Source: Leptothrix discophora (lineage in GTDB: Bacteria > Pseudomonadota > Gammaproteobacteria > Burkholderiales > Burkholderiaceae_C). From it: a stretch of DNA of 64,000 nucleotides. The notes below the pieces were generated by a model. That model ran no database searches, was not told the DNA's origin, and worked only from the letters and a program-made list of their open reading frames with translations. A program made the position numbers and the translations under genes. Positions 1 to 64,000 of this stretch are shown one piece after another (the first letter of the stretch is position 1; each line of letters opens with the position of its first letter). The DNA lies in assembly GCF_030705305.1 (NCBI RefSeq), contig NZ_JAUZEE010000003.1, forward strand, positions 124,001 through 188,000. The letters are read 5' to 3'.

Positions 1-648
1 CAGCAGGTCGCACTTGGCGTCGACCACCATCGAGCGGCGGACCTTGTCCTGCCAGTAGTCGTAGTGGGCGATGCGGCGCAGGCTGGCCTCGATGCCGCCC
101 ATCACGATGGGCACCACGGGATAGGCTTCCTTGCAGCGCTGGGCGTAGACCAGCGAGGCCCGGTCGGGCCGCTTGCCGCCGACGTTGCCGGGCGTGTAGG
201 CGTCGTCGCTGCGGATCTTCCGGTCGGCCGTGTACCGGTTGATCATCGAATCCATGTTGCCGGCCGTGACGCCCCAGAACAGGTTGGGCTTGCCCAGTGC
301 CTTGAACGGGTCCGCGCTCTGCCAGTCGGGCTGGGCAATGATGCCGACGCGGAAGCCCTGCGCCTCCAGCACCCGTCCGATCACGGCCATGCCGAAGCTC
401 GGGTGGTCGACGTAGGCGTCGCCGGTGACGACGATGACGTCGCAGGAATCCCAGCCCAGCGCGTCCATCTCGGCGCGGTTCATCGGCAGGAAGGGCGCGA
501 TGCCGAAACGCTTGGCCCAGTAGGGCCGCCAGGCCGTCAGCGGCTTGGCCACCGGCATCGCGGCGGGGCCGGACGGCGCGCGCGGGATGGCCGTGGGGTT
601 GGCCAAGGGCGTGGCGGTCGGGGCGTTCTGGAGGGCGGAGTCGGTCAC
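1..648 (-). CDS. YgiQ family radical SAM protein (C-terminus off the left edge)
   Basis: The 216 visible residues read as the N-terminal part of a YgiQ (UPF0313) protein: the segments [20 protein letters not shown] and [17 protein letters not shown] are family hallmarks. YgiQ proteins carry a radical-SAM CxxxCxxC cluster further downstream, which lies outside the window, so the cofactor motif cannot be checked. The physiological reaction of the family is not established. I chose the GTG at 646-648; an in-frame ATG at 556-558 is the alternative and would remove a poorly conserved alanine/proline-rich leader. Family assignment is firm, exact start is not. Confidence 0.9.
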
Positions 649-754
649 GGGCGTCGATCAGGCGAAAGGCAACCCGTGATTGTCCGCGCAGCCGCTGCGG
701 TCGACCAAGGCCGGGTCTTGTCCCTCGCCCGTGGCGGGGATTCGCCCTCGGGGA

Positions 755-976
755 TCAGTGCAGGTCGCTGAGCTGGACCGCCGGCGTCGCGTACTCGCGG
801 CCGACCAGCGACTGGGCCCGGCGGTAGGCCAGCCGGGCGCGCTCGCTGAGGTGCTCCTCGCCGACGCGGCCCTGCGCGTCGCAGGGAAAGCTCAGGCCGC
901 GACCGCTGTCGTACAGCGACTGGAAGCGGATCTCGTAATGGGCGCCGACGGCGGCGTCGCGGGTGGCGTGGCTCAT
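755..976 (-). CDS. Small conserved hypothetical protein, 73 aa
   Basis: A 73-residue protein begins MSHATRDAAVGAHYEIRF and ends ATPAVQLSDLH. The start is chosen because GGAGG lies about 8 nt upstream of the ATG at 974-976; longer in-frame extensions lack this. No signal peptide, membrane segment or catalytic motif is visible. I have the impression that similar short proteins occur in Burkholderiales, but I cannot assign a function. It lies between ygiQ and the ABC exporter, all on the minus strand, with gaps of about 100 and 200 bp, so it is probably its own unit. Confidence 0.65.
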   Translation of the reverse strand: MSHATRDAAVGAHYEIRFQSLYDSGRGLSFPCDAQGRVGEEHLSERARLAYRRAQSLVGREYATPAVQLSDLH

Positions 977-1178
977 GCTGAGGACCTCCGGACTGGCTTG
1001 CGGGACTGACCAGGAAACGGCTGGACGTGAAGGTTCGATGACCCATCGTGCCGCCGCACCGTCGCCGGCAAAACCCGGAAACGAGGGGTCTCCCGGCCCC
1101 AATCCGGCAAGCTCGCCGCGGTCCGTGACGCTTTGCCCGGACCTGAGCCCCGTCAAGCCGGAAGCCTGTACCGGTCGT

Positions 1179-3059
1179 TCAGCTGACCGGCGCTGCCAGG
1201 CTCGGCAAGGCCGGCTCGACGGGTTCCTCGTCGACGTCCGGCGCCAGGAAGCCGCCGCTCTGGTGCGACCACAGCCGGGCGTAGATGCCGCCGCGCGCGA
1301 GCAGCTCGTGGTGGCTGCCCTCCTCCACGATGCGCCCCTTGTCGAGCACGATCAGCCGGTCCATCGCCGCGATGGTCGACAGGCGGTGCGCAATGGCCAC
1401 CACCGTCTTGCCCTCCATCAGCTGGTAGAGCGTGGTCTGGATGGCCGCCTCGACCTCGGAGTCCAGCGCGCTGGTCGCCTCGTCGAGCAGCAGGATCGGC
1501 GCGTCCTTGAGCATCACCCGAGCGATCGCGATGCGCTGGCGCTGGCCGCCCGACAGCTTGACGCCACGCTCGCCGACATGGGCGTCGTAGCCGCGCCGGC
1601 CCTTCGGGTCGGTCAGGCTGGCGATGAACTCGTCGGCCTGCGCGCGCCTGGCCGCCGACACCATCTCGACATCGCCCGCATCCGGGCGCCCGTAGAGGAT
1701 GTTGTCGCGCACCGAGCGGTGCAGCAGCGAGGTGTCCTGCGTGACCATGCCGATGTGCTCGCGCAGGCTGTCCTGCGCCACGCCGGCGATGTCCTGGCCG
1801 TCGATCAGGATGCGCCCGCCACGCAGGTCGTGGAAGCGCAGCAGCAGGTTGACGATGGTCGACTTGCCGGCGCCCGAGCGCCCGACCAGGCCGATCTTCT
1901 CGCCCGGCCGGATGTGCAGGTCCAGGCCCTGCAGCAGCGAGGGCGAGCTGCCGTAGCCGAACTCGACCGCCTCGAAGCGGATCTCGCCGCGCGGCACGTC
2001 CAGCGGCCGGGCGTCGGGCCGGTCCAGCACCGCGTTCGGACGGGTCAGCGTGGCGATGCCGTCCTGCACCGTGCCGATGTGCTCGAACAGCGAGGCCACT
2101 TCCCACATCACCCAGTGCGACATGCCGTTCAGGCGCAGCGCCATCGCGGTGGCGGCGGCGACCGCGCCGATGCCGACCTGGCCCTGCGTCCACAGCCACA
2201 GCGCGGCGGCGGTGGTCGACAGGATGAACAGCATGCTCAGTGTGTGGATGCCGACCTCGAAGCCGCTGACCAGCCGCATCTGCGCGTGCACCGTCTGCAT
2301 GAACTCCTGCATCGCCGAGCGGGCGTAGCCGGCCTCGCGCTGGGCATGCGAGAACAGCTTGACGGTGGTGATGTTGGTGTAGGCGTCGGTGATGCGCCCG
2401 GTCATCAGCGAGCGCGCGTCGGCCTGGTTCTTCGACACCCGGGCCAGGCGTGGCACGAAGAACTTCACCGCCAGGCCGTAGGTCAGCAGCCAGCCGGCGA
2501 AGGGCAGCAGCATGACCGGGTGGAAGCCGCCGACCAGCAGCGCCATCGTGACGAAGTAGATCGTCACGAAGACGAGGATGTCGGTGACGATCAGCACCAC
2601 GTCGCGCACCGCCAGCGAGGATTGCATCACCTTGGTCGCGACCCGGCCGGCGAACTCGTCCGAGTAGAAGGCCATGCTCTGGCCCAGCATCAGGCGGTGG
2701 AAGTTCCAGCGCAGCCGCATCGGGAAGTTGCCCGACAGCGTCTGGTGCTTGAACAGCGTCTGCAGGCCGACCACCAGCGGGCTGGCGACGATCACCGCCA
2801 GCAGCAGCAGCAGCTCGCCGCGCGCCTGGGTCCATAACTGGTCAGGCGGGACGGCACCGAGCCAGTCGACCACCCGGCCGAGCATGCCGAACAGCAGTGC
2901 CTCGAAGGCGCCGATCAGCGCGGTGCAGACGGTCATCCCCAGCACGAAGCGGCGGGTGCCCTCGGTGCTGGACCAGATGAAGCCGAGGAAGGAGGTCGGC
3001 GGCGGGACCGGCCGCGTATCCGGGTAGGGATCGACCAGGCGCTCGAAAAAGGCGAACAA
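1179..3059 (-). CDS. ABC exporter, fused permease and ATPase (MsbA/MdlB type)
   Basis: A 626-residue half-transporter. The first 320 residues hold an ABC type-1 transmembrane domain with about six hydrophobic segments. The nucleotide-binding domain follows with Walker A GRSGAGKST, signature LSGGQRQR, Walker B ILLLDEATSALD and the H-loop AHR, all intact. It should work as a homodimeric exporter in the inner membrane; the substrate (lipid, drug or peptide) cannot be told from sequence. The start is a TTG at 3057-3059 preceded by GGAG about 8 nt upstream; no ATG is available nearby. No accessory genes flank it, which argues against a type I secretion role. Confidence 0.9.
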   Translation of the reverse strand: MFAFFERLVDPYPDTRPVPPPTSFLGFIWSSTEGTRRFVLGMTVCTALIGAFEALLFGMLGRVVDWLGAVPPDQLWTQARGELLLLLAVIVASPLVVGLQTLFKHQTLSGNFPMRLRWNFHRLMLGQSMAFYSDEFAGRVATKVMQSSLAVRDVVLIVTDILVFVTIYFVTMALLVGGFHPVMLLPFAGWLLTYGLAVKFFVPRLARVSKNQADARSLMTGRITDAYTNITTVKLFSHAQREAGYARSAMQEFMQTVHAQMRLVSGFEVGIHTLSMLFILSTTAAALWLWTQGQVGIGAVAAATAMALRLNGMSHWVMWEVASLFEHIGTVQDGIATLTRPNAVLDRPDARPLDVPRGEIRFEAVEFGYGSSPSLLQGLDLHIRPGEKIGLVGRSGAGKSTIVNLLLRFHDLRGGRILIDGQDIAGVAQDSLREHIGMVTQDTSLLHRSVRDNILYGRPDAGDVEMVSAARRAQADEFIASLTDPKGRRGYDAHVGERGVKLSGGQRQRIAIARVMLKDAPILLLDEATSALDSEVEAAIQTTLYQLMEGKTVVAIAHRLSTIAAMDRLIVLDKGRIVEEGSHHELLARGGIYARLWSHQSGGFLAPDVDEEPVEPALPSLAAPVS

Positions 3060-3225
3060 GGGGGTGCTCCAGAAGGCGCGGACCGGAGCCGGCTGCGCGA
3101 AGTCGCGGATCGTAGACGCAGCGCGACAGGTCGTCGCGAGGACTTCCGGAAACCCCGAAAGCGCCGCTCATGGGCTTGCGCTACAACCCAGGCCGACCCG
3201 CAGCCGACCCACGACAGGAGCATCC

Positions 3226-3921
3226 ATGGGACAGACCATCACCTTCCAGCGACCCGACGGCCAGAGCGTCTCGGGCTACTTGGCCGAACCCGCCGGCGCC
3301 AGCGCCGCCACGCCCGCCGTGGTCGTGATCCAGGAATGGTGGGGCCTGAACGACCAGATCCGCGGCGTGGCCGACCGCCTGGCCGCCGCCGGCTACGTCG
3401 CGCTGGTGCCGGACCTGTACCGCGGCAAGTCCACCGTCGAGGCCGAGGAGGCCCACCACCTGATGGACGGCCTGAACTTCGGCGACGCCGCCTCGCAGGA
3501 CATCCGCGGCGCCGTTCAGCACCTCAAGGCCAGCGGCCGCCAGGTCGGCGTGACCGGCTTCTGCATGGGCGGCGCGTTGACCGTGCTGTCGCTGTGCTTC
3601 GTGCCCGAGATCGATGCCGGCGCGATCTGGTATGGCCAGCCGCCGCTGGAATACGTCGACGCCACGAAGATCAAGGTGCCGGTGCTGGGCCACTGGGCCA
3701 CGCAGGACCAGTTCTTCGCGCCCGACACCCTGCCGCCCTTCGAGGCCAAGCTGCGCGAGGCCGGCGTCGCCTTCGAGTTCCACCACTACCTCGCCCAGCA
3801 CGGCTTCGCCAACGAGACCGCCGTCGGCCCGAACCGCATCCCGCAGGTCCAGTACGACCCGGCCTGGGCGCAGATGGCCTGGGACCGCACGCTGCGGTTC
3901 TTCGGGCGAACGATCGGTTGA
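3226..3921 (+). CDS. Dienelactone hydrolase family protein, cytoplasmic
   Basis: A 231-residue alpha/beta hydrolase of the dienelactone hydrolase family. The nucleophile elbow reads GFCMGG, with cysteine as nucleophile. The acidic residue is probably the Asp in ATQDQFF and the histidine is in LAQHGFAN, giving the Cys-Asp-His triad typical of the family. Length matches the usual 230-240 residues and there is no signal peptide. The start ATG at 3226 has AGGAG 7 nt upstream. It precedes vanA on the same strand with a 96-bp gap, so it may be co-transcribed with aromatic demethylation genes, but a link to the chlorocatechol or beta-ketoadipate route is not shown here. Confidence 0.9.
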   Translation: MGQTITFQRPDGQSVSGYLAEPAGASAATPAVVVIQEWWGLNDQIRGVADRLAAAGYVALVPDLYRGKSTVEAEEAHHLMDGLNFGDAASQDIRGAVQHLKASGRQVGVTGFCMGGALTVLSLCFVPEIDAGAIWYGQPPLEYVDATKIKVPVLGHWATQDQFFAPDTLPPFEAKLREAGVAFEFHHYLAQHGFANETAVGPNRIPQVQYDPAWAQMAWDRTLRFFGRTIG

Positions 3922-3962
3922 TCCGCCCCTGGGCCGGCCTGCGCGGAGGCGCCGGCATGGCC

Positions 3963-3989
3963 GGTCCAGCAGGTCCAGCAGGTCCAGCC
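3963..3989 (+). repeat. Three tandem 9-bp units before vanA
   Basis: GGTCCAGCA is repeated three times (the last unit ends in C) in the 96-bp gap between the dienelactone hydrolase and vanA. It ends about 30 bp before the vanA start. Similar 8-10 bp tandem arrays occur at 17343, 45991 and 46056. Confidence 0.85.
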
Positions 3990-4017
3990 GGATCCATCCA
4001 CCACGCAGGAGACATGC

Positions 4018-5118
4018 ATGCACATCAAGAACGCCTGGTACGTCGCGGCCAGTCCTGACGAGATCGATGGCCAGCCGCTCGGCCGGATGATCTGCGGAGA
4101 ACGCATCGTGTTCTACCGCGGGCCGCAGGGCCAGCCGGTGGCGCTGGAGGACTGGTGCCCGCACCGGGGGGCGCCGCTGTCGCTGGGCCGCGTCTGCGAA
4201 GGCCGCCTGAGCTGCGGCTACCACGGCCTGGAGATGGGCTGCGACGGCCGCACCGTCGCGATGCCGGGCCAGCGGGTGCGCGGTTTCCCGGCCATCCGCG
4301 CCTTCCCGGCGGTCGAGCGCCACGGCTTCATCTGGGTCTGGCCCGGCGACGCCAGCCAGGCCGACGCGGCGCTGATCCCCGACCTGGCCTGGGCCAGCGA
4401 CCCCGAGTGGTGTTTCGGCGGCGGCCTGTACCACGTCGCCTGCGACCACCGCCTCATGATCGACAACCTGATGGACCTGACGCACGAGACCTACGTCCAC
4501 CAGGGCAGCATCGGCCAGCCCGAGATCGACGAGACGCCCTGCAAGACCAGCGTCGACGGCGACACCGCCACCACCTCCCGCTTCATGGACGGCATCCAGG
4601 CGCCGCCGTTCTGGCGCATGGCGATGCGCGCGCACGGCCTGGACGACAGCCAGCCGGTCGACCGCTGGCAGGTCTGCCACTACAGCCCGCCCAGCCACGT
4701 GATGATCGAGGTCGGCGTGGCCCTGGCCGGCCGGGGCGGCCGCAACGCGCCGCGCGACCAGCGCGCCTCGGCCATCGTGGTCGACTTCATCACGCCGGAG
4801 ACCGACACCAGCATCTGGTACTTCTGGGGCATGGCCCGCAACTTCCGGCCCGAGGACGAGGCCCTGACCGCCCAGATCCGCGAAGGCCAGCGCAAGATCT
4901 TCGGCGAGGACCTGCAGATGCTCGAACGCCAGCAGGCCAACCTGCTGAGGTGGCCCGACCGGGACCTGCTGCGGCTGAACATCGACGCCGGCGGCGTGCA
5001 TGCCCGCAAGGTGATCGCCCGGCGCGTGGCCGAGGAACAGGCGGCGGCGGCGGCGGCGGCGGCTGCAGGTGCGTCAGCGGCCGACGCGACCCGATCGCCC
5101 ACCCCGTCCGGAGCCTGA
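4018..5118 (+). CDS. vanA: Vanillate O-demethylase oxygenase subunit (Rieske)
   Basis: A 366-residue Rieske oxygenase. The [2Fe-2S] ligands are Cys47-x-His49 (WCPHRG) and Cys66-x2-His69 (CGYHG). The mononuclear iron site is given by NLMDLTHETYVH, with His156 and His161. The N-terminus, beginning MHIKNAWYVA and including LGRMICGERIVFYRGP, is characteristic of VanA rather than of general ring hydroxylases. With its reductase it would convert vanillate to protocatechuate plus formaldehyde. The C-terminus has a run of about ten alanines. The next gene, a matched reductase, starts 4 bp downstream. Other methoxybenzoate demethylases have the same architecture, so substrate is inferred. Confidence 0.9.
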   Translation: MHIKNAWYVAASPDEIDGQPLGRMICGERIVFYRGPQGQPVALEDWCPHRGAPLSLGRVCEGRLSCGYHGLEMGCDGRTVAMPGQRVRGFPAIRAFPAVERHGFIWVWPGDASQADAALIPDLAWASDPEWCFGGGLYHVACDHRLMIDNLMDLTHETYVHQGSIGQPEIDETPCKTSVDGDTATTSRFMDGIQAPPFWRMAMRAHGLDDSQPVDRWQVCHYSPPSHVMIEVGVALAGRGGRNAPRDQRASAIVVDFITPETDTSIWYFWGMARNFRPEDEALTAQIREGQRKIFGEDLQMLERQQANLLRWPDRDLLRLNIDAGGVHARKVIARRVAEEQAAAAAAAAAGASAADATRSPTPSGA

Positions 5119-5122
5119 CGCG

Positions 5123-6112
5123 ATGACGGCCTCTTCTTTCCGCGCCGCGACGATCGCGGTGCGCGTGGCCCGCAAGACCGTGCTGGCCGAGGACATCTGC
5201 GGCTTCGAGCTGGTCGCGGCCGACGGCGGCGCCCTGCCCGCGGCCAGCGCTGGCGCGCATGTCGACGTCCACCTGGGCGACGGCCTGACGCGGCCCTACT
5301 CGCTGTGCCATGACCCGGCCGAGACCGGCCGCTACCGGCTGGGCGTGCTGCGCGAGCCGGCCTCGCGCGGCGGCTCGGCGGCGATGCACGGGCGCATCGC
5401 CGAGGGCGACATCCTCCAGATCAGCCCGCCGCGCAACCTGTTCGCGCTGGCCGAGCCGCTGGCCGCCGGACGTCACCGGCTGCTGGCCGGCGGCATCGGC
5501 ATCACGCCCATCCTGGCGATGGCCCATGCGCTGCACCGGGCCGGCGCCGACTTCCGGCTGCACTACACGGCACGCTCGGCCGCGCGCATGGCCTTCCGCG
5601 ACGAACTGGCCGCCGCGCCCTGGGCCGACCGCATCAGCCTGCACCTGGACGACGGCCCGGCCGAGCAGCGGCTCGATCTGGCAGCGCTGCTGGCCGACGT
5701 GCGCCCCGGCGATCACCTCTACGTCTGCGGCCCGGCCGGCCTGCTGGCGGCCACCCGAGCCGCCGCGACGGCGGCCGGCTGGGCCGAGGCGCAGGTCCAC
5801 GTCGAATCGTTCACCGCCACCCCGGTCGTGACCGACGCGGCGGCCGGCAGCTTCGAGGTCGAACTGGCCCGCTCCGGCCGCGTCATCACCATCGCAGCCC
5901 ACCAGACCGTCCTGCAGGCCCTGCACGCGGCTGGCTGCGACCTGCCCAGTTCCTGCGAACAGGGCATCTGCGGCACCTGCCTGACGCCGGTGCTCGCGGG
6001 CATCCCGGACCACCGCGACCAGTACCTGGAGCCCGACGAACAGGCCGCCAACGACCAGTTCCTGCCCTGCTGCTCGCGCGCGAAGACGGCCCGGCTGGTG
6101 ATCGACCTGTGA
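5123..6112 (+). CDS. vanB: Vanillate O-demethylase reductase subunit
   Basis: A 329-residue class IA ring-hydroxylase reductase: an N-terminal flavin domain (RPYSLCHDP), an NAD-binding domain (GGIGITPIL), then a plant-type ferredoxin domain whose cluster cysteines are in SCEQGICGTC and the later FLPCC. It transfers electrons from NAD(P)H to the VanA Rieske centre. The ATG at 5123 is 4 bp after the vanA stop; the two are translationally close and surely one operon. The gene ends 31 bp before the left attachment repeat of the prophage, so the prophage does not disturb it. Confidence 0.92.
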   Translation: MTASSFRAATIAVRVARKTVLAEDICGFELVAADGGALPAASAGAHVDVHLGDGLTRPYSLCHDPAETGRYRLGVLREPASRGGSAAMHGRIAEGDILQISPPRNLFALAEPLAAGRHRLLAGGIGITPILAMAHALHRAGADFRLHYTARSAARMAFRDELAAAPWADRISLHLDDGPAEQRLDLAALLADVRPGDHLYVCGPAGLLAATRAAATAAGWAEAQVHVESFTATPVVTDAAAGSFEVELARSGRVITIAAHQTVLQALHAAGCDLPSSCEQGICGTCLTPVLAGIPDHRDQYLEPDEQAANDQFLPCCSRAKTARLVIDL

Positions 6113-6142
6113 AGGTTGCGGGAGCCATCGCCGTCATCGGGG

Positions 6143-6191
6143 ATTGGCCTGCCCGGAGGGACTCGAACCCCCGACCTGCTGCTTAGAAGGC
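6143..6191. repeat. attL: 49-bp direct repeat, partial tRNA-Arg copy
   Basis: These 49 bases are identical to 45822-45870, which lies inside the intact tRNA-Arg gene and covers its anticodon-to-CCA half. The copy here lacks the 5' half of the tRNA and cannot fold as one. It marks the left end of the prophage. Confidence 0.95.
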
Positions 6192-6326
6192 GGTGATGGA
6201 TTCCTTTTTCATCAATGCCTTACGTGCGAATCACCTACCCACGCACGATTCAGCAGGATGCGTCGTCATCGCATGAATTCGGCGACGGGTAGGTGAAAAG
6301 TGGCGGCGCAGCAGCGCCTCTGCGGG

Positions 6327-6755
6327 CTATGCGGGGTCCGACTTGCCCTTGGCCGGGCCATCCTGCGATGCGGGCTTGCTCGTCTCCTTGCCCAGCAGAT
6401 ACCCGGCGATCGTTCCGAGCAGGCCCATCACCGGAGCGATCTGGTTGTTGTCGTAGCCGGCCACGATCAGGAAGACCGAGACGATGACGATGAGCACGGT
6501 GCCGAAGATCCGCAGCACCGACTCGGAACTCTTGCCGATGCGGATCAGGTAGGTGACCAGCAGCAGCACGAAGACGCCGAAGATCAGGACGACGGAACTC
6601 ATCGTCATGGCGCTTTCGGCGGTCCACCAGGTCGGCTTGTAGGCACGGCCCTGGACCTGCGACGGATCGACCGCCTGCTGGACCGTCGTCGACGACTCGA
6701 CCACCTTCTTCTGCGCGGCGATCCTGGCGTCGATCTCTGCAAGGCTTTCGGCCAT
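6327..6755 (-). CDS. Phage two-helix membrane protein, unknown function
   Basis: A 142-residue protein. After a polar N-terminus of about 50 residues come two or three hydrophobic stretches (around SSVVLIFGVFVLLLVTYLI, then LIVIVSVFLIVAGY, then a weaker third), and a lysine-rich polar tail. It starts 2 bp after the preceding gene stop on the minus strand, so both are one unit at the extreme left end of the prophage, beyond the lysis genes. This end position is common for lysogenic-conversion genes, but no specific function can be given. Confidence 0.7.
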   Translation of the reverse strand: MAESLAEIDARIAAQKKVVESSTTVQQAVDPSQVQGRAYKPTWWTAESAMTMSSVVLIFGVFVLLLVTYLIRIGKSSESVLRIFGTVLIVIVSVFLIVAGYDNNQIAPVMGLLGTIAGYLLGKETSKPASQDGPAKGKSDPA

Positions 6756-6757
6756 GG

Positions 6758-7312
6758 CTATTTGCTCCCGCTCGAACTGGACAGTTGGAGAACCTGCGCC
6801 TTCTCTTCGAGCAGATTGTTCAGCGCCGTCTGATTCTTGATCTTGAGTTTCAGGTCATCGACCTTGTTGCAGTCCGACAGGCCGATCCCACCCAGCGGAC
6901 CGCTGGCAGGGACCGCAGGTTCATCCTCTGCGGCATCCGAGGATTTCGCGGAAGGGGCGGCAGCCTTCTTCTTGGATGGTTTCTTGGCCGTCTTGGAGCC
7001 GTCCTCCAACAGCTCCAGCTTCCTTTCCAGCAGTGCCGTCAACTCCTGGAGCGACTCATACTGCTTCTGGAGAATGCCGCCCTCGACACGGCATTGGGCT
7101 GCCTTGTCCTCGGTGAGATTGCCGCGCATGAGCAGTTGCTCGTTCTTGCTCGCGGGGACCAACTCAGGTCGCCGGTCAAGCATGCCCTTGTGCAGATGGA
7201 TCGGGCTGTCCGGAGGAAGCCGCTCCGCGTTGAAGCGTCCGGGCAGCGACTGCGCACCCGCCCAGGGCGAGACCATGAACATGACGGCAAACACCAGCAC
7301 GGTTGCACGCAT
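6758..7312 (-). CDS. Exported hypothetical phage protein with coiled coil
   Basis: A 184-residue protein with a Sec signal peptide (MRATVLVFAVMFMVSPWAGA, cleavage expected after AGA). The mature part has a glutamate/leucine-rich helix around residues 85-105, a lysine/alanine-rich linker (KKPSKKKAAAPSAKSS) and a C-terminal helix. It is predicted periplasmic. It could be a spanin-like lysis partner because it lies just after the endolysin, but it lacks the usual Rz membrane anchor and I see no nested Rz1 lipoprotein, so I leave it unnamed. Confidence 0.65.
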   Translation of the reverse strand: MRATVLVFAVMFMVSPWAGAQSLPGRFNAERLPPDSPIHLHKGMLDRRPELVPASKNEQLLMRGNLTEDKAAQCRVEGGILQKQYESLQELTALLERKLELLEDGSKTAKKPSKKKAAAPSAKSSDAAEDEPAVPASGPLGGIGLSDCNKVDDLKLKIKNQTALNNLLEEKAQVLQLSSSSGSK

Positions 7313-7366
7313 CGTCGACCTCCTTGAGCCTCTGGCTGCCGATCGTGTCCATGCGGTCAGCGCAAG

Positions 7367-7852
7367 TCAATCGTCAAACGGAGGGACGCCTCGCCCCGGA
7401 AGACCTCGGTTCAGCAACACCGCCTCCGCTTCCCGCCGCCTCACCAGCCCCGGCAGCACCCTGCCCCCTCCCCTGACCCACTTGCGCAGCTCATCGGCCG
7501 CACCGGCCATGTCGCCTTCGCGCAGCCGGCGCCGCAGCGTCGAGCCGGCCAGGCGGGTCAGGCCGAGGTTGTAGGCAAAGTCGGCGATCGCCGCGAGCGG
7601 GTCGCCGCTCAGGCCGGGGCACAGGCGGGTCGTGCCCGTCGTGCAGACGCCTGCATCGGCCAGCAGCCGGGCATCGGCCTGTGCCTGGGTCCAGACGGTG
7701 CCGGGGCCGACGTCCGGGCCCGTGCTGCCCCAGCCGCAGGTCCAGATGCCGGCGGGGCACGTGTAGGCCACCAGGCGGCAGCCCTCGAAGCGGCGGATCA
7801 GGGCCAGCAGCGCGCCGGGCACGCTGGCCGGCGCCAGGTCAGAGCCGGCCAC
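7367..7852 (-). CDS. Endolysin: phage lysozyme, GH24 family
   Basis: A 161-residue lysozyme. The GH24 signature reads FEGCRLVAYTCPAGIWTCGW followed by GSTG: the catalytic Glu is in FEG, with Cys and Thr in the positions of the T4-type E-D/C-T triad, the cysteine variant seen in P22/RrrD-type enzymes. The chosen start is the GTG at 7850-7852, which overlaps the holin gene stop by 14 bp; no clear ribosome binding site is visible, so coupling with the holin is likely. It cleaves peptidoglycan after holin-mediated release; I see no signal-arrest helix. Confidence 0.88.
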   Translation of the reverse strand: MAGSDLAPASVPGALLALIRRFEGCRLVAYTCPAGIWTCGWGSTGPDVGPGTVWTQAQADARLLADAGVCTTGTTRLCPGLSGDPLAAIADFAYNLGLTRLAGSTLRRRLREGDMAGAADELRKWVRGGGRVLPGLVRRREAEAVLLNRGLPGRGVPPFDD

Positions 7853-8312
7853 GGCGCAGCGAGCGGTCGACGAACCAGAAGGCCATGATCGACCCGATGA
7901 CCGCGCGGTCGAACTCGGTGACCAGCAGCGGCGCGATGCCGGCCATGCCGGCACCGGACTGCCAGGCCAGCATGATCGTGACGGCCTTCGCGAGGGTGTA
8001 GAGCACGATGCACCACCAGTAGGTCAGCACCGGCCGCACCGACCGGCTCAGGCGGTCGGACCAGCCGCCGCCCTTGCCGCCCTCCAGGCGCAGCGCCTCG
8101 GCCAGCGCGGCCAGCTCGCCGGAGTCGGCCGCGACCGCGCCCTGGGCATGCACCAGGTCGATCTGCTGCGTGGCCCGCGCCTGGTCGATCTGGAGCTGCA
8201 GGCGGGTCATCTCCAGCTCGTGGGCATGGTCGTCGCGGGCCTGCAGGCGCTTGAGGAACTCCGGCGCCAGGCGCAGCAGGCCGCCCAGCATCAGGCTGAT
8301 CAGTTCGAGCAT
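7839..8312 (-). CDS. Putative holin, 3TM family (GTA-holin-like)
   Basis: A 157-residue protein: an amphipathic N-terminus, a charged helical region (residues 25-75), then SRSVRPVLTYWWCIVLYTLA and two further hydrophobic stretches, ending VDRSLRRGRL. The phrase R-S-x-R-P-x-x-T-Y-W is typical of the 3-TM holin family named for gene-transfer-agent release (Pfam GTA_holin_3TM). It would form inner-membrane lesions that release the endolysin encoded immediately downstream with a 14-bp overlap. Identification is from motif memory. Confidence 0.75.
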   Translation of the reverse strand: MLELISLMLGGLLRLAPEFLKRLQARDDHAHELEMTRLQLQIDQARATQQIDLVHAQGAVAADSGELAALAEALRLEGGKGGGWSDRLSRSVRPVLTYWWCIVLYTLAKAVTIMLAWQSGAGMAGIAPLLVTEFDRAVIGSIMAFWFVDRSLRRGRL

Positions 8313-8326
8313 CGTCGTCTCCTGTG

Positions 8327-8575
8327 TCAGTGCCCGGCCGGCGGTCGCCCGCCGTGCGTCAGCGCGTAGATCACCGCCCAGATCGCCATGCCCGCCGCCG
8401 CGAGCTTGCCGACGACGGTGACGAGTCGGCCGATCCAGCCGGTGACGCGGAAGAAGCCGCGGGCGGCTTCCAGGATGGACCGGATCTCGGCGGTATCCGC
8501 CGCGCTGCTGGCGTGCAGCTGCTCCAGGCGGTCGAGCCGCTGTTCGAGCGTGAGGGCTTGGGTGGCATCGGTCAT
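8327..8575 (-). CDS. Small phage membrane protein, possible second holin or antiholin
   Basis: 82 residues, with a polar helical N-terminus and one or two hydrophobic segments in LVTVVGKLAAAGMAIWAVIY. The ATG at 8573-8575 overlaps the TGA of the tail-fibre assembly gene (ATGA) and has GGAGG 5 nt upstream. It precedes the 3TM holin by 14 bp, so it belongs to the lysis cassette. A holin-partner role is a guess from place and size. Confidence 0.7.
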   Translation of the reverse strand: MTDATQALTLEQRLDRLEQLHASSAADTAEIRSILEAARGFFRVTGWIGRLVTVVGKLAAAGMAIWAVIYALTHGGRPPAGH

Positions 8576-9081
8576 GCGGCCTCCTCGGGCATCACGAAGG
8601 CGGGCAGCTCCGCGATCAGCGCCTCGATGCTGGCCGGCATCTCGCGCGAGCCCGCCACGACGGTGGCGCGGATCTCGTAGGCGGCCGCATAGACGCGGGA
8701 CCGCCACGCCCTCAGCGCCCGGCCCTCGGCCTGGTAGCGCGGCACAGCCGGCTCGTCGGCGTAGCTCACGGCGGTGACGATCGAGTCGTAGCCCAGCGTG
8801 CGGGCCTGGTCGTTGATCCAGCGGTCGATCGCGGCCTCGGCCTGAGCGAGGATCTCGGCCAGCGTCGAAGCGTGAGGCTCGACGGGATCGGCCATGGGCA
8901 GCGTCTCGACCTGCCAGGACGTGCCGTCCCATCGCGCGATCTCGTGGTCGCCGAGCGGCGGCGGCGCGTCTTCCACGCAGCCGGCCGGAATGAGCCAGAC
9001 ACCGGGCTCCAGCGGCGATTCATCGGCCTGGATCGGTCCGGTGTACTGGCCCGCAGCGTTGGTTTGGTAGACGACTTTCAT
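8572..9081 (-). CDS. Tail fibre assembly protein
   Basis: A 169-residue protein whose N-terminal half contains PGVWLIPAGCVEDAPPP and ARWDGTSWQVE, the pattern of caudoviral tail fibre assembly chaperones (Tfa-like; W/P-rich beta-hairpin module). The C-terminal half is helical and alanine-rich. It follows the collar fibre gene by 12 bp, which is the normal position for a fibre chaperone. Confidence 0.75.
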   Translation of the reverse strand: MKVVYQTNAAGQYTGPIQADESPLEPGVWLIPAGCVEDAPPPLGDHEIARWDGTSWQVETLPMADPVEPHASTLAEILAQAEAAIDRWINDQARTLGYDSIVTAVSYADEPAVPRYQAEGRALRAWRSRVYAAAYEIRATVVAGSREMPASIEALIAELPAFVMPEEAA

Positions 9082-9093
9082 GGTGACTCCCGG

Positions 9094-10323
9094 TCAGTAC
9101 TTGATGCAGGCCAAGAGCGCCACGTTGCGGGGCCGCGTTTCATTTCCGCCGGTTGCCTCTGTCCACGCTGTCGTTGCCGCCGGTGCGCCGCCGACAGTGA
9201 CACGGCCGGTACCCATCTCCTGGTCATTGGTCAGGATGTTGTGTGCGTGCGATTGAATCTCATACAACTGAAAAGATCCCCGCACGCGTCCAGCATCCAC
9301 ACTGCGCCCGTCGTCCCACCCCCGCAGAAACTCGCCACGCAAATCGGGCAGGGTAAAGGTCGTGCTGCCGTCTCCCGCACCGAATGTCGTGCTGATCGAT
9401 GCGAATAGGTCGGCATACGTCGTGCGCGATACCGCCGCGCCGTTGGCCTTGAGCCATCCCGACGGAGCGGCTGCATGACCGAAGTGCATGATGGCTCCGG
9501 GCGGAAAGATCGACGTCGCCAGTGTCCTGGATCGCTGCGCCAGCAATGATCCGCCGGACACGATGTACGAGGACACTCCCGTACCCATGATCTCAGCCGA
9601 ATCACCGGGATTCAGGGCGACCGAGGCGGCGGAGCCGATCCCGCAAGTCCAGAACAGATCATCAGGGTCCACGCTCTTGATGGTGATCTTGCCGCTGCTG
9701 GTGTTCAGGAACGTAAATGTTCCTCCCGACATCAGCGTCGCGCAGCTCGGCAGATTGAGCGTGATACCTGCTGTATCGCACCAGCAGAGGTACCCGGCCT
9801 CACTCGTCGACATGTTGCGTGAGGTCTGCGGCATCAATTCGCCAAGAAAGCCGCGAGAAATGTTTCGCGCAAACTTCGTTGTGGCCAGTGAATCGGAGTA
9901 GTTCGATTCCGACTGAGTCGTTGCGGTCAGTGCCGGCGGCATCGTCAGGCCGATTGAATAACTCGAGAACGTGCCCTCTCCGCCTGTCGCGGTGACGTTG
10001 ACACTCAGCGAACCCGTGACGGCGTTGTACCCCCGCACCTGCCCGATCATGTAGTTCGCTGGCGTCGCCGTGCTGGCGATGTAGAGCCAGGCGCCCACGG
10101 CCCATGATTTTCCCGTGCTCGCGGCGAGGCTCTTGATGCCCGTGCCGATCGTCACGCTGTCGACGGTCGCCGTCCCGACATGCACGCTCGCCGTGAGGCT
10201 GGATTCCAGCGCGTTGGCCTGGTTGACGAAGGCCGGCAGGGCCTTGAACAAGGCGTCGGCGCGGGCCGAGAAGTTCGCGGGGTCGGTGCGGCTGGGTGCC
10301 GCCGGGAGTGCGGTGATCGGCAT
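9094..10323 (-). CDS. Tail fibre with phage tail-collar domain
   Basis: A 409-residue structural protein. The C-terminal third is a phage tail collar domain (PGAIMHFG..SGWLKANGAAVSRTTYADLF, then TFTLPDLRGEFLRGWD, ending ETRPRNVALLACIKY). The N-terminal part carries ALFKALPAFVNQAN, found in phage fibre attachment segments. The start is set at ATG 10321-10323, with AAGGA 10 nt upstream; a TTG three codons earlier is less likely. It is expected at the tail tip, contacting the host. Base composition is lower in GC than neighbouring genes over 9100-10100, consistent with swapped receptor-binding sequence. Confidence 0.85.
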   Translation of the reverse strand: MPITALPAAPSRTDPANFSARADALFKALPAFVNQANALESSLTASVHVGTATVDSVTIGTGIKSLAASTGKSWAVGAWLYIASTATPANYMIGQVRGYNAVTGSLSVNVTATGGEGTFSSYSIGLTMPPALTATTQSESNYSDSLATTKFARNISRGFLGELMPQTSRNMSTSEAGYLCWCDTAGITLNLPSCATLMSGGTFTFLNTSSGKITIKSVDPDDLFWTCGIGSAASVALNPGDSAEIMGTGVSSYIVSGGSLLAQRSRTLATSIFPPGAIMHFGHAAAPSGWLKANGAAVSRTTYADLFASISTTFGAGDGSTTFTLPDLRGEFLRGWDDGRSVDAGRVRGSFQLYEIQSHAHNILTNDQEMGTGRVTVGGAPAATTAWTEATGGNETRPRNVALLACIKY

Positions 10324-10324
10324 G

Positions 10325-11239
10325 TCAGGCAAGTCCTTGGATGGTGATCGACGCCTCGGCGTGCGTCGGGTAGCTCAGGGTGATGGACCAGTCGGTCCAG
10401 AAGCCGTAGATCACGGAGGCGTCGATGTCGTCGGCGATCAGCCAGACGACCGGCTTCGCGCGGATGAGGCTCAGTGCGCGGGAGACGGCATCGACCTGCT
10501 CGCGCCGCATGGAGACGGGCACGGTGATGCGGCCCGACCAGGGTCGCTCGACGATGTCGGTGACGCCGTAGTCGTCGGTCTTCTTGCGCGAGTAGTCGAC
10601 GATGCCCAGGGACGCGCCGGTGCGGGTGTCGCCCAGCGCGACCGCCGTGCCCAGCACGCAGGTGCCCACCGCGATGGACGTGGCCGACACGGCGGTGATG
10701 CGCACCGTGACCCTGCCGCCATGCAGGGGCGGCAGGTCGGTCAGGACGACCGTGCTCTGCAGGTCGATCGGCACCGCGAGGTAGTCGTACCAGGACGAGA
10801 CGCCGGCCCGGTCGGCAAGGTCGATGGCGCGGCCGTAGGCAAGTTCCCCGGCGCTGGCATCGGTGTAGACGTCGACCTCGACGCGGGCGGCCTGCAGGTC
10901 CAGCAGCGCGATGCTGTCGCAGGCCGGCGGCAGGAAGTCGAAGGTCATGCCACCGACGGCCGTGGTGAGCGTGCCGACGGACCGGTCGAAGGCCGCCCAT
11001 CGGTTGGCAGGACCGATGTCCAGCCAATGGGCCGCATCGTCTTCCGGCGGGGTCGCACTCGCCACGTCGACGATGCATTCGTAGACGCGGCGCGTGCCGG
11101 TGCGCAAGACCCGCGTGCCGGCCGCGTAGTTCACCCACGACGCGAAGCCGCCGGCGCTCCACTCAGGCCAGACCTCGCCCACCGTGCTGTCTGCGAGCAC
11201 GTCGCTGGTGATGTCGATCGGGCGGATGAAGGTCGTCAC
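10325..11239 (-). CDS. Phage tail tip protein, unknown family
   Basis: A 304-residue protein lying between tape measure and fibre, so probably part of the distal tail or baseplate hub. It starts with GTG at 11237-11239, overlapping the tape-measure stop (GTGA). The sequence is beta-rich with several tryptophans (EWSAGGFASWVNYAAG near the N-terminus, ending SITIQGLA). I recognise no named family and no enzymatic motif. Confidence 0.75.
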   Translation of the reverse strand: MTTFIRPIDITSDVLADSTVGEVWPEWSAGGFASWVNYAAGTRVLRTGTRRVYECIVDVASATPPEDDAAHWLDIGPANRWAAFDRSVGTLTTAVGGMTFDFLPPACDSIALLDLQAARVEVDVYTDASAGELAYGRAIDLADRAGVSSWYDYLAVPIDLQSTVVLTDLPPLHGGRVTVRITAVSATSIAVGTCVLGTAVALGDTRTGASLGIVDYSRKKTDDYGVTDIVERPWSGRITVPVSMRREQVDAVSRALSLIRAKPVVWLIADDIDASVIYGFWTDWSITLSYPTHAEASITIQGLA

Positions 11240-14200
11240 GTCACCACCCGGACGGTGAGCGCATCGCCATCGGGCATGACGCGGTCGAGCGCGCGGGCGG
11301 TGGACTGCGTGGCGAGCACCAGTGCGGACGCCTGCACGCCCTGGTCCTGGCGCAGGCCGGCGAGTTCCGTGCCGAGTCGGACGACATCCGCCCGCAGCGC
11401 GGCCAGTTCGGCCAGCCAGGCCGCATGGCCCGAAGGATCGGCTGAAGCAGGGGCCGACGCCGGCATGGGCACGGCGGTGGGCTGCACGACCGGCAGCGCA
11501 GCCACAGGCGCTGGTGACGAAGGGCTCGTGCCGGCAGTCGCCGTCGCGGCGGTGTGGGCGGTCGGACCTGCCGAGTCGCCTGGAAAGCCGCCTGCCAGGC
11601 CCAGCCCGGCCGCCTGGATCGCCTCGCGGGTGGCGGTCAGGCTCGCGAGCGTCGACGCGCGCAGGCGAGCCAGCTCGATGCGGCTGCCCGCGCGCTCGTC
11701 GGCCAGTTGCAGCAGGCCCTGGCTGAGCGTGGGCAAGGACTCCAGTGCCGCCTGGTCACCGGCCCGCGCGGCCGCGCTGGCGACGGTGAAGCGGGCCTGG
11801 GCGGCCGCCAGCGTGCCGGCGGTGGTGCCGTCCCCGACCTGGAGCCCCTGGATGCGCTCGATCTCGTCGGTCAGGCCGCTGGCCAGGCCCTTGACGGCGT
11901 CCAGCAGGTCGCCGAAGCCCTTGCCCAGGCCGCTGAGGTTGCCCAGCAGGGTCTTGCCGGCCTGGTTGCTGGTGTCGATGCCGCGCAGCAAGGCGCTGTA
12001 GCCGGCGGCGGTGGCGGGCATGGCCAGGCCCAGGTCGGTGAACTGCTGCGCCAGGCGCTGGCCCTGGTTGCGCACGCGCTGGCCGGCGGGGATGAAGCGG
12101 TCCTCGAAGTCAGCCAGGCTGCCGGCGAACTTGTCCAGGCCGCCGGCGCCGGCCAGCAGGTCCGGGCCGAGCGCGCCGGCATCAAGGCCGAGCTGCCTCA
12201 TGCGGGTGCGGGTGTCGTCGAGGGTGAGCCAGGTGTCGATCAGCTCGGTGTCGCTGCCCTGGAAGTTGCGGACCATGTCGGCCACGCCGTCGCCCAGCTG
12301 GCGGGTGGCGTCACGGCCCAGCAGGGCGCGACGGACCAGCGCCTGGCTGACGTCCTGGTCGCCCACGTCCAGGTCCGCGAGCCGGCCGGCGCCGAGGCCC
12401 AGGCCCTGCAGCGAGACGCGGGCGGACTCCAGCTCGGTGCCCACGCGGACGGTGGTCTCGTAATAGCCCTCGCCCACCTGGGTGAAGCGCTCCAGGCCGG
12501 GCATCGCGGCAAGGGCCATGCGGTCGGCCGCGGCGCTGAAGACGGCGTTGAGCTTCTCGACCTGCTGCGCCTGGCTCAGGCCCTTGAGGTCGATGCGGCC
12601 GAGGTCGACGACGTGCGCGTTCAGCCGCGCCTTGACGTCGTCCAGACCCTGGCCGAACTCGCCGGCCAGCGGGCCGGCGGCGGCGCGCACGCTGTCGGCC
12701 ATCTGGCCCAGGACCAGCGAGAACTGCCGTTCGACCTCGGGCGCGGCATCGGTGGTGACGGTGTTGCGGCTGGTGCTGTAGGTGATGGCGAAGGCCTTGC
12801 GCTTCTTCACGACGTCGGAGAAGTAACTGGCATCGAGTCCACGCGCCTCGATGTCGCCCAGGGACTGCGGGCCGGCGCTGATGCCTTGGGCCTGGATCGA
12901 GGTCCTGGTGCCGAAGACGCCGCTGCGCAGCAGGGGCTCGAGGCCGCGCAGGGCGTTGTTCCGGAAGCCTTCCTGCACCCCGGTCGCCGCAGCCGCCGCC
13001 GACACGCCGCCGGTGCGTGCCAGCACGCTGGCCACGCCGCCGATGCGGCCCTCGATGCTGCGCAGGCTGGCAGCCATCTGCGCGCTGTAGCGCATGGTCA
13101 GGGTGTCGATGTCGGCCAGCCTTTCGATGCTGTTGCCGATCGATTCGCTGGCCTTGCCCGGCTCGCCCAGCACGGTGCCGGTGCCGGTGTTGGTGGGCGC
13201 GAAGCTGCCGGAGGACGTACCGCCCGAGATCGCCACGCCCAGCGCGGCAATGGCCGCGCCGGTGGCCACGCCAGCGGCCAGGTTGAGCGGGAAGGGCATG
13301 GTCCGGATGGCGTTGACGACGGCCTCGACGCCCTTGACGGCCGAGGTCGCCAGGCTGTTGCCCTGCTCGACGCCGGCACGCGCGGTGTCGCTGCCGGCCA
13401 TGACGGTGTCACCGACCACCTTGGCGGTGGTGACCGTGCCGATCAGGCCGAGCTGCACCGCAGCCGTGCGCAGGCTCTCGGCCATCTGGTAGGCGCGGAA
13501 GACGCGTTCGGCCCGTTCGAGCCGGGCGTAGTCCTTGGAGCCCTCGCGGGCAAAGGTCTTGGCCGCGCCGAGCATGGCCGCGTAGCCGCCGATGCGGGCC
13601 TGGGCATGTCGGGCCTCGATGGCGGCCACCTGCTGCGACGTGAGGCCCTGCTGGGCCAGCGCGGTGGTGTAGCGCTGCTGCTCGTCGACCACGGCCGCGA
13701 AGGCGCCGGTGAAGGCCGCCAGGCTCTGGCTGGCCTTGTCGAAGCCGTCGGCGATCTGCAGGCCGGTGCTGGTGCCGAGGTAGTCGGAGACGATGCGGTC
13801 GCGGCGCTCGCCGGCGTCCTTGGCATCACGTGCGCCTTGCTCGCGCCCGTTCTTGCGGTTGATGAGTCCGGCCAGCTCGCGGCGCGAGGCGATCTCGCGG
13901 TTGATGGCGTCCACACGTTCCTGGTCGTGGTCGAGCATGGCCGCCGCCCGGGCTTCCAGCAGACGCTGGATGGTGACCTGCTCGATGGCATCGGCCAAGG
14001 TCATGCCGGCCATGCCAGCCAGGGCGGCGGCGGTCTCCTCGTCCTGCAGGGCCTGCACGCGCTGGGCCACGGCGGCGGCGCTCTGCTCGGTGGCCTGGAC
14101 GATCTTGGCGTACTCGGCGGCCTCCTTCTCACGGGCGGCGGCGGCGGCACGGCCTTGCTCGACCATGAAGGGCTGACGCGCGATCAGCGCATCGACGGCA

Positions 14201-16197
14201 CGCCGGTAGATCTCGACTCCGTCGCCGGAGAGCTTCCAGCCGGCGTGCAGTTGGCGCAGGTCGTCGTTGTAGCTGGCCGAGAGACCGGCCTGGGCATTGG
14301 CCAGATCACCGACCAGATTGCGGTAGTGCGCCAGCGCCTGGGCGTCGTCCGCGCTGGGCTTGACGAAGTGCGAGCGGATGCGCCGCTCGATGTCCTCGGG
14401 CAGGTTGCCCTTGAACTCGTCGGTGGCCTTCTTCAGCTCGGCCTGGAGCTTCTCGGCGTCGGTGGCGTACTTGGCAAGCCAGGTGTCGCGGACCGATCCG
14501 AACGCGACGGCCTTGGATCGCTCCTGCTCGACGTTCAGGGCTCGAACGCGACCCGCCAGATCTTCGTATTGACGCTTGAGGTTCGCGAGGTTGAAGGCCC
14601 AGACGTCATAGCTCATGGCAGCGGCAACGTCAGGTCTTTGCAGGCGGTCGATCTCGGTCTTCAGGCGTGCGAGCTGGTCGACACCGGGGCCTTCCGCCTT
14701 CAGGTCGGGCGCGGCGGTCCGCAGCCGGTTGCGCTCGCGCAGCTTGGCGATCTGGCGATCCAGGTCCGCGATGATCTGGTGGGTGGTCCATGCCACCGAC
14801 TCCTGCGCATCCTGAGCGCCCTTGGTGGTGCTGGCACCCCACATGGCCCACGCTGTGGCGGCCGCGCCCGCCAGGGTGATGACCGTCCCGAGCGAGCCGC
14901 CCAGCATGCCGCTGGCCGCAGTCGCCAGGCTGCCGGCCTTCGCGGCATTCATCTGCGCCGTGGTCACCGCCGCCTGGGCCGCAAGCTGCGCCGCCAGGGC
15001 GGCAGAGTGCCGCTGCGTGGCCGCGATTGCCGCGTTCTGGGCAACCACCGAAGCACCCAGGCCGGTGGCATGCGCCAGGGTGGCGCGGGCGTCCGCGAGG
15101 ACGAAGCCGGTGTGCATCGCCACCGCCTCGGCGCGGCGCAAGGTGGCCTGCGCGCTGGCCTCTTCAGCGACTCGGTCGGCCAGGATCTGGGCCCGCCGCG
15201 CCAGGGCCGCCCGGCCGGAACCCTCGATGCCAGCGACCACTTTCGCGAGCGCGACGGATGCCGCCACGCCCGCACCGCCGACCAGCAGGTTCATGTGTTC
15301 GGCCAGCGTGGCAATGGCCTGGGCGAACCCCCGTGACAAGCCCGTGCCCTGGTCCATCACGCCCAGTGTCTGCAGCAGGCTGTTGGACATGAGCGTGCTG
15401 GCCTGGCCGATGGTCATCGGCAGCTTGCGGAATGCGGCATCCACCGAACCCGCGCTGGCCTCCAGCGCGCGGATGATGGTCTCGGGCGTCAACGTGCCCG
15501 CCTCGGCCAGCTTGCGCAGCTCACCGACGCTGCGGCCCATGCCCTCGGCCAGCGCCTGGGCGAGCGGCGGGAACTGCTCCATGACGGAGTTGAGTTCCTC
15601 GCCCCGCAAGGTGCCGCTGGCCAGGCCCTGGGAGAACTGCATCAAGGCCGCCTGGGTGGATTCGGCACTGCCGCCGGCCAGGGTCATGGCCTGACCCATG
15701 GTGCGGGTGACGCCGAGCAGACGGGCTTCGCTGATGCCCAGCGCCTCGGTGCCTTGCCGCAGCTTGAAGTACACGTCGCCCAGGCTGGCCAGGCCCGTGC
15801 GCGTCTCCTGAGCAACGGCGAACAGCCTGGCCTGGGTCGACGTGGCTTCCACCGTTGAACGGCTCACGAGCCCGAGCTTGCCGATGAGGGCGGCGTACTC
15901 GTCCGTGCGCTGCGCGACGCCCGACAAGATCCCGCCCACTTGCGGCGACAAGGCGAAGGCGCTGGCGTAGTGCCCGGCTCGGCTGACCGCACCGTTGAGC
16001 CGCTCCGACGCCTTGGCGGCGCGATCGGACTGCGCGGCCATGTTGGCCAGCTGCGCCGACATGGTCTCGAAGATCCGCGCCGCGTCGCCCGTGCGCTGCA
16101 CGTTCAGCGCCAGGCGCGCCAGCTGCGCCGTCGCGAGCTGCGTGCCCTGCACCGCAGCCGATGCATCGACGGCCAGCCTGAACTTGATGTCTTCCAT
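11236..16197 (-). CDS. Tail tape measure protein, 1653 aa
   Basis: A very long helical protein. The N-terminal 250 residues match the tape-measure N-terminal domain (for example LMQFSQGLASGTLRGEELNS and FRKLPMTIGQASTLMSNSLL). A hydrophobic section lies around residues 440-465 and again near 970-1010 (PLNLAAGVATGAAIAALG), and the rest is alanine/glutamine-rich coiled coil. Length of the tape measure sets tail length, so a long siphovirus tail is expected. It starts 26 bp beyond the ATG of an opposite-strand gene. The intergenic stretch before it carries that gene, so the usual tight coupling with the GT chaperone is broken. Confidence 0.93.
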   Translation of the reverse strand: MEDIKFRLAVDASAAVQGTQLATAQLARLALNVQRTGDAARIFETMSAQLANMAAQSDRAAKASERLNGAVSRAGHYASAFALSPQVGGILSGVAQRTDEYAALIGKLGLVSRSTVEATSTQARLFAVAQETRTGLASLGDVYFKLRQGTEALGISEARLLGVTRTMGQAMTLAGGSAESTQAALMQFSQGLASGTLRGEELNSVMEQFPPLAQALAEGMGRSVGELRKLAEAGTLTPETIIRALEASAGSVDAAFRKLPMTIGQASTLMSNSLLQTLGVMDQGTGLSRGFAQAIATLAEHMNLLVGGAGVAASVALAKVVAGIEGSGRAALARRAQILADRVAEEASAQATLRRAEAVAMHTGFVLADARATLAHATGLGASVVAQNAAIAATQRHSAALAAQLAAQAAVTTAQMNAAKAGSLATAASGMLGGSLGTVITLAGAAATAWAMWGASTTKGAQDAQESVAWTTHQIIADLDRQIAKLRERNRLRTAAPDLKAEGPGVDQLARLKTEIDRLQRPDVAAAMSYDVWAFNLANLKRQYEDLAGRVRALNVEQERSKAVAFGSVRDTWLAKYATDAEKLQAELKKATDEFKGNLPEDIERRIRSHFVKPSADDAQALAHYRNLVGDLANAQAGLSASYNDDLRQLHAGWKLSGDGVEIYRRAVDALIARQPFMVEQGRAAAAAREKEAAEYAKIVQATEQSAAAVAQRVQALQDEETAAALAGMAGMTLADAIEQVTIQRLLEARAAAMLDHDQERVDAINREIASRRELAGLINRKNGREQGARDAKDAGERRDRIVSDYLGTSTGLQIADGFDKASQSLAAFTGAFAAVVDEQQRYTTALAQQGLTSQQVAAIEARHAQARIGGYAAMLGAAKTFAREGSKDYARLERAERVFRAYQMAESLRTAAVQLGLIGTVTTAKVVGDTVMAGSDTARAGVEQGNSLATSAVKGVEAVVNAIRTMPFPLNLAAGVATGAAIAALGVAISGGTSSGSFAPTNTGTGTVLGEPGKASESIGNSIERLADIDTLTMRYSAQMAASLRSIEGRIGGVASVLARTGGVSAAAAATGVQEGFRNNALRGLEPLLRSGVFGTRTSIQAQGISAGPQSLGDIEARGLDASYFSDVVKKRKAFAITYSTSRNTVTTDAAPEVERQFSLVLGQMADSVRAAAGPLAGEFGQGLDDVKARLNAHVVDLGRIDLKGLSQAQQVEKLNAVFSAAADRMALAAMPGLERFTQVGEGYYETTVRVGTELESARVSLQGLGLGAGRLADLDVGDQDVSQALVRRALLGRDATRQLGDGVADMVRNFQGSDTELIDTWLTLDDTRTRMRQLGLDAGALGPDLLAGAGGLDKFAGSLADFEDRFIPAGQRVRNQGQRLAQQFTDLGLAMPATAAGYSALLRGIDTSNQAGKTLLGNLSGLGKGFGDLLDAVKGLASGLTDEIERIQGLQVGDGTTAGTLAAAQARFTVASAAARAGDQAALESLPTLSQGLLQLADERAGSRIELARLRASTLASLTATREAIQAAGLGLAGGFPGDSAGPTAHTAATATAGTSPSSPAPVAALPVVQPTAVPMPASAPASADPSGHAAWLAELAALRADVVRLGTELAGLRQDQGVQASALVLATQSTARALDRVMPDGDALTVRVVT

Positions 16198-16216
16198 GTT
16201 GCTAGACCTATAAAAT
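16184..16216 (+). promoter_or_regulatory. Candidate sigma-70 promoter for the plus-strand membrane gene
   Basis: TTGATG (16184-16189) and TATAAA within TATAAAAT (16209-16216) form a possible -35/-10 pair with a 19-bp spacer. The -10 is strong and rare in this GC-rich context; the spacer is long. The -10 ends 9 nt before the ATG at 16224, so the transcript would have little or no leader. Confidence 0.5.
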
Positions 16217-16223
16217 CGGACGC

Positions 16224-16457
16224 ATGTGGACCTTTGAACACTCAGCCTTGGCGCCCTTCGCCGCAGCCATCGCCTTCATCGTGGTGATGGCCCTGCTCGG
16301 CAGCGGCCTGGGCGGCTGGCTGATCCTGCTTGGGTTGGTGGTCTTGTGCACGGTCGCGATCCGCTGGGATAGCGCGCGGAAGAGGGAGCAGGAAGAGCGC
16401 GACGCATTCCTGCGTGCATTCCTCGAAAAGCATCGCCGCGAGAACGGCGAGGCCTGA
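16224..16457 (+). CDS. Lone plus-strand membrane protein inside the tail operon (moron candidate)
   Basis: A 77-residue protein with two hydrophobic helices (APFAAAIAFIVVMALL and GGWLILLGLVVLCTVAI) and a charged helical tail (DSARKREQEERDAFLRAFLE). It sits on the plus strand, exactly filling the gap between the GT-chaperone stop (16458) and the tape-measure start (16197), both minus-strand. A strong -10 element lies just upstream, with no Shine-Dalgarno, suggesting independent, perhaps leaderless expression in the lysogen. Location, orientation and small membrane product fit a moron that alters the host envelope or excludes other phages. No family is recognised. Confidence 0.7.
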   Translation: MWTFEHSALAPFAAAIAFIVVMALLGSGLGGWLILLGLVVLCTVAIRWDSARKREQEERDAFLRAFLEKHRRENGEA

Positions 16458-16928
16458 TCAGCCCCGTGCCCGCTGGCTCCCCTTGCGAGCCCATTCCTCC
16501 AGCGCCACCCGCTCCATCGCCTGCAGGCTCTCGAACACCGCATCGCGCCGACGCCGGGCGATGCCGGCCGATTCGATGACGCGCCAGACGCCCGCATAGT
16601 CCAGCCCCGTGGCACCGGCCATGCCCACGCGCCACTGGGTCTGCACGGCGCACCAGATGCCCCACGCCCGCACGTTGTCCGGCCACAGGTGCCAGGGCGT
16701 GCGCTCGCGCTCGGCGATGGCGCAGGGCTGGCCGCCCTCGCCCACCGCGCGAATGCCGGCCTGGGCCAGCAGGCGGGTGATGGGGTTGTCACGGGCTTCG
16801 CCACAGCGCTCACCACCTGGCTCATCGTGTGAGCCAGCCGGATCGCGCTGCAGCGTGAGGGCGTCGTCGTCATCGTCGTCATCCGCGTTGAAGTCGCCGC
16901 GCGCCGAGCGCCGCGCGGCCTCGATCAG
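16458..16928 (-). CDS. T-part of tail chaperone (DUF1799-like), reached by -1 frameshift
   Basis: This frame is open from the slippery site to TGA at 16458 and has no convincing start of its own: read from the slip it begins LIEAARRSARGDFNAD, continues with a run of seven Asp, and ends in the tryptophan-rich part ERERTPWHLWPDNVRAWGIW and an Arg-rich helix. The latter resembles the DUF1799 phage family, commonly found between the G-like chaperone and tape measure. The fused product would have 131 plus 156 residues. Internal initiation at GTG 16743-16745 (95 aa) is an alternative that most automatic annotation would choose. Confidence 0.75.
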   Translation of the reverse strand: MIEAARRSARGDFNADDDDDDDALTLQRDPAGSHDEPGGERCGEARDNPITRLLAQAGIRAVGEGGQPCAIAERERTPWHLWPDNVRAWGIWCAVQTQWRVGMAGATGLDYAGVWRVIESAGIARRRRDAVFESLQAMERVALEEWARKGSQRARG

Positions 16929-17320
16929 TTTCCCCGCCGGCCCGCGTCGGTCTCGCCGATCTGCAGGGCCTGCATGTAGGCGACGTAGACGCTCTGCTCC
17001 ATGCCGGCGAGGTCGAGCAGGCAGTCCAGCGCCTCGCGGCTGAAGGCCGCGTGCTGGCCGGCCTCGTCGAGCACCAGGCGCTGGCCGCGCCAGTCGTGGA
17101 TGTTGTCCAGCAGGAAGTCACGCAGCAGGCCGTCGGCGCGGCCGGTGGCGATGTCGCGCAGCTCTTCGAGCGACAGGCGACGGGCCTGGACGCTGAAGTT
17201 GAAGGTGAGGTGGCGCGAGCCGTCCTTGAGCACGCCCTTGACGGGCACGTCGATGACGTTGCCCACGACCAGGCGGTACTTGCCAGGCGTGGGGGTGGCG
17301 TGCGGGGTGGTGTCGTTCAT
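16925..17320 (-). CDS. Tail assembly chaperone, lambda gpG-like
   Basis: A 131-residue protein, MNDTTPHATPTPGKYRLVVG onward, with a beta-rich first half and helical second half (LRDFLLDNIHDWRGQRLVLD). It lies between tail tube and tape measure, the position of lambda gene G. AAGGA lies 8 nt before the ATG. Its last codons are GGA AAC TGA and overlap a -1 slippery heptamer, so a fraction of ribosomes should continue into the downstream frame to make a GT-type protein, which in lambda binds the tape measure during tail assembly. Confidence 0.82.
   Translation of the reverse strand: MNDTTPHATPTPGKYRLVVGNVIDVPVKGVLKDGSRHLTFNFSVQARRLSLEELRDIATGRADGLLRDFLLDNIHDWRGQRLVLDEAGQHAAFSREALDCLLDLAGMEQSVYVAYMQALQIGETDAGRRGN
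16928..16934 (-). promoter_or_regulatory. Programmed -1 frameshift site, G GGA AAC followed by TGA
   Basis: On the minus strand the bases read GGGAAAC immediately before TGA (16925-16927). In the zero frame the codons are GGA AAC TGA; slipping back one base gives GGG AAA then CTG and an open frame of 156 codons. This is the X XXY YYZ type and differs only in the last base from lambda's GGGAAAG in the G/T genes. Confidence 0.82.
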
Positions 17321-17342
17321 GGGTCCGGTCCTTGGGTGGGGC

Positions 17343-17396
17343 GATCAGGTCGATCAGGGCGATCAGGTCGATCAGGTCGATCAGGTCGATCAGAGC
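17343..17396. repeat. Six tandem 9-bp units between tail tube and chaperone genes
   Basis: GATCAGGTC is repeated six times with two variants (units 2 and 6). The array starts 22 bp beyond the chaperone start codon and its last unit supplies the stop codon of the tail tube gene. It would vary in length easily by slippage. Confidence 0.9.
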
Positions 17397-18355
17397 GAGA
17401 CGATGCGCAGGTCGTCGTTGCCGCTGCTGGGCAGCAGCTTGGCGTCGAAGGCGACCAGGCGCACGCCGTCCTTGTCGGCCTTGGTGATGCCGGTGCGCTG
17501 GATCAGCGGCGCGTGCAGGATGTGCTTGTTGCCGGCCGCCGTGCCCAGCGTGATGCCCAGGCTGGTGGTGGTGTTGGCGATGATGTCGGCCAGCGCGGCG
17601 ACCTCCTGCGCGGCGGTCAGTTCCAGCTCGAACTTGGCGCTGCAATCACGGTCGGTGATGTCCACGCGCTCCTCGGACAGGAACTGCATGAAGGCGAGCT
17701 TGTTGCCCAGGTCGATCTCGATGCCGGTGGAGTTGAACCGGGTGCCGCCGGTGAGCGCGCCCGCCGCGTAGGTGCAGCCCAGGGTGATGTCCACCACGCT
17801 GGCCTTGTTGACCACCGGCGGCACCTTCCAGGCTGTCAGCGTGGCCGTCGGGTTGGCCGTGGCGGTGGCGGTGTTGTAGACGCCGGTGAACTCGAACTGC
17901 AGCCGCGGCACCTCGCCAACCTTGGCGCTGAGCTTGCACGTGCCCATGGCGCCGGTGAGCTTGTGCAGCACGCCGTCGTCATGGCCGCAGAGGGTGAGCG
18001 TCTTCAGGCCGGTGCTGGCCGGCGAGTACTCGACCCGCGCCGGCGTGGCCAGCACGGCCTCCGACGCGGCGCAGGCCATCACCAGGTCGCCCCAGGCCGG
18101 GGCGGTGCCGGCCGCACCACTGCCGGCCAGCTCGACGGAGAAGGCGATCTTGGCGTTGTAGCTGCCCAGCAGCTGCATGCTGCCGCCGAAGTAGGGCAGG
18201 TAGAGCTTGCGGTCGACCAGCTTGGTCTCCAGCGGGGTGATGGTGACGCTGTCGGCGATCAGCACGGCATCGGCCGCGCCGGTGGGTGCGGCATCGGTGC
18301 CGGCGGTGGCTTCGAGCTTGGCCAGGATGACCATGTTCTTGACGTAGCGTGGCAT
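17390..18355 (-). CDS. Major tail tube protein
   Basis: A 321-residue protein starting MPRYVKNMVILAKLEATAGT, with the pattern K-x-E-x-x-x-G-x-D that opens many siphovirus tail tube proteins, and a repeating beta-rich organisation (two halves with similar spacing, as in duplicated tube domains). It lies between the tail terminator region and the chaperone, the expected position. No membrane segment. The C-terminus runs into the 9-bp tandem repeats. Confidence 0.82.
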   Translation of the reverse strand: MPRYVKNMVILAKLEATAGTDAAPTGAADAVLIADSVTITPLETKLVDRKLYLPYFGGSMQLLGSYNAKIAFSVELAGSGAAGTAPAWGDLVMACAASEAVLATPARVEYSPASTGLKTLTLCGHDDGVLHKLTGAMGTCKLSAKVGEVPRLQFEFTGVYNTATATANPTATLTAWKVPPVVNKASVVDITLGCTYAAGALTGGTRFNSTGIEIDLGNKLAFMQFLSEERVDITDRDCSAKFELELTAAQEVAALADIIANTTTSLGITLGTAAGNKHILHAPLIQRTGITKADKDGVRLVAFDAKLLPSSGNDDLRIVSL

Positions 18356-18358
18356 GGC

Positions 18359-18550
18359 TTACGGCTCCTGCTGCGGGGTGGATGGGGTGGCCGGATCGGC
18401 CGGCTTGTCGCGGCTGACCCAGGCACCGGCGGTGTCGTCCCAGGCCCAGCGGCCGCCGCCGGGGATGGGGGTGGTGTCGGGCGAGTTGTCGGGCGAGTTG
18501 TCGGGCGCGGCGTCGGGCGCGGGGTCGGCCTTGGGAAGGGTCTTGGTCAT
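18359..18550 (-). CDS. Small proline/aspartate-rich phage protein, 63 aa
   Basis: A 63-residue protein with repeated DNSPDNSPDTTP and a short conserved core GGGRWAWDDTAGAWVSRD, ending in a low-complexity tail. It lies 4 bp upstream of the tail tube gene and 17 bp after the tail terminator gene. The tryptophan core resembles short decoration or linker modules, but no function is supported. Confidence 0.6.
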   Translation of the reverse strand: MTKTLPKADPAPDAAPDNSPDNSPDTTPIPGGGRWAWDDTAGAWVSRDKPADPATPSTPQQEP

Positions 18551-18567
18551 GGTCTGGCGTTCCTCGT

Positions 18568-19047
18568 TCAGGTCTGGATGAAGGACAGGTCGTCGTCCGC
18601 GCCGCGCCAGCGCACGGACAGGGAAAGGTTCACCGCGCCGATGCGCTCGGCCAGGTCGTCGTCGTCGGGCCGCAGGCGCAGGTCGGGCATCAGCTCGAAG
18701 CCGGCGGCGCGCAGGCCGGCGATCGACTCGGCGCTGCGCAGTCGCCGATGCACGCGCACGACCAGCGCACCCACCGCCTCGTCGGCCGCCTGGCCGGCGT
18801 CCGCACGCGCGGCGCAGGACAGGTCGAGCAGGCAGGTCCAGTCCAGCGGCGCGCCGCTGCACAGCAGCGCCTTGCCGGCGCTGTCGCCCACGGCGACACC
18901 CACGGCATCGGCGATGCCCTCGGGCACCGGGCGGCCGAAGCGCCGGCTCACGCGCTGAGCCACCGGCGGGGCGGCCTGCAGCAGCGCGACGACGTGGCTG
19001 ACCAGCGCGACATGGGCCAGCGTGGCGGCGGGGGCCGTGTCGCTCAT
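18568..19047 (-). CDS. Putative tail terminator (gpU-like position)
   Basis: A 159-residue protein between the FII-like connector and the tail tube. In lambda order this is where the tail completion/terminator protein lies. The C-terminal RIGAVNLSLSVRWRG has a beta pattern like tail terminators. The ATG overlaps the stop of its neighbour's frame at 19044-19047. Function is inferred from order and size only. Confidence 0.65.
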   Translation of the reverse strand: MSDTAPAATLAHVALVSHVVALLQAAPPVAQRVSRRFGRPVPEGIADAVGVAVGDSAGKALLCSGAPLDWTCLLDLSCAARADAGQAADEAVGALVVRVHRRLRSAESIAGLRAAGFELMPDLRLRPDDDDLAERIGAVNLSLSVRWRGADDDLSFIQT

Positions 19048-19337
19048 GGCCGCTCCAGCTCCAGCACGGTCATGCCACCTTCGCTGACGACCTCGTCAAG
19101 CCGGCATTCGGCGACGCGCCAGGTGCCGCTGTCGGGCAGCACCAGCGCGAGGCCGACAGGCTGTGCAGGCGTCTGCACGCTCGGCAGCGTGTAGGTCGGC
19201 CGGGTGGAGGCGACGCCGAAGCCGTCGAACGGCGCGACGGCGTGCGGCCGGTCGAAGATGCCGGTCACGGCCACGCCGTCGAGCGTGCCGGCGGTGCCGA
19301 AGTCGGCCAGGACGGCGCGGAAGTCCTCGGTGAACAT
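19044..19337 (-). CDS. Head-tail joining protein, lambda gpFII-like
   Basis: A 97-residue protein, MFTEDFRAVLADFGTAGTLD onward. Size (about 100-117 residues), the pattern F-x-x-x-L-A-D-F-G-x-x-x-x-x-x-G near the N-terminus and position after the capsid gene fit the FII/attachment family, which sits between connector and tail terminator. Confidence 0.72.
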   Translation of the reverse strand: MFTEDFRAVLADFGTAGTLDGVAVTGIFDRPHAVAPFDGFGVASTRPTYTLPSVQTPAQPVGLALVLPDSGTWRVAECRLDEVVSEGGMTVLELERP

Positions 19338-19351
19338 GCGTGCGCTGCGCC

Positions 19352-19624
19352 TCAGGTGACGGGTTCGGACGTGCCGGCCGGCACCTTGCGGGCCTCGCGC
19401 CGGGCCTCGGCCTGGGCCTCGCGGACCAGCCGGATCAGCTCGGCGCTGGCGGTGTGCTGCTTGGTCTTGCCGGGGTCGTCCTTGCCGTCGACGTAGAGGC
19501 CCTTGGCCGCGTTGACGATGCTGCGGGCGCTGTCGGCCTCCATCTCGGCGATGGTGTGGGCGGCCAGGTGGACCGGGCCGTCCATGGACGGGGCGAAGGT
19601 GTCGGCGGTGATGAGGACCTTCAT
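19352..19624 (-). CDS. Hypothetical phage protein, 90 aa, head region
   Basis: A 90-residue protein, MKVLITADTFAPSMDGPVHL at its start and an Arg/Glu-rich helix at its end. It lies 43 bp after the capsid gene and 14 bp before the FII-like gene. The position is that of lambda FI or a small head accessory protein, but there is no sequence basis for naming it. Confidence 0.65.
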   Translation of the reverse strand: MKVLITADTFAPSMDGPVHLAAHTIAEMEADSARSIVNAAKGLYVDGKDDPGKTKQHTASAELIRLVREAQAEARREARKVPAGTSEPVT

Positions 19625-19667
19625 CGGTGGATCTCCGTGTGTGAGGGTGGTGGGAGGCGCGGCGGCC

Positions 19668-21680
19668 TCAGCTGCGCAGGGCGTCGAGCACGGCCGCGAA
19701 GCTGGCCGGGCGGCGCACGGCGATGTCCATGTCCTGCAGGGCGATGATTCGGCGGCCGCCGGAGGTGGACAGCGTGATCGGGTCGATCACCAGGTCCAGG
19801 CCGGACCAGAAGCCCATCAGCAGCTCGCGCCAGGCGCCGAAGACGATGGCCGAGCAGGTGCCCACCGCCGTGCCCTTGGTGAGGTTGGCCGGGCAGTTCT
19901 GCGTGACGGCGGCGGGGTAGCCGTTGACGCTGTTGTCGGCCCACACCGCCTGGCCATTGGTGCTGCCGAAGACCTGGGTGAGCTTCAGGCGGGCGCGCAT
20001 CTTGGCGTTGGTGACGTAGGCCATGGAGCCGATGTCGGCGTTGGCCAGCGCGATGGCCTCTTCGAGCGCGACCATGTGCTCGTAGGTCGGCACGCCGCCG
20101 TTGGCACCGATGGCGACCGCGCCGATGCCGGCCGTGTTGAGCACGCCGCGCGGCTGCGGCGCGCTGCCGCTGCCGGCCAGCGCGACGCGGTCGATCTCGA
20201 CGGCGATGCCCATGGCCAGGTCGGCGCGCACCAGGGCCTCGATGCTCAGGGAGGGCTGCAGCAGCGTCTTGCGGCTGTAGTCGGTGAACATGCCCACGGT
20301 GCGCGGCGTCATCGTGACCTGGCCGAAGGCGGCCTGGGACTCGGTGACGGCCACGCCCTCGTCAACCCAGTAGGTGGCCGCGCCGGCGGTCTGCGAGGGG
20401 ATGGCGATGTTGCCGCTCAGGCCGTCCAGCACGGTGGCGCCCAGGCCGGCGATGACCATGCGGTTGCGCAGCAGGTCGATGAAGCTGCCGGCCAGCAGGT
20501 CGGTGGCGACCAGGTTGCCGCCGGCCGTGGGCGTGCCCACGGTGAGGTCACGCTGCTGCAGGCGCTGCGACAGCAGCCGCACGGCATCGCGCGCGGCATC
20601 GGCCTGGTGGGCCACGTTGCCCTGCAGGATGTCCACCGGCACGGTGAAGCCGCTGCCGCGCTGCGCGGCCAGGTGGCCCTGCTCGTCGAGCGGGCGCAGC
20701 TTGCGGGCCTGCACGCTGCACTCGATCTCGAAGGCGGCGGCCTTCTGCGCGTCGCTGTCGTGCGGGTCGAGCATGGCGCGCATCAGGCGGGTGATGCTGT
20801 AGCCGCGCTGGTCCTTGGGCGAGAGGCCCAGCTCGGGCTTTTCGGCCGGACGGATGCTGCCGGAGACGGTCAGGCGATCCAGCACGGCGGCGCGGAAGGC
20901 GTCGACCGTGGTGCCGTCGTTGACGGCACGGTCGGCCTCATCGGCGAGCTTGTGGGCGCTGCCCATGGCGCGGATGACGCTGATGCGCTCGCGCTCGCGG
21001 CGGATGGCGTCGGTCTCGATGACGCGCACATCGACCGCGGCGGGGGCGGCGGCGGGCGGGGTGACGGGAGGGGTGACGGGAACGGTGGTGGCAAGGGTGG
21101 TGGCATCGCTCACAGGGGTCTCCTTCTTCTGAGCGGGGACGGCCGGGGCGGCCAGGGAACGGCCGATGCCCACGGTGGGATCGGCCGGGATGCTGACGAG
21201 GGACACCTCGTAGGGCGTCCATCGGGTGACGCGGTAGGTGGCGTCGGTGTCGGTGCGGGCTTCGAGCACCATCTCGTCGATCGCGTAGCCCACGCTGACC
21301 AGCTCGCGGATGCCGTCGATGACGTCGCGCATGACCTCCTCGCCCAGCGCGCTGCGCGAGAAGCGCACGGTGGCGCGGGCGCGCCGGTCGGTGTCGATCC
21401 AGGCCCGTTCGACCACGCCGATCTGCTGGTCGGGGCGGTGGTTGAGCAGCAGCGGGTGGCGGCCGTTGAGGCGGCTCAGGTCGACGGCAGCGGCGGTGCA
21501 GTCGAGGATCTCGGTGCCGAACCAGCGGTCATAGGGCAGCTCGGAGGCGAAGCACAGGTCGACGGTGCGGGCCTGCTCGTCGACCTGGGCACGCTGCTGC
21601 GCGAAGGCGCGGCGCTGGATGCCGGTGGTGGCCTGGCGGACGTCGTCGGGGATGGCGGTGCGGTCGATGGGCACGGTCAT
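19668..21680 (-). CDS. Prohead protease fused to HK97-type major capsid protein
   Basis: A single 670-residue frame. Residues 1 to about 170 match U35/HK97-type prohead proteases, with the histidine motif LLLNHRPDQQIGVVE and the serine motif ELVSVGY. A proline/threonine linker (TVPVTPPVTPPAAAPAA) follows, then a helical delta-like domain. The C-terminal half is an HK97-fold capsid protein (GGNLVATDLLAGSFIDLLRN, then the P-domain and LQDMDIAVRRPASFAAV at the end). The start ATG 21678-21680 is 3 nt past the portal stop. One polypeptide implies self-cleavage of protease and scaffold from the shell subunit. Confidence 0.9.
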   Translation of the reverse strand: MTVPIDRTAIPDDVRQATTGIQRRAFAQQRAQVDEQARTVDLCFASELPYDRWFGTEILDCTAAAVDLSRLNGRHPLLLNHRPDQQIGVVERAWIDTDRRARATVRFSRSALGEEVMRDVIDGIRELVSVGYAIDEMVLEARTDTDATYRVTRWTPYEVSLVSIPADPTVGIGRSLAAPAVPAQKKETPVSDATTLATTVPVTPPVTPPAAAPAAVDVRVIETDAIRRERERISVIRAMGSAHKLADEADRAVNDGTTVDAFRAAVLDRLTVSGSIRPAEKPELGLSPKDQRGYSITRLMRAMLDPHDSDAQKAAAFEIECSVQARKLRPLDEQGHLAAQRGSGFTVPVDILQGNVAHQADAARDAVRLLSQRLQQRDLTVGTPTAGGNLVATDLLAGSFIDLLRNRMVIAGLGATVLDGLSGNIAIPSQTAGAATYWVDEGVAVTESQAAFGQVTMTPRTVGMFTDYSRKTLLQPSLSIEALVRADLAMGIAVEIDRVALAGSGSAPQPRGVLNTAGIGAVAIGANGGVPTYEHMVALEEAIALANADIGSMAYVTNAKMRARLKLTQVFGSTNGQAVWADNSVNGYPAAVTQNCPANLTKGTAVGTCSAIVFGAWRELLMGFWSGLDLVIDPITLSTSGGRRIIALQDMDIAVRRPASFAAVLDALRS

Positions 21681-21682
21681 GG

Positions 21683-23251
21683 TCAGTTCCTGGGCGCCTT
21701 GGACGGCTTGGACGGCTTGGGGGCATCCACCGGGTCCGTGCTGGTGACGGGCGTGTGGACCATCGGCCCGAGCGGCTCGGTCTTGGCCTGCCACTCGATC
21801 AGCTCGGCCAGCACCTCGTCGGGGTCGTCGCCGGCCTCGGCGATGACGCGCTGCGGGCTGGTCAGCCGGGCCTCGATGCGGGCCCGCTGGGCCTCGATGG
21901 TCTTGAGCGGGTCCAGCGGCTGCCAGCGGTGCGGCTGCCAGCGGGCGGTCTGGGCGTAGAGGTCGAGGCGGTCGAAGGGCAGCGTGACCAGCTCGGGCAC
22001 GGCCAGCAGCGCATGGCTCAACCAGCGCCGGTGCACGGGCTGGACGAAGCTCTCGATGAACCACTGCTGCAGCTCGGCCCAGAAGGTGCGCTCGCCCTCC
22101 AGGCCGAGCTGGCCGGACGAGTAGTTGACGTCCGACAGGTCGTTGCCCAGCGTGATGTAGGCGGTGCCCAGGGCGCTGGCGACCTGGCGCAGGCAGTCGC
22201 GCACGAAGGCGCCGTACTCGATGTTGGGGTACTCGTTCTCGAACGGCGTGGCCTTGAGGCCGGCGGGCAGGGTCTCCCAGTCGCCGTCCTGCACGGTGGC
22301 GAAGGCGGTGCCGTCCTCGTCGGTGCCGTCCTGCATGGGGGGGGGCATGGGCGCATCGGGCGCGACCTCGAACCAGCCGCCGCGTCGGGCGCTCTGGCGC
22401 GCCTTGTTGAGGCCGGACTGGGCGAAGTCATCGACCTGGTGGAGCTTCTTGAGCGCGGTGGCCATCCAGGGCACGCCGCGCAGCTGGTCGGCTTCCTCGG
22501 GCAGCATGAGGTGGATCGCCTCGTCGGCCGGCAGGCGGGTCAGGCCGGCCGGGTAGCCGGCGGAGGACTCGCCGTGCAGGTCCACCAGCTGGACGGTGCG
22601 CAGGTGCCAGGCCAGCACCCGGCCGTCGGCATCGAGCTCGATGCCCTGGCGGATGCGGCGTCCGCCCGGCAGGTCCATGTTCAGGCTGATGGCGATGGCA
22701 TCGGCGCGGATGATCTGCAGCTGCAGCCGGTGCGGGCCGCGACCCGACAGGAAGCGCACCAGCACCTCGCCGTCGACGGCCACATGGCGCAGCACCAGGC
22801 GCTGCACGGTGCGCCAGCCGTGGCGGGCGGTGACCTCGCAGACGCCTGCACGGCCCCAGGTGGCCCAGGCGGCTTCGAGCCGGTCGTTGACGCCGCTCTT
22901 GAGCGCACCGCCGCCGGTGCGCACCCGCGACTGGTAGCGCACGCCCCAGGGGCCCAGGACGTTGCTGTGGACCATGCCCAGGAAGCGCCGCGCGGTGCCG
23001 TCGTTGCGTGCGGCGGCGCGGCTGCGGGCGCGGGTGGTGGCCAGGCCGGAGGCGGTGTCGACGTTGATGTGTTCGGCATCGGCCGACCAGCTGGCGACAT
23101 CCGGCGTGGTCAGCGCAGCCAGGAAGCTGCGCTGCTGGCGGATGACGGCGCCGGCCGATGCCCGGATGGCCCGGACCCGCGCATCCACCGCCACCGTGGG
23201 CGTGTAGCCCAGGCGGCTGGCGATGCGGTGGAGCAGCGGCGGCGTCGACAT
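21683..23251 (-). CDS. Portal protein, lambda gpB family
   Basis: A 522-residue protein of the lambda-type portal family: SWSADAEHINVD, then RARSRAAARNDGTARRFLGM, and NYSSGQLGLEGERTFWAELQ are typical conserved blocks. Expected as a dodecamer at the packaging vertex. The C-terminus has a repeated KPSKPSKAP encoded by 9-bp tandem units. The ATG at 23249-23251 has no clear Shine-Dalgarno. Unlike lambda, about 440 bp containing a structured leader element separate it from gpW. Confidence 0.9.
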   Translation of the reverse strand: MSTPPLLHRIASRLGYTPTVAVDARVRAIRASAGAVIRQQRSFLAALTTPDVASWSADAEHINVDTASGLATTRARSRAAARNDGTARRFLGMVHSNVLGPWGVRYQSRVRTGGGALKSGVNDRLEAAWATWGRAGVCEVTARHGWRTVQRLVLRHVAVDGEVLVRFLSGRGPHRLQLQIIRADAIAISLNMDLPGGRRIRQGIELDADGRVLAWHLRTVQLVDLHGESSAGYPAGLTRLPADEAIHLMLPEEADQLRGVPWMATALKKLHQVDDFAQSGLNKARQSARRGGWFEVAPDAPMPPPMQDGTDEDGTAFATVQDGDWETLPAGLKATPFENEYPNIEYGAFVRDCLRQVASALGTAYITLGNDLSDVNYSSGQLGLEGERTFWAELQQWFIESFVQPVHRRWLSHALLAVPELVTLPFDRLDLYAQTARWQPHRWQPLDPLKTIEAQRARIEARLTSPQRVIAEAGDDPDEVLAELIEWQAKTEPLGPMVHTPVTSTDPVDAPKPSKPSKAPRN

Positions 23252-23275
23252 GGGTGGCCATGTGACCCGCGAAAG

Positions 23276-23302
23276 CGGACATCGGACAGGGTCCGATGTC
23301 CG
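23276..23302. other. Perfect 12-bp inverted repeat upstream of the portal gene
   Basis: CGGACATCGGAC, a 3-nt loop, then its exact complement. It lies 25 bp upstream of the portal ATG. A partly matching segment occurs at about 25475-25515, upstream of the SGNH hydrolase gene. It may be an mRNA hairpin controlling portal translation, a protein site or part of a duplicated border. Confidence 0.8.
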
Positions 23303-23460
23303 AACTTTTGCATGTGTGGCTCAGCCGGTGAGCCATGCATGCGGGGCCGATCAGTGCAACCCTGTTGCCGGGCCATCTGGGCGCTTGGGCGTCACCAGCA
23401 CCTGTTCGACGGTCTTTTCGGAGCCGTCGTTGCGGGTGACGCGGGTCCGCTTCAGCCGAT

Positions 23461-23650
23461 GGCGGCGGCTCGACGGGTTGGAAGACCGGGCACCCCTTGC
23501 AGGAACCGGCAGGGCGCGAGCCCTCCCATCGAGCCGCCAAAACTGGGGCACGAACGAAAAAGCCGCAGAACCTGTGCGGTGCCTGCGGCTTATCGCCACA
23601 GGGGTGCTTCGGGCTTCCAAACCCGGCCCCTCATGAGGAGAGGCGAGCCG
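23461..23650 (-). ncRNA. Structured leader element, copy A (orphan)
   Basis: This minus-strand element has the same architecture as copies at 27007-27210 and 42971-43170: a first hairpin (CTCCTCATGAGGGG), a terminator-like hairpin AGCCGCAG/CTGCGGCT followed by TTTTT and CGTTCG, then a multibranch domain closed by TGGCGGCTCGATGG with GTCGAGCCGCCGCC. The inner hairpin AGGGC-TCGC-GCCCT and the CCGG pairs are also kept. No antirepressor gene follows; the next gene is the portal, 210 nt downstream. A coding-like stretch without a start codon (LKRTRVTRNDGSEKTVEQVL) ends at 23351. It may be a remnant of a lost cassette, or it may regulate the head genes. Confidence 0.65.
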
Positions 23651-23691
23651 AGTGTTGCCGAAGACGGCTGCGCATGTCAACGCTGGCATCG

Positions 23692-23949
23692 TCACATCCT
23701 GATGCGCAGCACGCGCCGCGTGGACAGGCCAGCGGCGAGGTCGGCCTCGGCCTTCTCGCGCTGGACCTCGCGGCGTGCGTGGTCGATGGCGCGGATGAGG
23801 TCGGCGGTGGTCTGGTAGGTCATCGACCGGCCCGCGACGGTGTAGCTGCCCACGGTGGCGCGGCCGGACTGGATGTGGGCCTGGTAGGCGGCTTCGAGGT
23901 CGGTGAGGATGGCCTGCCAGGAGACGGGCGGGGTCGAGGCGTTGGTCAT
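23692..23949 (-). CDS. gpW-like head-tail joining protein
   Basis: An 85-residue protein beginning MTNASTPPVSWQAILTDLEA and containing GSYTVAGRSMTYQTTADLIR, the gpW/gp36-type pattern: an N-terminal helix, a small beta-hairpin with G-R-x-x-x-Y/F, then a second helix rich in Arg/Glu. gpW plugs the portal after packaging. Its ATG (23947-23949) overlaps the SGNH gene stop as TGATG; a GTG one codon earlier is possible. It follows cargo genes rather than the terminase directly. Confidence 0.75.
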   Translation of the reverse strand: MTNASTPPVSWQAILTDLEAAYQAHIQSGRATVGSYTVAGRSMTYQTTADLIRAIDHARREVQREKAEADLAAGLSTRRVLRIRM

Positions 23950-25433
23950 CACAGCGCCGACTTGAACGCGTTCAGCAGCTGGGAGTGCCCCAGATACGTC
24001 GGGTGGATGTTGTCGGTGTGGATCGCGCCGACGTTGTCCCAGTGGTCCATCGTCGGCACCCAGGCCACCGGGTAGCCGAGCGCCTGGAACTCCGCGACGA
24101 CCGACTGGATCACGGCATCAAGCGCATCGACCTCCGCGTCCGAGCCGTAGTTGTAGTTGGCACCACCGTTGTTCCAGAGGACAGTCTTCGGGGTCAGGCC
24201 CACGATGGCGGGGGCGCACTTCTGCGGCGCTTCGAGGCCGATCACGCAGTCGGCGAACCAGCTGCGATTGGATGAGCTGGTGATGCCGGGTGCCGGCAGC
24301 CCGTTGCTCAGGACGACCGTGTGCGCCTTGGCGTCGAGCGCCGAGTAGAGGCCAACGGTCGGCGATGCGGAATTTTCAGTGAATGCCGACACGCTGCCGC
24401 CACCGGATGCACTCGTCAGCGAGCCTGCAATCGCGTAGCCCGTGCCTGCTTGCTCACTGCCGTTCACGAGCGTGGTCAGGCTCCGACCGTCGATCGACAC
24501 GAGCGTGTCGCGCAGGCCGGCCCAGTTGCCCGTCGTGGCCGGTCCACCATCGGCTGCGAGGATGCGCCCGGAGCCAATGCCGACGACCGCGATGGTGCCG
24601 GCCTCGATGCCCGTCTGCGTGAGCGTGGTCGTGCCGCTGGCCGTCAGCGTGGCGTGGTCGATGCCAAACCCGCCGGCAGCGCCTGAAAGCTTGTTCGAGA
24701 GGGACCATCGGCCGATCGTGCCCCCGGCCGCGTAGCTGCCGGTCGTCACGCTGCCGCCCACGGTCATGGCGTTGGCCGGATAGACGGTCTTGGCCCACTG
24801 CTGGCACAAGAGGAACCGCAAGCAGTTGCGGACCAGGGCCTGCATGCCAGGGCCGCCGCCCATGAAGCGAACGTCGTTGTAGCCGAGCAAGTAGGTCGCC
24901 GCGTACCGGGCGTTCGGCGCTCCTGCCGTGAACGCGTTGGCCTCGGTCGCGCGGATCGCGGCGGCCAGCCAGCCGTGGCCGTCCGCCGCCAGATTCTTGG
25001 CCGCCGGCGAGCCGCCCAGCGTGAAGCCAATGTGACGCGCGAAACGCTGCGCGTAGCCCTGTTCTGCGTAGACGGACGTCGCCGCACCGTGGGTGAAGCT
25101 ATCGCCGAACAGGCGCAGTTCGGAGGCGTTGTTCCACGCCCATGCGGGGATGCGGTTGAGGCCCAGGGCGATGCGGGCGTCGGTCTGCGTGGTGGCCGAC
25201 AACAAGGATCGGCCCGCCGCGCCCGCATCGGCGATGTCACCGACCGTCACGCCCCCAAGGCCCGACGGCGCCGCCTTCGTCCCCTGCGTGGCCTCGCGGG
25301 CATCTCCAACGGCAACGGCCGCGCCCTCACCGATCCAGCGCAGCGCGGTCGCGTCGTCGACGTCGTGCGTGAGACCTTCGGGCAAGAGGACGCCTTGGGC
25401 CCCGAACGTGGCGCGGCGCATCGTGATCTGCAT
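23949..25433 (-). CDS. SGNH/GDSL-type hydrolase on phage, possible glycan deacetylase
   Basis: A 494-residue protein. Block I reads LRLFGDSFTHG (nucleophile Ser near residue 109), block III includes LLGYNDVRF, and block V near the C-terminus is DNIHPTYLGH with the Asp and His. An extra beta-rich region of about 180 residues (glycine/threonine-rich) is inserted in the middle. The N-terminal 95 residues resemble short structural linkers. A virion-associated or lysogen-expressed esterase acting on host surface polysaccharide would fit; no secretion signal is visible, which favours a virion protein. It is placed between terminase and gpW, out of lambdoid order. Confidence 0.72.
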   Translation of the reverse strand: MQITMRRATFGAQGVLLPEGLTHDVDDATALRWIGEGAAVAVGDAREATQGTKAAPSGLGGVTVGDIADAGAAGRSLLSATTQTDARIALGLNRIPAWAWNNASELRLFGDSFTHGAATSVYAEQGYAQRFARHIGFTLGGSPAAKNLAADGHGWLAAAIRATEANAFTAGAPNARYAATYLLGYNDVRFMGGGPGMQALVRNCLRFLLCQQWAKTVYPANAMTVGGSVTTGSYAAGGTIGRWSLSNKLSGAAGGFGIDHATLTASGTTTLTQTGIEAGTIAVVGIGSGRILAADGGPATTGNWAGLRDTLVSIDGRSLTTLVNGSEQAGTGYAIAGSLTSASGGGSVSAFTENSASPTVGLYSALDAKAHTVVLSNGLPAPGITSSSNRSWFADCVIGLEAPQKCAPAIVGLTPKTVLWNNGGANYNYGSDAEVDALDAVIQSVVAEFQALGYPVAWVPTMDHWDNVGAIHTDNIHPTYLGHSQLLNAFKSAL

Positions 25434-25535
25434 GGTGGGCTCCGGTGGTCAGCAAGCGCCGCACGATGCCCGGCGCAGCGGACATGGGACAGGGGCGGAG
25501 GTCCGAAGATGGGGGACAGTCGATGCCGGCTCACG

Positions 25536-25564
25536 TTGCCAATGCATATAAAAATATGCACAAT
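25536..25564 (+). promoter_or_regulatory. Promoter and operator of the first brnTA module
   Basis: TTGCCA (25536-25541), a 17-bp spacer and CACAAT (25559-25564). Within the spacer is the inverted repeat GCATAT-AAAA-ATATGC (25544-25559), a probable operator for the BrnA-type antitoxin. The -10 ends 7 nt before the brnT ATG, so the mRNA should start at or next to the start codon. Confidence 0.7.
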
Positions 25565-25571
25565 GTAAGCG

Positions 25572-25847
25572 ATGGACTTCACCTGCAACGCGGCCAAGAA
25601 CGAGACCAACGTCCGTGAACGGGGCCTGCCACTGCTGGCGGCGCGGGTGATGTTCGATGCGGACCTGCTGGTGCGCGAGGACACCCGCAAGGTCTATCCG
25701 GAGCGCCGCTTCATTGGCTACAACACCATCGAGGGCCGCTTGATGGTGGTGGTGTTCTGCCTGCCATCGGGTGAGCGCACGCACATCATTTCCTTCAGAA
25801 AGGCGAACGCCCGTGAGCAAGAGAAGTTTGAAGCTGGCCGCCTCTGA
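25572..25847 (+). CDS. brnT: BrnT family toxin, first copy
   Basis: 91 residues with the BrnT pattern: an N-terminal beta strand then NAAKNETNVRERGL (usual form D-P-x-K-x-x-x-N-x-x-K/R-H/R-G), the central ERRFIGYNTIEGRLMVVVF, and the C-terminal RTHIISFRKANARE. BrnT is a RelE-fold ribonuclease that arrests translation and is neutralised by BrnA. The usual Asp-Pro at position 5-6 is Asn-Ala here, so activity could be altered. No Shine-Dalgarno; leaderless start predicted. It overlaps brnA by 35 bp. Confidence 0.88.
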   Translation: MDFTCNAAKNETNVRERGLPLLAARVMFDADLLVREDTRKVYPERRFIGYNTIEGRLMVVVFCLPSGERTHIISFRKANAREQEKFEAGRL

Positions 25848-26166
25848 GGCTGCGCCGAAGATCGACTGGGCGGCGGTGGACGCGGCCGCGCAAGCCGATG
25901 CCCCGGATGAAGACAGCCCCGAGCTGAGCGCCGCCGATGTCGCCGAGCTGCGTCCGATGGGTCAGGTGCTGCCCGGCGTATCGGTGGGCAAGACACGCAT
26001 CACCATCCACATCGACGATGCGGTGCTGCAGGCCTACAAGGCGCGGGCCGGTGGACGCGGATACCAGACGCTGATCAACGAGGCCCTGCGTCGCGGGCTC
26101 CAGGCCGACGCCGTGAAGGAAGCGCTGCGCGAGGTGCTGCGCGAGGAGCGACACACCGGCGGTTGA
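25813..26166 (+). CDS. brnA: BrnA/CopG family antitoxin, first copy
   Basis: 117 residues from a GTG at 25813 overlapping the end of brnT. An acidic N-terminal toxin-binding part (DAPDEDSPELSAADVAEL) is followed by the ribbon-helix-helix domain KTRITIHIDDAVLQAYKARA and RGYQTLINEALRRGL. It should bind BrnT and repress its own promoter at the 25544-25559 inverted repeat. The ribbon strand differs from that of the second copy, which suggests separate specificity and limits cross-talk. Confidence 0.85.
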   Translation: MSKRSLKLAASEAAPKIDWAAVDAAAQADAPDEDSPELSAADVAELRPMGQVLPGVSVGKTRITIHIDDAVLQAYKARAGGRGYQTLINEALRRGLQADAVKEALREVLREERHTGG

Positions 26167-26176
26167 AGTCGACCCC

Positions 26177-26953
26177 TCACGTCGTCGCCTTCAACGCCGC
26201 CCAGGCCCGATCCGCGTCCTGCCCTCGGGCCCTGACCGCCTGGCGGGTGCGCACCCAGAGTTCGGTGCTGGCCATCTCGGCGATGCGGTGCAGGTCGGCC
26301 AGGCTCAGGCTGGCGTCGGCATGGATGGCGCGGGCGATGTCCTCGCCGCGGCCCTTGGGCAGGGTGTGGGCGGTCAGGGCCGCAACCTGCGTGGCGGCAC
26401 TGGCCAAGGCCAGGGCGTCAGCATGGGATGGCGTGCCGTCGCCCGGCAGGCCGGCGGCGTGGATCAGCACGCCGGCCAGTTCCAGCCAGGTGCCCACCTG
26501 GACGTCATCGCCCAGGCTGACGGTGACGGGCGCGGCGTGGCCGTGCTGTTCGGTGAGCCAGCGCCGGCGCGGGGGCTCGGCGGGGATCAGCGCGCCGGGC
26601 TGCGCGGCACCGAAGTGCCGCGCCAGCACGTCGAAGCACTCGCGCTGGTAGGCGATCAGCCGCTCGCGAAGCTCCGGCCTCACCCGCGCGGCGCTGATGC
26701 CGAAGAGCCAGCCGTTGAGCTTGTCGAGGGGGAGGCAGAGCGTGTCGTAGCTCTTGCCGTCGGCGGCAGGTGCCTTCGTTACGCAGGCGACTGAACTGAG
26801 GACACTGTGGCGCTTGATGCGCAGGCGCTGCGCTTCGGCGTCGATCCCGAGGGCTTCGCAGATCGAGCGGACGGAAACGTGCGGGACGCCGTTAACGAGC
26901 ATGGCCAAGATCGGCGCACCGTGGAACGTGATGGAAATGAGGTGATCGGCCAT
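26177..26953 (-). CDS. Antirepressor with P22_AR_N domain and shared C-terminal domain
   Basis: 258 residues. Residues 1-115 match the P22 antirepressor N-terminal family (LISITFHGAPILAMLVNG, then RLRIKRHSVL, LPLDKLNGWLFGIS and the ECFDVLARHFG helix). From PRRRWLTEQHG onward about 120 residues are clearly homologous to the C-terminus of the KilA-N protein at 43224. The ATG at 26951-26953 has GGAGG 5 nt upstream; an ATG four codons earlier is less likely. It lies 53 bp downstream of leader copy B. Antirepressors bind and inactivate CI-type repressors; here the 151-residue repressor lacks a peptidase domain, so it is a likely target. Confidence 0.82.
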   Translation of the reverse strand: MADHLISITFHGAPILAMLVNGVPHVSVRSICEALGIDAEAQRLRIKRHSVLSSVACVTKAPAADGKSYDTLCLPLDKLNGWLFGISAARVRPELRERLIAYQRECFDVLARHFGAAQPGALIPAEPPRRRWLTEQHGHAAPVTVSLGDDVQVGTWLELAGVLIHAAGLPGDGTPSHADALALASAATQVAALTAHTLPKGRGEDIARAIHADASLSLADLHRIAEMASTELWVRTRQAVRARGQDADRAWAALKATT

Positions 26954-27006
26954 GAGGGCCTCCATGGGTTGCAGTCAAGATGCGCTGCAACCCCGATCCC
27001 CATCAA

Positions 27007-27210
27007 GGCGGCAGCCCGGCAGGTGGGGATTACCGGGCAACCCACGAAGTGGAAACCGGCGGGCCGTGAGGCCCCCTGCCGAGCCGCCAAAAACGGATGC
27101 TCGAACGAAAAGGCCGCACGACGTGCGACGGTGCGGCCTTTGGCCGTAGATTGCTTCCGGGATCCCCATCCCGATCCCTGATGAGCAGGGACGGGCGAAA
27201 TCTAGCACGG
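27007..27210 (-). ncRNA. Structured leader element, copy B, upstream of an antirepressor
   Basis: On the minus strand: the shared opening GTGCTAGATT, hairpin 1 (CCCTG-CTCAT-CAGGG followed by ATCGGGAT), an intrinsic terminator-like hairpin GGCCGCAC/GTGCGGCC with TTTTCGTT, and a multibranch domain closed by GGCGGCTCGGCAGG with CCTGCCGGGCTGCCGCC (AG bulge). An inner hairpin GGGCC-TCAC-GGCCC precedes GCCGGTT. Compared with copies A and C the closing stem keeps pairing through compensatory changes. Placement before an antirepressor recalls the c4 antisense RNA of phages P1, P7 and P22; whether it belongs to that Rfam family is not proven here. Confidence 0.7.
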
Positions 27211-27245
27211 GTGAGGATGCCGCCGCAAACGTACTAACAATTTGC

Positions 27246-27274
27246 TTGCTCGATGCACCGATCGTGAATACAAT
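27246..27274 (+). promoter_or_regulatory. Promoter of the second brnTA module
   Basis: TTGCTC (27246-27251), 17-bp spacer, TACAAT (27269-27274), then 6 nt and the brnT ATG at 27281. The transcription start is expected on the A of ATG. Same geometry as the modules at 25572 and 42920. Confidence 0.7.
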
Positions 27275-27280
27275 CTGCGC

Positions 27281-27559
27281 ATGCGAATCGAGTTCGACCC
27301 GGCCAAGAACGAACGCAACATCCGCGAACGCGGCCTGTCGTTCGAGCGGGCTGGCGAGTTCGATTTCGCTGGTGCCACGATCCAGCAGGACGTGCGCAAG
27401 CCCTACCCCGAGGTGCGATTCGTCGCGCTGGGCATGCTTGACGCTCGCCTGCATGTGCTGTGCTTCACCCCGGTGGCTGGTGGCGTCCGCGTCATCAGCT
27501 TTCGCAAGGCCAACTCCCGCGAGGTCAGAGACCATGAGCAAGCGCCCCCCTCTCACTGA
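27281..27559 (+). CDS. brnT: BrnT family toxin, second copy
   Basis: 92 residues and a textbook BrnT: MRIEFDPAKNERNIRERGLS, the central EVRFVALGMLDARLHVLCFT and RVISFRKANSREV. The DPxKxxxN signature is intact, unlike the first copy. The start ATG is preceded by a well-placed promoter and no Shine-Dalgarno, so leaderless translation is predicted. It overlaps brnA by 26 bp. Confidence 0.92.
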   Translation: MRIEFDPAKNERNIRERGLSFERAGEFDFAGATIQQDVRKPYPEVRFVALGMLDARLHVLCFTPVAGGVRVISFRKANSREVRDHEQAPPSH

Positions 27560-27830
27560 TGCCGAAGGCGAAGTCCGTGAACTGACGGCCGCTGACACGG
27601 CCGAGTTCAAGCCTGCCAAGGACGTGCTGCCGCCCGAGCTGTACGCCGGCCTGCTGGAGATGAACCGCCGTGCCGGTGTGCGCGGCCCGCAGAAGTCGCC
27701 GCTCAAGCAGCCCACCACCATCCGCTTCGACGCCGACGTGCTGGCCGCCCTGAAGGCCACCGGCAAGGGCTGGCAGACGCGCGTGAACGACGCCATGCGC
27801 GAGTGGATCAAGTCGCACCCGGCCGGGTGA
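27534..27830 (+). CDS. brnA: BrnA family antitoxin, second copy
   Basis: 98 residues: N-terminal toxin-binding region (RELTAADTAEFKPAKDVLPP) and C-terminal ribbon-helix-helix PTTIRFDADVLAALKATGKG followed by WQTRVNDAMREW. The ATG lies inside the end of brnT, so the pair is translationally coupled. The same GKGWQTR helix is found in the antitoxin at 42311-42613. Confidence 0.92.
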   Translation: MSKRPPLTDAEGEVRELTAADTAEFKPAKDVLPPELYAGLLEMNRRAGVRGPQKSPLKQPTTIRFDADVLAALKATGKGWQTRVNDAMREWIKSHPAG

Positions 27831-27846
27831 GTGCGCGTGCCGCGCG

Positions 27847-27872
27847 CCACCTGGCGTGACCACCTGGCGTGA
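27847..27872 (+). repeat. 13-bp tandem duplication before a hicB remnant
   Basis: CCACCTGGCGTGA occurs twice in a row, ending 5 bp before the ATG of the truncated hicB. It may be a scar of the rearrangement that removed the rest of that gene. Confidence 0.8.
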
Positions 27873-27877
27873 CCACC

Positions 27878-27934
27878 ATGCTCTACCCCGTGTACGTTCA
27901 CAAGGGCGACGCCGGACATGCCCACGGCGCCACC
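27878..27934 (+). pseudogene. Truncated hicB antitoxin start
   Basis: The first 19 codons read MLYPVYVHKGDAGHAHGAT, which is the conserved N-terminus of the HicB antitoxin family. The expected continuation (P-D-F-P-G-C-F) is absent in all frames and the sequence runs into the end of the opposite-strand HTH gene. No hicA is nearby. I read this as the remnant of a fourth toxin-antitoxin locus. A coincidental match is unlikely but not excluded. Confidence 0.55.
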
Positions 27935-28032
27935 CGCAGCGGCTTCCTGGCCCAGGCGGCGCGGCAGGCGATGGCGGCGGGGCATGGACGGCGCGAGGGC
28001 TGCCGTCACGGGCACGACGTCACGACCACACA

Positions 28033-28323
28033 TCACGACGCGCCCTGCCCCAGCCGCAGCCGCGAGATCACCCGGCGCACGTGGCGGTCGCTGACGCCGA
28101 CCCGCTCGGCGATCTGGCGGGTGGTGTGGGTGGCCGCGAGCTGGGCGATGCGTTCGGCCTTGGTCGGCTCGGGGATGCGGCTGATGAGGTGCAGGGCGCC
28201 GCCCATGGCGCCGCGCACGGCGCGGTCGGTCTGGGCGATGGCCTCGTCCAGGCCGTCGATGGGCGAGGCGCGCCGCTCCAGCTCGCGCTGGAGGGTGCGC
28301 AGGATGATGGTGAGGGCGTCCAT
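28033..28323 (-). CDS. Small helix-turn-helix protein after terminase
   Basis: 96 residues. The C-terminus contains a clear HTH: RIAQLAATHTTRQIAERVGV followed by SDRHVRRVISRL. The N-terminal half is helical (LTIILRTLQRELERR). It starts 20 bp after the terminase stop on the same strand. Homeodomain-like HTH of this kind can be regulators or packaging accessory proteins; no assignment beyond DNA binding. Confidence 0.7.
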   Translation of the reverse strand: MDALTIILRTLQRELERRASPIDGLDEAIAQTDRAVRGAMGGALHLISRIPEPTKAERIAQLAATHTTRQIAERVGVSDRHVRRVISRLRLGQGAS

Positions 28324-28342
28324 GTCGTCGGGCAGCGGCGGT

Positions 28343-30544
28343 TCAGCGGCGCATGGCGCGCAGGCGGTGGATCTCGGCCAGCACGGGGTCGGCCGGCACG
28401 GTGGTGGCCGGGCCCCGGCTGGAGCTGATGACGGTGATGGAAAGGTCATCGGCGAGGTCATCGCTGAGGTCATCGGCCCGCGTGACCGCTTGCGGGCCGG
28501 CCGGTGCAGGCGTCTGCACACGGTCAGGCGCGGGGCGATCTGCGGCTGGCTCATCGCCTGAGCCAGCCGGCGGGCGGTTGTCGTGGTCGGCTTCATCGGC
28601 TTCATCGGCATCGTCCATGTCATCGCCGGGCGTCGGCTCGGCAGCCGCGAACATGTCCACGGTCTCGCCGCTCGCCTGGCCGGCGAGCTTGCGCTCGACG
28701 CGCGCCCAGTCGGCCGGGCCCCAGGACGGGATGCCGATGTAGTGGGCCATGGCCAGCGCGTAGACGGCCTTGTCCAGCTCCTCGTTCGGCACGCCCGCGC
28801 GCTTGACCCAGCGGGTGCGGGACTGGCCGCGCACCAGGGTGGTGACCATGCGCTCGGCGGTGAGCTGCTCGAAGGCTTCGGGCGGCATGTGGCGCGACAG
28901 GTGGATATAGCCCGCGCCCTGGCGCACCAGCCGCAGGCGGGCATAGATGGCCCCCTTGGCGATGTCGGTGCCGACCTTCCAGAGCCGCACGCCTCGCTTG
29001 ACCTGGGTGCCGCGGTAGTCGACGTCCTGCCAGGTCGGGCGGCCGAGCACGCGGTCGAGCTCGCGCCGGCCCTTGATGGCCAGCACGTGGCGGCTCGCCC
29101 GGGTCCGGCAGTAGCGGTAGACGGTGTGGGTGACGTGGCCGTCCGAGGAATCGACGGCGCAGGCCCGGATCGGCAGCATGGCACCGCTGGCGTGGCGGAT
29201 GGGCTGGGCGAGGTAGGCGTCCAGTTCGGTCCACGGGCTGCCGGGCTGGCCGTGCTCAAGCTCCGGGTCGCCGTAGATGACGCGGCGGTCCACGAGCTGC
29301 GATTCCTCGCCCCGGCCCCAGCCCCAGACGGAGACCTCCAGCCGCGCGTTGGCGCCGCGCTGGACGTCGACGGCGGCGGTCAGCACGAGGATCTGGCGCA
29401 GCACGGTGCGCAGCGGCCAGTCGCCGGCCCGCTGGACCAGCTCGGCATGCGCGACGCTGTCGCCCTGGCGTTCGTAGGTCAGTGCCAGGCGGGTGTTGGT
29501 GTAGACGCGCATGGGCTGGACGTTGCCGATCGCCTCGGCGATGCGCGCCTGGTGGTGTTCCTTGGCCAGCGTCTTCCAGCTGATGGAGCCGAGCGGGGCG
29601 TAGAACGCATTGAGGGTGACGCTGACGGTCTGGCCGTCGCCCTCGGCGGTGGCGACCCAGCGGGCGCGGCCGCCCATGGCCTGGTCGGGGAGCATGCTGA
29701 GCTTGTCGTGCTCCTCGATCTCGCTGCCGCACGACGGGCAGATCATCCAGGCCCGCAGGACGCGCTGGCCGCCGTCGGCGATGGTGTAGCGGGCGTTGGC
29801 CTGAAGCAGCTCATGCAGGTGGCCGCAGTGCGGGCACGGGACGTGGTAGTGCTCCTGGGTGCCCTGCTGGAACAGGGCATCGATGGCGCAGTCGCCGGTG
29901 TCGGTCGGGGAGCTGACGAAGTAGGCCTTGCTGATGCCTTCGTAGGTGCTCAGGCGGGCCTCGGCGAGCTTGATCTTGTCGCCCTCGCCACCGGTCTTGA
30001 CCTTGTAGCCCTCGCGCGAGACCTCGTCGCAGAACAGGTAGCGGGCGGGGATCTCCGCAAGGTTGGCATCCGAGCCGGCGGTGGTGATGTAGAGCGTGCC
30101 GCCGTCGAACTCCTTCGCGTCGATGGTGTTGCGCTTGTCGCGGCTGCGCGGCGCGGCGAGCTTGGCACGCACGGGCTCGCACGCATCGGCCGCCTTGGCG
30201 AAGCGCGCACTCAGGCGCTTGGCCAGGCCGTCGGTGGGCTCCAGCGCGATGATGTTGGCCGGCGCGGTGTCGATCCAGCCGAGCGCCGCGCAGATGAAGA
30301 CCTGGGTCTTGAGCATCTGGCTGGCAACGCGGGCGACCACGCGCGCGGTCGGGTCGACCGGCGAGAGCACCTGCAGCAGGCGACGCGCCGGCGGCGTGTG
30401 CGCCAGGCGGTAGGGGCCGGAGAAGGCCGCGCCCTTGGGGACGACGACGTTCTGCTCGGACCATTCGTCGAGCCGCGCCTCGGGGTCGGGCAGCACGGCG
30501 CGGGCGGCGGCATCGAGCACGTCGGGATCGCAGTCACGCATCAT
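28343..30544 (-). CDS. Terminase large subunit, lambda gpA family
   Basis: 733 residues. N-terminal ATPase: a degenerate Walker A region RVASQMLKTQVFICAALGW and Walker B YLFCDEVSREG, as in gpA-type terminases (phage_GPA family). Two CxxC pairs (CPHCGH and CPSCGSE) form a probable zinc ribbon. The nuclease half includes LTAAVDVQ and HYIGIPSW. The C-terminal about 100 residues are low-complexity, Asp- and Pro-rich. Start ATG at 30542-30544 overlaps the small subunit by 11 bp and has GAGGAGG upstream. It translocates DNA into the prohead and cuts at cos sites in lambda-type systems. Confidence 0.93.
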   Translation of the reverse strand: MMRDCDPDVLDAAARAVLPDPEARLDEWSEQNVVVPKGAAFSGPYRLAHTPPARRLLQVLSPVDPTARVVARVASQMLKTQVFICAALGWIDTAPANIIALEPTDGLAKRLSARFAKAADACEPVRAKLAAPRSRDKRNTIDAKEFDGGTLYITTAGSDANLAEIPARYLFCDEVSREGYKVKTGGEGDKIKLAEARLSTYEGISKAYFVSSPTDTGDCAIDALFQQGTQEHYHVPCPHCGHLHELLQANARYTIADGGQRVLRAWMICPSCGSEIEEHDKLSMLPDQAMGGRARWVATAEGDGQTVSVTLNAFYAPLGSISWKTLAKEHHQARIAEAIGNVQPMRVYTNTRLALTYERQGDSVAHAELVQRAGDWPLRTVLRQILVLTAAVDVQRGANARLEVSVWGWGRGEESQLVDRRVIYGDPELEHGQPGSPWTELDAYLAQPIRHASGAMLPIRACAVDSSDGHVTHTVYRYCRTRASRHVLAIKGRRELDRVLGRPTWQDVDYRGTQVKRGVRLWKVGTDIAKGAIYARLRLVRQGAGYIHLSRHMPPEAFEQLTAERMVTTLVRGQSRTRWVKRAGVPNEELDKAVYALAMAHYIGIPSWGPADWARVERKLAGQASGETVDMFAAAEPTPGDDMDDADEADEADHDNRPPAGSGDEPAADRPAPDRVQTPAPAGPQAVTRADDLSDDLADDLSITVISSSRGPATTVPADPVLAEIHRLRAMRR

Positions 30545-31115
30545 GGGCGGCGTCCTCCTCGTCGCGCAGCTCGGGCTCGGGCTCACCACCCAGGCCGCGC
30601 ACGGCTGCGGCCAGCAGCTTGTCGTGCGCCTGGCGGAAGCGGGCCCGCATGGCCTCGTCGATCAGGGCCTGGACCTCGGCTGCCGACGACAGGGCCGCCG
30701 CCCGCGCAGCGACCTCGCGGCCCAGCGGCAGGCAGGTGTCGCGCAGCATGCGGAAGGCGGTGTAGATCGTCGTCAGCACGGCCTGCTTGTCGATCAGGCG
30801 CTTGCGGTCTTCTTCGAGCGCGATCTCCTCGCGCTCGGCGGCAGCGCGCTCGCGGCGGGCGCGGCTGACGGCGTAGTCGGACTCCGGTGGCAGCGGCGCA
30901 GCATCGGCCTGGGGCGGTGTCGGCGCCGGCATCACCGCAGTCGTCGCACGGACACGGGCGCGGGTGTTGCGCTCCCACTGGACGTCGGCCACGGCCGGGT
31001 CGATGCGGCCGTCGATGAGCGAGATCCGCCCGGCGCGGATCGCGTCGCGCACGGTCGTCGGGTCCACGCCGCGCCGCCGGGCGTACGCCGCCTGCGAGAT
31101 CAGCTCGACGCTCAT
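30534..31115 (-). CDS. Terminase small subunit
   Basis: 193 residues. An N-terminal winged helix-turn-helix (ELISQAAYARRRGVDPTTVRDAIRAG) is followed by a long charged helix (SRARRERAAAEREEIALEED) and a C-terminal helical tail, the Nu1/TerS layout. Chosen start ATG 31113-31115 has GGAGG 8-9 nt upstream. It recognises the packaging site and stimulates TerL, whose gene overlaps by 11 bp. Confidence 0.85.
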   Translation of the reverse strand: MSVELISQAAYARRRGVDPTTVRDAIRAGRISLIDGRIDPAVADVQWERNTRARVRATTAVMPAPTPPQADAAPLPPESDYAVSRARRERAAAEREEIALEEDRKRLIDKQAVLTTIYTAFRMLRDTCLPLGREVAARAAALSSAAEVQALIDEAMRARFRQAHDKLLAAAVRGLGGEPEPELRDEEDAAHDA

Positions 31116-31308
31116 CGTGCAGCCCTCCCCCATCCCCATCCCTGGGTGCATGGGGCCAGACATGGGGAAATCCTCCCACCCCCCACTGGCACAACCACGA
31201 GGTTCGAATCACCCGCATGGGGATGGCTCGGGAGGGACCCGCGGCCGACCGCCGGGGCGCAGGCGACGACGACGGCGCGACCGCTCGATCGATGTGACTT
31301 CCACGCCA
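31116..31308. other. 193-bp gap upstream of terminase, possible cos region
   Basis: No gene is visible. The stretch is rich in short G/C runs and CATGGGGA-like repeats (near 31125-31165 and 31215-31225). In lambda the cos site lies immediately upstream of the small terminase gene; I cannot identify a nicking site by eye, so this is positional. Confidence 0.35.
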
Positions 31309-32196
31309 TCAGACGCCCCTCCCTCGCGTCCGCAGGTTCGCCAGCTGATCGGCCAGCGCGGTCTGCACGTTGGCGCGCAGATGCTGGTCGGCCACGCGCA
31401 GGACGACGCCATTGAAATCCACGATCGGCCTGTAGCTCGTCGACTTCACGAAGCGCAGCACCTGCAGCGGGCGGCCCGACGCGTGGTGCTCCCGCATGTA
31501 CACGCCCGGCGGCATGCGCTGACCAGGTGGGACGACGAAGTAGCGCCCGCCCGCACGCTTGACTGCCGCACGCACCTGGCCCGAGTACCTGCCATCGATG
31601 ATCCTGCCCTTGGCAGTGCGGTCCGGCAGCGCCATGTTGCGGGTGTACCCCGCCGTCAGCGTCACCCGGAGCTGCGACAGGACCTGCACGATCTGCCCCC
31701 GCGACACGTTGCCGTAGGCATCGAGTCGCGCATCCGTGCCTGCCGTGGTCTGCCAGCCGGCAGGCATCAGGCCAGACAGTTGCAGCGCCCGCTCGACACG
31801 CTTGATGCGACGCGCACCACCGTCGATGTTCGGCCGCAAGAAGCGCTCGGCAGGCGTGCCGCCCCCGGTCGTTGCCAAGTCATCCTTGATGCCCACCTCG
31901 GCTTCCAGGTGCCGCGACCGCACGATGCGCGTGGCGTAGCTGCTGCCAGGCACAGGCTGCGAGCCCATGCCAGCCTTGGCCGCATCACCCGTGGCGGTGA
32001 TGACGTACAGGCCGTTGAGCGCATAGGGCGTCGGCCGATCAAGCCGGCTGCGCAGCTCATCGCGCACCGCATCTCGGGCTTGCAACGCCGTGCGGGTCAG
32101 GCCCGTGGCCACCGCGTTGTGGATGCGCCGCTGGCTCAGGTCCTTCAGCGCGGCGCGAACCTCGTCCAGTCCCTTCACGTCGATCGTGATCTTCAT
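31309..32196 (-). CDS. Minor tail/virion protein, gpZ-like
   Basis: 295 residues beginning MKITIDVKGLDEVRAALKDL and then ALQARDAVRDELRSR. The opening beta-strand/helix pattern and alanine-rich helix resemble lambda gpZ and HK97 gp10 tail completion proteins, and the length is close to gpZ. It is located before the terminase rather than among tail genes, which is unusual for lambda order. ATG overlaps the preceding stop (ATGA). Confidence 0.6.
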   Translation of the reverse strand: MKITIDVKGLDEVRAALKDLSQRRIHNAVATGLTRTALQARDAVRDELRSRLDRPTPYALNGLYVITATGDAAKAGMGSQPVPGSSYATRIVRSRHLEAEVGIKDDLATTGGGTPAERFLRPNIDGGARRIKRVERALQLSGLMPAGWQTTAGTDARLDAYGNVSRGQIVQVLSQLRVTLTAGYTRNMALPDRTAKGRIIDGRYSGQVRAAVKRAGGRYFVVPPGQRMPPGVYMREHHASGRPLQVLRFVKSTSYRPIVDFNGVVLRVADQHLRANVQTALADQLANLRTRGRGV

Positions 32197-32444
32197 CCTT
32201 GCCCTCCCTGCTGCGACTGGTCGCGCCGAGCCTCCCGATCGGCCACATACGCCGCCCGCAGAGCCCGCCCACATTCAAGACCTTCGGACCGCTCGACGTG
32301 CTCGATGAAGGCCCTGCGCTCATCCGCCGACCGCATCTTCCGCAGGCTCACCACCTGAGCCTGTCGGACCGCCGAGAAGATCCTCGGCAGGGCCGATCGA
32401 GCGTCGAACACCCGGCCATCCGGCAGCGTCACCAGCACCGTCAT
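32193..32444 (-). CDS. Hypothetical phage protein, 83 aa
   Basis: 83 residues, MTVLVTLPDGRVFDARSALP onward, with an Arg-rich helix (RKMRSADERRAFIEHVER). Overlaps its neighbours by 4 bp on both sides, so it belongs to the replication-to-packaging operon. No family recognised. Confidence 0.65.
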   Translation of the reverse strand: MTVLVTLPDGRVFDARSALPRIFSAVRQAQVVSLRKMRSADERRAFIEHVERSEGLECGRALRAAYVADREARRDQSQQGGQG

Positions 32445-33403
32445 GACCGCCCTCCCTTCATGCGCTGCACCGCCCGCCGGGCCGCAGCCTGCGACTCCGG
32501 TGAGCGCGCCGCTGCGGCGTGCTCACGCTGCTCGTCGAGGTATGCAGACGTCTGCACGACCTGCTGCCGCGCCGCCTGCTCGACGGCGGGCGGCACGACC
32601 GGGGCAAGCTGGACCTCGGCCGCGTCTCGTCGTCGGCCGGTGACGGTGGCGAGCACCCAGGCCCACTCGCGCTTTCGCTCGACCGCCTCGGCCGCGACAG
32701 CGGCCAGCTCCTCGACCGTCACGCCCTGCTCCAGCAGCGCGACCAGCCGTGGATCGGACGGATTGACCCGCGTCAGCCCGGCAGCCCGCATCGCCCGGCA
32801 GGCCAGGCCGGCAGGCGTGGCGGGACCTGCTGGCCCTGCGGGTTCGGCTGCCACGGCCGGTGGCGGGGCGGTCGACGGTGGCGCGGTCGACGGTGGCGCC
32901 GCGCGCTCGCTTGCCTGCTCTCTCTCCTGCTTCTGTTCCTGCTTCTGTTCCTGTTCCTGGTTAAGCAAGGGTTTCGGAACGGTTCCGGAAGGGTTCACGG
33001 AAGGGAAGTTATCCACACCCAGCAACGGCCCGCAAACCTCGATGAACACGGGCTTCCAGGCACATCCGTCGGGTACGGACGCGGCGATCTTTGCGGCCGA
33101 CTTGCGCTGGTTCGGGTTCTCGGGCTTGTTCCACTCCAGATGACGGCAAATCCAGACCCATTTCGTGGTTCCGCAACGGTTCGCGAAACCCTTGGCGAAC
33201 AGTTCGGCGAACCCTTGCGCAACTCTTTCGGAAGACCATCCGAGGTCTTCCGAAACGTACCCGTCAGGCAATCGGAAGACCCCCGCGATCGTGCTGTGCG
33301 AGCAGGTCATGAGGTAGAGGGCCAGCAGCTTGCCGTCGTCGGTCAGCGTACTGGTTGTGTCGCTCGACCAGAACGTGGCGTAGACCTTGCCGTACTCACG
33401 CAT
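32441..33403 (-). CDS. Phage replication protein, winged-helix (lambda O-like position)
   Basis: 320 residues. The N-terminal domain MREYGKVYATFWSSDTTSTL, then LALYLMTCSHSTIAGVFRLP and WNKPENPNQRKSAAKIAA, is a conserved phage replication-initiation type often seen in prophages of proteobacteria. A linker with Gln/Glu repeats (NQEQEQKQEQKQER) and Ala/Pro repeats (PPSTAPPSTAPP) connects to a helical C-terminus with an AEAVERKREWAWVL helix. It follows the CII-like gene and precedes structural genes. It may load a host helicase; no Walker motif is present. Confidence 0.7.
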   Translation of the reverse strand: MREYGKVYATFWSSDTTSTLTDDGKLLALYLMTCSHSTIAGVFRLPDGYVSEDLGWSSERVAQGFAELFAKGFANRCGTTKWVWICRHLEWNKPENPNQRKSAAKIAASVPDGCAWKPVFIEVCGPLLGVDNFPSVNPSGTVPKPLLNQEQEQKQEQKQEREQASERAAPPSTAPPSTAPPPAVAAEPAGPAGPATPAGLACRAMRAAGLTRVNPSDPRLVALLEQGVTVEELAAVAAEAVERKREWAWVLATVTGRRRDAAEVQLAPVVPPAVEQAARQQVVQTSAYLDEQREHAAAARSPESQAAARRAVQRMKGGRS

Positions 33404-33785
33404 CGGAGCGCCCCCGTTGATGCGAGCCGTGGGCCAGCGCCTCGATCCGCTGCGCCATGCGCGACATCTCGCGCGCGGCCTCGACGTACTCGCGCTGCAG
33501 CTGCGCGCGCTCGTCCTCCGGATCGATCGGCACCGGCGGCGCATAGCCCAGCTCGGCGGCGCGGTACTGGGCGACCACGTGGCAGCCGCGCTGGCGTGCC
33601 AGGCGCTCGATGTGGAGGGCCTCGTCAGGGCTCAGCTTCTCCGGCCGGTCCGGATTGAGGCAGGCCAGCAGGTGGCGCTGCGCGGCCTCCATGCCCTTGG
33701 CCGGCCACAGCGCGAGGCCCGCGGCCTTGCTGCCGCCAACGGCCTTCACGGCCTCGACCAGCGCGTCGTTCAGGGATTCAGGCAT
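33396..33785 (-). CDS. CII-like phage regulatory protein
   Basis: 129 residues from ATG 33783-33785 (an ATG two codons earlier is possible). SLNDALVEAVKAVGGSKAAG and the tail PPVPIDPEDERAQLQREYVE resemble the CII-like/CP76-type phage regulators that replace lambda CII in many proteobacterial prophages. The N-terminal part holds a possible HTH (GGSKAAGLALWP). It lies between Cro and the replication gene, the CII position. No Shine-Dalgarno is obvious. Confidence 0.72.
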   Translation of the reverse strand: MPESLNDALVEAVKAVGGSKAAGLALWPAKGMEAAQRHLLACLNPDRPEKLSPDEALHIERLARQRGCHVVAQYRAAELGYAPPVPIDPEDERAQLQREYVEAAREMSRMAQRIEALAHGSHQRGRSDA

Positions 33786-33962
33786 GGGCATGGGGAGGCT
33801 TTCCAAACGCTTCCAAATGATGTGGAACGGTGTGGATGCGCTCGCCGCGTCATGGGGCGACGATGCGCCCATGAACACGCTGGAGGCACCCGCAAAGGGC
33901 GGGCACCCAGCCCGTGCAAACTGGCGGCTCCGACACCTACCAACCCGCTCGGGAGGGCACCC

Positions 33963-34220
33963 ATGGAACTTGATCCCCTGGACATCAGCGCCGTGCTGAC
34001 TGCGCAGCGATTCCTGCTCGAACAGCTGTACGGGAATGCCTTCGCCGGCAAGCCCGCGGAGTTCCGGGCCTTCATGACCTTGGCCATCGAGCGAACGCGC
34101 ACGGCCAGCACCGTCGCAGAGCCCACCGCGCGGGAACTCCAGGACGAGATCGCCGCGCGCACGGCAGCGAATCTGGAGCGGTTCGGCAACTCGGTGATGC
34201 AGCGGATCCTGAAGCCCTGA
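33963..34220 (+). CDS. Small plus-strand hypothetical protein between CII and Cro genes
   Basis: 85 residues, MELDPLDISAVLTAQRFLLE onward, helical, no membrane segment. The ATG has GGGAGG 8 nt upstream, which together with natural composition argues for a real gene. It runs against the cro-to-cII transcript and would be antisense to it. No family recognised. Confidence 0.6.
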   Translation: MELDPLDISAVLTAQRFLLEQLYGNAFAGKPAEFRAFMTLAIERTRTASTVAEPTARELQDEIAARTAANLERFGNSVMQRILKP

Positions 34221-34277
34221 CCGGCTCCAGCGCCGGCCCGGCTTGCCCGACCAGGCGCAGCGGCTCGGTCGGCCAGT

Positions 34278-34550
34278 TCATGCCGCCCTCCGCTCGACCT
34301 GGTCGGCGGCAGTCGGCACCGACATCGGCCCCGCCTGCCGCAGCACCGACCACAGCACATCAGGCCGCAGTTCCTCACAGAGGACGGGCTTCCCGCGCTC
34401 GCGGGTAGCACGCTCGATCAGTGGACAGACGTCGGTCGGAATGCCGCGCGTCCGCCAGTTGCTCAGCCGCTGGACGGACACCCCAATGGCGGAGGCAAGA
34501 GCGCCTGCGCCATCGCATGCGGCGATAGCCCGATGAAGTGCGTTGGTCAT
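34278..34550 (-). CDS. Cro-like regulator (YdaS-type HTH)
   Basis: 90 residues with an N-terminal HTH: AGALASAIGVSVQRLSNWRT and RGIPTDVCPLIERAT, the pattern of YdaS/Cro-type phage repressors. Divergent from the CI-like gene, with the shared operator region 34558-34598 between them. The promoter TTGACT-18-TGTAAT (34557-34586, minus) places the start site about at the ATG, so its mRNA is probably leaderless. Confidence 0.85.
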   Translation of the reverse strand: MTNALHRAIAACDGAGALASAIGVSVQRLSNWRTRGIPTDVCPLIERATRERGKPVLCEELRPDVLWSVLRQAGPMSVPTAADQVERRAA

Positions 34551-34556
34551 CCCGTT

Positions 34557-34598
34557 ATTACACACTGCGTTTACAACATAAGTCAACGCATCGTGTAA
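34557..34598. promoter_or_regulatory. cI/cro divergent operator region O1
   Basis: Inverted half-sites TTACACACTGCGT (34558-34570) and ACGCATCGTGTAA (34586-34598) flank TTACAACATAAGTCA. The leftward promoter TTGACT/TGTAAT overlaps both halves. An almost identical arrangement lies at 37959-37998, which argues these are repressor-binding sites. Confidence 0.7.
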
Positions 34599-34631
34599 CC
34601 CAAGGGTTCACGCAATGTTTAAAGTCCTCGC

Positions 34632-35087
34632 ATGAATATGTCCCCGATTGATCGCGCCTTGCGTTGGGCTTCCGACAAAGGGATGAACCAAACGAAGTTC
34701 GCAGATGCGATCGGCGTCAGCCCGCAACACGTCACGAACTGGAAGAAGCGCGGCATGCCGGCCGACTGGCACGTCGCCGTCGCTCACGCGCTCGGCCGAA
34801 GCGTCGATGAGCTGCTGGGCAATGCGACCTCGAACACAGAGACCGAAGCCCGTCGCGCCAATGTGCTGCCACGCCCGATCACTCCGACCGACATCGTCAC
34901 CACCCTCGCCGATCTGCTCGACTCACTCCCCGAGGCGTCGCGCGCCGAGGCGGAGGGAAGGCTGCTCACGCTGGCCCGCGCACCCGACAGCCAGCGGGCG
35001 CGCCAGGCGCTCACCGAGCTGCTGGAGGCCGCACCCGCACCAGCATCCGACGCCGCATCCAGCGCCGGAAACCGCCGGGTCGCGTGA
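34632..35087 (+). CDS. CI-like repressor, XRE HTH without peptidase domain
   Basis: 151 residues. HTH at residues 15-55: MNQTKFADAIGVSPQHVTNW then KKRGMPADWHVAVAHALG. The remainder is a helical region (LADLLDSLPEASRAEAEGRL) and a low-complexity tail; there is no LexA/S24 Ser-Lys peptidase domain. Therefore classical RecA-stimulated self-cleavage is not expected, and the antirepressors at 26177 and 43224 are the natural candidates for induction. There is no Shine-Dalgarno before the ATG; TTTAAA lies 8 nt upstream. Confidence 0.85.
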   Translation: MNMSPIDRALRWASDKGMNQTKFADAIGVSPQHVTNWKKRGMPADWHVAVAHALGRSVDELLGNATSNTETEARRANVLPRPITPTDIVTTLADLLDSLPEASRAEAEGRLLTLARAPDSQRARQALTELLEAAPAPASDAASSAGNRRVA

Positions 35088-35242
35088 TCACGTACCCCGT
35101 GGGGCGAGTCTTGACCGTCGACTTCTCGCGGTCACTGACCCAAAAGGGTGGATCGCTGGGGGGACCGAAGCGGTTGGCGACGGTGCATTGGATGAAACCA
35201 CCGCCTTCGCGGAGTTTCAAAAGCTGATGCCGAACATGAAAA

Positions 35243-35260
35243 CGCCCGCAAAAGCGGGCG
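35243..35260. terminator. Bidirectional hairpin between repressor and DUF3037 gene
   Basis: CGCCCGC-AAAA-GCGGGCG, a perfect 7-bp stem, sits between the convergent repressor (+) and DUF3037 (-) genes. The following bases are only weakly T-rich on either strand (TATAT on plus, TTTTCATG on minus). Likely a shared terminator. Confidence 0.65.
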
Positions 35261-35283
35261 TATATCGATGCAGCTCAAAAGTC

Positions 35284-36132
35284 CTAAGCAAACACTGATG
35301 GAGCTTGCGGGCGGGCTGCAGCCTTCTTGATGCGATCGAGGTAACTCGACCAGTCGTCGGCACTCTCTCGGACGACCAAAAGATCCGAATGACGCGACAG
35401 CAATGTGACGCTGGGCTGTGCCCATGCGTCCGTCACGCCGGAAACCACGACATACCGCTGCAAGTCCTGCCGCCCAACTTTTTCAAGCGCCTGCACGAGC
35501 AGGAGTGTCTTGGCTTGGGCCTCACGCTTCTTTTCGCTGTTGGATCCGACCCGGAAGTCAACCGTCTCGGTGACGTGAAGCCGTCCGTTTCTTAGCGCAA
35601 ACTCCGCGAACAGGCCAGTATCCGGATCGATCGGGAAGTTCGGCACCACCAGGTGGTTGCTGATGTCATCCGGCGCACGCCCCAGGATTCCATCCTGCCG
35701 GAACAGCGTCTTCAATTCTGTATTCAGTCGATTGGTGGACTCCTTGATGGCGCGCCTTTTCGCAGGGGCGGACACCAATCGATGCTCAAGGTCGTCCAAG
35801 ACGGACTCCAGATCATGCGCATCGGCCGAGATGACACCAGGTGGCGTCAGCAGCAGTCCAGCCAAGCCGGAACCTGCCGCTGCACACATCTGCGCCGGTT
35901 CGGCCCCCCCACGCCACAAATGACCCAGGAAGCGCACCAGGTCAGCAGCAGAGTTGTGAACCTCTTGAAGTGAAAGATTCGGGTCCAAGGCCAACAACTT
36001 CGTCAAGTTGGCTGCAATGCGAATCTGCGGTCCGTCCGGACCGAACAGCAAGATGCCGACGTTGGCAACCTCGTGTCTCTGCATGTCCGGCTGGAAACGA
36101 ACCACGGAGAACTGCAAAGGCATCGTTCTCAT
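35284..36132 (-). CDS. DUF3037 domain protein paired with a HipA-like kinase
   Basis: 282 residues. The N-terminus PLQFSVVRFQPDMQRHEVAN and VGILLFGPDG matches DUF3037, which shows a Y/F-S-V-x-R-x-x-P-D pattern and N-x-G-x-x-L. The rest is helical, ending KKAAARPQAPSVFA. ATG 36130-36132 overlaps the kinase stop (ATGA) and has GGAAAG upstream. The two genes are clearly one operon. GC content is visibly lower than the phage structural genes. The molecular role of DUF3037 is not known to me; it may be the partner or antitoxin of the kinase. Confidence 0.78.
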   Translation of the reverse strand: MRTMPLQFSVVRFQPDMQRHEVANVGILLFGPDGPQIRIAANLTKLLALDPNLSLQEVHNSAADLVRFLGHLWRGGAEPAQMCAAAGSGLAGLLLTPPGVISADAHDLESVLDDLEHRLVSAPAKRRAIKESTNRLNTELKTLFRQDGILGRAPDDISNHLVVPNFPIDPDTGLFAEFALRNGRLHVTETVDFRVGSNSEKKREAQAKTLLLVQALEKVGRQDLQRYVVVSGVTDAWAQPSVTLLSRHSDLLVVRESADDWSSYLDRIKKAAARPQAPSVFA

Positions 36133-36845
36133 AGCTGGCTTTCCATCCACTTCAGGCGTGTCCTCCACTGCGGAGACCACCACCAGTTGATCAATTCCGT
36201 GTCCAAGCCTGACGGCATCCAATGCCCGGGGACCGACGACACGATGCCTCGCCAGACGCTCTTGGGCAGTTGGCTCAGAAGAGCATGTGTCGCCTGAGCC
36301 TCCGCACGCTGGACTGTACCCGTGAGCTTGGCCACCGTGTAGAACTGACCGCTGTTGTCAGACTGCCCGAACGGGGGTGTCGGGAGGGGGTAGCGGAAGA
36401 ACATGGCGCGAGAAAAATCGATCGGCCGAAGCACATGGGAGCCGCCGGTGTCCGTGACCAGCCAGTTGCCCGCATGCCTGTCGTTGTTCGCCGTGAACAT
36501 GTCGAGGACGTAGGTTCCGCTGACGACTGATGGGTTGCTCGTCGTTGGGCGAGCCAAAGGCAGGAAGTCATAAGCGACGATCCCGCCCTCCATCCGAGAG
36601 CCGAAAGCCAGCTCACCCGTCGGCATCATGCAGACCTCAACGTGAGGGACCGCGAGGCTCAAGGCCTTGGCCAGCCCGCAACACAACCACTCACTGGCGG
36701 GCAGCAGCGGGTGGATGGGAGACCCCACCTTGAGCACATAGCGCTGCCCGCTGTAAGCCACACCTATGCCAGGGCTGTCTGCGGACTTCACCGAGTTGGG
36801 AACGACGAGCTGGATTGGCTCAGGCAGGAAGGAGTACTGGCTCAT
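36129..36845 (-). CDS. HipA-like kinase domain protein (HipA_2 type)
   Basis: 238 residues with a reduced HipA-type kinase fold: an ATP-lysine candidate in QRYVLKVGS, the catalytic loop FTANNDRHAGNWLV (N-x-D-R-H-x-x-N), and the metal-binding Asp in RPIDFSRAMFF. It lacks the N-subdomain of full HipA, as expected for the shorter HipA_2 group. The companion DUF3037 gene overlaps by 4 bp. Location between repressor and immunity genes on the minus strand suggests expression in the lysogen, so a defence, exclusion or persistence role is plausible but unproven. Confidence 0.8.
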   Translation of the reverse strand: MSQYSFLPEPIQLVVPNSVKSADSPGIGVAYSGQRYVLKVGSPIHPLLPASEWLCCGLAKALSLAVPHVEVCMMPTGELAFGSRMEGGIVAYDFLPLARPTTSNPSVVSGTYVLDMFTANNDRHAGNWLVTDTGGSHVLRPIDFSRAMFFRYPLPTPPFGQSDNSGQFYTVAKLTGTVQRAEAQATHALLSQLPKSVWRGIVSSVPGHWMPSGLDTELINWWWSPQWRTRLKWMESQL

Positions 36846-36953
36846 GGAATTCCATGCGGCGCCCGGGCAGGAGACTTCAATCAGCCCGTCCGGAGCGCAA
36901 GGAGAGTCGGGCGACGCTCGGTCAGGCCCTCGACTGCCAAGTCACACGACAGG

Positions 36954-37226
36954 TCACTTGAAGGAGTCCGGAATCTTCGGAACTCCGACGACCACGCCGT
37001 CCTTGACGATGAACGAGATCGAGCTGTGCGAACCGGTGAATCCGTTGGCGCGCGACCAGATCCATACCTCTTTGTCCTGTCTGCTGACAACGCTGTACGG
37101 GCGCCCCATGTACGACTGCAACTCGGCCGTCGTCATGCCCTCTTTCACTTGACGAGCCGCATCGAAGTCGATCGGCGTTCCGGCGCATCCGACCAATGCC
37201 AACACCGGAACCGTCAGGAGCCACAC
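36954..37226 (-). CDS. Small lipoprotein, SmpA/BamE-like fold
   Basis: 90 residues from a GTG at 37224-37226. Lipobox LALVGC with +2 Ala; then VKEGMTTAELQSYMGRPYSV, the two-helix/beta pattern of SmpA/OmlA (BamE-like) small lipoproteins. The predicted start gives a signal peptide with no basic residues. A stronger start, ATG at 37271-37273 with GGGAGG upstream, reads MNRPPKGAYLRSR in a frame offset by one base, so either the true gene contains a frameshift in the run GGGG near 37226, or the GTG is right. Outer-membrane prophage lipoproteins can act in superinfection exclusion. Confidence 0.6.
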   Translation of the reverse strand: MWLLTVPVLALVGCAGTPIDFDAARQVKEGMTTAELQSYMGRPYSVVSRQDKEVWIWSRANGFTGSHSSISFIVKDGVVVGVPKIPDSFK

Positions 37227-37380
37227 CCCAACAAACGAGAACGCAGGTATGCACCCTTCGGTGGTCTATTCATGTCGCCTCCCTGACGAGCATTGAACAA
37301 AAACCGAATCGTATTCGGCAGGTTTGATCATTTCAATCCGCTGCGCAGCACGATCGGCGGGACTTATTACCGCCGGGCAA

Positions 37381-37396
37381 GTGCAGACGTCTGCAC
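37381..37396. repeat. Perfect 16-bp palindrome, prophage-wide motif
   Basis: GTGCAGACGTCTGCAC, exact and self-complementary, in the intergenic gap between the lipoprotein and the immunity protein. The same 16-mer is exact at 40992-41007. Variants with one mismatch: 19163, 28504, 32542, 37780, 38545. Two mismatches: 7641, 11322. Three: 22836 (start positions). All ten lie in the prophage; I saw none of comparable quality in the flanking chromosome. Confidence 0.9.
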
Positions 37397-37424
37397 CTGA
37401 TCAACGTGCGGACACCATCTGCCC

Positions 37425-37769
37425 TCATGCGGACACCTGCCCGACATCCGCCCCGCAGTGCCTGCACCGCCGCGCCTCGACCTTGATCTCCTCCAGACAC
37501 ATCGGGCACGCCCGCAGCGAGCGCTGGAGGATCTCCTCGTCGGTGTGGTCACCCCGCACCCGTGGGACGGGTGGCGGGAAGTAGGCCACCGCCCAGAGCA
37601 CGGCTGCCAGCCAGCCGAAGCCGGTCCAGCGCGCCAGCAGGTTGATCCACATGATCCGGCGCTCCTGAGGATGGTCGCGCCATGACGCGATGAGCGCCGG
37701 GAGCAAGTACGCAGCCACCGCCGCGACGATGGCGGCCAGCACCAGGACACTGATGAGCACCCCGTCCAT
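37425..37769 (-). CDS. Superinfection immunity protein with zinc ribbon
   Basis: 114 residues. An N-terminal membrane helix (VLISVLVLAAIVAAVAAYLL) leads into PALIASWRDHPQERRIMWIN and LARWTGFGWLAAVLWAVAYF, the T4 Imm/superinfection-immunity family pattern. A C-terminal zinc ribbon CPMC..CRHCG is added. Family members block DNA injection of related phages at the inner membrane. The ATG overlaps the stop of a 25-codon leader frame (TGATG), so its translation is probably coupled to that leader. Confidence 0.82.
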   Translation of the reverse strand: MDGVLISVLVLAAIVAAVAAYLLPALIASWRDHPQERRIMWINLLARWTGFGWLAAVLWAVAYFPPPVPRVRGDHTDEEILQRSLRACPMCLEEIKVEARRCRHCGADVGQVSA

Positions 37770-37846
37770 CACGCCACCCGTCCAGACGTCTGCACAGATC
37801 GCAGCTGCAGCTGCGCGCTTCCATCGCCCATTTCCTCGTGCGTCAT
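37769..37846 (-). CDS. 25-aa leader peptide coupled to the immunity gene
   Basis: ATG 37844-37846 is preceded by a strong GGGAGG. The 25-codon frame (MTHEEMGDGSAQLQLRSVQT and five more residues) ends TGA that overlaps the next ATG as TGATG. The immunity gene itself has no Shine-Dalgarno, so this leader likely delivers ribosomes to it. The frame contains one copy of the 16-bp motif (37780-37795). Confidence 0.6.
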   Translation of the reverse strand: MTHEEMGDGSAQLQLRSVQTSGRVA

Positions 37847-37958
37847 TGCGCCCTCCCTCTCCTGTTGAGGCGCGAAGGATTGCCGCGCCACGAACGGCCC
37901 GCAATGACCGGAATCCGTAGCGCCAGGGACCGCCGCGCGGCCGCGGTCTCCACATAAA

Positions 37959-37999
37959 TTACACGCCGTGTTGACAACAACATAAACACATCGTGTAAT
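37959..37999 (+). promoter_or_regulatory. Early promoter with repressor operator region O2
   Basis: TTGACA (37971-37976), 17-bp spacer, TGTAAT (37994-37999): the best promoter match in the window. It is flanked by inverted half-sites TTACACGCCGTGT (37959-37971) and ACACATCGTGTAA (37986-37998), matching O1 in sequence and spacing. It drives the plus-strand operon beginning at 38055, functionally like lambda PL. Confidence 0.78.
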
Positions 38000-38054
38000 T
38001 CATCGCCTGCACCACCCGCGTCTCACCGAGACCGTGGCGCAGCGGAGTCACCCC

Positions 38055-38309
38055 ATGGACCGCGCCTTCCGCCGCCTCGTCCACCGCCTCCACGCCGCCG
38101 AGCTGGAGCACCTGCGCCGCGTCGTCGCCGAGCAGCAGGCCGAGATCGAGCGGCTGCAGCAGGAGACCGAACACCTGCAGCGTGAGGCCAGCTGGGCCGA
38201 CGACCGCGCCCAGATGTTCCAGGACGCGCTCCACGCCATGAGCGCGGACACCGACACCTCGATCTGCCTGACGCCCGAGGGTGCCCTCGTCGCGCTGGCC
38301 CCTGCCTGA
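38055..38309 (+). CDS. Early coiled-coil protein, 84 aa
   Basis: 84 residues, MDRAFRRLVHRLHAAELEHL followed by a heptad-like helix (EQQAEIERLQQETEHLQREA). First gene of the early operon, 56 bp after the O2 promoter, with GGAG 7 nt upstream of the ATG. Small coiled-coil first genes of phage early operons often modify host machinery, but no family is recognised. Confidence 0.68.
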   Translation: MDRAFRRLVHRLHAAELEHLRRVVAEQQAEIERLQQETEHLQREASWADDRAQMFQDALHAMSADTDTSICLTPEGALVALAPA

Positions 38310-38329
38310 CCCACCACGAGGAGCCACCC

Positions 38330-38497
38330 ATGACCCTCCTGCGCCTCTACGCCCTCCACCGCCGAGGCGGTCGCACTGTGCTCACCGCCTGGCGGCTGGC
38401 CTGGGGCTCGATCCAGCGTGACCGCGACATGGCCTGGCCGGCGCGCCGCGTGCGCCTGCCCTTCGTCGACAGCCGCTCGCAGGACGCTGCGCCATGA
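38330..38497 (+). CDS. Short basic early protein, 55 aa
   Basis: 55 residues, MTLLRLYALHRRGGRTVLTA and WGSIQRDRDMAWPARRVRLP following; rich in arginine. The ATG at 38330 has GAGGAG 7 nt upstream, and the TGA overlaps the next ATG (ATGA), which strongly supports translation. No function known. Confidence 0.65.
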   Translation: MTLLRLYALHRRGGRTVLTAWRLAWGSIQRDRDMAWPARRVRLPFVDSRSQDAAP

Positions 38498-39060
38498 ACG
38501 CGCTGCCGATGAGTGCGCTGCAGATGACCCCGTCCGCCGCCGCCGTGCAGACGCCTGCACACACGGCCACACAGACGCCCAAACAGCCCGCGCGCCCGCC
38601 CTCGCTGCGCCCCGCGCACCTGCCGCCGTGGACCGAGCCGGCCCGCATCAGCGTCGTGCTGACCGGCACGCTGACGCGGGATGCGCGCTGGTCGATCGAG
38701 CCGCACGGCGCAACGCCGCGCGCCGTCACCCTGCTCACGATCGAGCAGCCCGGCGACCTGCCGCCGATCCACGTGCGCCACGTCTCCGGCGACAGCTACG
38801 CGCACCTGCACGCCAGCAAGGCCAAGGCCGAGCTGCTGACGGCCGGCACCCGCGTGCGCGTCTACGGCAACGCGCTCGACCGCGGCCCCGATCCGCGCGG
38901 GCGAGCGCACGTGTCGGTCCTCGGCGTCACCGACATCGTGCCGCTTGACCTGCCGCCGCCGCGTGCGCTGGGTGGCTCAGACCGTGAGCCTGCCGCCGAC
39001 GCCGCGCCCATTGCCCTCCCCTCCCCTGCCATCACCCACACACCGAGGACTCCGTCATGA
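38494..39060 (+). CDS. Early protein with possible OB-fold, 188 aa
   Basis: 188 residues: Pro/Ala-rich flanks around a central beta-rich domain (ARISVVLTGTLTRDARWSIE, then TLLTIEQPG and TRVRVYGNALDRG). The alternation of beta strands and the VRVYGNALDRGP hairpin resemble OB-fold single-strand DNA-binding or Gam/Erf-type accessory domains, but the match is weak. It overlaps both neighbours by 4 bp. One 16-bp motif (38545-38560) lies near its 5' end. Confidence 0.6.
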   Translation: MNALPMSALQMTPSAAAVQTPAHTATQTPKQPARPPSLRPAHLPPWTEPARISVVLTGTLTRDARWSIEPHGATPRAVTLLTIEQPGDLPPIHVRHVSGDSYAHLHASKAKAELLTAGTRVRVYGNALDRGPDPRGRAHVSVLGVTDIVPLDLPPPRALGGSDREPAADAAPIALPSPAITHTPRTPS

Positions 39061-39344
39061 GCCTGCCCCTGCACATCGCGCCGCTGACCCCGGCGCAGCA
39101 CCTGGAGGTGGCGCAGCAGATCGCCGCCGCCGCCGTCATCGCCGACATCGAGAGCGGCGGTCACACGGTCAACGTCGACGGCATGCGCTGGATCGACGTG
39201 CGCCCGATGCTCGACCCGCGCGAGCACGCCGACGCCTGCATCGACATGGCCGAGATCGCGCTGCGGTATGCGATCGACACGCGGGTGGTGACGCAGCACC
39301 CCCAGCAGCCGCACCTGGTGCGCGTGGCTCAAGCGGCAGGCTGA
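39057..39344 (+). CDS. Hypothetical early phage protein, 95 aa
   Basis: 95 residues, MSLPLHIAPLTPAQHLEVAQ onward, with a central IESGGHTVNVDGMRWIDVRP. Overlaps the previous gene by 4 bp. No recognised family or motif. Confidence 0.6.
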   Translation: MSLPLHIAPLTPAQHLEVAQQIAAAAVIADIESGGHTVNVDGMRWIDVRPMLDPREHADACIDMAEIALRYAIDTRVVTQHPQQPHLVRVAQAAG

Positions 39345-39345
39345 C

Positions 39346-39948
39346 GTGAGCACGACCACCGCCACCGCCCCGCCGCCCTACATGCCCCACCCGGGCGGCG
39401 TGGCCTACGCGACCTGCGCTTTCTTCCTGGCCAATCCCGAAGAGGCGCTGACCATCGAGGACGTGGCCGAGAAGTTCAAGGCCAGCAAGTCGTCGATCAG
39501 CGGCTCGCTGGCCAACGCCGTGCAGGCCGGCCTGCTGACCTACACGGTCGGACCGCTGGGCGTGCGCCTCTATGAGGCTGGGCCTGCACTGTCGACGATG
39601 CTGGAGTCGCATCCTGCTGCAAGGCAGGCCCCGCCCCCGCGCGTGACGCCGCAGAAGGCGAAGGGCCCCCGACGCAAGCTCCCGCACCTTGACCTGAGCA
39701 CCGTCGTGATCGGCTCCGGCACACCGTGCCCGCCAGCGCGGCGCGGCGGCAGGCTGACCGGCAGCCGCTACGACGAAACGCTGGCTCAGCTCGACGTTGG
39801 ACAGCACTTTCTGGTCGACGGCATGCACAAGGGCGCACTCGCCAAGGCGGTGACGGCCTACCGCCGCCGCAACGCGGATCGCACCCTCGTCGTGCGCCGA
39901 CTGCACGACGACCCGGCCGGCCGCTGCGGCGTCTGGCGCATCGCCTAG
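39346..39948 (+). CDS. Winged-helix DNA-binding early protein
   Basis: 200 residues from a GTG one base after the preceding stop. Residues 22-65 form a winged helix (YATCAFFLANPEEALTIEDV, EKFKASKSSISGSLANAVQA, GLLTYTV), a MarR/Rrf2-like layout. The C-terminal part has a second conserved-looking segment (LTGSRYDETLAQLDVGQHFL and TAYRRRNADRTLVVRRL). Probably a regulator of early genes; no effector domain is visible. Confidence 0.65.
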   Translation: MSTTTATAPPPYMPHPGGVAYATCAFFLANPEEALTIEDVAEKFKASKSSISGSLANAVQAGLLTYTVGPLGVRLYEAGPALSTMLESHPAARQAPPPRVTPQKAKGPRRKLPHLDLSTVVIGSGTPCPPARRGGRLTGSRYDETLAQLDVGQHFLVDGMHKGALAKAVTAYRRRNADRTLVVRRLHDDPAGRCGVWRIA

Positions 39949-39956
39949 CTCACCGC

Positions 39957-40232
39957 ATGAGCCACCGCAAGATCAAGTGCCGGCCGATCACCCGCCACGT
40001 CTCCACCTGGCGCGCCACACGCGAGCGGTGCGACTGTGGCGGCTACTGGTTCCCGCACCGCATCACCGGCGGCGCCTGCCACCACGGCCCGCGCTGCGAC
40101 TACTACCTCGCGCTGCGTGCCGGGGCGACGCAGGAAGAGGCCGAGGCCCAGCTCAGCGCCGACCAGCTCGCCACCCTGCCCGAGCGCGCCGCCACCCGCA
40201 GGACCGCGCCCGACTCGTCCATCCCGTTCTGA
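39957..40232 (+). CDS. Cys/His-rich early protein, 91 aa
   Basis: 91 residues with RCDCGGYWFPHRITGGACHH and GPRCDYYLALRAGATQEEAE. The Cys-x-Cys..His..Cys-His-His..Cys set could bind zinc. It lies directly upstream of the ParB-like gene (20-bp gap) and may act with it. No family named. Confidence 0.6.
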   Translation: MSHRKIKCRPITRHVSTWRATRERCDCGGYWFPHRITGGACHHGPRCDYYLALRAGATQEEAEAQLSADQLATLPERAATRRTAPDSSIPF

Positions 40233-40252
40233 CCACGAGGACCCCTTAGCCC

Positions 40253-41995
40253 ATGACCACCGAGACCCTCCAGCGGCTGCCGCTGAGCCTGCTGATCGAC
40301 AGCCCGAGCAACCCACGCCGAAGCTACCCGGACCTGCAGGAGCTGGCCGACAACATCCAGGCCAACGGGCTGCTGCAGCCCATCGTCGTGCGCGAGGTGC
40401 GACACAGCACCGGCCACGAGATCGTCTTCGGCCACTGCCGCGTCCGCGCCGCCCGGCTGGCCGGCCTGGACGAGATCGACTGCCTGGTGCGCGAGATGAG
40501 CGACGACGAGGTCGCCATCGCGCAGCTGTCGGAGAACGCGGCCCGCGCCGACGTCCACCCCATCGAGGAAGCCGATGCGCTGGCCCGCCTCATGGCCGAT
40601 CACGGGCTGACGATCGAGGCGCTGATGCGGCGAACGGGCAAGAGCCGGACGGCCATCTACAACCGGCTCAAGCTGGCCACGCTGACGCCGGAGGCGCGCG
40701 ATGCGTGCCAGGTCCACGGCATCGGCGCGGAGATCGCGACGCTGATCTCGCGGGTGCCGGCCGCGCTGCAGATGCGCGCGGTGTCGCGGGTGGTCATGCC
40801 GCAGACTTGGCCCGGCCCTGGCCAACCGGTGGCGATGCCGCATCGCCAGGCGAAGGAGGCATTGAAGTCCGGGTTCACGCGCGCCCTGTCGGAAGCCGAT
40901 TTCGACCCGGCCGAGCACTACGTGAACTGCGACGGCCCCTGCACCAACTGCCCACGGAACAGCACCGTCGAGCCAGCCCTCGCCGAGCTGGGTGCAGACG
41001 TCTGCACCGACATCGCCTGCCACGAAGCCCGCACCCGTGCGGCCATGGCCGAGCGCATCGAGCAGGCACGCAGCGAGGGTCGGGTGATCGACACCCTGGA
41101 CGACCACACCGACCTCTGCGATTTCGTCCGGTACGACAGCGGCCGGTCGGTCCACGTCCAAGACCTGGTCGACGAGGCCCGCAGTCGCGGCGAGACGCTG
41201 ACCATCTACCTCCTGCTGTCGGAAGACGGTACCGATCCCGATGAGTGCATCCGCGACAACGACCTGGAGCGCCTGAAGGCCGCGCGCTGGCCCGAGATCT
41301 ACGGCACCGCCAAGCCCGACGATGACGACGACACCGACGCGGCCGGCGCCGACGCCACAGTCGATGCCGACGACGACGAGGAGGACACCGACCTGTCGCG
41401 CACGCCGATCCAAGCCGCACTCATCGCGCACTGGGCTCGCGTGCAGGGCGCCATCATCGCCAAGGTCCGCTCGACGCCCCGCACGCCCGATGACCTGCGG
41501 CTGATGCTGCGCCGCGAGGTCGAACTGGTGGGCAACCTGGGGAAGGCCGCCGATGAGCTGGGCCTGTCCGATCGCATCGCCGATCTGGACGACGATGCCG
41601 ACACGACCAACACCTACGTGCAGCTGATCGACGAGATGAGCGCGGATGACCTTGCGGCCGCGCTGGTGATCATCGCCGTGGAGGACCTGCCGGTCTCCCA
41701 CACCCCGTGCGATCTCCGCCTGGCCCAGGCCCAGGCACTGGCCGAGCGCTACGGCGTCGACCCGCTGGCCATCGCCGCGCAGGTCGAGCAGGACCAGCAG
41801 GCCCAGGCCACGAAAGCCCACCCGGTCAAGTACCGTCACCCCACCACCGGCGAGACCTGGTCGGGCCGTGGCCTGAAACCCCGCTGGCTGGTGCAGGCGC
41901 TGGACGAGGGCATGACGCTGGATGAGTGCGAGGTGCGGCTGGTCGACGACCGGACCATCGACATGTTCGGCGCGGCCACTGGGAGCGCAGCATGA
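40253..41995 (+). CDS. ParB-like protein with C-terminal H-NS-type DNA-binding domain
   Basis: 580 residues. Residues 5-110 are a ParB/sulfiredoxin N-terminal domain (SPSNPRRSYPDLQELADNIQ, EIVFGHCRVRAARLAG as the GxRR-like box). A ParB-type HTH follows (HGLTIEALMRRTGKSRTAIY). A Cys-rich patch NCDGPCTNCPRNS..CTDIACHEA (about 225-262) may bind metal, then an Asp-rich linker (about 354-385). Residues 525-557, YRHPTTGETWSGRGLKPRWL, are the H-NS C-terminal minor-groove motif. Such a fusion could bind specific sites by HTH and coat DNA by the H-NS tail. No ParA partner is present. A perfect GTGCAGACGTCTGCAC lies inside the gene. Confidence 0.85.
   Translation: MTTETLQRLPLSLLIDSPSNPRRSYPDLQELADNIQANGLLQPIVVREVRHSTGHEIVFGHCRVRAARLAGLDEIDCLVREMSDDEVAIAQLSENAARADVHPIEEADALARLMADHGLTIEALMRRTGKSRTAIYNRLKLATLTPEARDACQVHGIGAEIATLISRVPAALQMRAVSRVVMPQTWPGPGQPVAMPHRQAKEALKSGFTRALSEADFDPAEHYVNCDGPCTNCPRNSTVEPALAELGADVCTDIACHEARTRAAMAERIEQARSEGRVIDTLDDHTDLCDFVRYDSGRSVHVQDLVDEARSRGETLTIYLLLSEDGTDPDECIRDNDLERLKAARWPEIYGTAKPDDDDDTDAAGADATVDADDDEEDTDLSRTPIQAALIAHWARVQGAIIAKVRSTPRTPDDLRLMLRREVELVGNLGKAADELGLSDRIADLDDDADTTNTYVQLIDEMSADDLAAALVIIAVEDLPVSHTPCDLRLAQAQALAERYGVDPLAIAAQVEQDQQAQATKAHPVKYRHPTTGETWSGRGLKPRWLVQALDEGMTLDECEVRLVDDRTIDMFGAATGSAA
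40992..41007. repeat. Second perfect copy of the 16-bp palindrome, inside the ParB-like gene
   Basis: GTGCAGACGTCTGCAC, encoding part of GADVCTD in the Cys-rich patch. ParB proteins often have sites near or in their own operon, which makes this copy notable. Confidence 0.9.
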
Positions 41996-42177
41996 ACGCC
42001 GCCACGGTCTACCTCTACCTGTGGACGATCGTGGCGGTCGGCGGCATCCGTACCGAGTACGAATGGGTGCCGGCTGGCTCATTCCTCACGGGAGGAGCCT
42101 GTCACCGCGCCGCCGCGAACCTCAACACGCCGGCAGCGCGTCACCGCTGCATCGACATCACGGGGAGCGTGCGATGA
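41992..42177 (+). CDS. Small exported or membrane early protein, 61 aa
   Basis: 61 residues: MNAATVYLYLWTIVAVGGIR has a single hydrophobic stretch, and the rest contains two cysteines (GGACHRAAANL, HRCIDITG). The ATG overlaps the ParB-like stop (ATGA). Possibly a small inner-membrane or disulfide-bonded periplasmic peptide. No family. Confidence 0.55.
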   Translation: MNAATVYLYLWTIVAVGGIRTEYEWVPAGSFLTGGACHRAAANLNTPAARHRCIDITGSVR

Positions 42178-42310
42178 GCGCCGACACCCGCCGCGTCGAC
42201 AAGTACCCGATCCCGTCGTTCAGAGAGTGGATCAGCGTGGTGATGCCGGAACTTGCCCAATCCGCGGTGCCAGCCTTCGAGGCGGTGCTTGGGGCGCCCG
42301 CGCTTGTGAT
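42174..42310 (+). pseudogene. Early gene truncated by the toxin-antitoxin/antirepressor insertion
   Basis: ATG 42174 overlaps the previous stop (ATGA) and has GGGAG upstream. It reads MSADTRRVDKYPIPSFREWI and SVVMPELAQSAVPAFEAVLG, then passes at about 42305 into the antisense of the antitoxin gene and stays open only by chance. The natural C-terminus is missing, as expected if the 42305-43990 cassette landed in this gene. Confidence 0.5.
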
Positions 42311-42613
42311 TCACGGCGCCTGCTTCTCCAGTGCCTGCGCGGCGCGCGTCTGCCAGCCCTTGCCGCTGGCGCGCCAGCGGGCCAGCGCTTCGGGGTCCAT
42401 GCGCAGCGTCACCGGCTGCTTGGTCACCGCCGCCTTGCTGCCGGCTGGCCGCCCCGGCCGCCGCGCCGCGATCTGCTCGGGCGTGTGCACCCGACCGGCC
42501 ACGCCGGCCTGCGCCTCGGCCAGCGCCTCGCGCAGCCCCGGCAGCGCCTGTCCGGCGTCTGCCTCGATGGCTGCGGCCACCTTGTCCAGATCCATGTTCT
42601 TCAGCGTCTTCAT
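42311..42613 (-). CDS. BrnA-like antitoxin of the RelE/ParE-type module
   Basis: 100 residues. The C-terminal PVTLRMDPEALARWRASGKG then WQTRAAQALEKQ is the ribbon-helix-helix type found in the brnA at 27534 (same GKGWQTR). The N-terminus MKTLKNMDLDKVAAAIEADA is the toxin-binding side. ATG 42611-42613 lies 4 nt after the toxin stop, so toxin comes first as in brnTA. Its role is to neutralise the toxin and repress the shared promoter. Confidence 0.82.
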   Translation of the reverse strand: MKTLKNMDLDKVAAAIEADAGQALPGLREALAEAQAGVAGRVHTPEQIAARRPGRPAGSKAAVTKQPVTLRMDPEALARWRASGKGWQTRAAQALEKQAP

Positions 42614-42617
42614 GCTC

Positions 42618-42920
42618 TCAGCTCCGCTTGATGCTCTTGGGCGACACGTTCTCCCGCTCGGCCTTGGCGTAGACCATGACCAGCAGCACCACCTCGTCGC
42701 CCACCAGGTGGAAGTAGATGACCCGCGCCCCACCGCGCTTGCCCATGCCGGGGCGCGCCCAGCGCACCTTGCGCGCGCCTTCCGCACCCGGGATCACGTC
42801 GCCAGCATCCGGGCTTTCGGCGATGAAGTCGATGAAGTCGATGAACGCCTCACGCTCGCCGGCAGACCACAACTCGGCGGCCTGCTTCTGGAACGTCGGG
42901 GTCTCGATCACGGTGCGCAT
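42618..42920 (-). CDS. RelE/ParE superfamily toxin
   Basis: 100 residues: TPTFQKQAAELWSAGEREAF, then AGDVIPGAEGARKVRWARPG, GKRGGARVIYFHLVGDEVVL and YAKAERENVS. This is the HigB/RelE-type pattern with the basic GARKVRW and RVIYF strands, typical of mRNA interferases. It is unrelated in sequence to BrnT although the antitoxin is BrnA-like. Start at ATG 42918-42920 with a promoter giving a leaderless transcript. Confidence 0.88.
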   Translation of the reverse strand: MRTVIETPTFQKQAAELWSAGEREAFIDFIDFIAESPDAGDVIPGAEGARKVRWARPGMGKRGGARVIYFHLVGDEVVLLVMVYAKAERENVSPKSIKRS

Positions 42921-42926
42921 GATTTA

Positions 42927-42955
42927 AATGTACATCGAAATAAATCGTGTTGCAA
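42927..42955 (-). promoter_or_regulatory. Promoter of the RelE-type module
   Basis: On the minus strand TTGCAA (42950-42955), 17-bp spacer, TACATT (42927-42932), then 6 nt and ATG. An 8-bp palindrome ATGTACAT overlaps the -10 and may be the antitoxin operator. Divergent from leader copy C. Confidence 0.7.
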
Positions 42956-42970
42956 GGATACTCGCGCCTC

Positions 42971-43170
42971 TGTGCTAGATTCTTCCCGTCCCTGCCATGC
43001 AGGGATCGGGATTGGTCTCCCGTCGAATCGCGCGGCTGTAGCCGCACCCCGCAAGGTTTGCGGCTCTTCACTTTCTGGCGCCAGTTTCTATGGCGGCCCA
43101 GACGTGGGGGCGCAAGCCCGCCGGTTCGCTCGCGCGGTTCCCGGTAGACCAACCCGTCTGGGCTGCCGCC
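42971..43170 (+). ncRNA. Structured leader element, copy C, upstream of KilA-N antirepressor
   Basis: Plus-strand copy. Opening TGTGCTAGATT, hairpin 1 (CCCTGC-CAT-GCAGGG then ATCGGGAT), a hairpin AGCCGCA/TGCGGCT in terminator position (T-run interrupted by C), then the multibranch domain closed by GGCGGCCCAGACG with CGTCTGGGCTGCCGCC. Inner hairpin GGGC-GCAA-GCCC precedes GCCGGTT. It ends 53 nt before the antirepressor ATG, exactly the distance seen for copy B. Base changes relative to copy B preserve every stem. Confidence 0.72.
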
Positions 43171-43223
43171 CCGATTGGTCTCGTGACGGCAGTTTTCAAA
43201 CTGAACCGTCTGCGAGTCCATTC

Positions 43224-43994
43224 ATGGCAATTACATCTGCCGCCCTGTCCTTGGGCGATGCCGAAGTCCGTCAACTCGACGGGCTTTTCTCCCTCAACGA
43301 CTTGCACGCCGCTGCTGGCAACCTCCCGAAGGATCGCCCGCAGCAGTTCCTGCGCCGCGAAGAAACCAAGGCGCTGATCGTCGAGCTGGACAACCAGTGC
43401 GCGGATTCGCGCACTGCTCTTCGCGTGGTCAACGGCGGCACAGCCCCCGGCACCTACGCCTGTCGCGAACTGGTCATCGCCTACGCGGCCTGGATCAGCG
43501 CGGCGTTCCACCTGAAGGTGATCCGGGTGTTCCTGGCGCAGCCGGGGGCGACTGTGGCTGCGCCGGCGGCTGCACCTGAGCCGCTGCGCCGCCGATGGCT
43601 GACCGAACAGCACGGCAACGATGCGCCCGTCACCGTCAGCTTGGGCGAGGACGTACACCTGGGCACCTGGATCGACCTCGCCGGCGAGCTGATGCGCGCG
43701 CACGGAAGGCCCGTCGTTGGAATGCCATCCCACGCCGACGCCCTGGCCCTGGCCAGCGCGGCTGCGCAGCCTGTAGCGCTGACCGTGCAGCAACTGCCCA
43801 AGGGGCGCGGCGAGGATATCGCCCGCGCCATCCACGCCGACAGCAGCCTCAGCGTGGCCGACCTGCACCGCATCGCCGAGATGGCCAGCACCCAGCTCTG
43901 GGTGCGCACACGAGGTTTGGTCCGGGCCCAGGGTCAGGACCCAGACCGAGCATTGTTTGCAGCCCATGGATGCACCCGAGGAGCAGCATCATGA
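43224..43994 (+). CDS. KilA-N domain antirepressor with shared C-terminal domain
   Basis: 256 residues. Residues 10-105 are a KilA-N domain: FSLNDLHAAAGNLPKDRPQQ, FLRREETKALI, GTYACRELVIAYAAWISAAF. From LRRRWLTEQHGNDAPVTVSL to WVRTRGLVRAQGQDPDRA the sequence is highly similar to the C-terminus of the P22_AR_N protein at 26177. KilA-N domains bind DNA; the shared part is probably the repressor-binding or multimerisation module. Stop overlaps the next ATG (ATGA). Confidence 0.85.
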   Translation: MAITSAALSLGDAEVRQLDGLFSLNDLHAAAGNLPKDRPQQFLRREETKALIVELDNQCADSRTALRVVNGGTAPGTYACRELVIAYAAWISAAFHLKVIRVFLAQPGATVAAPAAAPEPLRRRWLTEQHGNDAPVTVSLGEDVHLGTWIDLAGELMRAHGRPVVGMPSHADALALASAAAQPVALTVQQLPKGRGEDIARAIHADSSLSVADLHRIAEMASTQLWVRTRGLVRAQGQDPDRALFAAHGCTRGAAS

Positions 43995-44428
43995 CCCGCA
44001 AGCACTGCCCTCGCCGCCCGATCCAGCCCCTGCCGCCTCGCGGCCTGCGCCCCAAGCTCGATGCCGACCAGCTGGTCGACCTCGGCCTGGTCCACGCCTG
44101 CAATCTGGACGACCTGGTCGTCGGCCGCGCGACCGAGACGACGCTGCAGGACTGGGTCGCATGCGCCCTGACCTGGTCACGCGCGGCCGACCTGCTGGGT
44201 GCCGGCGTGGCCGAGATGACCGAGCAGCTGATGCTGACCACCGCCGTCCTCGACCGCTACCGCCACACCGGCCGCATCGAGCTGACCAGCGCCGAGTACG
44301 CGACGGCCCGCGCCGGGCTGCAGGTGATGGACGAGCTGGCTCGCCTGGTCGACCGGGCGACTGCGGTGGAGGCGGCAAGGTGGAGTGAGGGGCGGATGCG
44401 GCTGATGTCGGCGGGAGCCAGGCCATGA
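43991..44428 (+). CDS. Hypothetical phage protein, 145 aa
   Basis: 145 residues: a basic Pro-rich start (MTRKHCPRRPIQPLPPRGLR), then helical LVHACNLDDLVVGRATETTL and LTSAEYATARAGLQVMDELA. It overlaps the antirepressor stop and the next start by 4 bp each. No family is recognised; it may be a regulator of the integration module. Confidence 0.65.
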   Translation: MTRKHCPRRPIQPLPPRGLRPKLDADQLVDLGLVHACNLDDLVVGRATETTLQDWVACALTWSRAADLLGAGVAEMTEQLMLTTAVLDRYRHTGRIELTSAEYATARAGLQVMDELARLVDRATAVEAARWSEGRMRLMSAGARP

Positions 44429-44649
44429 CCACGCCGCCGCTGATCCTCACGCCCGACGAGCTGCACCAGCTGACCGGCTACCGCCGCGCGACCGACCAGC
44501 TGCGCGAGCTGCACCAGCGTGGCTTCCTCCGCGCCCGCATCAGCCGGGCCGGCCCGGTCGTGCTGGAGCGCGAGCACTACCTGGCGGTGTGTCGTGGCGC
44601 CCAGCCTGACCCCGCCCGGCCGCAGCTGCGGCTGCCGAAGGCCCGCTGA
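44425..44649 (+). CDS. DUF4224 protein next to integrase (excisionase candidate)
   Basis: 74 residues: LTPDELHQLTGYRRATDQLR, ELHQRGFLRARISRAGPVVL and EREHYLAVC, the DUF4224 pattern, a small winged-helix-like module. It is convergent with the integrase, ending at the integrase stop (44649/44650). Such proteins frequently neighbour integrases and could serve as the directionality factor; unproven. Confidence 0.8.
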   Translation: MTTPPLILTPDELHQLTGYRRATDQLRELHQRGFLRARISRAGPVVLEREHYLAVCRGAQPDPARPQLRLPKAR

Positions 44650-45699
44650 TCAGCGTGTGGCCTGGACCACGTCCGCAGACCGGGCGCGCACGTAGGCGGC
44701 CGTCTGCTTCTCGGTCGAGTGCTGGCCCATCTTGCGGGCCTCGCGCATCCCGCGACGGCGCTCGGTGTCGGTCAGCGCCTTCGCCTTGAGGTCGTGGATG
44801 TGGGCGTCGCGGACGCCGGACCGCTCCAGCGCCCGCTGCCACGCCGTCTTGACGCCGTCGTAGCGGGCCGGTGACCCGTCCTGGGTCACGACCAGCGCAC
44901 GGTGCAGCAGCTCGCGCCCGACCGAGGCGCGGACGGCCAACAGGCGGTCGAACGCCGCCCGCAGACGCGGCGAAATCTCGATCGAGACCGCCGAGCCCGT
45001 CGAGTGCGCCACCTTCGATCGACGAAACGTCACGACCTTCGCGCCGACCTCGACGTCGCCGACCTCCAGGCCCAGCACGTCGCCGATCGGCTGGCCGGTC
45101 AGGTACAGCACGTCGATCAGGGCGCAGAGCATTGGCCCGGACCGGGTCAGCGCCCCGTCCTTGCCCCGCATCGCGCCGACCTTGATCCGCCGGATCTCGG
45201 AGTCGCTCAGGTAGCGGGTCCGCGCCGGCGTCGCCATCGTGCGCACGGCCAGCACCGGATTGCTGCCCGGAGGCCGCCAGCCCTGCAGCTCGGCGTAGCG
45301 CATCAGCTCACGGAGCTGGGCCCGATGGGCGTTGTGGTTGCGAGGCTGGCGCCGCAGCGGCGCGAGGTAGGCGGCGACGTCTGCCGGCGTCACCTGCCCG
45401 GCCCGGAACTCCACGAACGCCGCCCGGATCGCCACATTGAGCCGCTGCGCGTCCTTCCGGGTCTTGAGGGCATAGCGCGCCAGCTCCGCGCCCTCCCACA
45501 GCTTCACGAGCTGGACCACGCTGTCCGCATGGTCCGCCGGCACGTCCAGCAGCGCAGCCAGGGCACGGTGCAGCGCCGGCAGGCCCTCATCGACCCGTGT
45601 CAGCGGATGCCAGACCTTCCGGGCACCGGACCGCCTGATCTTGAAGTACCGCCCCGACGAGACAAACACGCCCGGAACCGGGCCTCGAACCTGTGCCAT
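44650..45699 (-). CDS. Tyrosine-family phage integrase with altered catalytic residues
   Basis: 349 residues from ATG 45697-45699. N-terminal arm and core-binding domain (YALKTRKDAQRLNVAIRAAF, RQPRNHNAHRAQLRELMRYA) are followed by the catalytic domain. Box I reads LYLTGQPIGDVLGLEV, with Pro where the catalytic Arg is expected (usually TGxRxxE/D). The HxxR motif is HDLKAKALTD, with Lys for Arg. GQHSTEKQTAAYVR keeps His and the Tyr nucleophile. Two active-site changes suggest reduced or lost activity. The gene starts 125 bp from the tRNA attachment core. Confidence 0.85.
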   Translation of the reverse strand: MAQVRGPVPGVFVSSGRYFKIRRSGARKVWHPLTRVDEGLPALHRALAALLDVPADHADSVVQLVKLWEGAELARYALKTRKDAQRLNVAIRAAFVEFRAGQVTPADVAAYLAPLRRQPRNHNAHRAQLRELMRYAELQGWRPPGSNPVLAVRTMATPARTRYLSDSEIRRIKVGAMRGKDGALTRSGPMLCALIDVLYLTGQPIGDVLGLEVGDVEVGAKVVTFRRSKVAHSTGSAVSIEISPRLRAAFDRLLAVRASVGRELLHRALVVTQDGSPARYDGVKTAWQRALERSGVRDAHIHDLKAKALTDTERRRGMREARKMGQHSTEKQTAAYVRARSADVVQATR

Positions 45700-45821
45700 C
45701 CCGCGATCGTGCCGAGGTGTCGCGACGACCGAAATGACATGTTGCAGTAGGCCACCGGGTAGGCGCGTGGGTAGGCAATCCACACATTCCACGACCCAAA
45801 TCAGCCTAAGTGCTTGATTTT

Positions 45822-45870
45822 ATTGGCCTGCCCGGAGGGACTCGAACCCCCGACCTGCTGCTTAGAAGGC
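45822..45870. repeat. attR: 49-bp direct repeat within tRNA-Arg
   Basis: Identical to 6143-6191. It covers the anticodon arm to CCA end of the tRNA gene and 2 bp beyond. Integration here leaves the tRNA intact because the phage supplies the same 3' half. Confidence 0.95.
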
Positions 45871-45900
45871 AGCTGCTCTATCCAGTTGAGCTACGGGCAG
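45824..45900 (-). tRNA. tRNA-Arg, anticodon TCT
   Basis: The 77 bases fold as a cloverleaf with encoded CCA: acceptor CTGCCCG/CGGGCAG, D-stem GCTC/GAGC, anticodon stem GCTGC/GCAGC with loop CTTCTAA (anticodon TCT, reading AGA), T-arm GGGGG-TTCGAGT-CCCTC. AGA is a rare codon in such a GC-rich genome. It is the attachment site of the prophage. Confidence 0.93.
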
Positions 45901-45990
45901 TGTGGCTGGCAGGCCAGCCCGATCGGCTGGCCGGCAGCGCCTGGGAAGGCGTGTGGCGGCTGGATCGGACAAGCGAAAAATTATGGCATG

Positions 45991-46030
45991 CGGTCCGGAC
46001 CGGTCCGGACCGGTCCGGACCGGCCCGGAG
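45991..46030. repeat. 10-bp tandem repeat after the tRNA
   Basis: CGGTCCGGAC three times plus a degenerate fourth unit. Each unit is nearly palindromic (GTCCGGAC), so the array can form alternative hairpins. It lies about 90 bp upstream of the tRNA 5' end, outside the prophage. Confidence 0.92.
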
Positions 46031-46055
46031 GTGCGCCGGTGCTCGCCCCGGAAGC

Positions 46056-46100
46056 GCCGGAAGGCCGGAAGGCCGGAAGGCCGGAAGGCCGGAAGGCCGG
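46056..46100. repeat. 8-bp tandem repeat after the tRNA
   Basis: GCCGGAAG five times and a partial sixth unit. It follows the 10-bp array by 25 bp. No coding frame uses it convincingly. Confidence 0.92.
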
Positions 46101-46600
46101 GAAATGGCATTAGCTCGCCTTAATGCTGCCTCATGAATGTCTCAGGTGATCTGCGACTTCTGAAAATGAGTTGTATCAACTCGACGCAGGAAATGAAGAA
46201 GTCCTCACCCAGATGAGGGGTCGCCCCAAGCCAGTGATGGGCCAAATCCACCACCTTGTGTGGAGCAAATGCCCAAACAGCAGGGTGTCTTTCCCACTGT
46301 TTGACCGATCGCTGGCCTCCGCACCGTCTGGCGTCAACACGGGGCAACACGTCGAACACGAGCAATTCTTCACAAGGATGCATCTGTTTGTTTTGTTATG
46401 TCTTGTTCAGGAAAAGTGGCTTAAGTCTTGCGGTATTCCTGGCGATGTCAGACCTCCGCTGCGCCCGCAGCCACCCCGATCCAGGGTGCCGGGGCCAACC
46501 CCGGGACGGTGCGAAGTGAAGGCCTTGACAGCAGTTTCGACAGGAGAGAGACGCCAGGTTTCGCGGCCAGGCGTTCCACCGCAACCAACCCTCACGGGGG
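46101..46600. other. 500-bp region without a convincing gene
   Basis: Lower GC than the surroundings, especially 46380-46440. Open frames on both strands here are short, have atypical composition and no Shine-Dalgarno. It probably holds the promoter of the exported protein at 46601; TTGACA at about 46527-46532 is a -35 candidate without a clear -10. Confidence 0.5.
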
Positions 46601-47977
46601 ATGACGATGAAGATGATGAAGAAACAGATCCTGGCCCAGGTAGCCATCCTTGCCGCCAGCGCACTGGCGACGCCTTGGAGCCTGGCTTGTTCTGCCGACA
46701 TGGCCAAGCCGTTCACGGCCGGTCCGATCGCCACCCAACCGGCCACCGGCACCTGGACCGGCCCGTTCTCGGAATGGGTTGTGGACTCCAACGGTGTTGG
46801 CCTGCAGATCTGCACCGACAGCGTCGACGGCCTGGGCAATCCGCCGCCCTGCTTCTACGACCCGGTCGACCTGAGCAATGCCTACACCCAGTCGCTCTCG
46901 CGCGGTGGCGAGGCCTTCTGGTTCCTGGCCGACAGCGTGTTCGACACCGTCGACGCCACCGGCACAGCGGCCCTGCGCGCGGTGATCGTGATGGGTGTGG
47001 AGTCCGCCTTCCTGAGCGACCCGCCCGCGCCCGGCTTCGAGACCCAGTTCCAGCGTCTGCGCACCCGCATCGACGTGGCCAAGCTGGGCGTGTACTACGT
47101 CGAGACCCCGTGGGGCAAGAAGCGCTACAACGTGACCACCCTGCTCGATCCGGGCAATGGCCAGAACCGCTCCGAGATCAGCGAGCCGATCGACATCACC
47201 TTCAACCCGAACAGCAGCAACGCTGGCCTGGTGACGCCGTTCCTGATCGGCACCAACCGCGGCGGCGTGGATCCGACGGTCTACATCGGTGACGGCCTGA
47301 CGCCGACCACCGTCACGGGCAGCCCCTGCGGCGAGAACTGGGTTCGCGTCACGGCCTTCGGTCCGGATGATCAGACCCCGCTGGACATCAACGGCGGCTC
47401 AAACGTGTTCACCAACACGCAGTTCACCGTGTTCGGCAAGCTGACGCCGGCGGCGGCCACGCCGCTGTCGATCGAACAGGCCTACTACTCCCGCACCGGC
47501 ACGAAGACCGACGTGCACCTGATGGCCGAAGGCTCCGCCAGCGGTACCGCGCAGGTCATCGCCGCCGTTCCCAACGCGGCTGCACCGACGACGTCGCTCG
47601 CCAAGGACGGCAATCGGTACTACGCGAGCGTTCCGGTCAGCGCCGTGAGCCTGCCGAGCCAGGTCCTGGTGACCGCCACCGACACGATCCGCCAGACCAC
47701 CAGCAACCCGCAAGCCGCTGCGCTGCGTGACCTCGTCTCGATCACCAGCGCCGTCGCGAGCTGCACCGGCGTGTCGCCGGCCCGGACCTGCACCCTCACC
47801 GTCGAAGCCACGTCCAGCGACGACCAGCTCACCGACCTGGTGCTGGCCAACTTCAATGCCCCCCTCGGCACCACCGGCAGCGTCACCGTGCCGACCAGCG
47901 GCCTGCCTGCCACGGTCACGGTTGTCTCGCCCACTGGCGGCGGTGCAGCCACCAAGCCCGTGACCGTCCTCAACTGA
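46601..47977 (+). CDS. Exported hypothetical protein, paralogue of the next gene
   Basis: 458 residues with a Sec signal peptide (MKKQILAQVAILAASALATP, cleavage near SLA-CS). ATG 46601 or 46607; GGGGGA fits 46607 better. The mature protein is beta-rich. Segments SLSRGGEAFWFLADSVFD and RLRTRIDVAKLGVYYVETPW have counterparts in the following protein (IRSGGEAFYWSADAILTD and so on), so both share a domain of about 300 residues. There are paired cysteines (QICTDSVDGLGNPPPCFYDP). No named family is recognised. Cell-surface or periplasmic location expected. Confidence 0.78.
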   Translation: MTMKMMKKQILAQVAILAASALATPWSLACSADMAKPFTAGPIATQPATGTWTGPFSEWVVDSNGVGLQICTDSVDGLGNPPPCFYDPVDLSNAYTQSLSRGGEAFWFLADSVFDTVDATGTAALRAVIVMGVESAFLSDPPAPGFETQFQRLRTRIDVAKLGVYYVETPWGKKRYNVTTLLDPGNGQNRSEISEPIDITFNPNSSNAGLVTPFLIGTNRGGVDPTVYIGDGLTPTTVTGSPCGENWVRVTAFGPDDQTPLDINGGSNVFTNTQFTVFGKLTPAAATPLSIEQAYYSRTGTKTDVHLMAEGSASGTAQVIAAVPNAAAPTTSLAKDGNRYYASVPVSAVSLPSQVLVTATDTIRQTTSNPQAAALRDLVSITSAVASCTGVSPARTCTLTVEATSSDDQLTDLVLANFNAPLGTTGSVTVPTSGLPATVTVVSPTGGGAATKPVTVLN

Positions 47978-47992
47978 TCGGGAGCCAACAAC

Positions 47993-50908
47993 ATGCAACG
48001 CAAACTCATCGTCACCCTCGTCGCCGCAGCACTCGAGCTGTACGCCGCGACCGCCAGCGCGCAAGCCAACAGCTGCGTCATCACCAACGCGGGCTCGAGC
48101 TCGGCCACGAACGCAGGGCGTGTCGCCTCCGGCCCGCTGAACCCGATCGACGGCTTCCCGGAATACGTCACCGACTCCGCCGGCAACTCGATGCAGCGAT
48201 GCCTCGATGACGCCGTCTGCTTCTTCGACCCGGTCGTCACGAGCGACCCCTTCTCGGTCCAGATCCGTTCGGGCGGCGAGGCGTTCTACTGGAGCGCGGA
48301 CGCGATCCTGACCGATCCGGCCACCACGACGCCCATCCTCAAGCTGGTGATGGCCGCCGAGACGGCGTTCCTGCAGGCCGGCCCGAACGACGAGCCGATC
48401 AATGGCTCGCAACTGCCCTTCCTGCGCCTGCGCTGGGTCTTTGACGCACCGTTCGACGGCACCTACACCCTGAGCCATCCGTTCGGCCAGGAGCGCTTCA
48501 CGGTCGTCGGCGCCACCGGCAACCGCGACGTCGCCAACACGGTCGATCGTGGCTTCGCGCCCAACCAGCGCGACATCGTCGGCCCGGTCGGCCCCTTCCT
48601 GATCCAGGCAGGCGCACCGGCTGGCTACGCCGGAGACATCAACGTCCTGAACACCGTCACCGGCGGCCCCTGCGGCAACGTGGTGACGCTGACTGGCGTG
48701 GGTCCGGACGGCGAGACGCCGATCATCTTCAGCAACGGCTCGACCGAGATCTCGACCAACCAGTTCGCGGTTCAGGGCAAGTTCTTCGACGGCGCCGTGC
48801 AGACGCCGATGAATTCGTCGCGCCTGACGTACTCGCGCAGTGCCGCGGGTCGTCTTGAGGTGTTCGCGTCGTCGCTGCCGACCGCCACGGTCACCGTTGC
48901 CGATGGCCCGAGCACCGCGACCGCGACCGGTTTTGTCGCCGGCACGGTCACGCTCGACCGCAGCACCCCGACGGCACTGAACGCCACCACGGCCGACGGC
49001 ATCAACTCGACGACGGTCGCCGTCGCGAACGCTGCCACGCTGCCGCGCGCACTGACCGTGACGGCCGCCGACACGGTCACGCCGCTGCTGGACGCGAACG
49101 GCCAACCGGTCCTCAACGCGAACGGCACCCCCAAGCTGAAGTTCGATCCCACGGCCGAGATCCCCGTCCTGGTGGACTTCGTGGACATCGCCTCCGCCGA
49201 CTTCGACCCGTCGACCAGCACGCTGTCGGTGGCCGCCGTTTCCGGCGACCAGCTGGAGAAGCCGGCGCTGACCGTGCGCGGCCTCGGTCCGGTGCCGGCC
49301 ACGGGCGTCTTCACGCTCGTGACCACCGCGCCCCCGGGCAAGGTGACCGTCGATTCGGCCAAGGGTGGCAGCAGCACGGCCCAGGTGCGCATCACCGCCG
49401 CCGTCGCGCCGGACGCGCCGAAGACGCTGACGGCCAGCGAGATCGGTTCCTCGTCGGTCAAGCTGAGCTGGGTGGATGCCTCGAACAACGAGACCGGCTT
49501 CCGCATCTACCAGGTCAGCCCCGGCACCCGCACGGCGCTCACCACGTCGACGACCAGCAGCGTCGTGCTGACGGGCCTGAACAGCCAGACCGCCTACGTG
49601 TTCGAGGTCGTGGCCTTCAACATCACCGGCGAATCGGTGGCCAGCAACCAGGTCTCCGTGACGACGATCGCACCGCCGGTCGCCCCGACCGTGTCGGCAC
49701 CGACGCTGTCGGAGACCGAGGTCACCTCGATCAACGTCAGCTGGACCGACAACGCCACCGACGAGACCGGCTACGAGGTCTACCGCAAGATCGGCACCAA
49801 CGGTGCGCGCACGCTGATCGGCACCACCGCCGCCAACGTGACGTCCTTCGTGGACGGTGGTCGTGCGATCAACACGACCTACAGCTACGAGGTCCGCACG
49901 CTGCGCAACGCGGATGCCAGCACCTACGCTGCCTCGACCGCGATCGCGACGAACACCGCCCTGGCGACCACGGCCATCGCAGGTCAGGCGCCCAACGGCA
50001 TGGGCGCCACCGCGACGGGCACGCAGGTCGCCCTGAGCTGGGGTGACCGGGCGACCAACGAAAGCCGTTACGTCATCCGCCGCTGCACCTACGTTGCACC
50101 GGCCACGGGCTGCACGAACTTCGTGACGATCGCCACCCGGCCGGCCAATGCGACCAGCTACACGGACCTGACCGCCGTCCCGGGCACGTCCTACACGTAC
50201 CAGGTGGCAGCGTTCCGTTGGCGCAACCAGCTCGCGAGCACGGTGAACGCGACGGTGCCGATCGCCAACCCGACCAGCGTGAGCGCGACCAACGCGTCGC
50301 CGAACGTCCTGAACTGGGTCGATACGCAGACGGGCGAAACCGGCTACCGGATCGCCAGCCGCAACGTCACGTTCACGGCGGCAGGTGCTGTCACCGTGCC
50401 CGCGGCGTACACCAACCTGGGTGAAGTCGGCGCCAACGTGCTGACCTACCAGGACAGCGCAGCCACCGCCGGTTCGCTGTACCAGTACCGCGTCCAGACG
50501 CTGGTGAACGCAGCGACGTCCGCGGGCATCACGGCCTACGGTGTGGCGGGTGGCATCCCCGCGCCGACGATCGGCAACGTGACGCGTCCGACGACGGGCA
50601 CGGCCGCCCAGCAGTCGCTGATCACGGTGCGTTGGACGCCCCCGGTTGTCAATGCCGCCATCGGCGGTTACCGGATCCAGCGCTGCACCGTCACCGCGAC
50701 CGAGCCCTGCGCGGACACCGGCAACTGGGTGAACGCGACCACCGTCGCGCCGGCCACCATCGTCGGTCGCCAGGCAGCGCAGGCAACGACCCGTCTGCCG
50801 GTGAACACGGCCAACATCACCTACCGCTTCCGGGTGATCGCCACGACCGGCTCGGTGAACACGGGCATCGAGTCGCCTCCTTCGGCCGCTGGCAGCGTCA
50901 CGCGCTGA
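47993..50908 (+). CDS. Large exported protein with fibronectin type III domains
   Basis: 971 residues with a signal peptide (MQRKLIVTLVAAALELYAAT, cleavage near ASA-QA). Residues 20 to about 330 are the domain shared with the upstream protein. After a connecting region come at least three FN3-like domains: SSSVKLSWVDASNNETGFRI, VTSINVSWTDNATDETGYEV, TQVALSWGDRATNESRYVIR, each with the W-x-D-x-x-x-x-E-x-x-Y/F signature. It starts 15 bp after the first gene and ends 57 bp before a strong terminator. Probably a secreted or surface-attached protein that binds other macromolecules. Confidence 0.8.
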   Translation: MQRKLIVTLVAAALELYAATASAQANSCVITNAGSSSATNAGRVASGPLNPIDGFPEYVTDSAGNSMQRCLDDAVCFFDPVVTSDPFSVQIRSGGEAFYWSADAILTDPATTTPILKLVMAAETAFLQAGPNDEPINGSQLPFLRLRWVFDAPFDGTYTLSHPFGQERFTVVGATGNRDVANTVDRGFAPNQRDIVGPVGPFLIQAGAPAGYAGDINVLNTVTGGPCGNVVTLTGVGPDGETPIIFSNGSTEISTNQFAVQGKFFDGAVQTPMNSSRLTYSRSAAGRLEVFASSLPTATVTVADGPSTATATGFVAGTVTLDRSTPTALNATTADGINSTTVAVANAATLPRALTVTAADTVTPLLDANGQPVLNANGTPKLKFDPTAEIPVLVDFVDIASADFDPSTSTLSVAAVSGDQLEKPALTVRGLGPVPATGVFTLVTTAPPGKVTVDSAKGGSSTAQVRITAAVAPDAPKTLTASEIGSSSVKLSWVDASNNETGFRIYQVSPGTRTALTTSTTSSVVLTGLNSQTAYVFEVVAFNITGESVASNQVSVTTIAPPVAPTVSAPTLSETEVTSINVSWTDNATDETGYEVYRKIGTNGARTLIGTTAANVTSFVDGGRAINTTYSYEVRTLRNADASTYAASTAIATNTALATTAIAGQAPNGMGATATGTQVALSWGDRATNESRYVIRRCTYVAPATGCTNFVTIATRPANATSYTDLTAVPGTSYTYQVAAFRWRNQLASTVNATVPIANPTSVSATNASPNVLNWVDTQTGETGYRIASRNVTFTAAGAVTVPAAYTNLGEVGANVLTYQDSAATAGSLYQYRVQTLVNAATSAGITAYGVAGGIPAPTIGNVTRPTTGTAAQQSLITVRWTPPVVNAAIGGYRIQRCTVTATEPCADTGNWVNATTVAPATIVGRQAAQATTRLPVNTANITYRFRVIATTGSVNTGIESPPSAAGSVTR

Positions 50909-50965
50909 CCGACCCGACGCGCCCCAGCCTCCGTGAGGGCTGGTGGCGCGGGCTTTCGATCTCTG

Positions 50966-50997
50966 CCGCCCGGCCTCACCGCCGGGCGGTTTTTTTT
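50966..50997 (+). terminator. Intrinsic terminator of the exported-protein operon
   Basis: CCGCCCGG, 8-nt loop, CCGGGCGG, followed by eight T. Perfect 8-bp stem: a canonical Rho-independent terminator. Confidence 0.93.
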
Positions 50998-51068
50998 CGT
51001 CTGCACACCCGTCGCCGAAGCGTCACGGACGGCCCGACGGTTGCGCTACAGTCGCGGCCTCGTTCTTT

Positions 51069-51189
51069 GCTGGGGGTGCTGCCCCGGTCCTTGCCGGACC
51101 GGTGGCGGCTGAGAAAGTCCCTTTGAACCTGATGACACCCCGGTGTCATGACCCGTCCGGGTCACGAGGTAATCCTCGCGCAGGGAAGC
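51069..51189 (+). promoter_or_regulatory. TPP riboswitch (THI element)
   Basis: Contains the conserved core GGGGGTGC, GGCTGAGA, CCCTTTGAACCTGAT and GAGGTAAT..GCGCAGGGAAGCA in the right order, with an enlarged, GC-rich P3 and P3a region. It binds thiamine pyrophosphate and should reduce expression of cytX downstream. No terminator is evident between it and the gene, so translational control or Rho is likely. Confidence 0.95.
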
Positions 51190-51300
51190 ATGGAACAGGA
51201 TCGGCCCGCCCCGCTGGCATCCCCTGCCCTCGCGGCGTGGCCGACCCTGTTGCCGCTGACCTGCCATCGCTCAACCAACACTCGCACACGGGTGAACACG

Positions 51301-52599
51301 ATGGCCGACATCCAACACGACTCTTCTTCGTCTTCTTCCTCGACCGCCGGCAGCTTGCCGCGCGTCTTCGGGCTGCGCGACCACGCCGCCCTCTGGTTCA
51401 GCCTCGGCGTGGGCCTGCTGGTCATGCAGGTCGGCGCCTACCTGGTGCCCGCGATGGGCACGCAGGCGGCGCTGCTGGCCATCGTGGTCGGCAGCATCGT
51501 CGGGGCCGGCCTGCTGGCCTGGACCGCCCAGATCGCCTGCGAGCGCGGGCTGTCCAGCGCCGGTCTGATGTCGATCACGCTGGGCCGGAACTTCGCCCGC
51601 CTGCCGGTGGTGCTCAACATCGTGCAGCTGCTCGGCTGGACCGCCTTCGAGCTGGTCGTGATGCGCGACGGCAGCGCCGCCATCGTCAAGCAGATCAGCG
51701 GCTTCGAGGCCGCCTGGGTGCCCTACGCGGCCACGCTGCTGTGGGGCGGCGTGCTGCTCGCGCTGGCGCGCGGCTCGATGCTGACGCTGGTGCGCCGCTT
51801 CATCGGCCGTTTCGGCCTGCCGCTGGTGATCGCCTCGCTGCTGTGGCTGAGCTGGCAGTTCATCGGCCTGGCGCAGACGCAGGGCTTCGAGGCCTTCTGG
51901 AACCGCCCCGGCAGTGGTGGCATGAGCACCATCGCGGCGGTCGACCTGGTCATGGCGATGCCGGTGTCCTGGCTGCCGCTGGTGGCCGACTACGCCCGCC
52001 ACGGCAAGGCCGGCAGCAGCACGCGGCGCGGCACCTGGCTGGGCTACGCGCTGGCCAACACCTGGTGCTATGGGCTGGGCGTGCTGGTGGTCAGCGTCGC
52101 ACAGCCGGGCGCCGACCTGGTGACCACGCTGCTGCTGGCCCAGGGCGGCCTGATCGCGCTCGGCCTGATCCTGGTCGACGAGATGGACAACGCCTACGGC
52201 GACGTGCACTCCGGCGCGGTGTCGCTGAACTTCCTGTCGCCGCGCCGCAGCCTGGCCGGCTGGGGCATGGTGATGGCGCTGGCGTCCACCGCGGCGGCGA
52301 TGGTCCTGCCCATGCACAGCCTGGAGCCCTTCCTGCTGATGCTCAGCTCGATCTTCGTGCCGCTGTTCGGTGTCGTGATCTCGCAGCTCAGCGGCCAGAC
52401 GCGTGGCCATGACGCGGCGATCGCCTGGGGTCCGGCCCTCGTCTGGCTGGTCGGCATCGCCACCTTCCACCTCAGCCCGATGGCCTTCCCGGACCTCGGC
52501 TCGGCGATCCCGAGCCTGGTCGTGACGCTGGGCCTGGGCGCCCTGCTGCGCCTGCGCGCCGATGCCGGATCAGCGCAGGTTGCCGGTGTGGCCGAGTGA
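51301..52599 (+). CDS. cytX: HMP/pyrimidine transporter CytX
   Basis: 432 residues, about 12 hydrophobic segments, a member of the purine-cytosine permease family (NCS1). RVFGLRDHAALWFSLGVGLL is the typical start, and SWLPLVADYARHGKA a conserved family motif. Control by a TPP riboswitch assigns it to thiamin precursor (hydroxymethylpyrimidine) uptake as CytX. The ATG at 51301 has GGGTGA upstream. Its 3' end overlaps the convergent propeller gene by 30 bp. It supplies the substrate for ThiD encoded about 2.3 kb away. Confidence 0.9.
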   Translation: MADIQHDSSSSSSSTAGSLPRVFGLRDHAALWFSLGVGLLVMQVGAYLVPAMGTQAALLAIVVGSIVGAGLLAWTAQIACERGLSSAGLMSITLGRNFARLPVVLNIVQLLGWTAFELVVMRDGSAAIVKQISGFEAAWVPYAATLLWGGVLLALARGSMLTLVRRFIGRFGLPLVIASLLWLSWQFIGLAQTQGFEAFWNRPGSGGMSTIAAVDLVMAMPVSWLPLVADYARHGKAGSSTRRGTWLGYALANTWCYGLGVLVVSVAQPGADLVTTLLLAQGGLIALGLILVDEMDNAYGDVHSGAVSLNFLSPRRSLAGWGMVMALASTAAAMVLPMHSLEPFLLMLSSIFVPLFGVVISQLSGQTRGHDAAIAWGPALVWLVGIATFHLSPMAFPDLGSAIPSLVVTLGLGALLRLRADAGSAQVAGVAE

Positions 52600-53910
52600 G
52601 TAGCGCCCCGGCTGCGGCCAGATCGTCAGGCCGTGCGGCTCCAGGCCGACCTTGACCTTGGCGACCTCGCCGCTGCCGGTGTCGATGCGGTAGACCTCGT
52701 CGTCGTAGCGCCCGGCCAGCCAGAGCCAGCGGCCGTCGGCGCTGACGTTGCCCATGTCCGGGCTGCCACCGCCCGGGATGGGCCAGCGGCGCACCACCTC
52801 GCCCTTGGCGAAATCGATCACCGTGACGCTGCCGGGGCCCTTGCGCGGGCCGTGGATCTTGTGGGTGCCGCGGTTGGCGACGTAGAGCTGGCGGCCGTCA
52901 CGGCTCGGGTAGAGGCCGTGCGCGCCGATGCCGGTCGAGATGAAGCCCACCTCGGTGAAGCTCGCCACGTCCACCACGTGGACGCCGTCGGCATCCATGT
53001 CGGCGACGTAGAGCTTCGAGCCGTCCGGCGACAGGCGGATGTCCTGCGGCATGCTGCGCGTGCTTGTGCAGATGTCGTCCGGCGGCGCGTCCTTGAACGA
53101 GGCGCCCTCCTTGTATCGCAGCTCCGGCATCTTCAGCTTGAGCATGGCCGTCACCTTGCGCTCGACCAGGTCGATGCGGGCGATGCTGCCGTTGAACTCG
53201 CAGGTGAACCAGGCCGTGCGGCCGTCGGCGGCGAAGTCGGCATGGTTGATGCCGCCGCAGTCCGGCGTGTCGATCGCGTACTGCATCGCCATCGTCTGCG
53301 GATCACGGAAGTCGAGCCGGCGACGCGCCTCGGCGACCACGATGGCCGAGCGGCCGTCGGGCGAGAAGTACAGGTTGTACGGATCGTCCACCGGGATCGT
53401 CTGGCCCGGCTTGCCGGTGGCCGGATCGACCGGCGTCAGGCTGCCCGCATCGGTACGCTCGGCGTTGTTGGCGACCCAGAGCGTGCGCAGGTCCCAGGAC
53501 GGCACGACGTGCTGCGGCGCCAGGCCGACGCGGTAGCGGTCTACCACCTTCATCGTCTCCGGGTCGATCACGCTGACATCGTTGCCGCGCAGGTTGGGCA
53601 CGTAGATGCGCGCGGGCAGGTCCTTGAGCGCCGGGTCCATCCGGTCGGCGGCGGTGCCGGCGTAGAGGTTGGCCGGATCGGGCAGCACGGGCACGCCGGG
53701 CAGCGCGGCGGGGGCGGACGCAGCGGCGGACATCGCCGATGCAGCCGTCACCGTTGCGGTCGTCACCGATGAGGCCGGGGTCTTGGCCGCACCGGAGGCG
53801 GCGCTGTCGGCCGATCGCCCGCAGCCGGCCAGCAGGCTGGCGAGCGTGAAGGCGGTCAGGGTGCTCAGGGCGGTCAAGGTCACGGGGAACTTCAGGGAAA
53901 CAGCAGACAT
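52570..53910 (-). CDS. Beta-propeller lipoprotein (YncE/cytochrome-D1-like repeats)
   Basis: 446 residues. Signal peptide with lipobox LLAGC (LTAFTLASLLAGCGRS), an Ala/Thr-rich linker, then YncE-type repeats: RIYVPNLRGNDVSVIDPETM, LWVANNAERTDAGSLTPVDP, KLYVADMDADGVHVVDVASF, QLYVANRGTHKIHG. Expected to be an outer-membrane-anchored periplasmic seven-bladed propeller. No haem ligand motif is seen, so a binding rather than redox role is likely. It is convergent with, and overlaps, cytX. Confidence 0.85.
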   Translation of the reverse strand: MSAVSLKFPVTLTALSTLTAFTLASLLAGCGRSADSAASGAAKTPASSVTTATVTAASAMSAAASAPAALPGVPVLPDPANLYAGTAADRMDPALKDLPARIYVPNLRGNDVSVIDPETMKVVDRYRVGLAPQHVVPSWDLRTLWVANNAERTDAGSLTPVDPATGKPGQTIPVDDPYNLYFSPDGRSAIVVAEARRRLDFRDPQTMAMQYAIDTPDCGGINHADFAADGRTAWFTCEFNGSIARIDLVERKVTAMLKLKMPELRYKEGASFKDAPPDDICTSTRSMPQDIRLSPDGSKLYVADMDADGVHVVDVASFTEVGFISTGIGAHGLYPSRDGRQLYVANRGTHKIHGPRKGPGSVTVIDFAKGEVVRRWPIPGGGSPDMGNVSADGRWLWLAGRYDDEVYRIDTGSGEVAKVKVGLEPHGLTIWPQPGRYSLGHTGNLR

Positions 53911-53992
53911 CGTGTGATCCGGGAACGGGAACGGTGGGGAAGACAGGTTCGATGCGGGCGCCAGCAACCGGTGCGGCGATCGGAAGACGCCC

Positions 53993-54859
53993 TCAGCCGC
54001 CGGCCACGAAGCGGCGCAGCGCCGCCAGCGAGGCCTCGACCTGCGCCTGCACGCCCAGGCGGCCCAGCTCGGCGGTGGCCGCGCGCGGGTCGCCGCTGAC
54101 ACCGTCGGCATCGGGCCGGACCTGGGCCAGGCGGCCCTGGCGGACCGAGGCCGGATCGAGCGCCAGCGACAGCGCGGTGTCGGCCAGGCCGGCGTGCTCG
54201 CCGATCTCGGCTGGCCGGTGGCCGCGGGCCTTCAGCGCCTCGACGTAGGCGGTCTGGGTGGCGCGGTAATACGCCGTCAGCGCCAGCACGCGCGCGCCCG
54301 ACAGCCCCGTGGCCGGCGGCCTGGACAGCCGCGTGGCCACCGCCTGCAGACTGGCCTGGTAGCCACCATGGTCGCCCAGCAGCACCAGGTGGCGCAGGCC
54401 GTGGCGGGCGTAGCTGCGCACGGTGCCTTCGAGCACCGCCTCGAAGGCAGCGACCGGGATGGACAGCGTGCCGGCGTAGCGCATGTGCTGGGTCGGCGGG
54501 TCGATCGCGCCTTCGGGCACATGGGCCAGCACCGGCGCGACCAGCGTGCGGCCGAGCGCCTGCGCGATCTGGCCGGCCAGCGCACGCACGCGGGCGTTGT
54601 GCTTGCCCAGCGTCAGGTGCGGACCGCTCTGCTCGATGCCGCCGACCGGGATCAGCAGCGTGGTCGAGCCGGCGTCGATGCGCTCGCGCAGCTCGGTCCA
54701 GGTCAGGTCCTCGACGTGGACCGAGGCCGGGCCGGCATCGGTGGTGGCGGCATGGGTGGCGGCTTGGGCGGTGGCCGGCGCGGCGAGCCAGGCGGTGGCC
54801 AGGCCCAGGCCGTCACGGCGGCGGATCGTCGGGTTCACAGGCGTCATCCAGGGCTTCAT
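53993..54859 (-). CDS. Creatininase family protein, probably exported
   Basis: 288 residues from ATG 54857-54859 (alternative 54845-54847). An N-terminal hydrophobic section ends APATAQAATH, suggestive of a signal peptide. Creatininase fold motifs: LLIPVGGIEQSGPHLTLGKH (metal Glu and His), VAPVLAHVPEG, LVLLGDHGGYQASL, and EIGEHAGLADTALSL. The usual GGHGGN is DHGGYQ, a change at a conserved Asn. It acts on an amide or amidine substrate, not identifiable here. It lies 34 bp beyond thiD and may be in the same transcript. Confidence 0.8.
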   Translation of the reverse strand: MKPWMTPVNPTIRRRDGLGLATAWLAAPATAQAATHAATTDAGPASVHVEDLTWTELRERIDAGSTTLLIPVGGIEQSGPHLTLGKHNARVRALAGQIAQALGRTLVAPVLAHVPEGAIDPPTQHMRYAGTLSIPVAAFEAVLEGTVRSYARHGLRHLVLLGDHGGYQASLQAVATRLSRPPATGLSGARVLALTAYYRATQTAYVEALKARGHRPAEIGEHAGLADTALSLALDPASVRQGRLAQVRPDADGVSGDPRAATAELGRLGVQAQVEASLAALRRFVAGG

Positions 54860-54893
54860 GTCGGGGGGCGCGATCGTGTCACGCCCGCCTGAT

Positions 54894-55772
54894 TCATTCC
54901 TTGACGAGCGGCAGACGCACCGTTGCCCGGGGGGCGTGACCATGGTTCAGCGGCCCGTGGCCCGATCCGGTGGACACGCTCGCGCCCTCGGCGATGGCAT
55001 CGAGGATGTAGGCCCGTGCGGATTGCACGGCCTGTGGCAGATCCAGGCCCAGCGCCAGGTGGCAGGCGATGGCGCTGGACAGCGTGCAGCCGGTGCCGTG
55101 GACGTTGCGGCTGGCGATGCGCGGGCTGCGCAGGCGCAGCGGCGTTCGGTCGGCCGGGCCGGTCAGCAGCAGGTCCTCCACCACGTCGCCCGGCAGGTGA
55201 CCGCCCTTGAGCAGCACCGCCGGTGCGCCCAGCGCCAGCAGGGCACGGGCGGCATCCTCGAGCGCGTCCAGGCCGTCGATGCGACGGCCCAGCAGCAGCT
55301 CCGCCTCGTCCAGGTTGGGCGTGATCACGCTGACCAGCGGGAACAGCTCGCGCACCAGCACCGCCACGGTCGCCTCGGCGATCAGGCGGTCGCCGCTGGT
55401 GGCCACCATCACCGGGTCCAGCACGACGCGGCCCAGGCCGTGGCGGCGGATCGCGTCGGCGACGACCTGCACCACGGCCGGGTCATGCAGCATGCCGATC
55501 TTGACCGCATCGACGCCGATGTCCTCGACCACCGCGTCGATCTGCGCGGCCAGCACGTCCGGCGGCAAGGCATGGATGGCGCGCACGCCGACCGTGTTCT
55601 GCGCGGTGATGGCGGTGATCGCGGTCATGCCGTAGCAGCCCAGCGCGGCCATGGTCTTGAGGTCGGCCTGGATGCCGGCACCACCGCCGCTGTCGGAGCC
55701 GGCGATGCTCAGGACGCGGGCGTAGCGGTGACGGGCGACGGGCAGGCCGTCCGGGGTTTCGTTCGTGTTCAT
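54894..55772 (-). CDS. thiD: Hydroxymethylpyrimidine/phosphomethylpyrimidine kinase ThiD
   Basis: 292 residues: VLSIAGSDSGGGAGIQADLK at the N-terminus, MTAITAITAQNTVGV, DPVMVATSGD, and the anion-hole motif HGTGCTLSSAIA with the catalytic Cys region. It phosphorylates HMP to HMP-P and HMP-PP. ATG overlaps the thiE stop (ATGA). Confidence 0.95.
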   Translation of the reverse strand: MNTNETPDGLPVARHRYARVLSIAGSDSGGGAGIQADLKTMAALGCYGMTAITAITAQNTVGVRAIHALPPDVLAAQIDAVVEDIGVDAVKIGMLHDPAVVQVVADAIRRHGLGRVVLDPVMVATSGDRLIAEATVAVLVRELFPLVSVITPNLDEAELLLGRRIDGLDALEDAARALLALGAPAVLLKGGHLPGDVVEDLLLTGPADRTPLRLRSPRIASRNVHGTGCTLSSAIACHLALGLDLPQAVQSARAYILDAIAEGASVSTGSGHGPLNHGHAPRATVRLPLVKE

Positions 55773-56437
55773 CGGGGTTCTCGTCCAGCGGGCAGAAAGG
55801 CATGCAGGCGCGCGGCGGCGGCCTGCGGATCGTCGGCGGCGCAGATCGCGCTGACCACGGCCAGGCCGTCCGCGCCGTGGCGCAGCACCTCGGCGGCATT
55901 GCCGGCCTGGATGCCGCCGATGGCCACCAGCGGCAGGTCGGTGGCCGCCCGCAGCGCGGCCAGGCCGTGCAGGCCCAGCGCGGGCGCGGCATCGGCCTTG
56001 GTCGAGGTGGCGAAGACGGGGCTGGCGCCCAGGTAGTCGACGTCGTCCGGCAGGACTGCAAGCTGCGCGACGGACTCGATCGACAGGCCGACGATGGCAC
56101 CGGGCAGCCAGCGCCGCACGTCATCGACCGACACGTCGCGCTGGCCGACGTGCACGCCGTCCGCACCGCACAGCAGCGCGATGTCGAGCCGGTCGTTGAT
56201 CAGCAGCGGCACGCCGGTGCCGGCCAGCAGCGACTTGAGCGCGCGGGCACGTTCGAGGAAGTCGCGGCTGTCGAGCGACTTCTCGCGCAGCTGCACCATG
56301 CCCACGCCACCGCGCACCGCCGCGTCGACCACCGCCAGCACGCCGCGCGGGCCGCACAGCGCCGCATCGGTGACCAGGCACAGGGCCTGCGACGGCTGCC
56401 AGCGCGTCGCGCGCCGGCCAGGTCGGAAAGCGGACAC
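55769..56437 (-). CDS. thiE: Thiamine-phosphate synthase ThiE
   Basis: 222 residues from GTG at 56435-56437, chosen because it directly follows the thiM stop by 5 nt and gives normal length. Motifs VQLREKSLDSRDFLERA, LLINDRLDIALLCGADGVHV, LGASPVFATSTKADAAPALG and LVAIGGIQAGNAAEVL are those of ThiE. It joins HMP-PP and HET-P to thiamine phosphate. Confidence 0.94.
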   Translation of the reverse strand: MSAFRPGRRATRWQPSQALCLVTDAALCGPRGVLAVVDAAVRGGVGMVQLREKSLDSRDFLERARALKSLLAGTGVPLLINDRLDIALLCGADGVHVGQRDVSVDDVRRWLPGAIVGLSIESVAQLAVLPDDVDYLGASPVFATSTKADAAPALGLHGLAALRAATDLPLVAIGGIQAGNAAEVLRHGADGLAVVSAICAADDPQAAAARLHAFLPAGREPR

Positions 56438-56442
56438 CGCGC

Positions 56443-57294
56443 TCAGGCCGCGACGTCCAGCCGCAGGCGCTGCAGGAAGGTCGCCTCGTCGACCAGGTGC
56501 AGGCCGTCGAGCAGTTCCACCTGCATGCGGCCGACGCCACCACCAGCGGCCTGGGCCCGCTCGGCGGCCCATTCGCCGACCACGCCCATGAAGGCCATCG
56601 CGGCGGTGGTCGCGCGCCAGGCATCGGGCTGGACGGCGGCGAAGGCGCCGACCATCGCGGTGGCCGAGCAGCCCACGCCGGTGATGCGGGTCATCCACGG
56701 ATGGCCGTTGGACAGGCGGGACCAGCGGCCGTCGCGGTCAACGACATGGTCGACCTCGCCGCTGACACAGACCACCGCGCCGGTGCGGCGTGCGAAGGCC
56801 CGGGCCGCGCCGACCGCGTCGTCCGACGAGGCCGAGCTGTCGACGCCACGGGTTGCGGCGGCCAGGCCGGCCACGCTCATGACCTCCGAGCCGTTGCCGC
56901 GCAGGATGGTCGGTGCATGGGTGTCGATCAGGCCGGCCAGCGCCTGGTTGCGGTAGGCCGTGGCCCCCGCGCCGACCGGGTCCAGCACGACGGGGATGCC
57001 GCGCTGGTGGGCGCGCGCCTGGGCGATGCGCATGGCCTCGATCCAGGCCGGCTCGAGCGTGCCGATGTTGAGCACCAGGGCCTGCGCGATGCCGGCCATG
57101 TCGGCGACTTCCTCGTGGGCATGGGCCATCACGGGCGCCGCGCCGAGCGCCAGCAGCACGTTGGCGTTGAAGTTCATCACCACGAAGTTGGTGATGCTGT
57201 GGACCAGCGGCGCGTGCGTGCGCACGGCCTGCACGTCGGCCCAGAGGTCGGCCGCCACGAGGCGGGTCGGCAGGTTCGGAGGGGTCGGGTTCAT
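56443..57294 (-). CDS. thiM: Hydroxyethylthiazole kinase ThiM
   Basis: 283 residues: [20 protein letters not shown] at the substrate site, [28 protein letters not shown], and [14 protein letters not shown] at the phosphate-binding/catalytic site. It salvages hydroxyethylthiazole for ThiE. First gene of a thiM-thiE-thiD salvage operon; I see no TPP riboswitch upstream of it. Confidence 0.95.
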
Positions 57295-57392
57295 CTCGGT
57301 CGAACGCCGTGCGTCGCGGCGCCGTGTGTGGGAGGCGGGGCGTGATTATCCCGGCTCGACACGGTCGCCGCGACGCTGCGGCCCGACCCCGA

Positions 57393-59603
57393 TCAGCGCA
57401 CCGTGATGCGGGTCGAGTCGATCGTGGCGCGGGCGCCCATGTTCGAGGTGACCGTGATGCTGATCGGCGCGGCGAAGAAGCCGGGGTCGGCCGGGTTGTT
57501 GATCACCCCGGTGGCGTCGTAGACCCAGCACGGCGAGGCGCTCGGGCAGACCGCCGGCGAGCCGGCCACATTGCGCACCAGCGACATCGGCTGCGGCACG
57601 CTGGAGAGGCTCACCACCGTGCCCAGGCCGGTGTTCGGGTCGAAGGCCAGGCCGCTGACCTGGATGTAGAGCTGCAGGCCGTTGGTGTTGGACGGCAGCG
57701 AGTCGGTCGCCACCACGCTCAACTTGCCCTTGAGCGCCTTGTTGTCGTAATTGGCCGTGACGATGGTGACGGTGTCGAACAGCTGGCGACGCGGCGGCGG
57801 CGGCAGCGAGCCGACGCTGCGGGCGGTCGGGCACAGCGTGCTGCGGAAGACCGGGTCGATCATCGGCGTGTCCCACGGCGCCGGGTCGAGCTGGCCGACC
57901 ACCGGGCCGGTGCCATTGACGGTCATCGTGCCCAGCGGGCCGGAGCCGCAATAGAGGAAGGGCAGGTCCTGGAAGTTCGCCGGCACCATCGGGTCGCCCA
58001 CCACGGTGGGCTCGGCGAAGATGAAGTCGAAGTCCGGCGCGCGGTACTGGCCGGCGATCAGGCCGTTGGCGAACGCCAGCGGCTGGGCCACGTTGGACCA
58101 GAAGGGCTGGCTGGTGCCGGGCATGGCGCAGACGATGGCGTTGTCGCCGCACATGCTGCGGCTGACCGCGCGCAGCTCACGGGTGGCCGGCAGGTAGGCG
58201 CCGGCATTGGGCTTGAAGCGGAAGCGGCCGACGACCGGCGGGCCCGACGGGTTCGCGGTGCCGAGCAGGCGCTCGGAGGTCGTGCCGGTGACCGGGTCGA
58301 CGTCCACCGCGTACAGGTCGACCATCATCGACGGGTCGCTGACCATGCCCTCGATCTTGACCCGCGAGGTCGATTCCTGCGGCAGGTTGGCGATCGGCAA
58401 CGAGCCAGTGCCCTGCAGCGTCTCCTCCAGCGCGACGTAGGACGGCCGCGTGCCCGGCGTGGTGTAGATGCCCAGGTGGGCCGTGATCGTGTGGGCCGAG
58501 AGGTAGGGGCCGGTCGCGTCGACCTTGAGCGTGCCGGCGTAGTCGATCGGGTCGCCGATCACGAACGGCGCCTGCTGGGTCGGATCGGTCGTGCAGGTCG
58601 CGCAATCCGGCGGATCCATGGTCCAGGTGTGGCAGTACTGGCCGGTGGCCGGCTGCGCGAAGTTCGGGAACGGGTCACCCAGCGAGGTGCAGTACGGCGC
58701 ACGCGGGCGGTTGCCCTGCGGGCACAGCGGGTCGAAGCCGTTGTGGACCGGATCGTCCGCGACCTTGCCGAACGGGTTCTTGCGCGGCAGGCACATCGGG
58801 TAGCCGGTCTCGGCCTTGATGGTCGGGTTGTCGGTGTCGGCGGTCAGGCGGCGGTCGTAGCCAGCTTCCTTCAGGTCGGCCGTGCTGCCGGGCTTGCCAT
58901 GCGACTGGCCGAAGCGGCCGACCGGGTCGTTGATGCGCACCCGGGTGTCGGAACTGGCGCAGACACCGGCCGCGCCGCCGACATGCAACTCGCCGTTGGC
59001 GTAGTCGATGCAGTTGATGACGCCGAAGCCGGCGTTGAGCGACTGCTGCGAGATGAAGATCAGGCCGGCGATGTAGCGGCCCTTGACCACGTTGCCCTGC
59101 ACCCTCACCTCGTAGGACGGCAGCACGCCGTTGTACGGGTAGGCGCTGCCGGTGACCGGCGCGGTGATCGCGTCGGCCAGCGCCAGGCGCGTGACCGGCG
59201 TGCCGGACGTGCCGCCGCTGGCATCGACCAGGCTGGGGTCGAACAGCTCGGCCCAGGTCAGCGAGGTGGCCGGCATCTGCAGGATCGTGTTGCAGGGCAC
59301 GACGATCTCGCGGCCGTTGACCTTCAGCAGGCCGCCGCGCAGCAGCGGGTGGCTGGCGTTGCAGATCGTGCTGGCGGTGTCGAGCGAGGCTTCCTGGATG
59401 AAGCCGACGATGTCGAACTGCAGCGGCACCGCCGGTGCGGCGGCGACCGGTGCCGGCGGGAAGACACCGGGCGGCGCCTTGGCGGCCAGCGCGCCGCCGT
59501 GCAGGCCGAGCAGGAGCGTGGCCGAGGCAGCGGCAAGGGCCAGGCCGGTCAGCCAGCCGGAGGGTCGTGGCGCGGCATCGCGCGTCGGGGCAAGACGGTT
59601 CAT
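57393..59603 (-). CDS. Large exported hypothetical protein beside a dihaem protein
   Basis: 736 residues from ATG 59601-59603 with AAGGA 7 nt upstream. Signal peptide (GLALAAASATLLLGLHGGAL, cleavage after ALA). Mature part rich in Gly/Pro/Thr with many cysteines, including CHTWTMDPPDCATCTTDP, and repeated beta-strand regions (VTIVTANYDNKALKGKLSVV). It has no CxxCH motif. It follows the MauG-like gene by about 120 bp on the same strand, so it may be the substrate or partner of that dihaem enzyme. No family recognised. Confidence 0.75.
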   Translation of the reverse strand: MNRLAPTRDAAPRPSGWLTGLALAAASATLLLGLHGGALAAKAPPGVFPPAPVAAAPAVPLQFDIVGFIQEASLDTASTICNASHPLLRGGLLKVNGREIVVPCNTILQMPATSLTWAELFDPSLVDASGGTSGTPVTRLALADAITAPVTGSAYPYNGVLPSYEVRVQGNVVKGRYIAGLIFISQQSLNAGFGVINCIDYANGELHVGGAAGVCASSDTRVRINDPVGRFGQSHGKPGSTADLKEAGYDRRLTADTDNPTIKAETGYPMCLPRKNPFGKVADDPVHNGFDPLCPQGNRPRAPYCTSLGDPFPNFAQPATGQYCHTWTMDPPDCATCTTDPTQQAPFVIGDPIDYAGTLKVDATGPYLSAHTITAHLGIYTTPGTRPSYVALEETLQGTGSLPIANLPQESTSRVKIEGMVSDPSMMVDLYAVDVDPVTGTTSERLLGTANPSGPPVVGRFRFKPNAGAYLPATRELRAVSRSMCGDNAIVCAMPGTSQPFWSNVAQPLAFANGLIAGQYRAPDFDFIFAEPTVVGDPMVPANFQDLPFLYCGSGPLGTMTVNGTGPVVGQLDPAPWDTPMIDPVFRSTLCPTARSVGSLPPPPRRQLFDTVTIVTANYDNKALKGKLSVVATDSLPSNTNGLQLYIQVSGLAFDPNTGLGTVVSLSSVPQPMSLVRNVAGSPAVCPSASPCWVYDATGVINNPADPGFFAAPISITVTSNMGARATIDSTRITVR

Positions 59604-59720
59604 GGCGTCGTCCTTCTGGATCGTTCGGGTCACGGACGGGCGGCGACGCAAGGGGTGCGCGGCGCCCGGTGTGAAGGTCATCGGATGCGGGTCTGGCGGG
59701 CGGTCGTCGACGATGTCGGC

Positions 59721-62096
59721 TCAGATCCTGGGCTTGGGCTTGGGCAGGGTCGGCGTTGGCGTTGGCGTGGCGACGACCGGCGGCTCGGTGCCGTGCACCA
59801 GGCTGCCGTCGTCGTTGCGCAGGCAGTTGCCGAGCGCCCGGCCGGCCGCGCCGACGGCGGGCAGCAAGAACGTGTCGTCGCGGGCCTTGCCGCCCGGTGC
59901 GCCGGTCACCTTGACGGCATTGCCGGCCTGGCCGTTGAACAGCCGCAGTTCCGGATGGTCGAAGGGCGCGCGCTCGCAGGCCACCCGTGGGTCGGTCAGG
60001 CCGTGGCGCAGGAAGGCCACCAGGTCGGCCTGTTCCTGCGTGGTCAGCTGGAGGTCGTGGATGGCGGGATGCACGTTGGTCGCCCCGCCGTCCTGCACCT
60101 CCGGCGTGACCCGGCCGCTGGAGTTGGCCTCGTCCGGGCCGCGCCGGTCGCCGCCGCGGTTGTAGAACTCGACCACCTGTTCCAGCGTCAGCCGGCTGCC
60201 GTTGTGGAAGTAGGGCCCGGTCAGCGCGACGTTGCGCAGCGTCGGCGTCTTGAAGGCTCCGTCGACCGAGACCCGCGTGTTGTACGGGTCCGGCGGCGTG
60301 AAGCAGTCGCGCACGTCGACCTGCACGTTGAACAGGCAGGGATCGATCCACAGCGTGTCATCGACCTGGTCGTTGCCCTGCAGCCAGCTGATCCAGCCAC
60401 GCGACAGCGACAGCGGCGCGCCCCACGGGTCGGTCGCGCCCACGCCCAGGTCTTCCGCGGTCGGTCGCACGCCGATGTTGTAGAAGCCGCTGTCGTAGAG
60501 GCCCAGCTGGCGGTCGCCGGTGAACATGTGCTCGACCACGTTGGACTCGCCCAGGCTGGTCTGCAGGTTGGTGGCCGCGCCGGTGAACTCGGCGCCCTTG
60601 TGGCAGGACACGCACAGGCCCTTGCCGCGGAAGACCTGCAGGCCCCGGATCAGCTCCGGGCTCAGTGCCTGGACGTTGGCCGGCACGCCGGGCGAACCGA
60701 CGAAGCGGTCGAACGGTGCCTCGTCGGACACCAGCGTCTGCTCGTAGACCATGATCGCCAGGCCCCAGAACAGCGAGAAGTTGTTCTCCATCTGGCTGTA
60801 GCCGCCGAAGGTGCCCCGGGCCTGCCACCAGGCCGGCTGGAAGGCCTTGCGGATGAGTTCCGGATAGGTCGTCTTCAAGCCATCACCGGCGGCGCCGCGC
60901 AAGGACGCGAGCACGCTGTCCTGCGCATGGACCTGCTGGCCCGCCAGCGGACGGCGCTGCAGCATCTTGCGGCCCAGGTTCTTGAAGGACTTGGCACCGC
61001 AGGACATCTCGAAGTCCGACAGCGCCGGGCCAACCGCCTGCGAGGCCAGGCTGGCGTTCTCCAGCCGGACCGTGGTCCAGACCGTCGTGCCGTCGGGCAG
61101 GAGCTCCAGCACGCGCGCATCGTGGTCGCGGGCACCGAAAGGGCTGACGCCGTTGAAGGTGTTGTTGGCCCGGCCGTCCCAGAAGTTGCGGTCGTAGAAG
61201 GCCGCGTTCACCACGGTCGGCGAGTTGCGCGGTTCCACCACGCGCGTCAGCACGCCGCCCACGTTGAACTCGTCGAGCGGGCGCAGGTCGCAGTCCTCGC
61301 CGCCCCGGCCGTCCAGCCGCCGGAACATGCCCGAGAAGGTGCCTTGCGAGGACACCACGTCGTTGGTCTCGAACAGGATGTCCGAGCCGCGGTCGAGCGG
61401 GTCGGCCAGCCGGAACAGCGGGAAGTCGGCCGGCTTGAGCAGGTAGTTCGGACCGCCACGGCCGGTGGGCATGCGGTCGAAGGCATGGTCGCCGCCCTTC
61501 AGGCCGGGACTGATCTGGTTCTTCATGCGGCTGTCGGCGCCCGCCGCGAAATGGCAGCTTGCGCAGGCCTGGCCGTCGCTGCCGACCTGGGCATCCCAGA
61601 ACAGCGCCTTGCCCAGCTGGATCGCGGCGGCCTTGTCGCGGATGTAGTTCTGCAGCCCGGGCGACGGCGGCACCGGCACCGACTTGAGCGACAGCATCGG
61701 CGGCAGCAGGTCCGGTCCGAGCGGCACGTCGATGCCAGGGATCAGCGCGCGTCCACCCTGGGACATGCCGCCGCTGCGGACACCCTTGAGCTCGAAGACG
61801 AGGTTGCCGTCCGACGACATCGAGGTCGAGCCGAACGAGATCGTCCGGCCGTCCGAGGTCGTGCCCAGCGAGCCGTCGCCGGCGATCACCGCCGTCGACT
61901 CGAAGTCGGGCTGCAGGTTGGCCGGCAGCCCGGTGCTGTCGGGCACGAACAGGTCCGGCCCCAGTTCATCCAGGCCGGCCGCATTGCGGCCACCGCCGCG
62001 CGCGGCGGCATAGAAGGCCGTCCCGACCAGACTGGCCGCGACCACCATCCCCAGCGCGCGCCGCCAGCGCACGCCCCCTCGTTGAAAGCGCTTCAT
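59721..62096 (-). CDS. Dihaem cytochrome c peroxidase/MauG family protein
   Basis: 791 residues, much longer than classical peroxidases (about 330-350). A signal/anchor (LGMVVAASLVGTAFYAA), then an extra N-terminal domain of about 110 residues. Two haem motifs: CASCH (about residue 177) and CVSCH (about residue 492). Conserved MauG/CCP elements include LGKALFWDAQVGSDGQACAS, RNSPTVVNAAFYDRNFWDGR, GLQVFRGKGLCVSCH and FKTPTLRNVALTGPYFHNGS. The C-terminus is a Pro/Thr repeat tail. It is a periplasmic redox enzyme that may oxidise a protein or metal substrate. GGAGGG precedes the ATG. Confidence 0.88.
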   Translation of the reverse strand: MKRFQRGGVRWRRALGMVVAASLVGTAFYAAARGGGRNAAGLDELGPDLFVPDSTGLPANLQPDFESTAVIAGDGSLGTTSDGRTISFGSTSMSSDGNLVFELKGVRSGGMSQGGRALIPGIDVPLGPDLLPPMLSLKSVPVPPSPGLQNYIRDKAAAIQLGKALFWDAQVGSDGQACASCHFAAGADSRMKNQISPGLKGGDHAFDRMPTGRGGPNYLLKPADFPLFRLADPLDRGSDILFETNDVVSSQGTFSGMFRRLDGRGGEDCDLRPLDEFNVGGVLTRVVEPRNSPTVVNAAFYDRNFWDGRANNTFNGVSPFGARDHDARVLELLPDGTTVWTTVRLENASLASQAVGPALSDFEMSCGAKSFKNLGRKMLQRRPLAGQQVHAQDSVLASLRGAAGDGLKTTYPELIRKAFQPAWWQARGTFGGYSQMENNFSLFWGLAIMVYEQTLVSDEAPFDRFVGSPGVPANVQALSPELIRGLQVFRGKGLCVSCHKGAEFTGAATNLQTSLGESNVVEHMFTGDRQLGLYDSGFYNIGVRPTAEDLGVGATDPWGAPLSLSRGWISWLQGNDQVDDTLWIDPCLFNVQVDVRDCFTPPDPYNTRVSVDGAFKTPTLRNVALTGPYFHNGSRLTLEQVVEFYNRGGDRRGPDEANSSGRVTPEVQDGGATNVHPAIHDLQLTTQEQADLVAFLRHGLTDPRVACERAPFDHPELRLFNGQAGNAVKVTGAPGGKARDDTFLLPAVGAAGRALGNCLRNDDGSLVHGTEPPVVATPTPTPTLPKPKPRI

Positions 62097-62582
62097 CGTG
62101 TTCCCTCCGACCCGGCCCTCGAATGGCGCACCGTCTTCTTTCGGCGCGTCCTTTAGTTAAGTAATTCTTATTCATCGAGCACCCACACAGGCGAACCCAC
62201 CTGGGGCATGTCGCGTCATTTCACACAGCTCGATGCGTAAAAACGCACGGATCATCCAGATTCAAGGCTTCGAGGGAGGGAACTTTGGGAAACAGCTCGC
62301 TGAAAGTTGCGTCAATTGACCCAATTCAACACCGGAGGTCAGATCGACAGAGGGTCCATGGCCCGACGAGAAACCGAGCGACCGATGCAGGATCAGATTC
62401 TCTAATGAAGATTTTCTTCAGATACCTGAAGCCAGGATGAGGCAAAAACCGGCGCCGCGACGGCCCCCTGCCCCACACCTGCCCCACACCTGCCGCGCGA
62501 TCCCGGCGCACCCGCGCGGCAGGCTCCATCGCACGGACCGCGTCGCCTGAAGCGGCCGTGGCCGGGCGGGCCGGTTTCAGAC
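62097..62582. other. 486-bp intergenic region with dihaem gene promoter
   Basis: No gene seen. About 60 bp upstream of the MauG-like start, around 62158-62171, TAAGTAATTCTTA forms an inverted repeat in an AT-rich stretch, a candidate operator (Fur-like or other) for the minus-strand gene. Near 62480-62500 the sequence CCCCACACCTG is repeated twice. Confidence 0.5.
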
Positions 62583-63485
62583 TCAGACGCGGTGCTTCTT
62601 GAACCAGTCGCTGGCGAGTTTCTGCGCGTAGGTAGCGGCGGCCTTGTCGTAGCTGGGCCGGTAGTCGGCATTGAAGCCGTGGTCGACGTTCGGGAACACC
62701 ACGATCTCCGAACCGCTGCCGCCCTTGTTGAGCAGGCCGCGCATCCTGGCGATGGTCTCCTGCTTGACGAAGGCGTCGATGCCCGAATACAGGCCCAGCA
62801 CCGGCACCTGGATGTCGCCGCCGAAATCGATCGGGTCCTGCGGGCGCAGGTCCGGCGTCTTCAGGCCTTCGAGCAGGCCGTAGTACGCCACGGCCGCGTT
62901 CAGGCTGCCGTTGTGGCGGGCGTAGACCCAGGCGGTGCGGCCACCCCAGCAATATCCGACCAGGCCGACACGCTTCGCATCGGCGTGACCGCTGGCGCGG
63001 GCGTGGGCCAGCGTCGCGTCGAGGTCGGCGCAGACCTGCGCATCGGGCACCTTGGACACCACCTGGGACAGGATGGCGGGGATGTCGGTCATCGTCGACA
63101 CGTCGCCCTGACGGGCGAACATCTCTGGCGCGATGGCGTAGTAACCCATCTTGGCGTAGCGGCGGCACATGTCCTTGATGTGCTCGTGCACGCCGAAGAT
63201 CTCCTGCACCACGAGCATCACCGGAAACTTGCCAGGGCCGGCCGGCATCGCCCGGTAGGCCGGGATCTTGCCGTCGGCCACCTTGACGCTGACCTCCCCG
63301 GCGACCAGTCCCTTGGTGTCGGTGGTGATGGCCTGCGCCAGCACGGGGTTGGACGCGACGGCAAAGCCCGAGGCCAGCGACGTCATCACGAAGCCGCGGC
63401 GCGAGAAGCCGCTGTCGGTCCGGGCCGTCGTCGCGGCAGGCTGGTTGAAGTCGATCGGCTGGCGTCCGTAGTCCATCAGTTTCAT
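62583..63485 (-). CDS. Tat-exported dienelactone hydrolase family protein
   Basis: 300 residues. A twin-arginine signal (FSRRGFVMTSLASGFAVASN) precedes the hydrolase domain. Triad elements: nucleophile elbow GYCWGGRT (Cys), SGIDAFVKQ (Asp), FPNVDHGFNAD (His). VQEIFGVHEHIKDMCRRYAK is a family hallmark. ATG 63483-63485 has AGGA 6 nt upstream. Unlike the protein at 3226 it is periplasmic. Substrate not known. Confidence 0.92.
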   Translation of the reverse strand: MKLMDYGRQPIDFNQPAATTARTDSGFSRRGFVMTSLASGFAVASNPVLAQAITTDTKGLVAGEVSVKVADGKIPAYRAMPAGPGKFPVMLVVQEIFGVHEHIKDMCRRYAKMGYYAIAPEMFARQGDVSTMTDIPAILSQVVSKVPDAQVCADLDATLAHARASGHADAKRVGLVGYCWGGRTAWVYARHNGSLNAAVAYYGLLEGLKTPDLRPQDPIDFGGDIQVPVLGLYSGIDAFVKQETIARMRGLLNKGGSGSEIVVFPNVDHGFNADYRPSYDKAAATYAQKLASDWFKKHRV

Positions 63486-63681
63486 GAATGTTCCTGGGGT
63501 GGTGGTGTAGCGGGTTGAAAGGCAGGTTGACAGTCGGCTTGGGAAGACGTGTCGTCCCAGCTGTCGCCCTGGCATCGACGACGGCGACGGCGATGGCGAC
63601 GGCGTCGATGCGGGCGCAGCATAGGTCGCGACGGCCACCTTAACGAGTGGCAAGAAAGACAACATTGATATCATTCCCGCC

Positions 63682-64000
63682 ATGCGACTGCACATCCTCG
63701 TCCTCGACGGCGTCTTCGACCTGGGCCTGGCGGCCCTCACCAGCACGCTGAGCACGGCCGGCCAGCTGGCGGGTTCGCTGGACCCGCAGCCGGCACCCAT
63801 CGAGGTGAGCCTGGTCGGCGTCAGACGCCGCGTTCGGACCGCGCAGGGGCTGGTGGTCCCGGTGCTGCCGGTGCAGGGTCTGCCGCAACCCGACGTCGTG
63901 CTCGTGCCGGCACTCGGCGAGAACATGCCCGACACGCTCGCAGCCCGCCTGGCCGGTGCGGACGTGGCCGACGCCCTTTCGGCGTTGCGGCGCTGGTCCG
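63682..64000 (+). CDS. GlxA family transcriptional regulator (partial, runs off right edge)
   Basis: The first 106 residues show a DJ-1/PfpI-like domain: MRLHILVLDGVFDLGLAALT, then VSLVGVRRRVRTAQGLVVPV and DVVLVPALGENMP. This matches GlxA-type regulators that carry an AraC HTH at the C-terminus, outside the window. Divergent from the dienelactone hydrolase gene with a 196-bp gap, so it may regulate that gene. The HTH cannot be verified here. Confidence 0.8.
   Translation, partial: MRLHILVLDGVFDLGLAALTSTLSTAGQLAGSLDPQPAPIEVSLVGVRRRVRTAQGLVVPVLPVQGLPQPDVVLVPALGENMPDTLAARLAGADVADALSALRRWS

Follow-up and report, generated by a model that had tools for sequence, protein, structure and literature searches.

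A chaperone-like gene and an overlapping -1 frame upstream of a tape measure gene

The DNA analysed here is a 64,000-nucleotide stretch of Leptothrix discophora sequence, the window, which belongs to a 4.65-Mb bacterial assembly. On its minus strand, two overlapping open reading frames, the second in the -1 frame, lie upstream of a tape measure gene. The first, G (16925..17320, minus strand), is a tail assembly chaperone-like frame of 131 codons with an ATG start and a TGA stop, recognized as an open reading frame with a match to phrog_569. The -1 frame stays open between 17117 and a stop at 16458 (minus strand) and shares 190 nt with G. Its portion past the end of G, the T extension (16458..16927, minus strand), consists of 156 codons and a stop and is predicted to be reached by frameshifting. 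The T extension contains a DUF1799 domain (PF08809; 16494..16697, minus strand, or 140494-140697 on the contig) at its residues 78-145 (E 1.5e-21; 76.8 bits against a curated cut-off of 26). That a -1 slip would open 156 codons with a DUF1799-like end had been proposed in the initial annotation, and our reading of the frame bears this out.

The next large minus-strand gene after T is the tape measure gene (TMP_3, PF20155; 11236..16197, minus strand; 1653 codons, E 2.7e-53), whose long frame is open and whose product is the expected client of G and the GT fusion. Upstream of G lies a tail protein gene (17390..18355, minus strand) that matches phrog_290, labelled minor tail protein, with an E value of 1e-23; it sits where the tail tube gene usually lies, and we infer a tail tube role from that position only. 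Profile matches in the window place portal, capsid/protease and head-tail attachment genes further upstream of G. The structural genes surrounding G and T thus identify the region as a prophage structural module.

Three other features of this module were seen. A membrane-like open reading frame of 77 amino acids on the plus strand (16224-16457) takes up most of the space that separates the stop of T (16458) from the start of the tape measure gene (16197); in a tblastn search of the relative loci (E up to 1) it matched the window itself only, and it had no NCBIfam match above cut-off. Short direct repeats, GATCAGGTC-like units found by eye, occupy 17342-17394, in the interval that separates G from the upstream tail protein gene. 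At 19671-21626, prohead protease-like (Peptidase_S78) and major capsid domains share one open frame.

We asked what profile and structure searches say of G. The window protein matches phrog_569 weakly (E 1.2e-4) and has no match in Pfam or NCBIfam. Among 13 aligned members of its family, 11 match phrog_569 (best 2.2e-12), four match phrog_313 and three phrog_8233, the latter two both labelled tail assembly chaperone, and one matches Phage_TAC_4 (0.0011). A fold search with a predicted model of G (mean pLDDT 82.1) returned nothing at E 0.001 or better, the best match having an E value of 0.35. Searching PDB sequences gave no match for G and two chance-like matches for T (E 0.32 and 0.41), and a tblastn search for phage relatives of G gave none at 1e-3 and one unconvincing match at E 0.8. 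Weak profile matches together with gene position tentatively suggest that G is a tail assembly chaperone.

A slippery heptamer lies flush with the stop codon of G

The zero-frame G reading frame, running from 17320 to 16925 on the minus strand, terminates in GGA AAC TGA, which sets the phase of the heptamer as G_GGA_AAC (16928..16934, minus strand). The heptamer sits in the final two codons of G, within the overlap with the -1 frame, and the TGA (16925..16927, minus strand) follows it directly, just as the initial annotation had described. When the whole G gene was scanned, GGGAAAC was the sole in-phase heptamer of the form X_XXY_YYZ. By itself the heptamer is not rare, with four copies in the window against 3.8 expected; its significance rests on phase, position and relatives. 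A -1 slip at this site would join 131 and 156 residues into a predicted fusion of 287.

The alternative in which no frameshift occurs has the DUF1799 part made as a separate protein of 95 residues. Between the slip and the DUF1799 core, the -1 frame holds one start codon (ATG, GTG or TTG), a GTG at 16745 that lies 63 codons past the heptamer start and begins a 95-aa open reading frame, so a frame for such a protein is present. No Shine-Dalgarno-like match precedes this GTG, in keeping with the earlier view that T has no good start of its own. Some existing records also show a separate gene: the DUF1799 frame is annotated as its own gene in Xanthomonas phage Kintu and Acinetobacter phage Silvergun, and likewise in VarioGold (PMC9658991). 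The comparison with relatives that follows bears on this reading directly.

The heptamer is conserved in place and phase across relatives

To collect relatives, we searched 399 same-family genomes for DUF1799. Matches were found in 56 genomes, the window's own included, giving 69 rows in 68 loci, all 68 of which were read; another 11, taken from phages (3 of 691 tblastn-matching records), viral contigs and genome contigs, brought the set to 79. A search with the G protein yielded seven entries, six of them (L005-L010) at loci also read through DUF1799; the seventh, L011, was left out, being a weak match (E 9.7e-4) from a genome with no DUF1799 match and having no heptamer at the stop. An earlier pass over the loci had sought any X_XXY_YYZ heptamer. 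In the 79-locus set, the search was for five named heptamers lying over 70 codons ahead of the domain end, and all 79 loci carry a correctly phased heptamer upstream of DUF1799, either AAAAAAC or GGGAAAC except for a single AAAAAAG. One locus (L082) had two matched pieces, and its heptamer was found with the upstream piece.

Two wider searches gave the same picture. A class-level search of 369 genomes added eight new loci, seven with the heptamer. For viral contigs, loci from a profile search were scanned for heptamers that begin AAAAAA or GGGAAA and lie over 70 codons ahead of the domain end; 80 of 81 rows have one (the best 80 of 174 loci, plus L003). Pooling all sets, a heptamer of the same phase and in the same place occurs in 166 of 168 rows, the window and repeats included. 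Two DUF1799 loci, L091 and L173, have no in-phase heptamer; L091 may use its own start, and L173 deviates from the consensus inside the heptamer.

For statistics, near-identical loci were removed, three (L039, L049 and L082) before the 76-locus statistics and 40 of the 80 heptamer-bearing viral rows as near-identical to others, leaving 123 non-redundant loci. Their heptamers are AAAAAAC in 91, GGGAAAC in 31 and AAAAAAG in one. Across the 240 nt upstream, 9784 other positions were checked, and none of four heptamers of this kind occurs in phase at any of them. Conservation of the protein encoded in the -1 frame starts at the slip codon itself: Lys-Leu occurs in 118 of 123 loci, and the seventh residue is Arg in 94. 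This indicates that the frame is read from the slip rather than from a later start.

These observations make separate translation of the window's DUF1799 part from the GTG at 16745 very unlikely. Some start codon does occur between the slip and the DUF1799 core in 99 of 123 loci, but a Shine-Dalgarno-like match precedes a start codon in that stretch in only 20, and conservation of the -1 frame begins well upstream of the window's GTG. A separate T start was rejected on these grounds, the missing Shine-Dalgarno-like match and the conservation from the slip. The phages annotated with a separate gene do not help this reading either, since Kintu and Silvergun both carry GGGAAAC in phase directly before the upstream stop; their annotations are likely to be missed frameshifts. 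More broadly, nearly all DUF1799 frames read here look like tail chaperone frameshift extensions, which suggests why such frames are at times annotated as separate genes.

The relatives also speak to two explanations that do without programmed ribosomal slippage. Frame breaks are common in prophages, and the two frames could be a single gene broken by a frameshift mutation. We give that idea practically no credence: the relatives already contradict it, with the same frame change at the same kind of heptamer in 166 of the 168 pooled rows, and further downstream the long tape measure gene is an unbroken frame. Alternatively, RNA polymerase rather than the ribosome might slip. Runs of A are able to make polymerase slip, and the A-run heptamer AAAAAAC is the most frequent among the non-redundant loci. 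However, the run in the window is merely G4 followed by A3, the alternation of AAAAAAC and GGGAAAC in one phase is what tandem tRNA re-pairing predicts, and the selected hairpin and flush stop described below suit translation. We regard polymerase slippage as extremely improbable. Comparison with relatives instead supports the original proposal of a GT-type fusion of 287 residues made by -1 frameshifting.

The flush stop codon appears to be selected

We compared stop placement with a null in which the -1 frame was recoded synonymously 1000 times using the loci's own codon use. A zero-frame stop lies flush with the heptamer in 101 of 123 loci against 37.5 expected (sd 3.8, maximum 50 in 1000 draws); because the loci share ancestry, such cases do not count as independent. 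In the first, 76-locus set, the corresponding values were 57 and 24.9 (sd 3.1). A stop one codon past the heptamer is enriched as well, in 11 of 123 loci against 2.5 expected (maximum 6).

Codon choice at the first -1 position shows how this comes about. That codon is Leu in 118 of 123 loci. Where Leu is followed by G, only CTA or TTA makes a stop, and the rare CTA is used in 28 of 32 such loci; elsewhere in the same T regions, stop-making Leu codons precede G in 16 of 628 cases. Where the next base is A, a stop is made in 72 of 73 loci, compared with 102 of 180 occurrences elsewhere in the T regions. In the 76-locus set, CTA comes first in 11 of 76 loci, whereas it makes up 3.1 percent of the Leu codons across the T regions of these loci. 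Judged from this pattern of synonymous codons, the flush stop is clearly under selection in the DUF1799 family, and the TGA of the window's G is one instance. Where Leu is followed by C, in 13 of 123 loci (e.g. L019, L030, L044, L060), a flush stop is impossible; the codon there is CTC in 12 and CTT in one, never the commonest CTG, a bias that may come from shared ancestry.

Why would a stop be selected at this spot? We favor the view that it serves chiefly to terminate G promptly at the slip, because stops one codon further on are enriched too. The initial annotation had suggested a further role for the stop, namely that it might stall ribosomes and make slippage more efficient. In that view, a ribosome held with its A site on the stop and its E and P sites on the slip codons would frameshift more, and selection for a stop at that exact spot is strong, as the use of CTA before G attests. 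Several observations weigh against this idea. Enrichment of the stop one codon later suits simple prompt termination; the flush position is filled by all three stops (TGA 65, TAG 28, TAA 8); and in lambda, five codons separate heptamer and stop. Moreover, in work on a stop codon placed after the HIV slippery site, the stop lowered frameshifting in cultured mammalian cells, where the authors urge caution over their reporter, and release factor 2 abolished it in bacteria (PMC4373837). We therefore consider stimulation by the flush stop unlikely. It is similarly doubtful, though worth stating, that in DUF1799-type operons the stop is a working part of the -1 signal, such that the weak AAC heptamers slip while the A site holds the stop, and the supply of release factor sets the ratio of GT to G. 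If true, these sites would form a 'shifty stop' class of bacterial -1 frameshifting that has been retained, together with a hairpin close downstream, in many phage lineages. Prompt termination remains our preferred account of the selected stop.

A putative downstream hairpin is kept beyond codon constraint

A putative stimulatory hairpin, absent from the initial annotation, begins 8 nt past the heptamer (16896..16919, minus strand), with an 8-bp stem formed by GCCGCGCG and CGCGCGGC. All eight pairs are possible in the window. Pairing was examined in 29 of the 123 loci, selected because RG (or ALG, ATG) is encoded where the 3' arm lies; among them, 204 of 232 stem cells are paired against 154.9 expected (sd 5.6, maximum 173 in 2000 draws), and all eight pairs form in 16. 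The outermost pair is G-C in 18 loci, C-G in three (L028, L034, L097), G-U in two and U-A in one, and is unpaired in five. In these 29 loci, the hairpin looks conserved beyond what its codons require.

Folding across the whole set points the same way. The 50 nt just past the site fold more stably than their synonymous recodings (mean z -0.98, n=123), against mean z values of -0.14 to -0.32 at 60-180 nt further on (n=123); the null is slightly biased, as the control offsets also lie a little below zero. In the 76-locus set, folding peaks at the site (-1.14), with eleven other offsets at -0.57 to +0.09. Taken alone, the window hairpin is ordinary for its composition (z -1.10, with 27 of 200 dinucleotide shuffles as stable); against synonymous recodings its z is -2.19. 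Its spacing agrees with published work, according to which stimulators usually begin 5-8 nt downstream (PMC4066793). On the other side, a review notes that in certain tailed phages frameshifting seems to proceed without stimulatory signals (PMC5009743).

Looking upstream, we found no Shine-Dalgarno-like stimulator just before the heptamer in the window. Such a match lies 6-17 nt upstream in 40 of 123 loci, compared with 1 to 29 at control offsets, and it is possible that an upstream stimulator of this kind is an extra in some loci.

A model for production of G and GT

A programmed -1 frameshift giving a GT-type chaperone fused to DUF1799 is strongly supported by these sequence comparisons, and the site very probably belongs to a lambda-type G/GT system of the DUF1799 kind, with roles as set out here. 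We infer the occurrence and rate of slippage and the protein roles as follows. Most ribosomes would read G and halt at the TGA, yielding the 131-residue chaperone. A minority would slip back one base on G_GGA_AAC, tRNA-Gly re-pairing from GGA to GGG and tRNA-Asn from AAC to AAA, a slip that the GC-rich hairpin would aid. Slipped ribosomes would add 156 codons to give the 287-residue GT ending in DUF1799, and the flush stop would end the short form exactly at the slip. If the ribosome moves on before slipping, release factor would compete with slippage. G and GT would then associate with the tape measure protein, while T would bring in the tail tube subunit in lambda-like fashion.

Published systems give a sense of the output to be expected. 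In lambda, the tape measure protein is bound by G and GT, present at a molar ratio of about 30:1, and the tail shaft subunit is brought in by T (PMC5009743). Frameshifting of 6 and 7 percent is reported for two genes of a phage tail chaperone cluster (PMC3711429), and AAC heptamers had low efficiency in E. coli, which the authors connect with off-cognate re-pairing from AAC to AAA (PMC4066793). With a weak AAC heptamer, a flush stop and a hairpin, the arrangement therefore looks like a tuned low-output signal. More than 100 natural sites share this one geometry of weak AAC heptamer, flush stop and downstream structure, and the set lets the effects of stop codon and release factor on bacterial -1 slippage be measured directly.

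Comparison with known systems

As in lambda G/GT, the -1 heptameric slip here lies near the end of G, ahead of the tape measure gene; the lambda heptamer is GGGAAAG, five codons before the stop, whereas here GGGAAAC is flush with it. For two sets of phages, PRFect gives mean distances of 26 and 36 nt (PMC10274946).

A close published counterpart is gp18/gp19 of Burkholderia phage KL1 (JF939047), in which GGGAAAC immediately precedes a TGA as in the window and for which the authors predicted a downstream stem-loop (PMC3483164). The KL1 record is annotated as a joined frameshift product. Its T part is unlike the window's in a comparison by eye only, and KL1 has an extra gene before the tape measure gene. 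The tape measure chaperone of Klebsiella phage Solomon (MT701592) is a T relative by tblastn (29.5 percent identity) with an annotated frameshift product; it has AAAAAAC flush with a TAA instead of GGGAAAC, and 105 codons past the slip as against 156. In Acinetobacter phage Loki, the gp12/gp13 heptamer AAAAAAC adjoins the stop and differs from the window's (PMC5313236).

Single cases of a heptamer beside a stop are thus known in print (KL1, Loki), and the window site joins this known class. A literature search of open-licence papers found no study that tested across a whole family whether the flush stop or the hairpin is selected. To the class represented by KL1 and Loki, the present comparison adds a flush stop that appears selected and a hairpin that looks to be kept beyond codon constraint.
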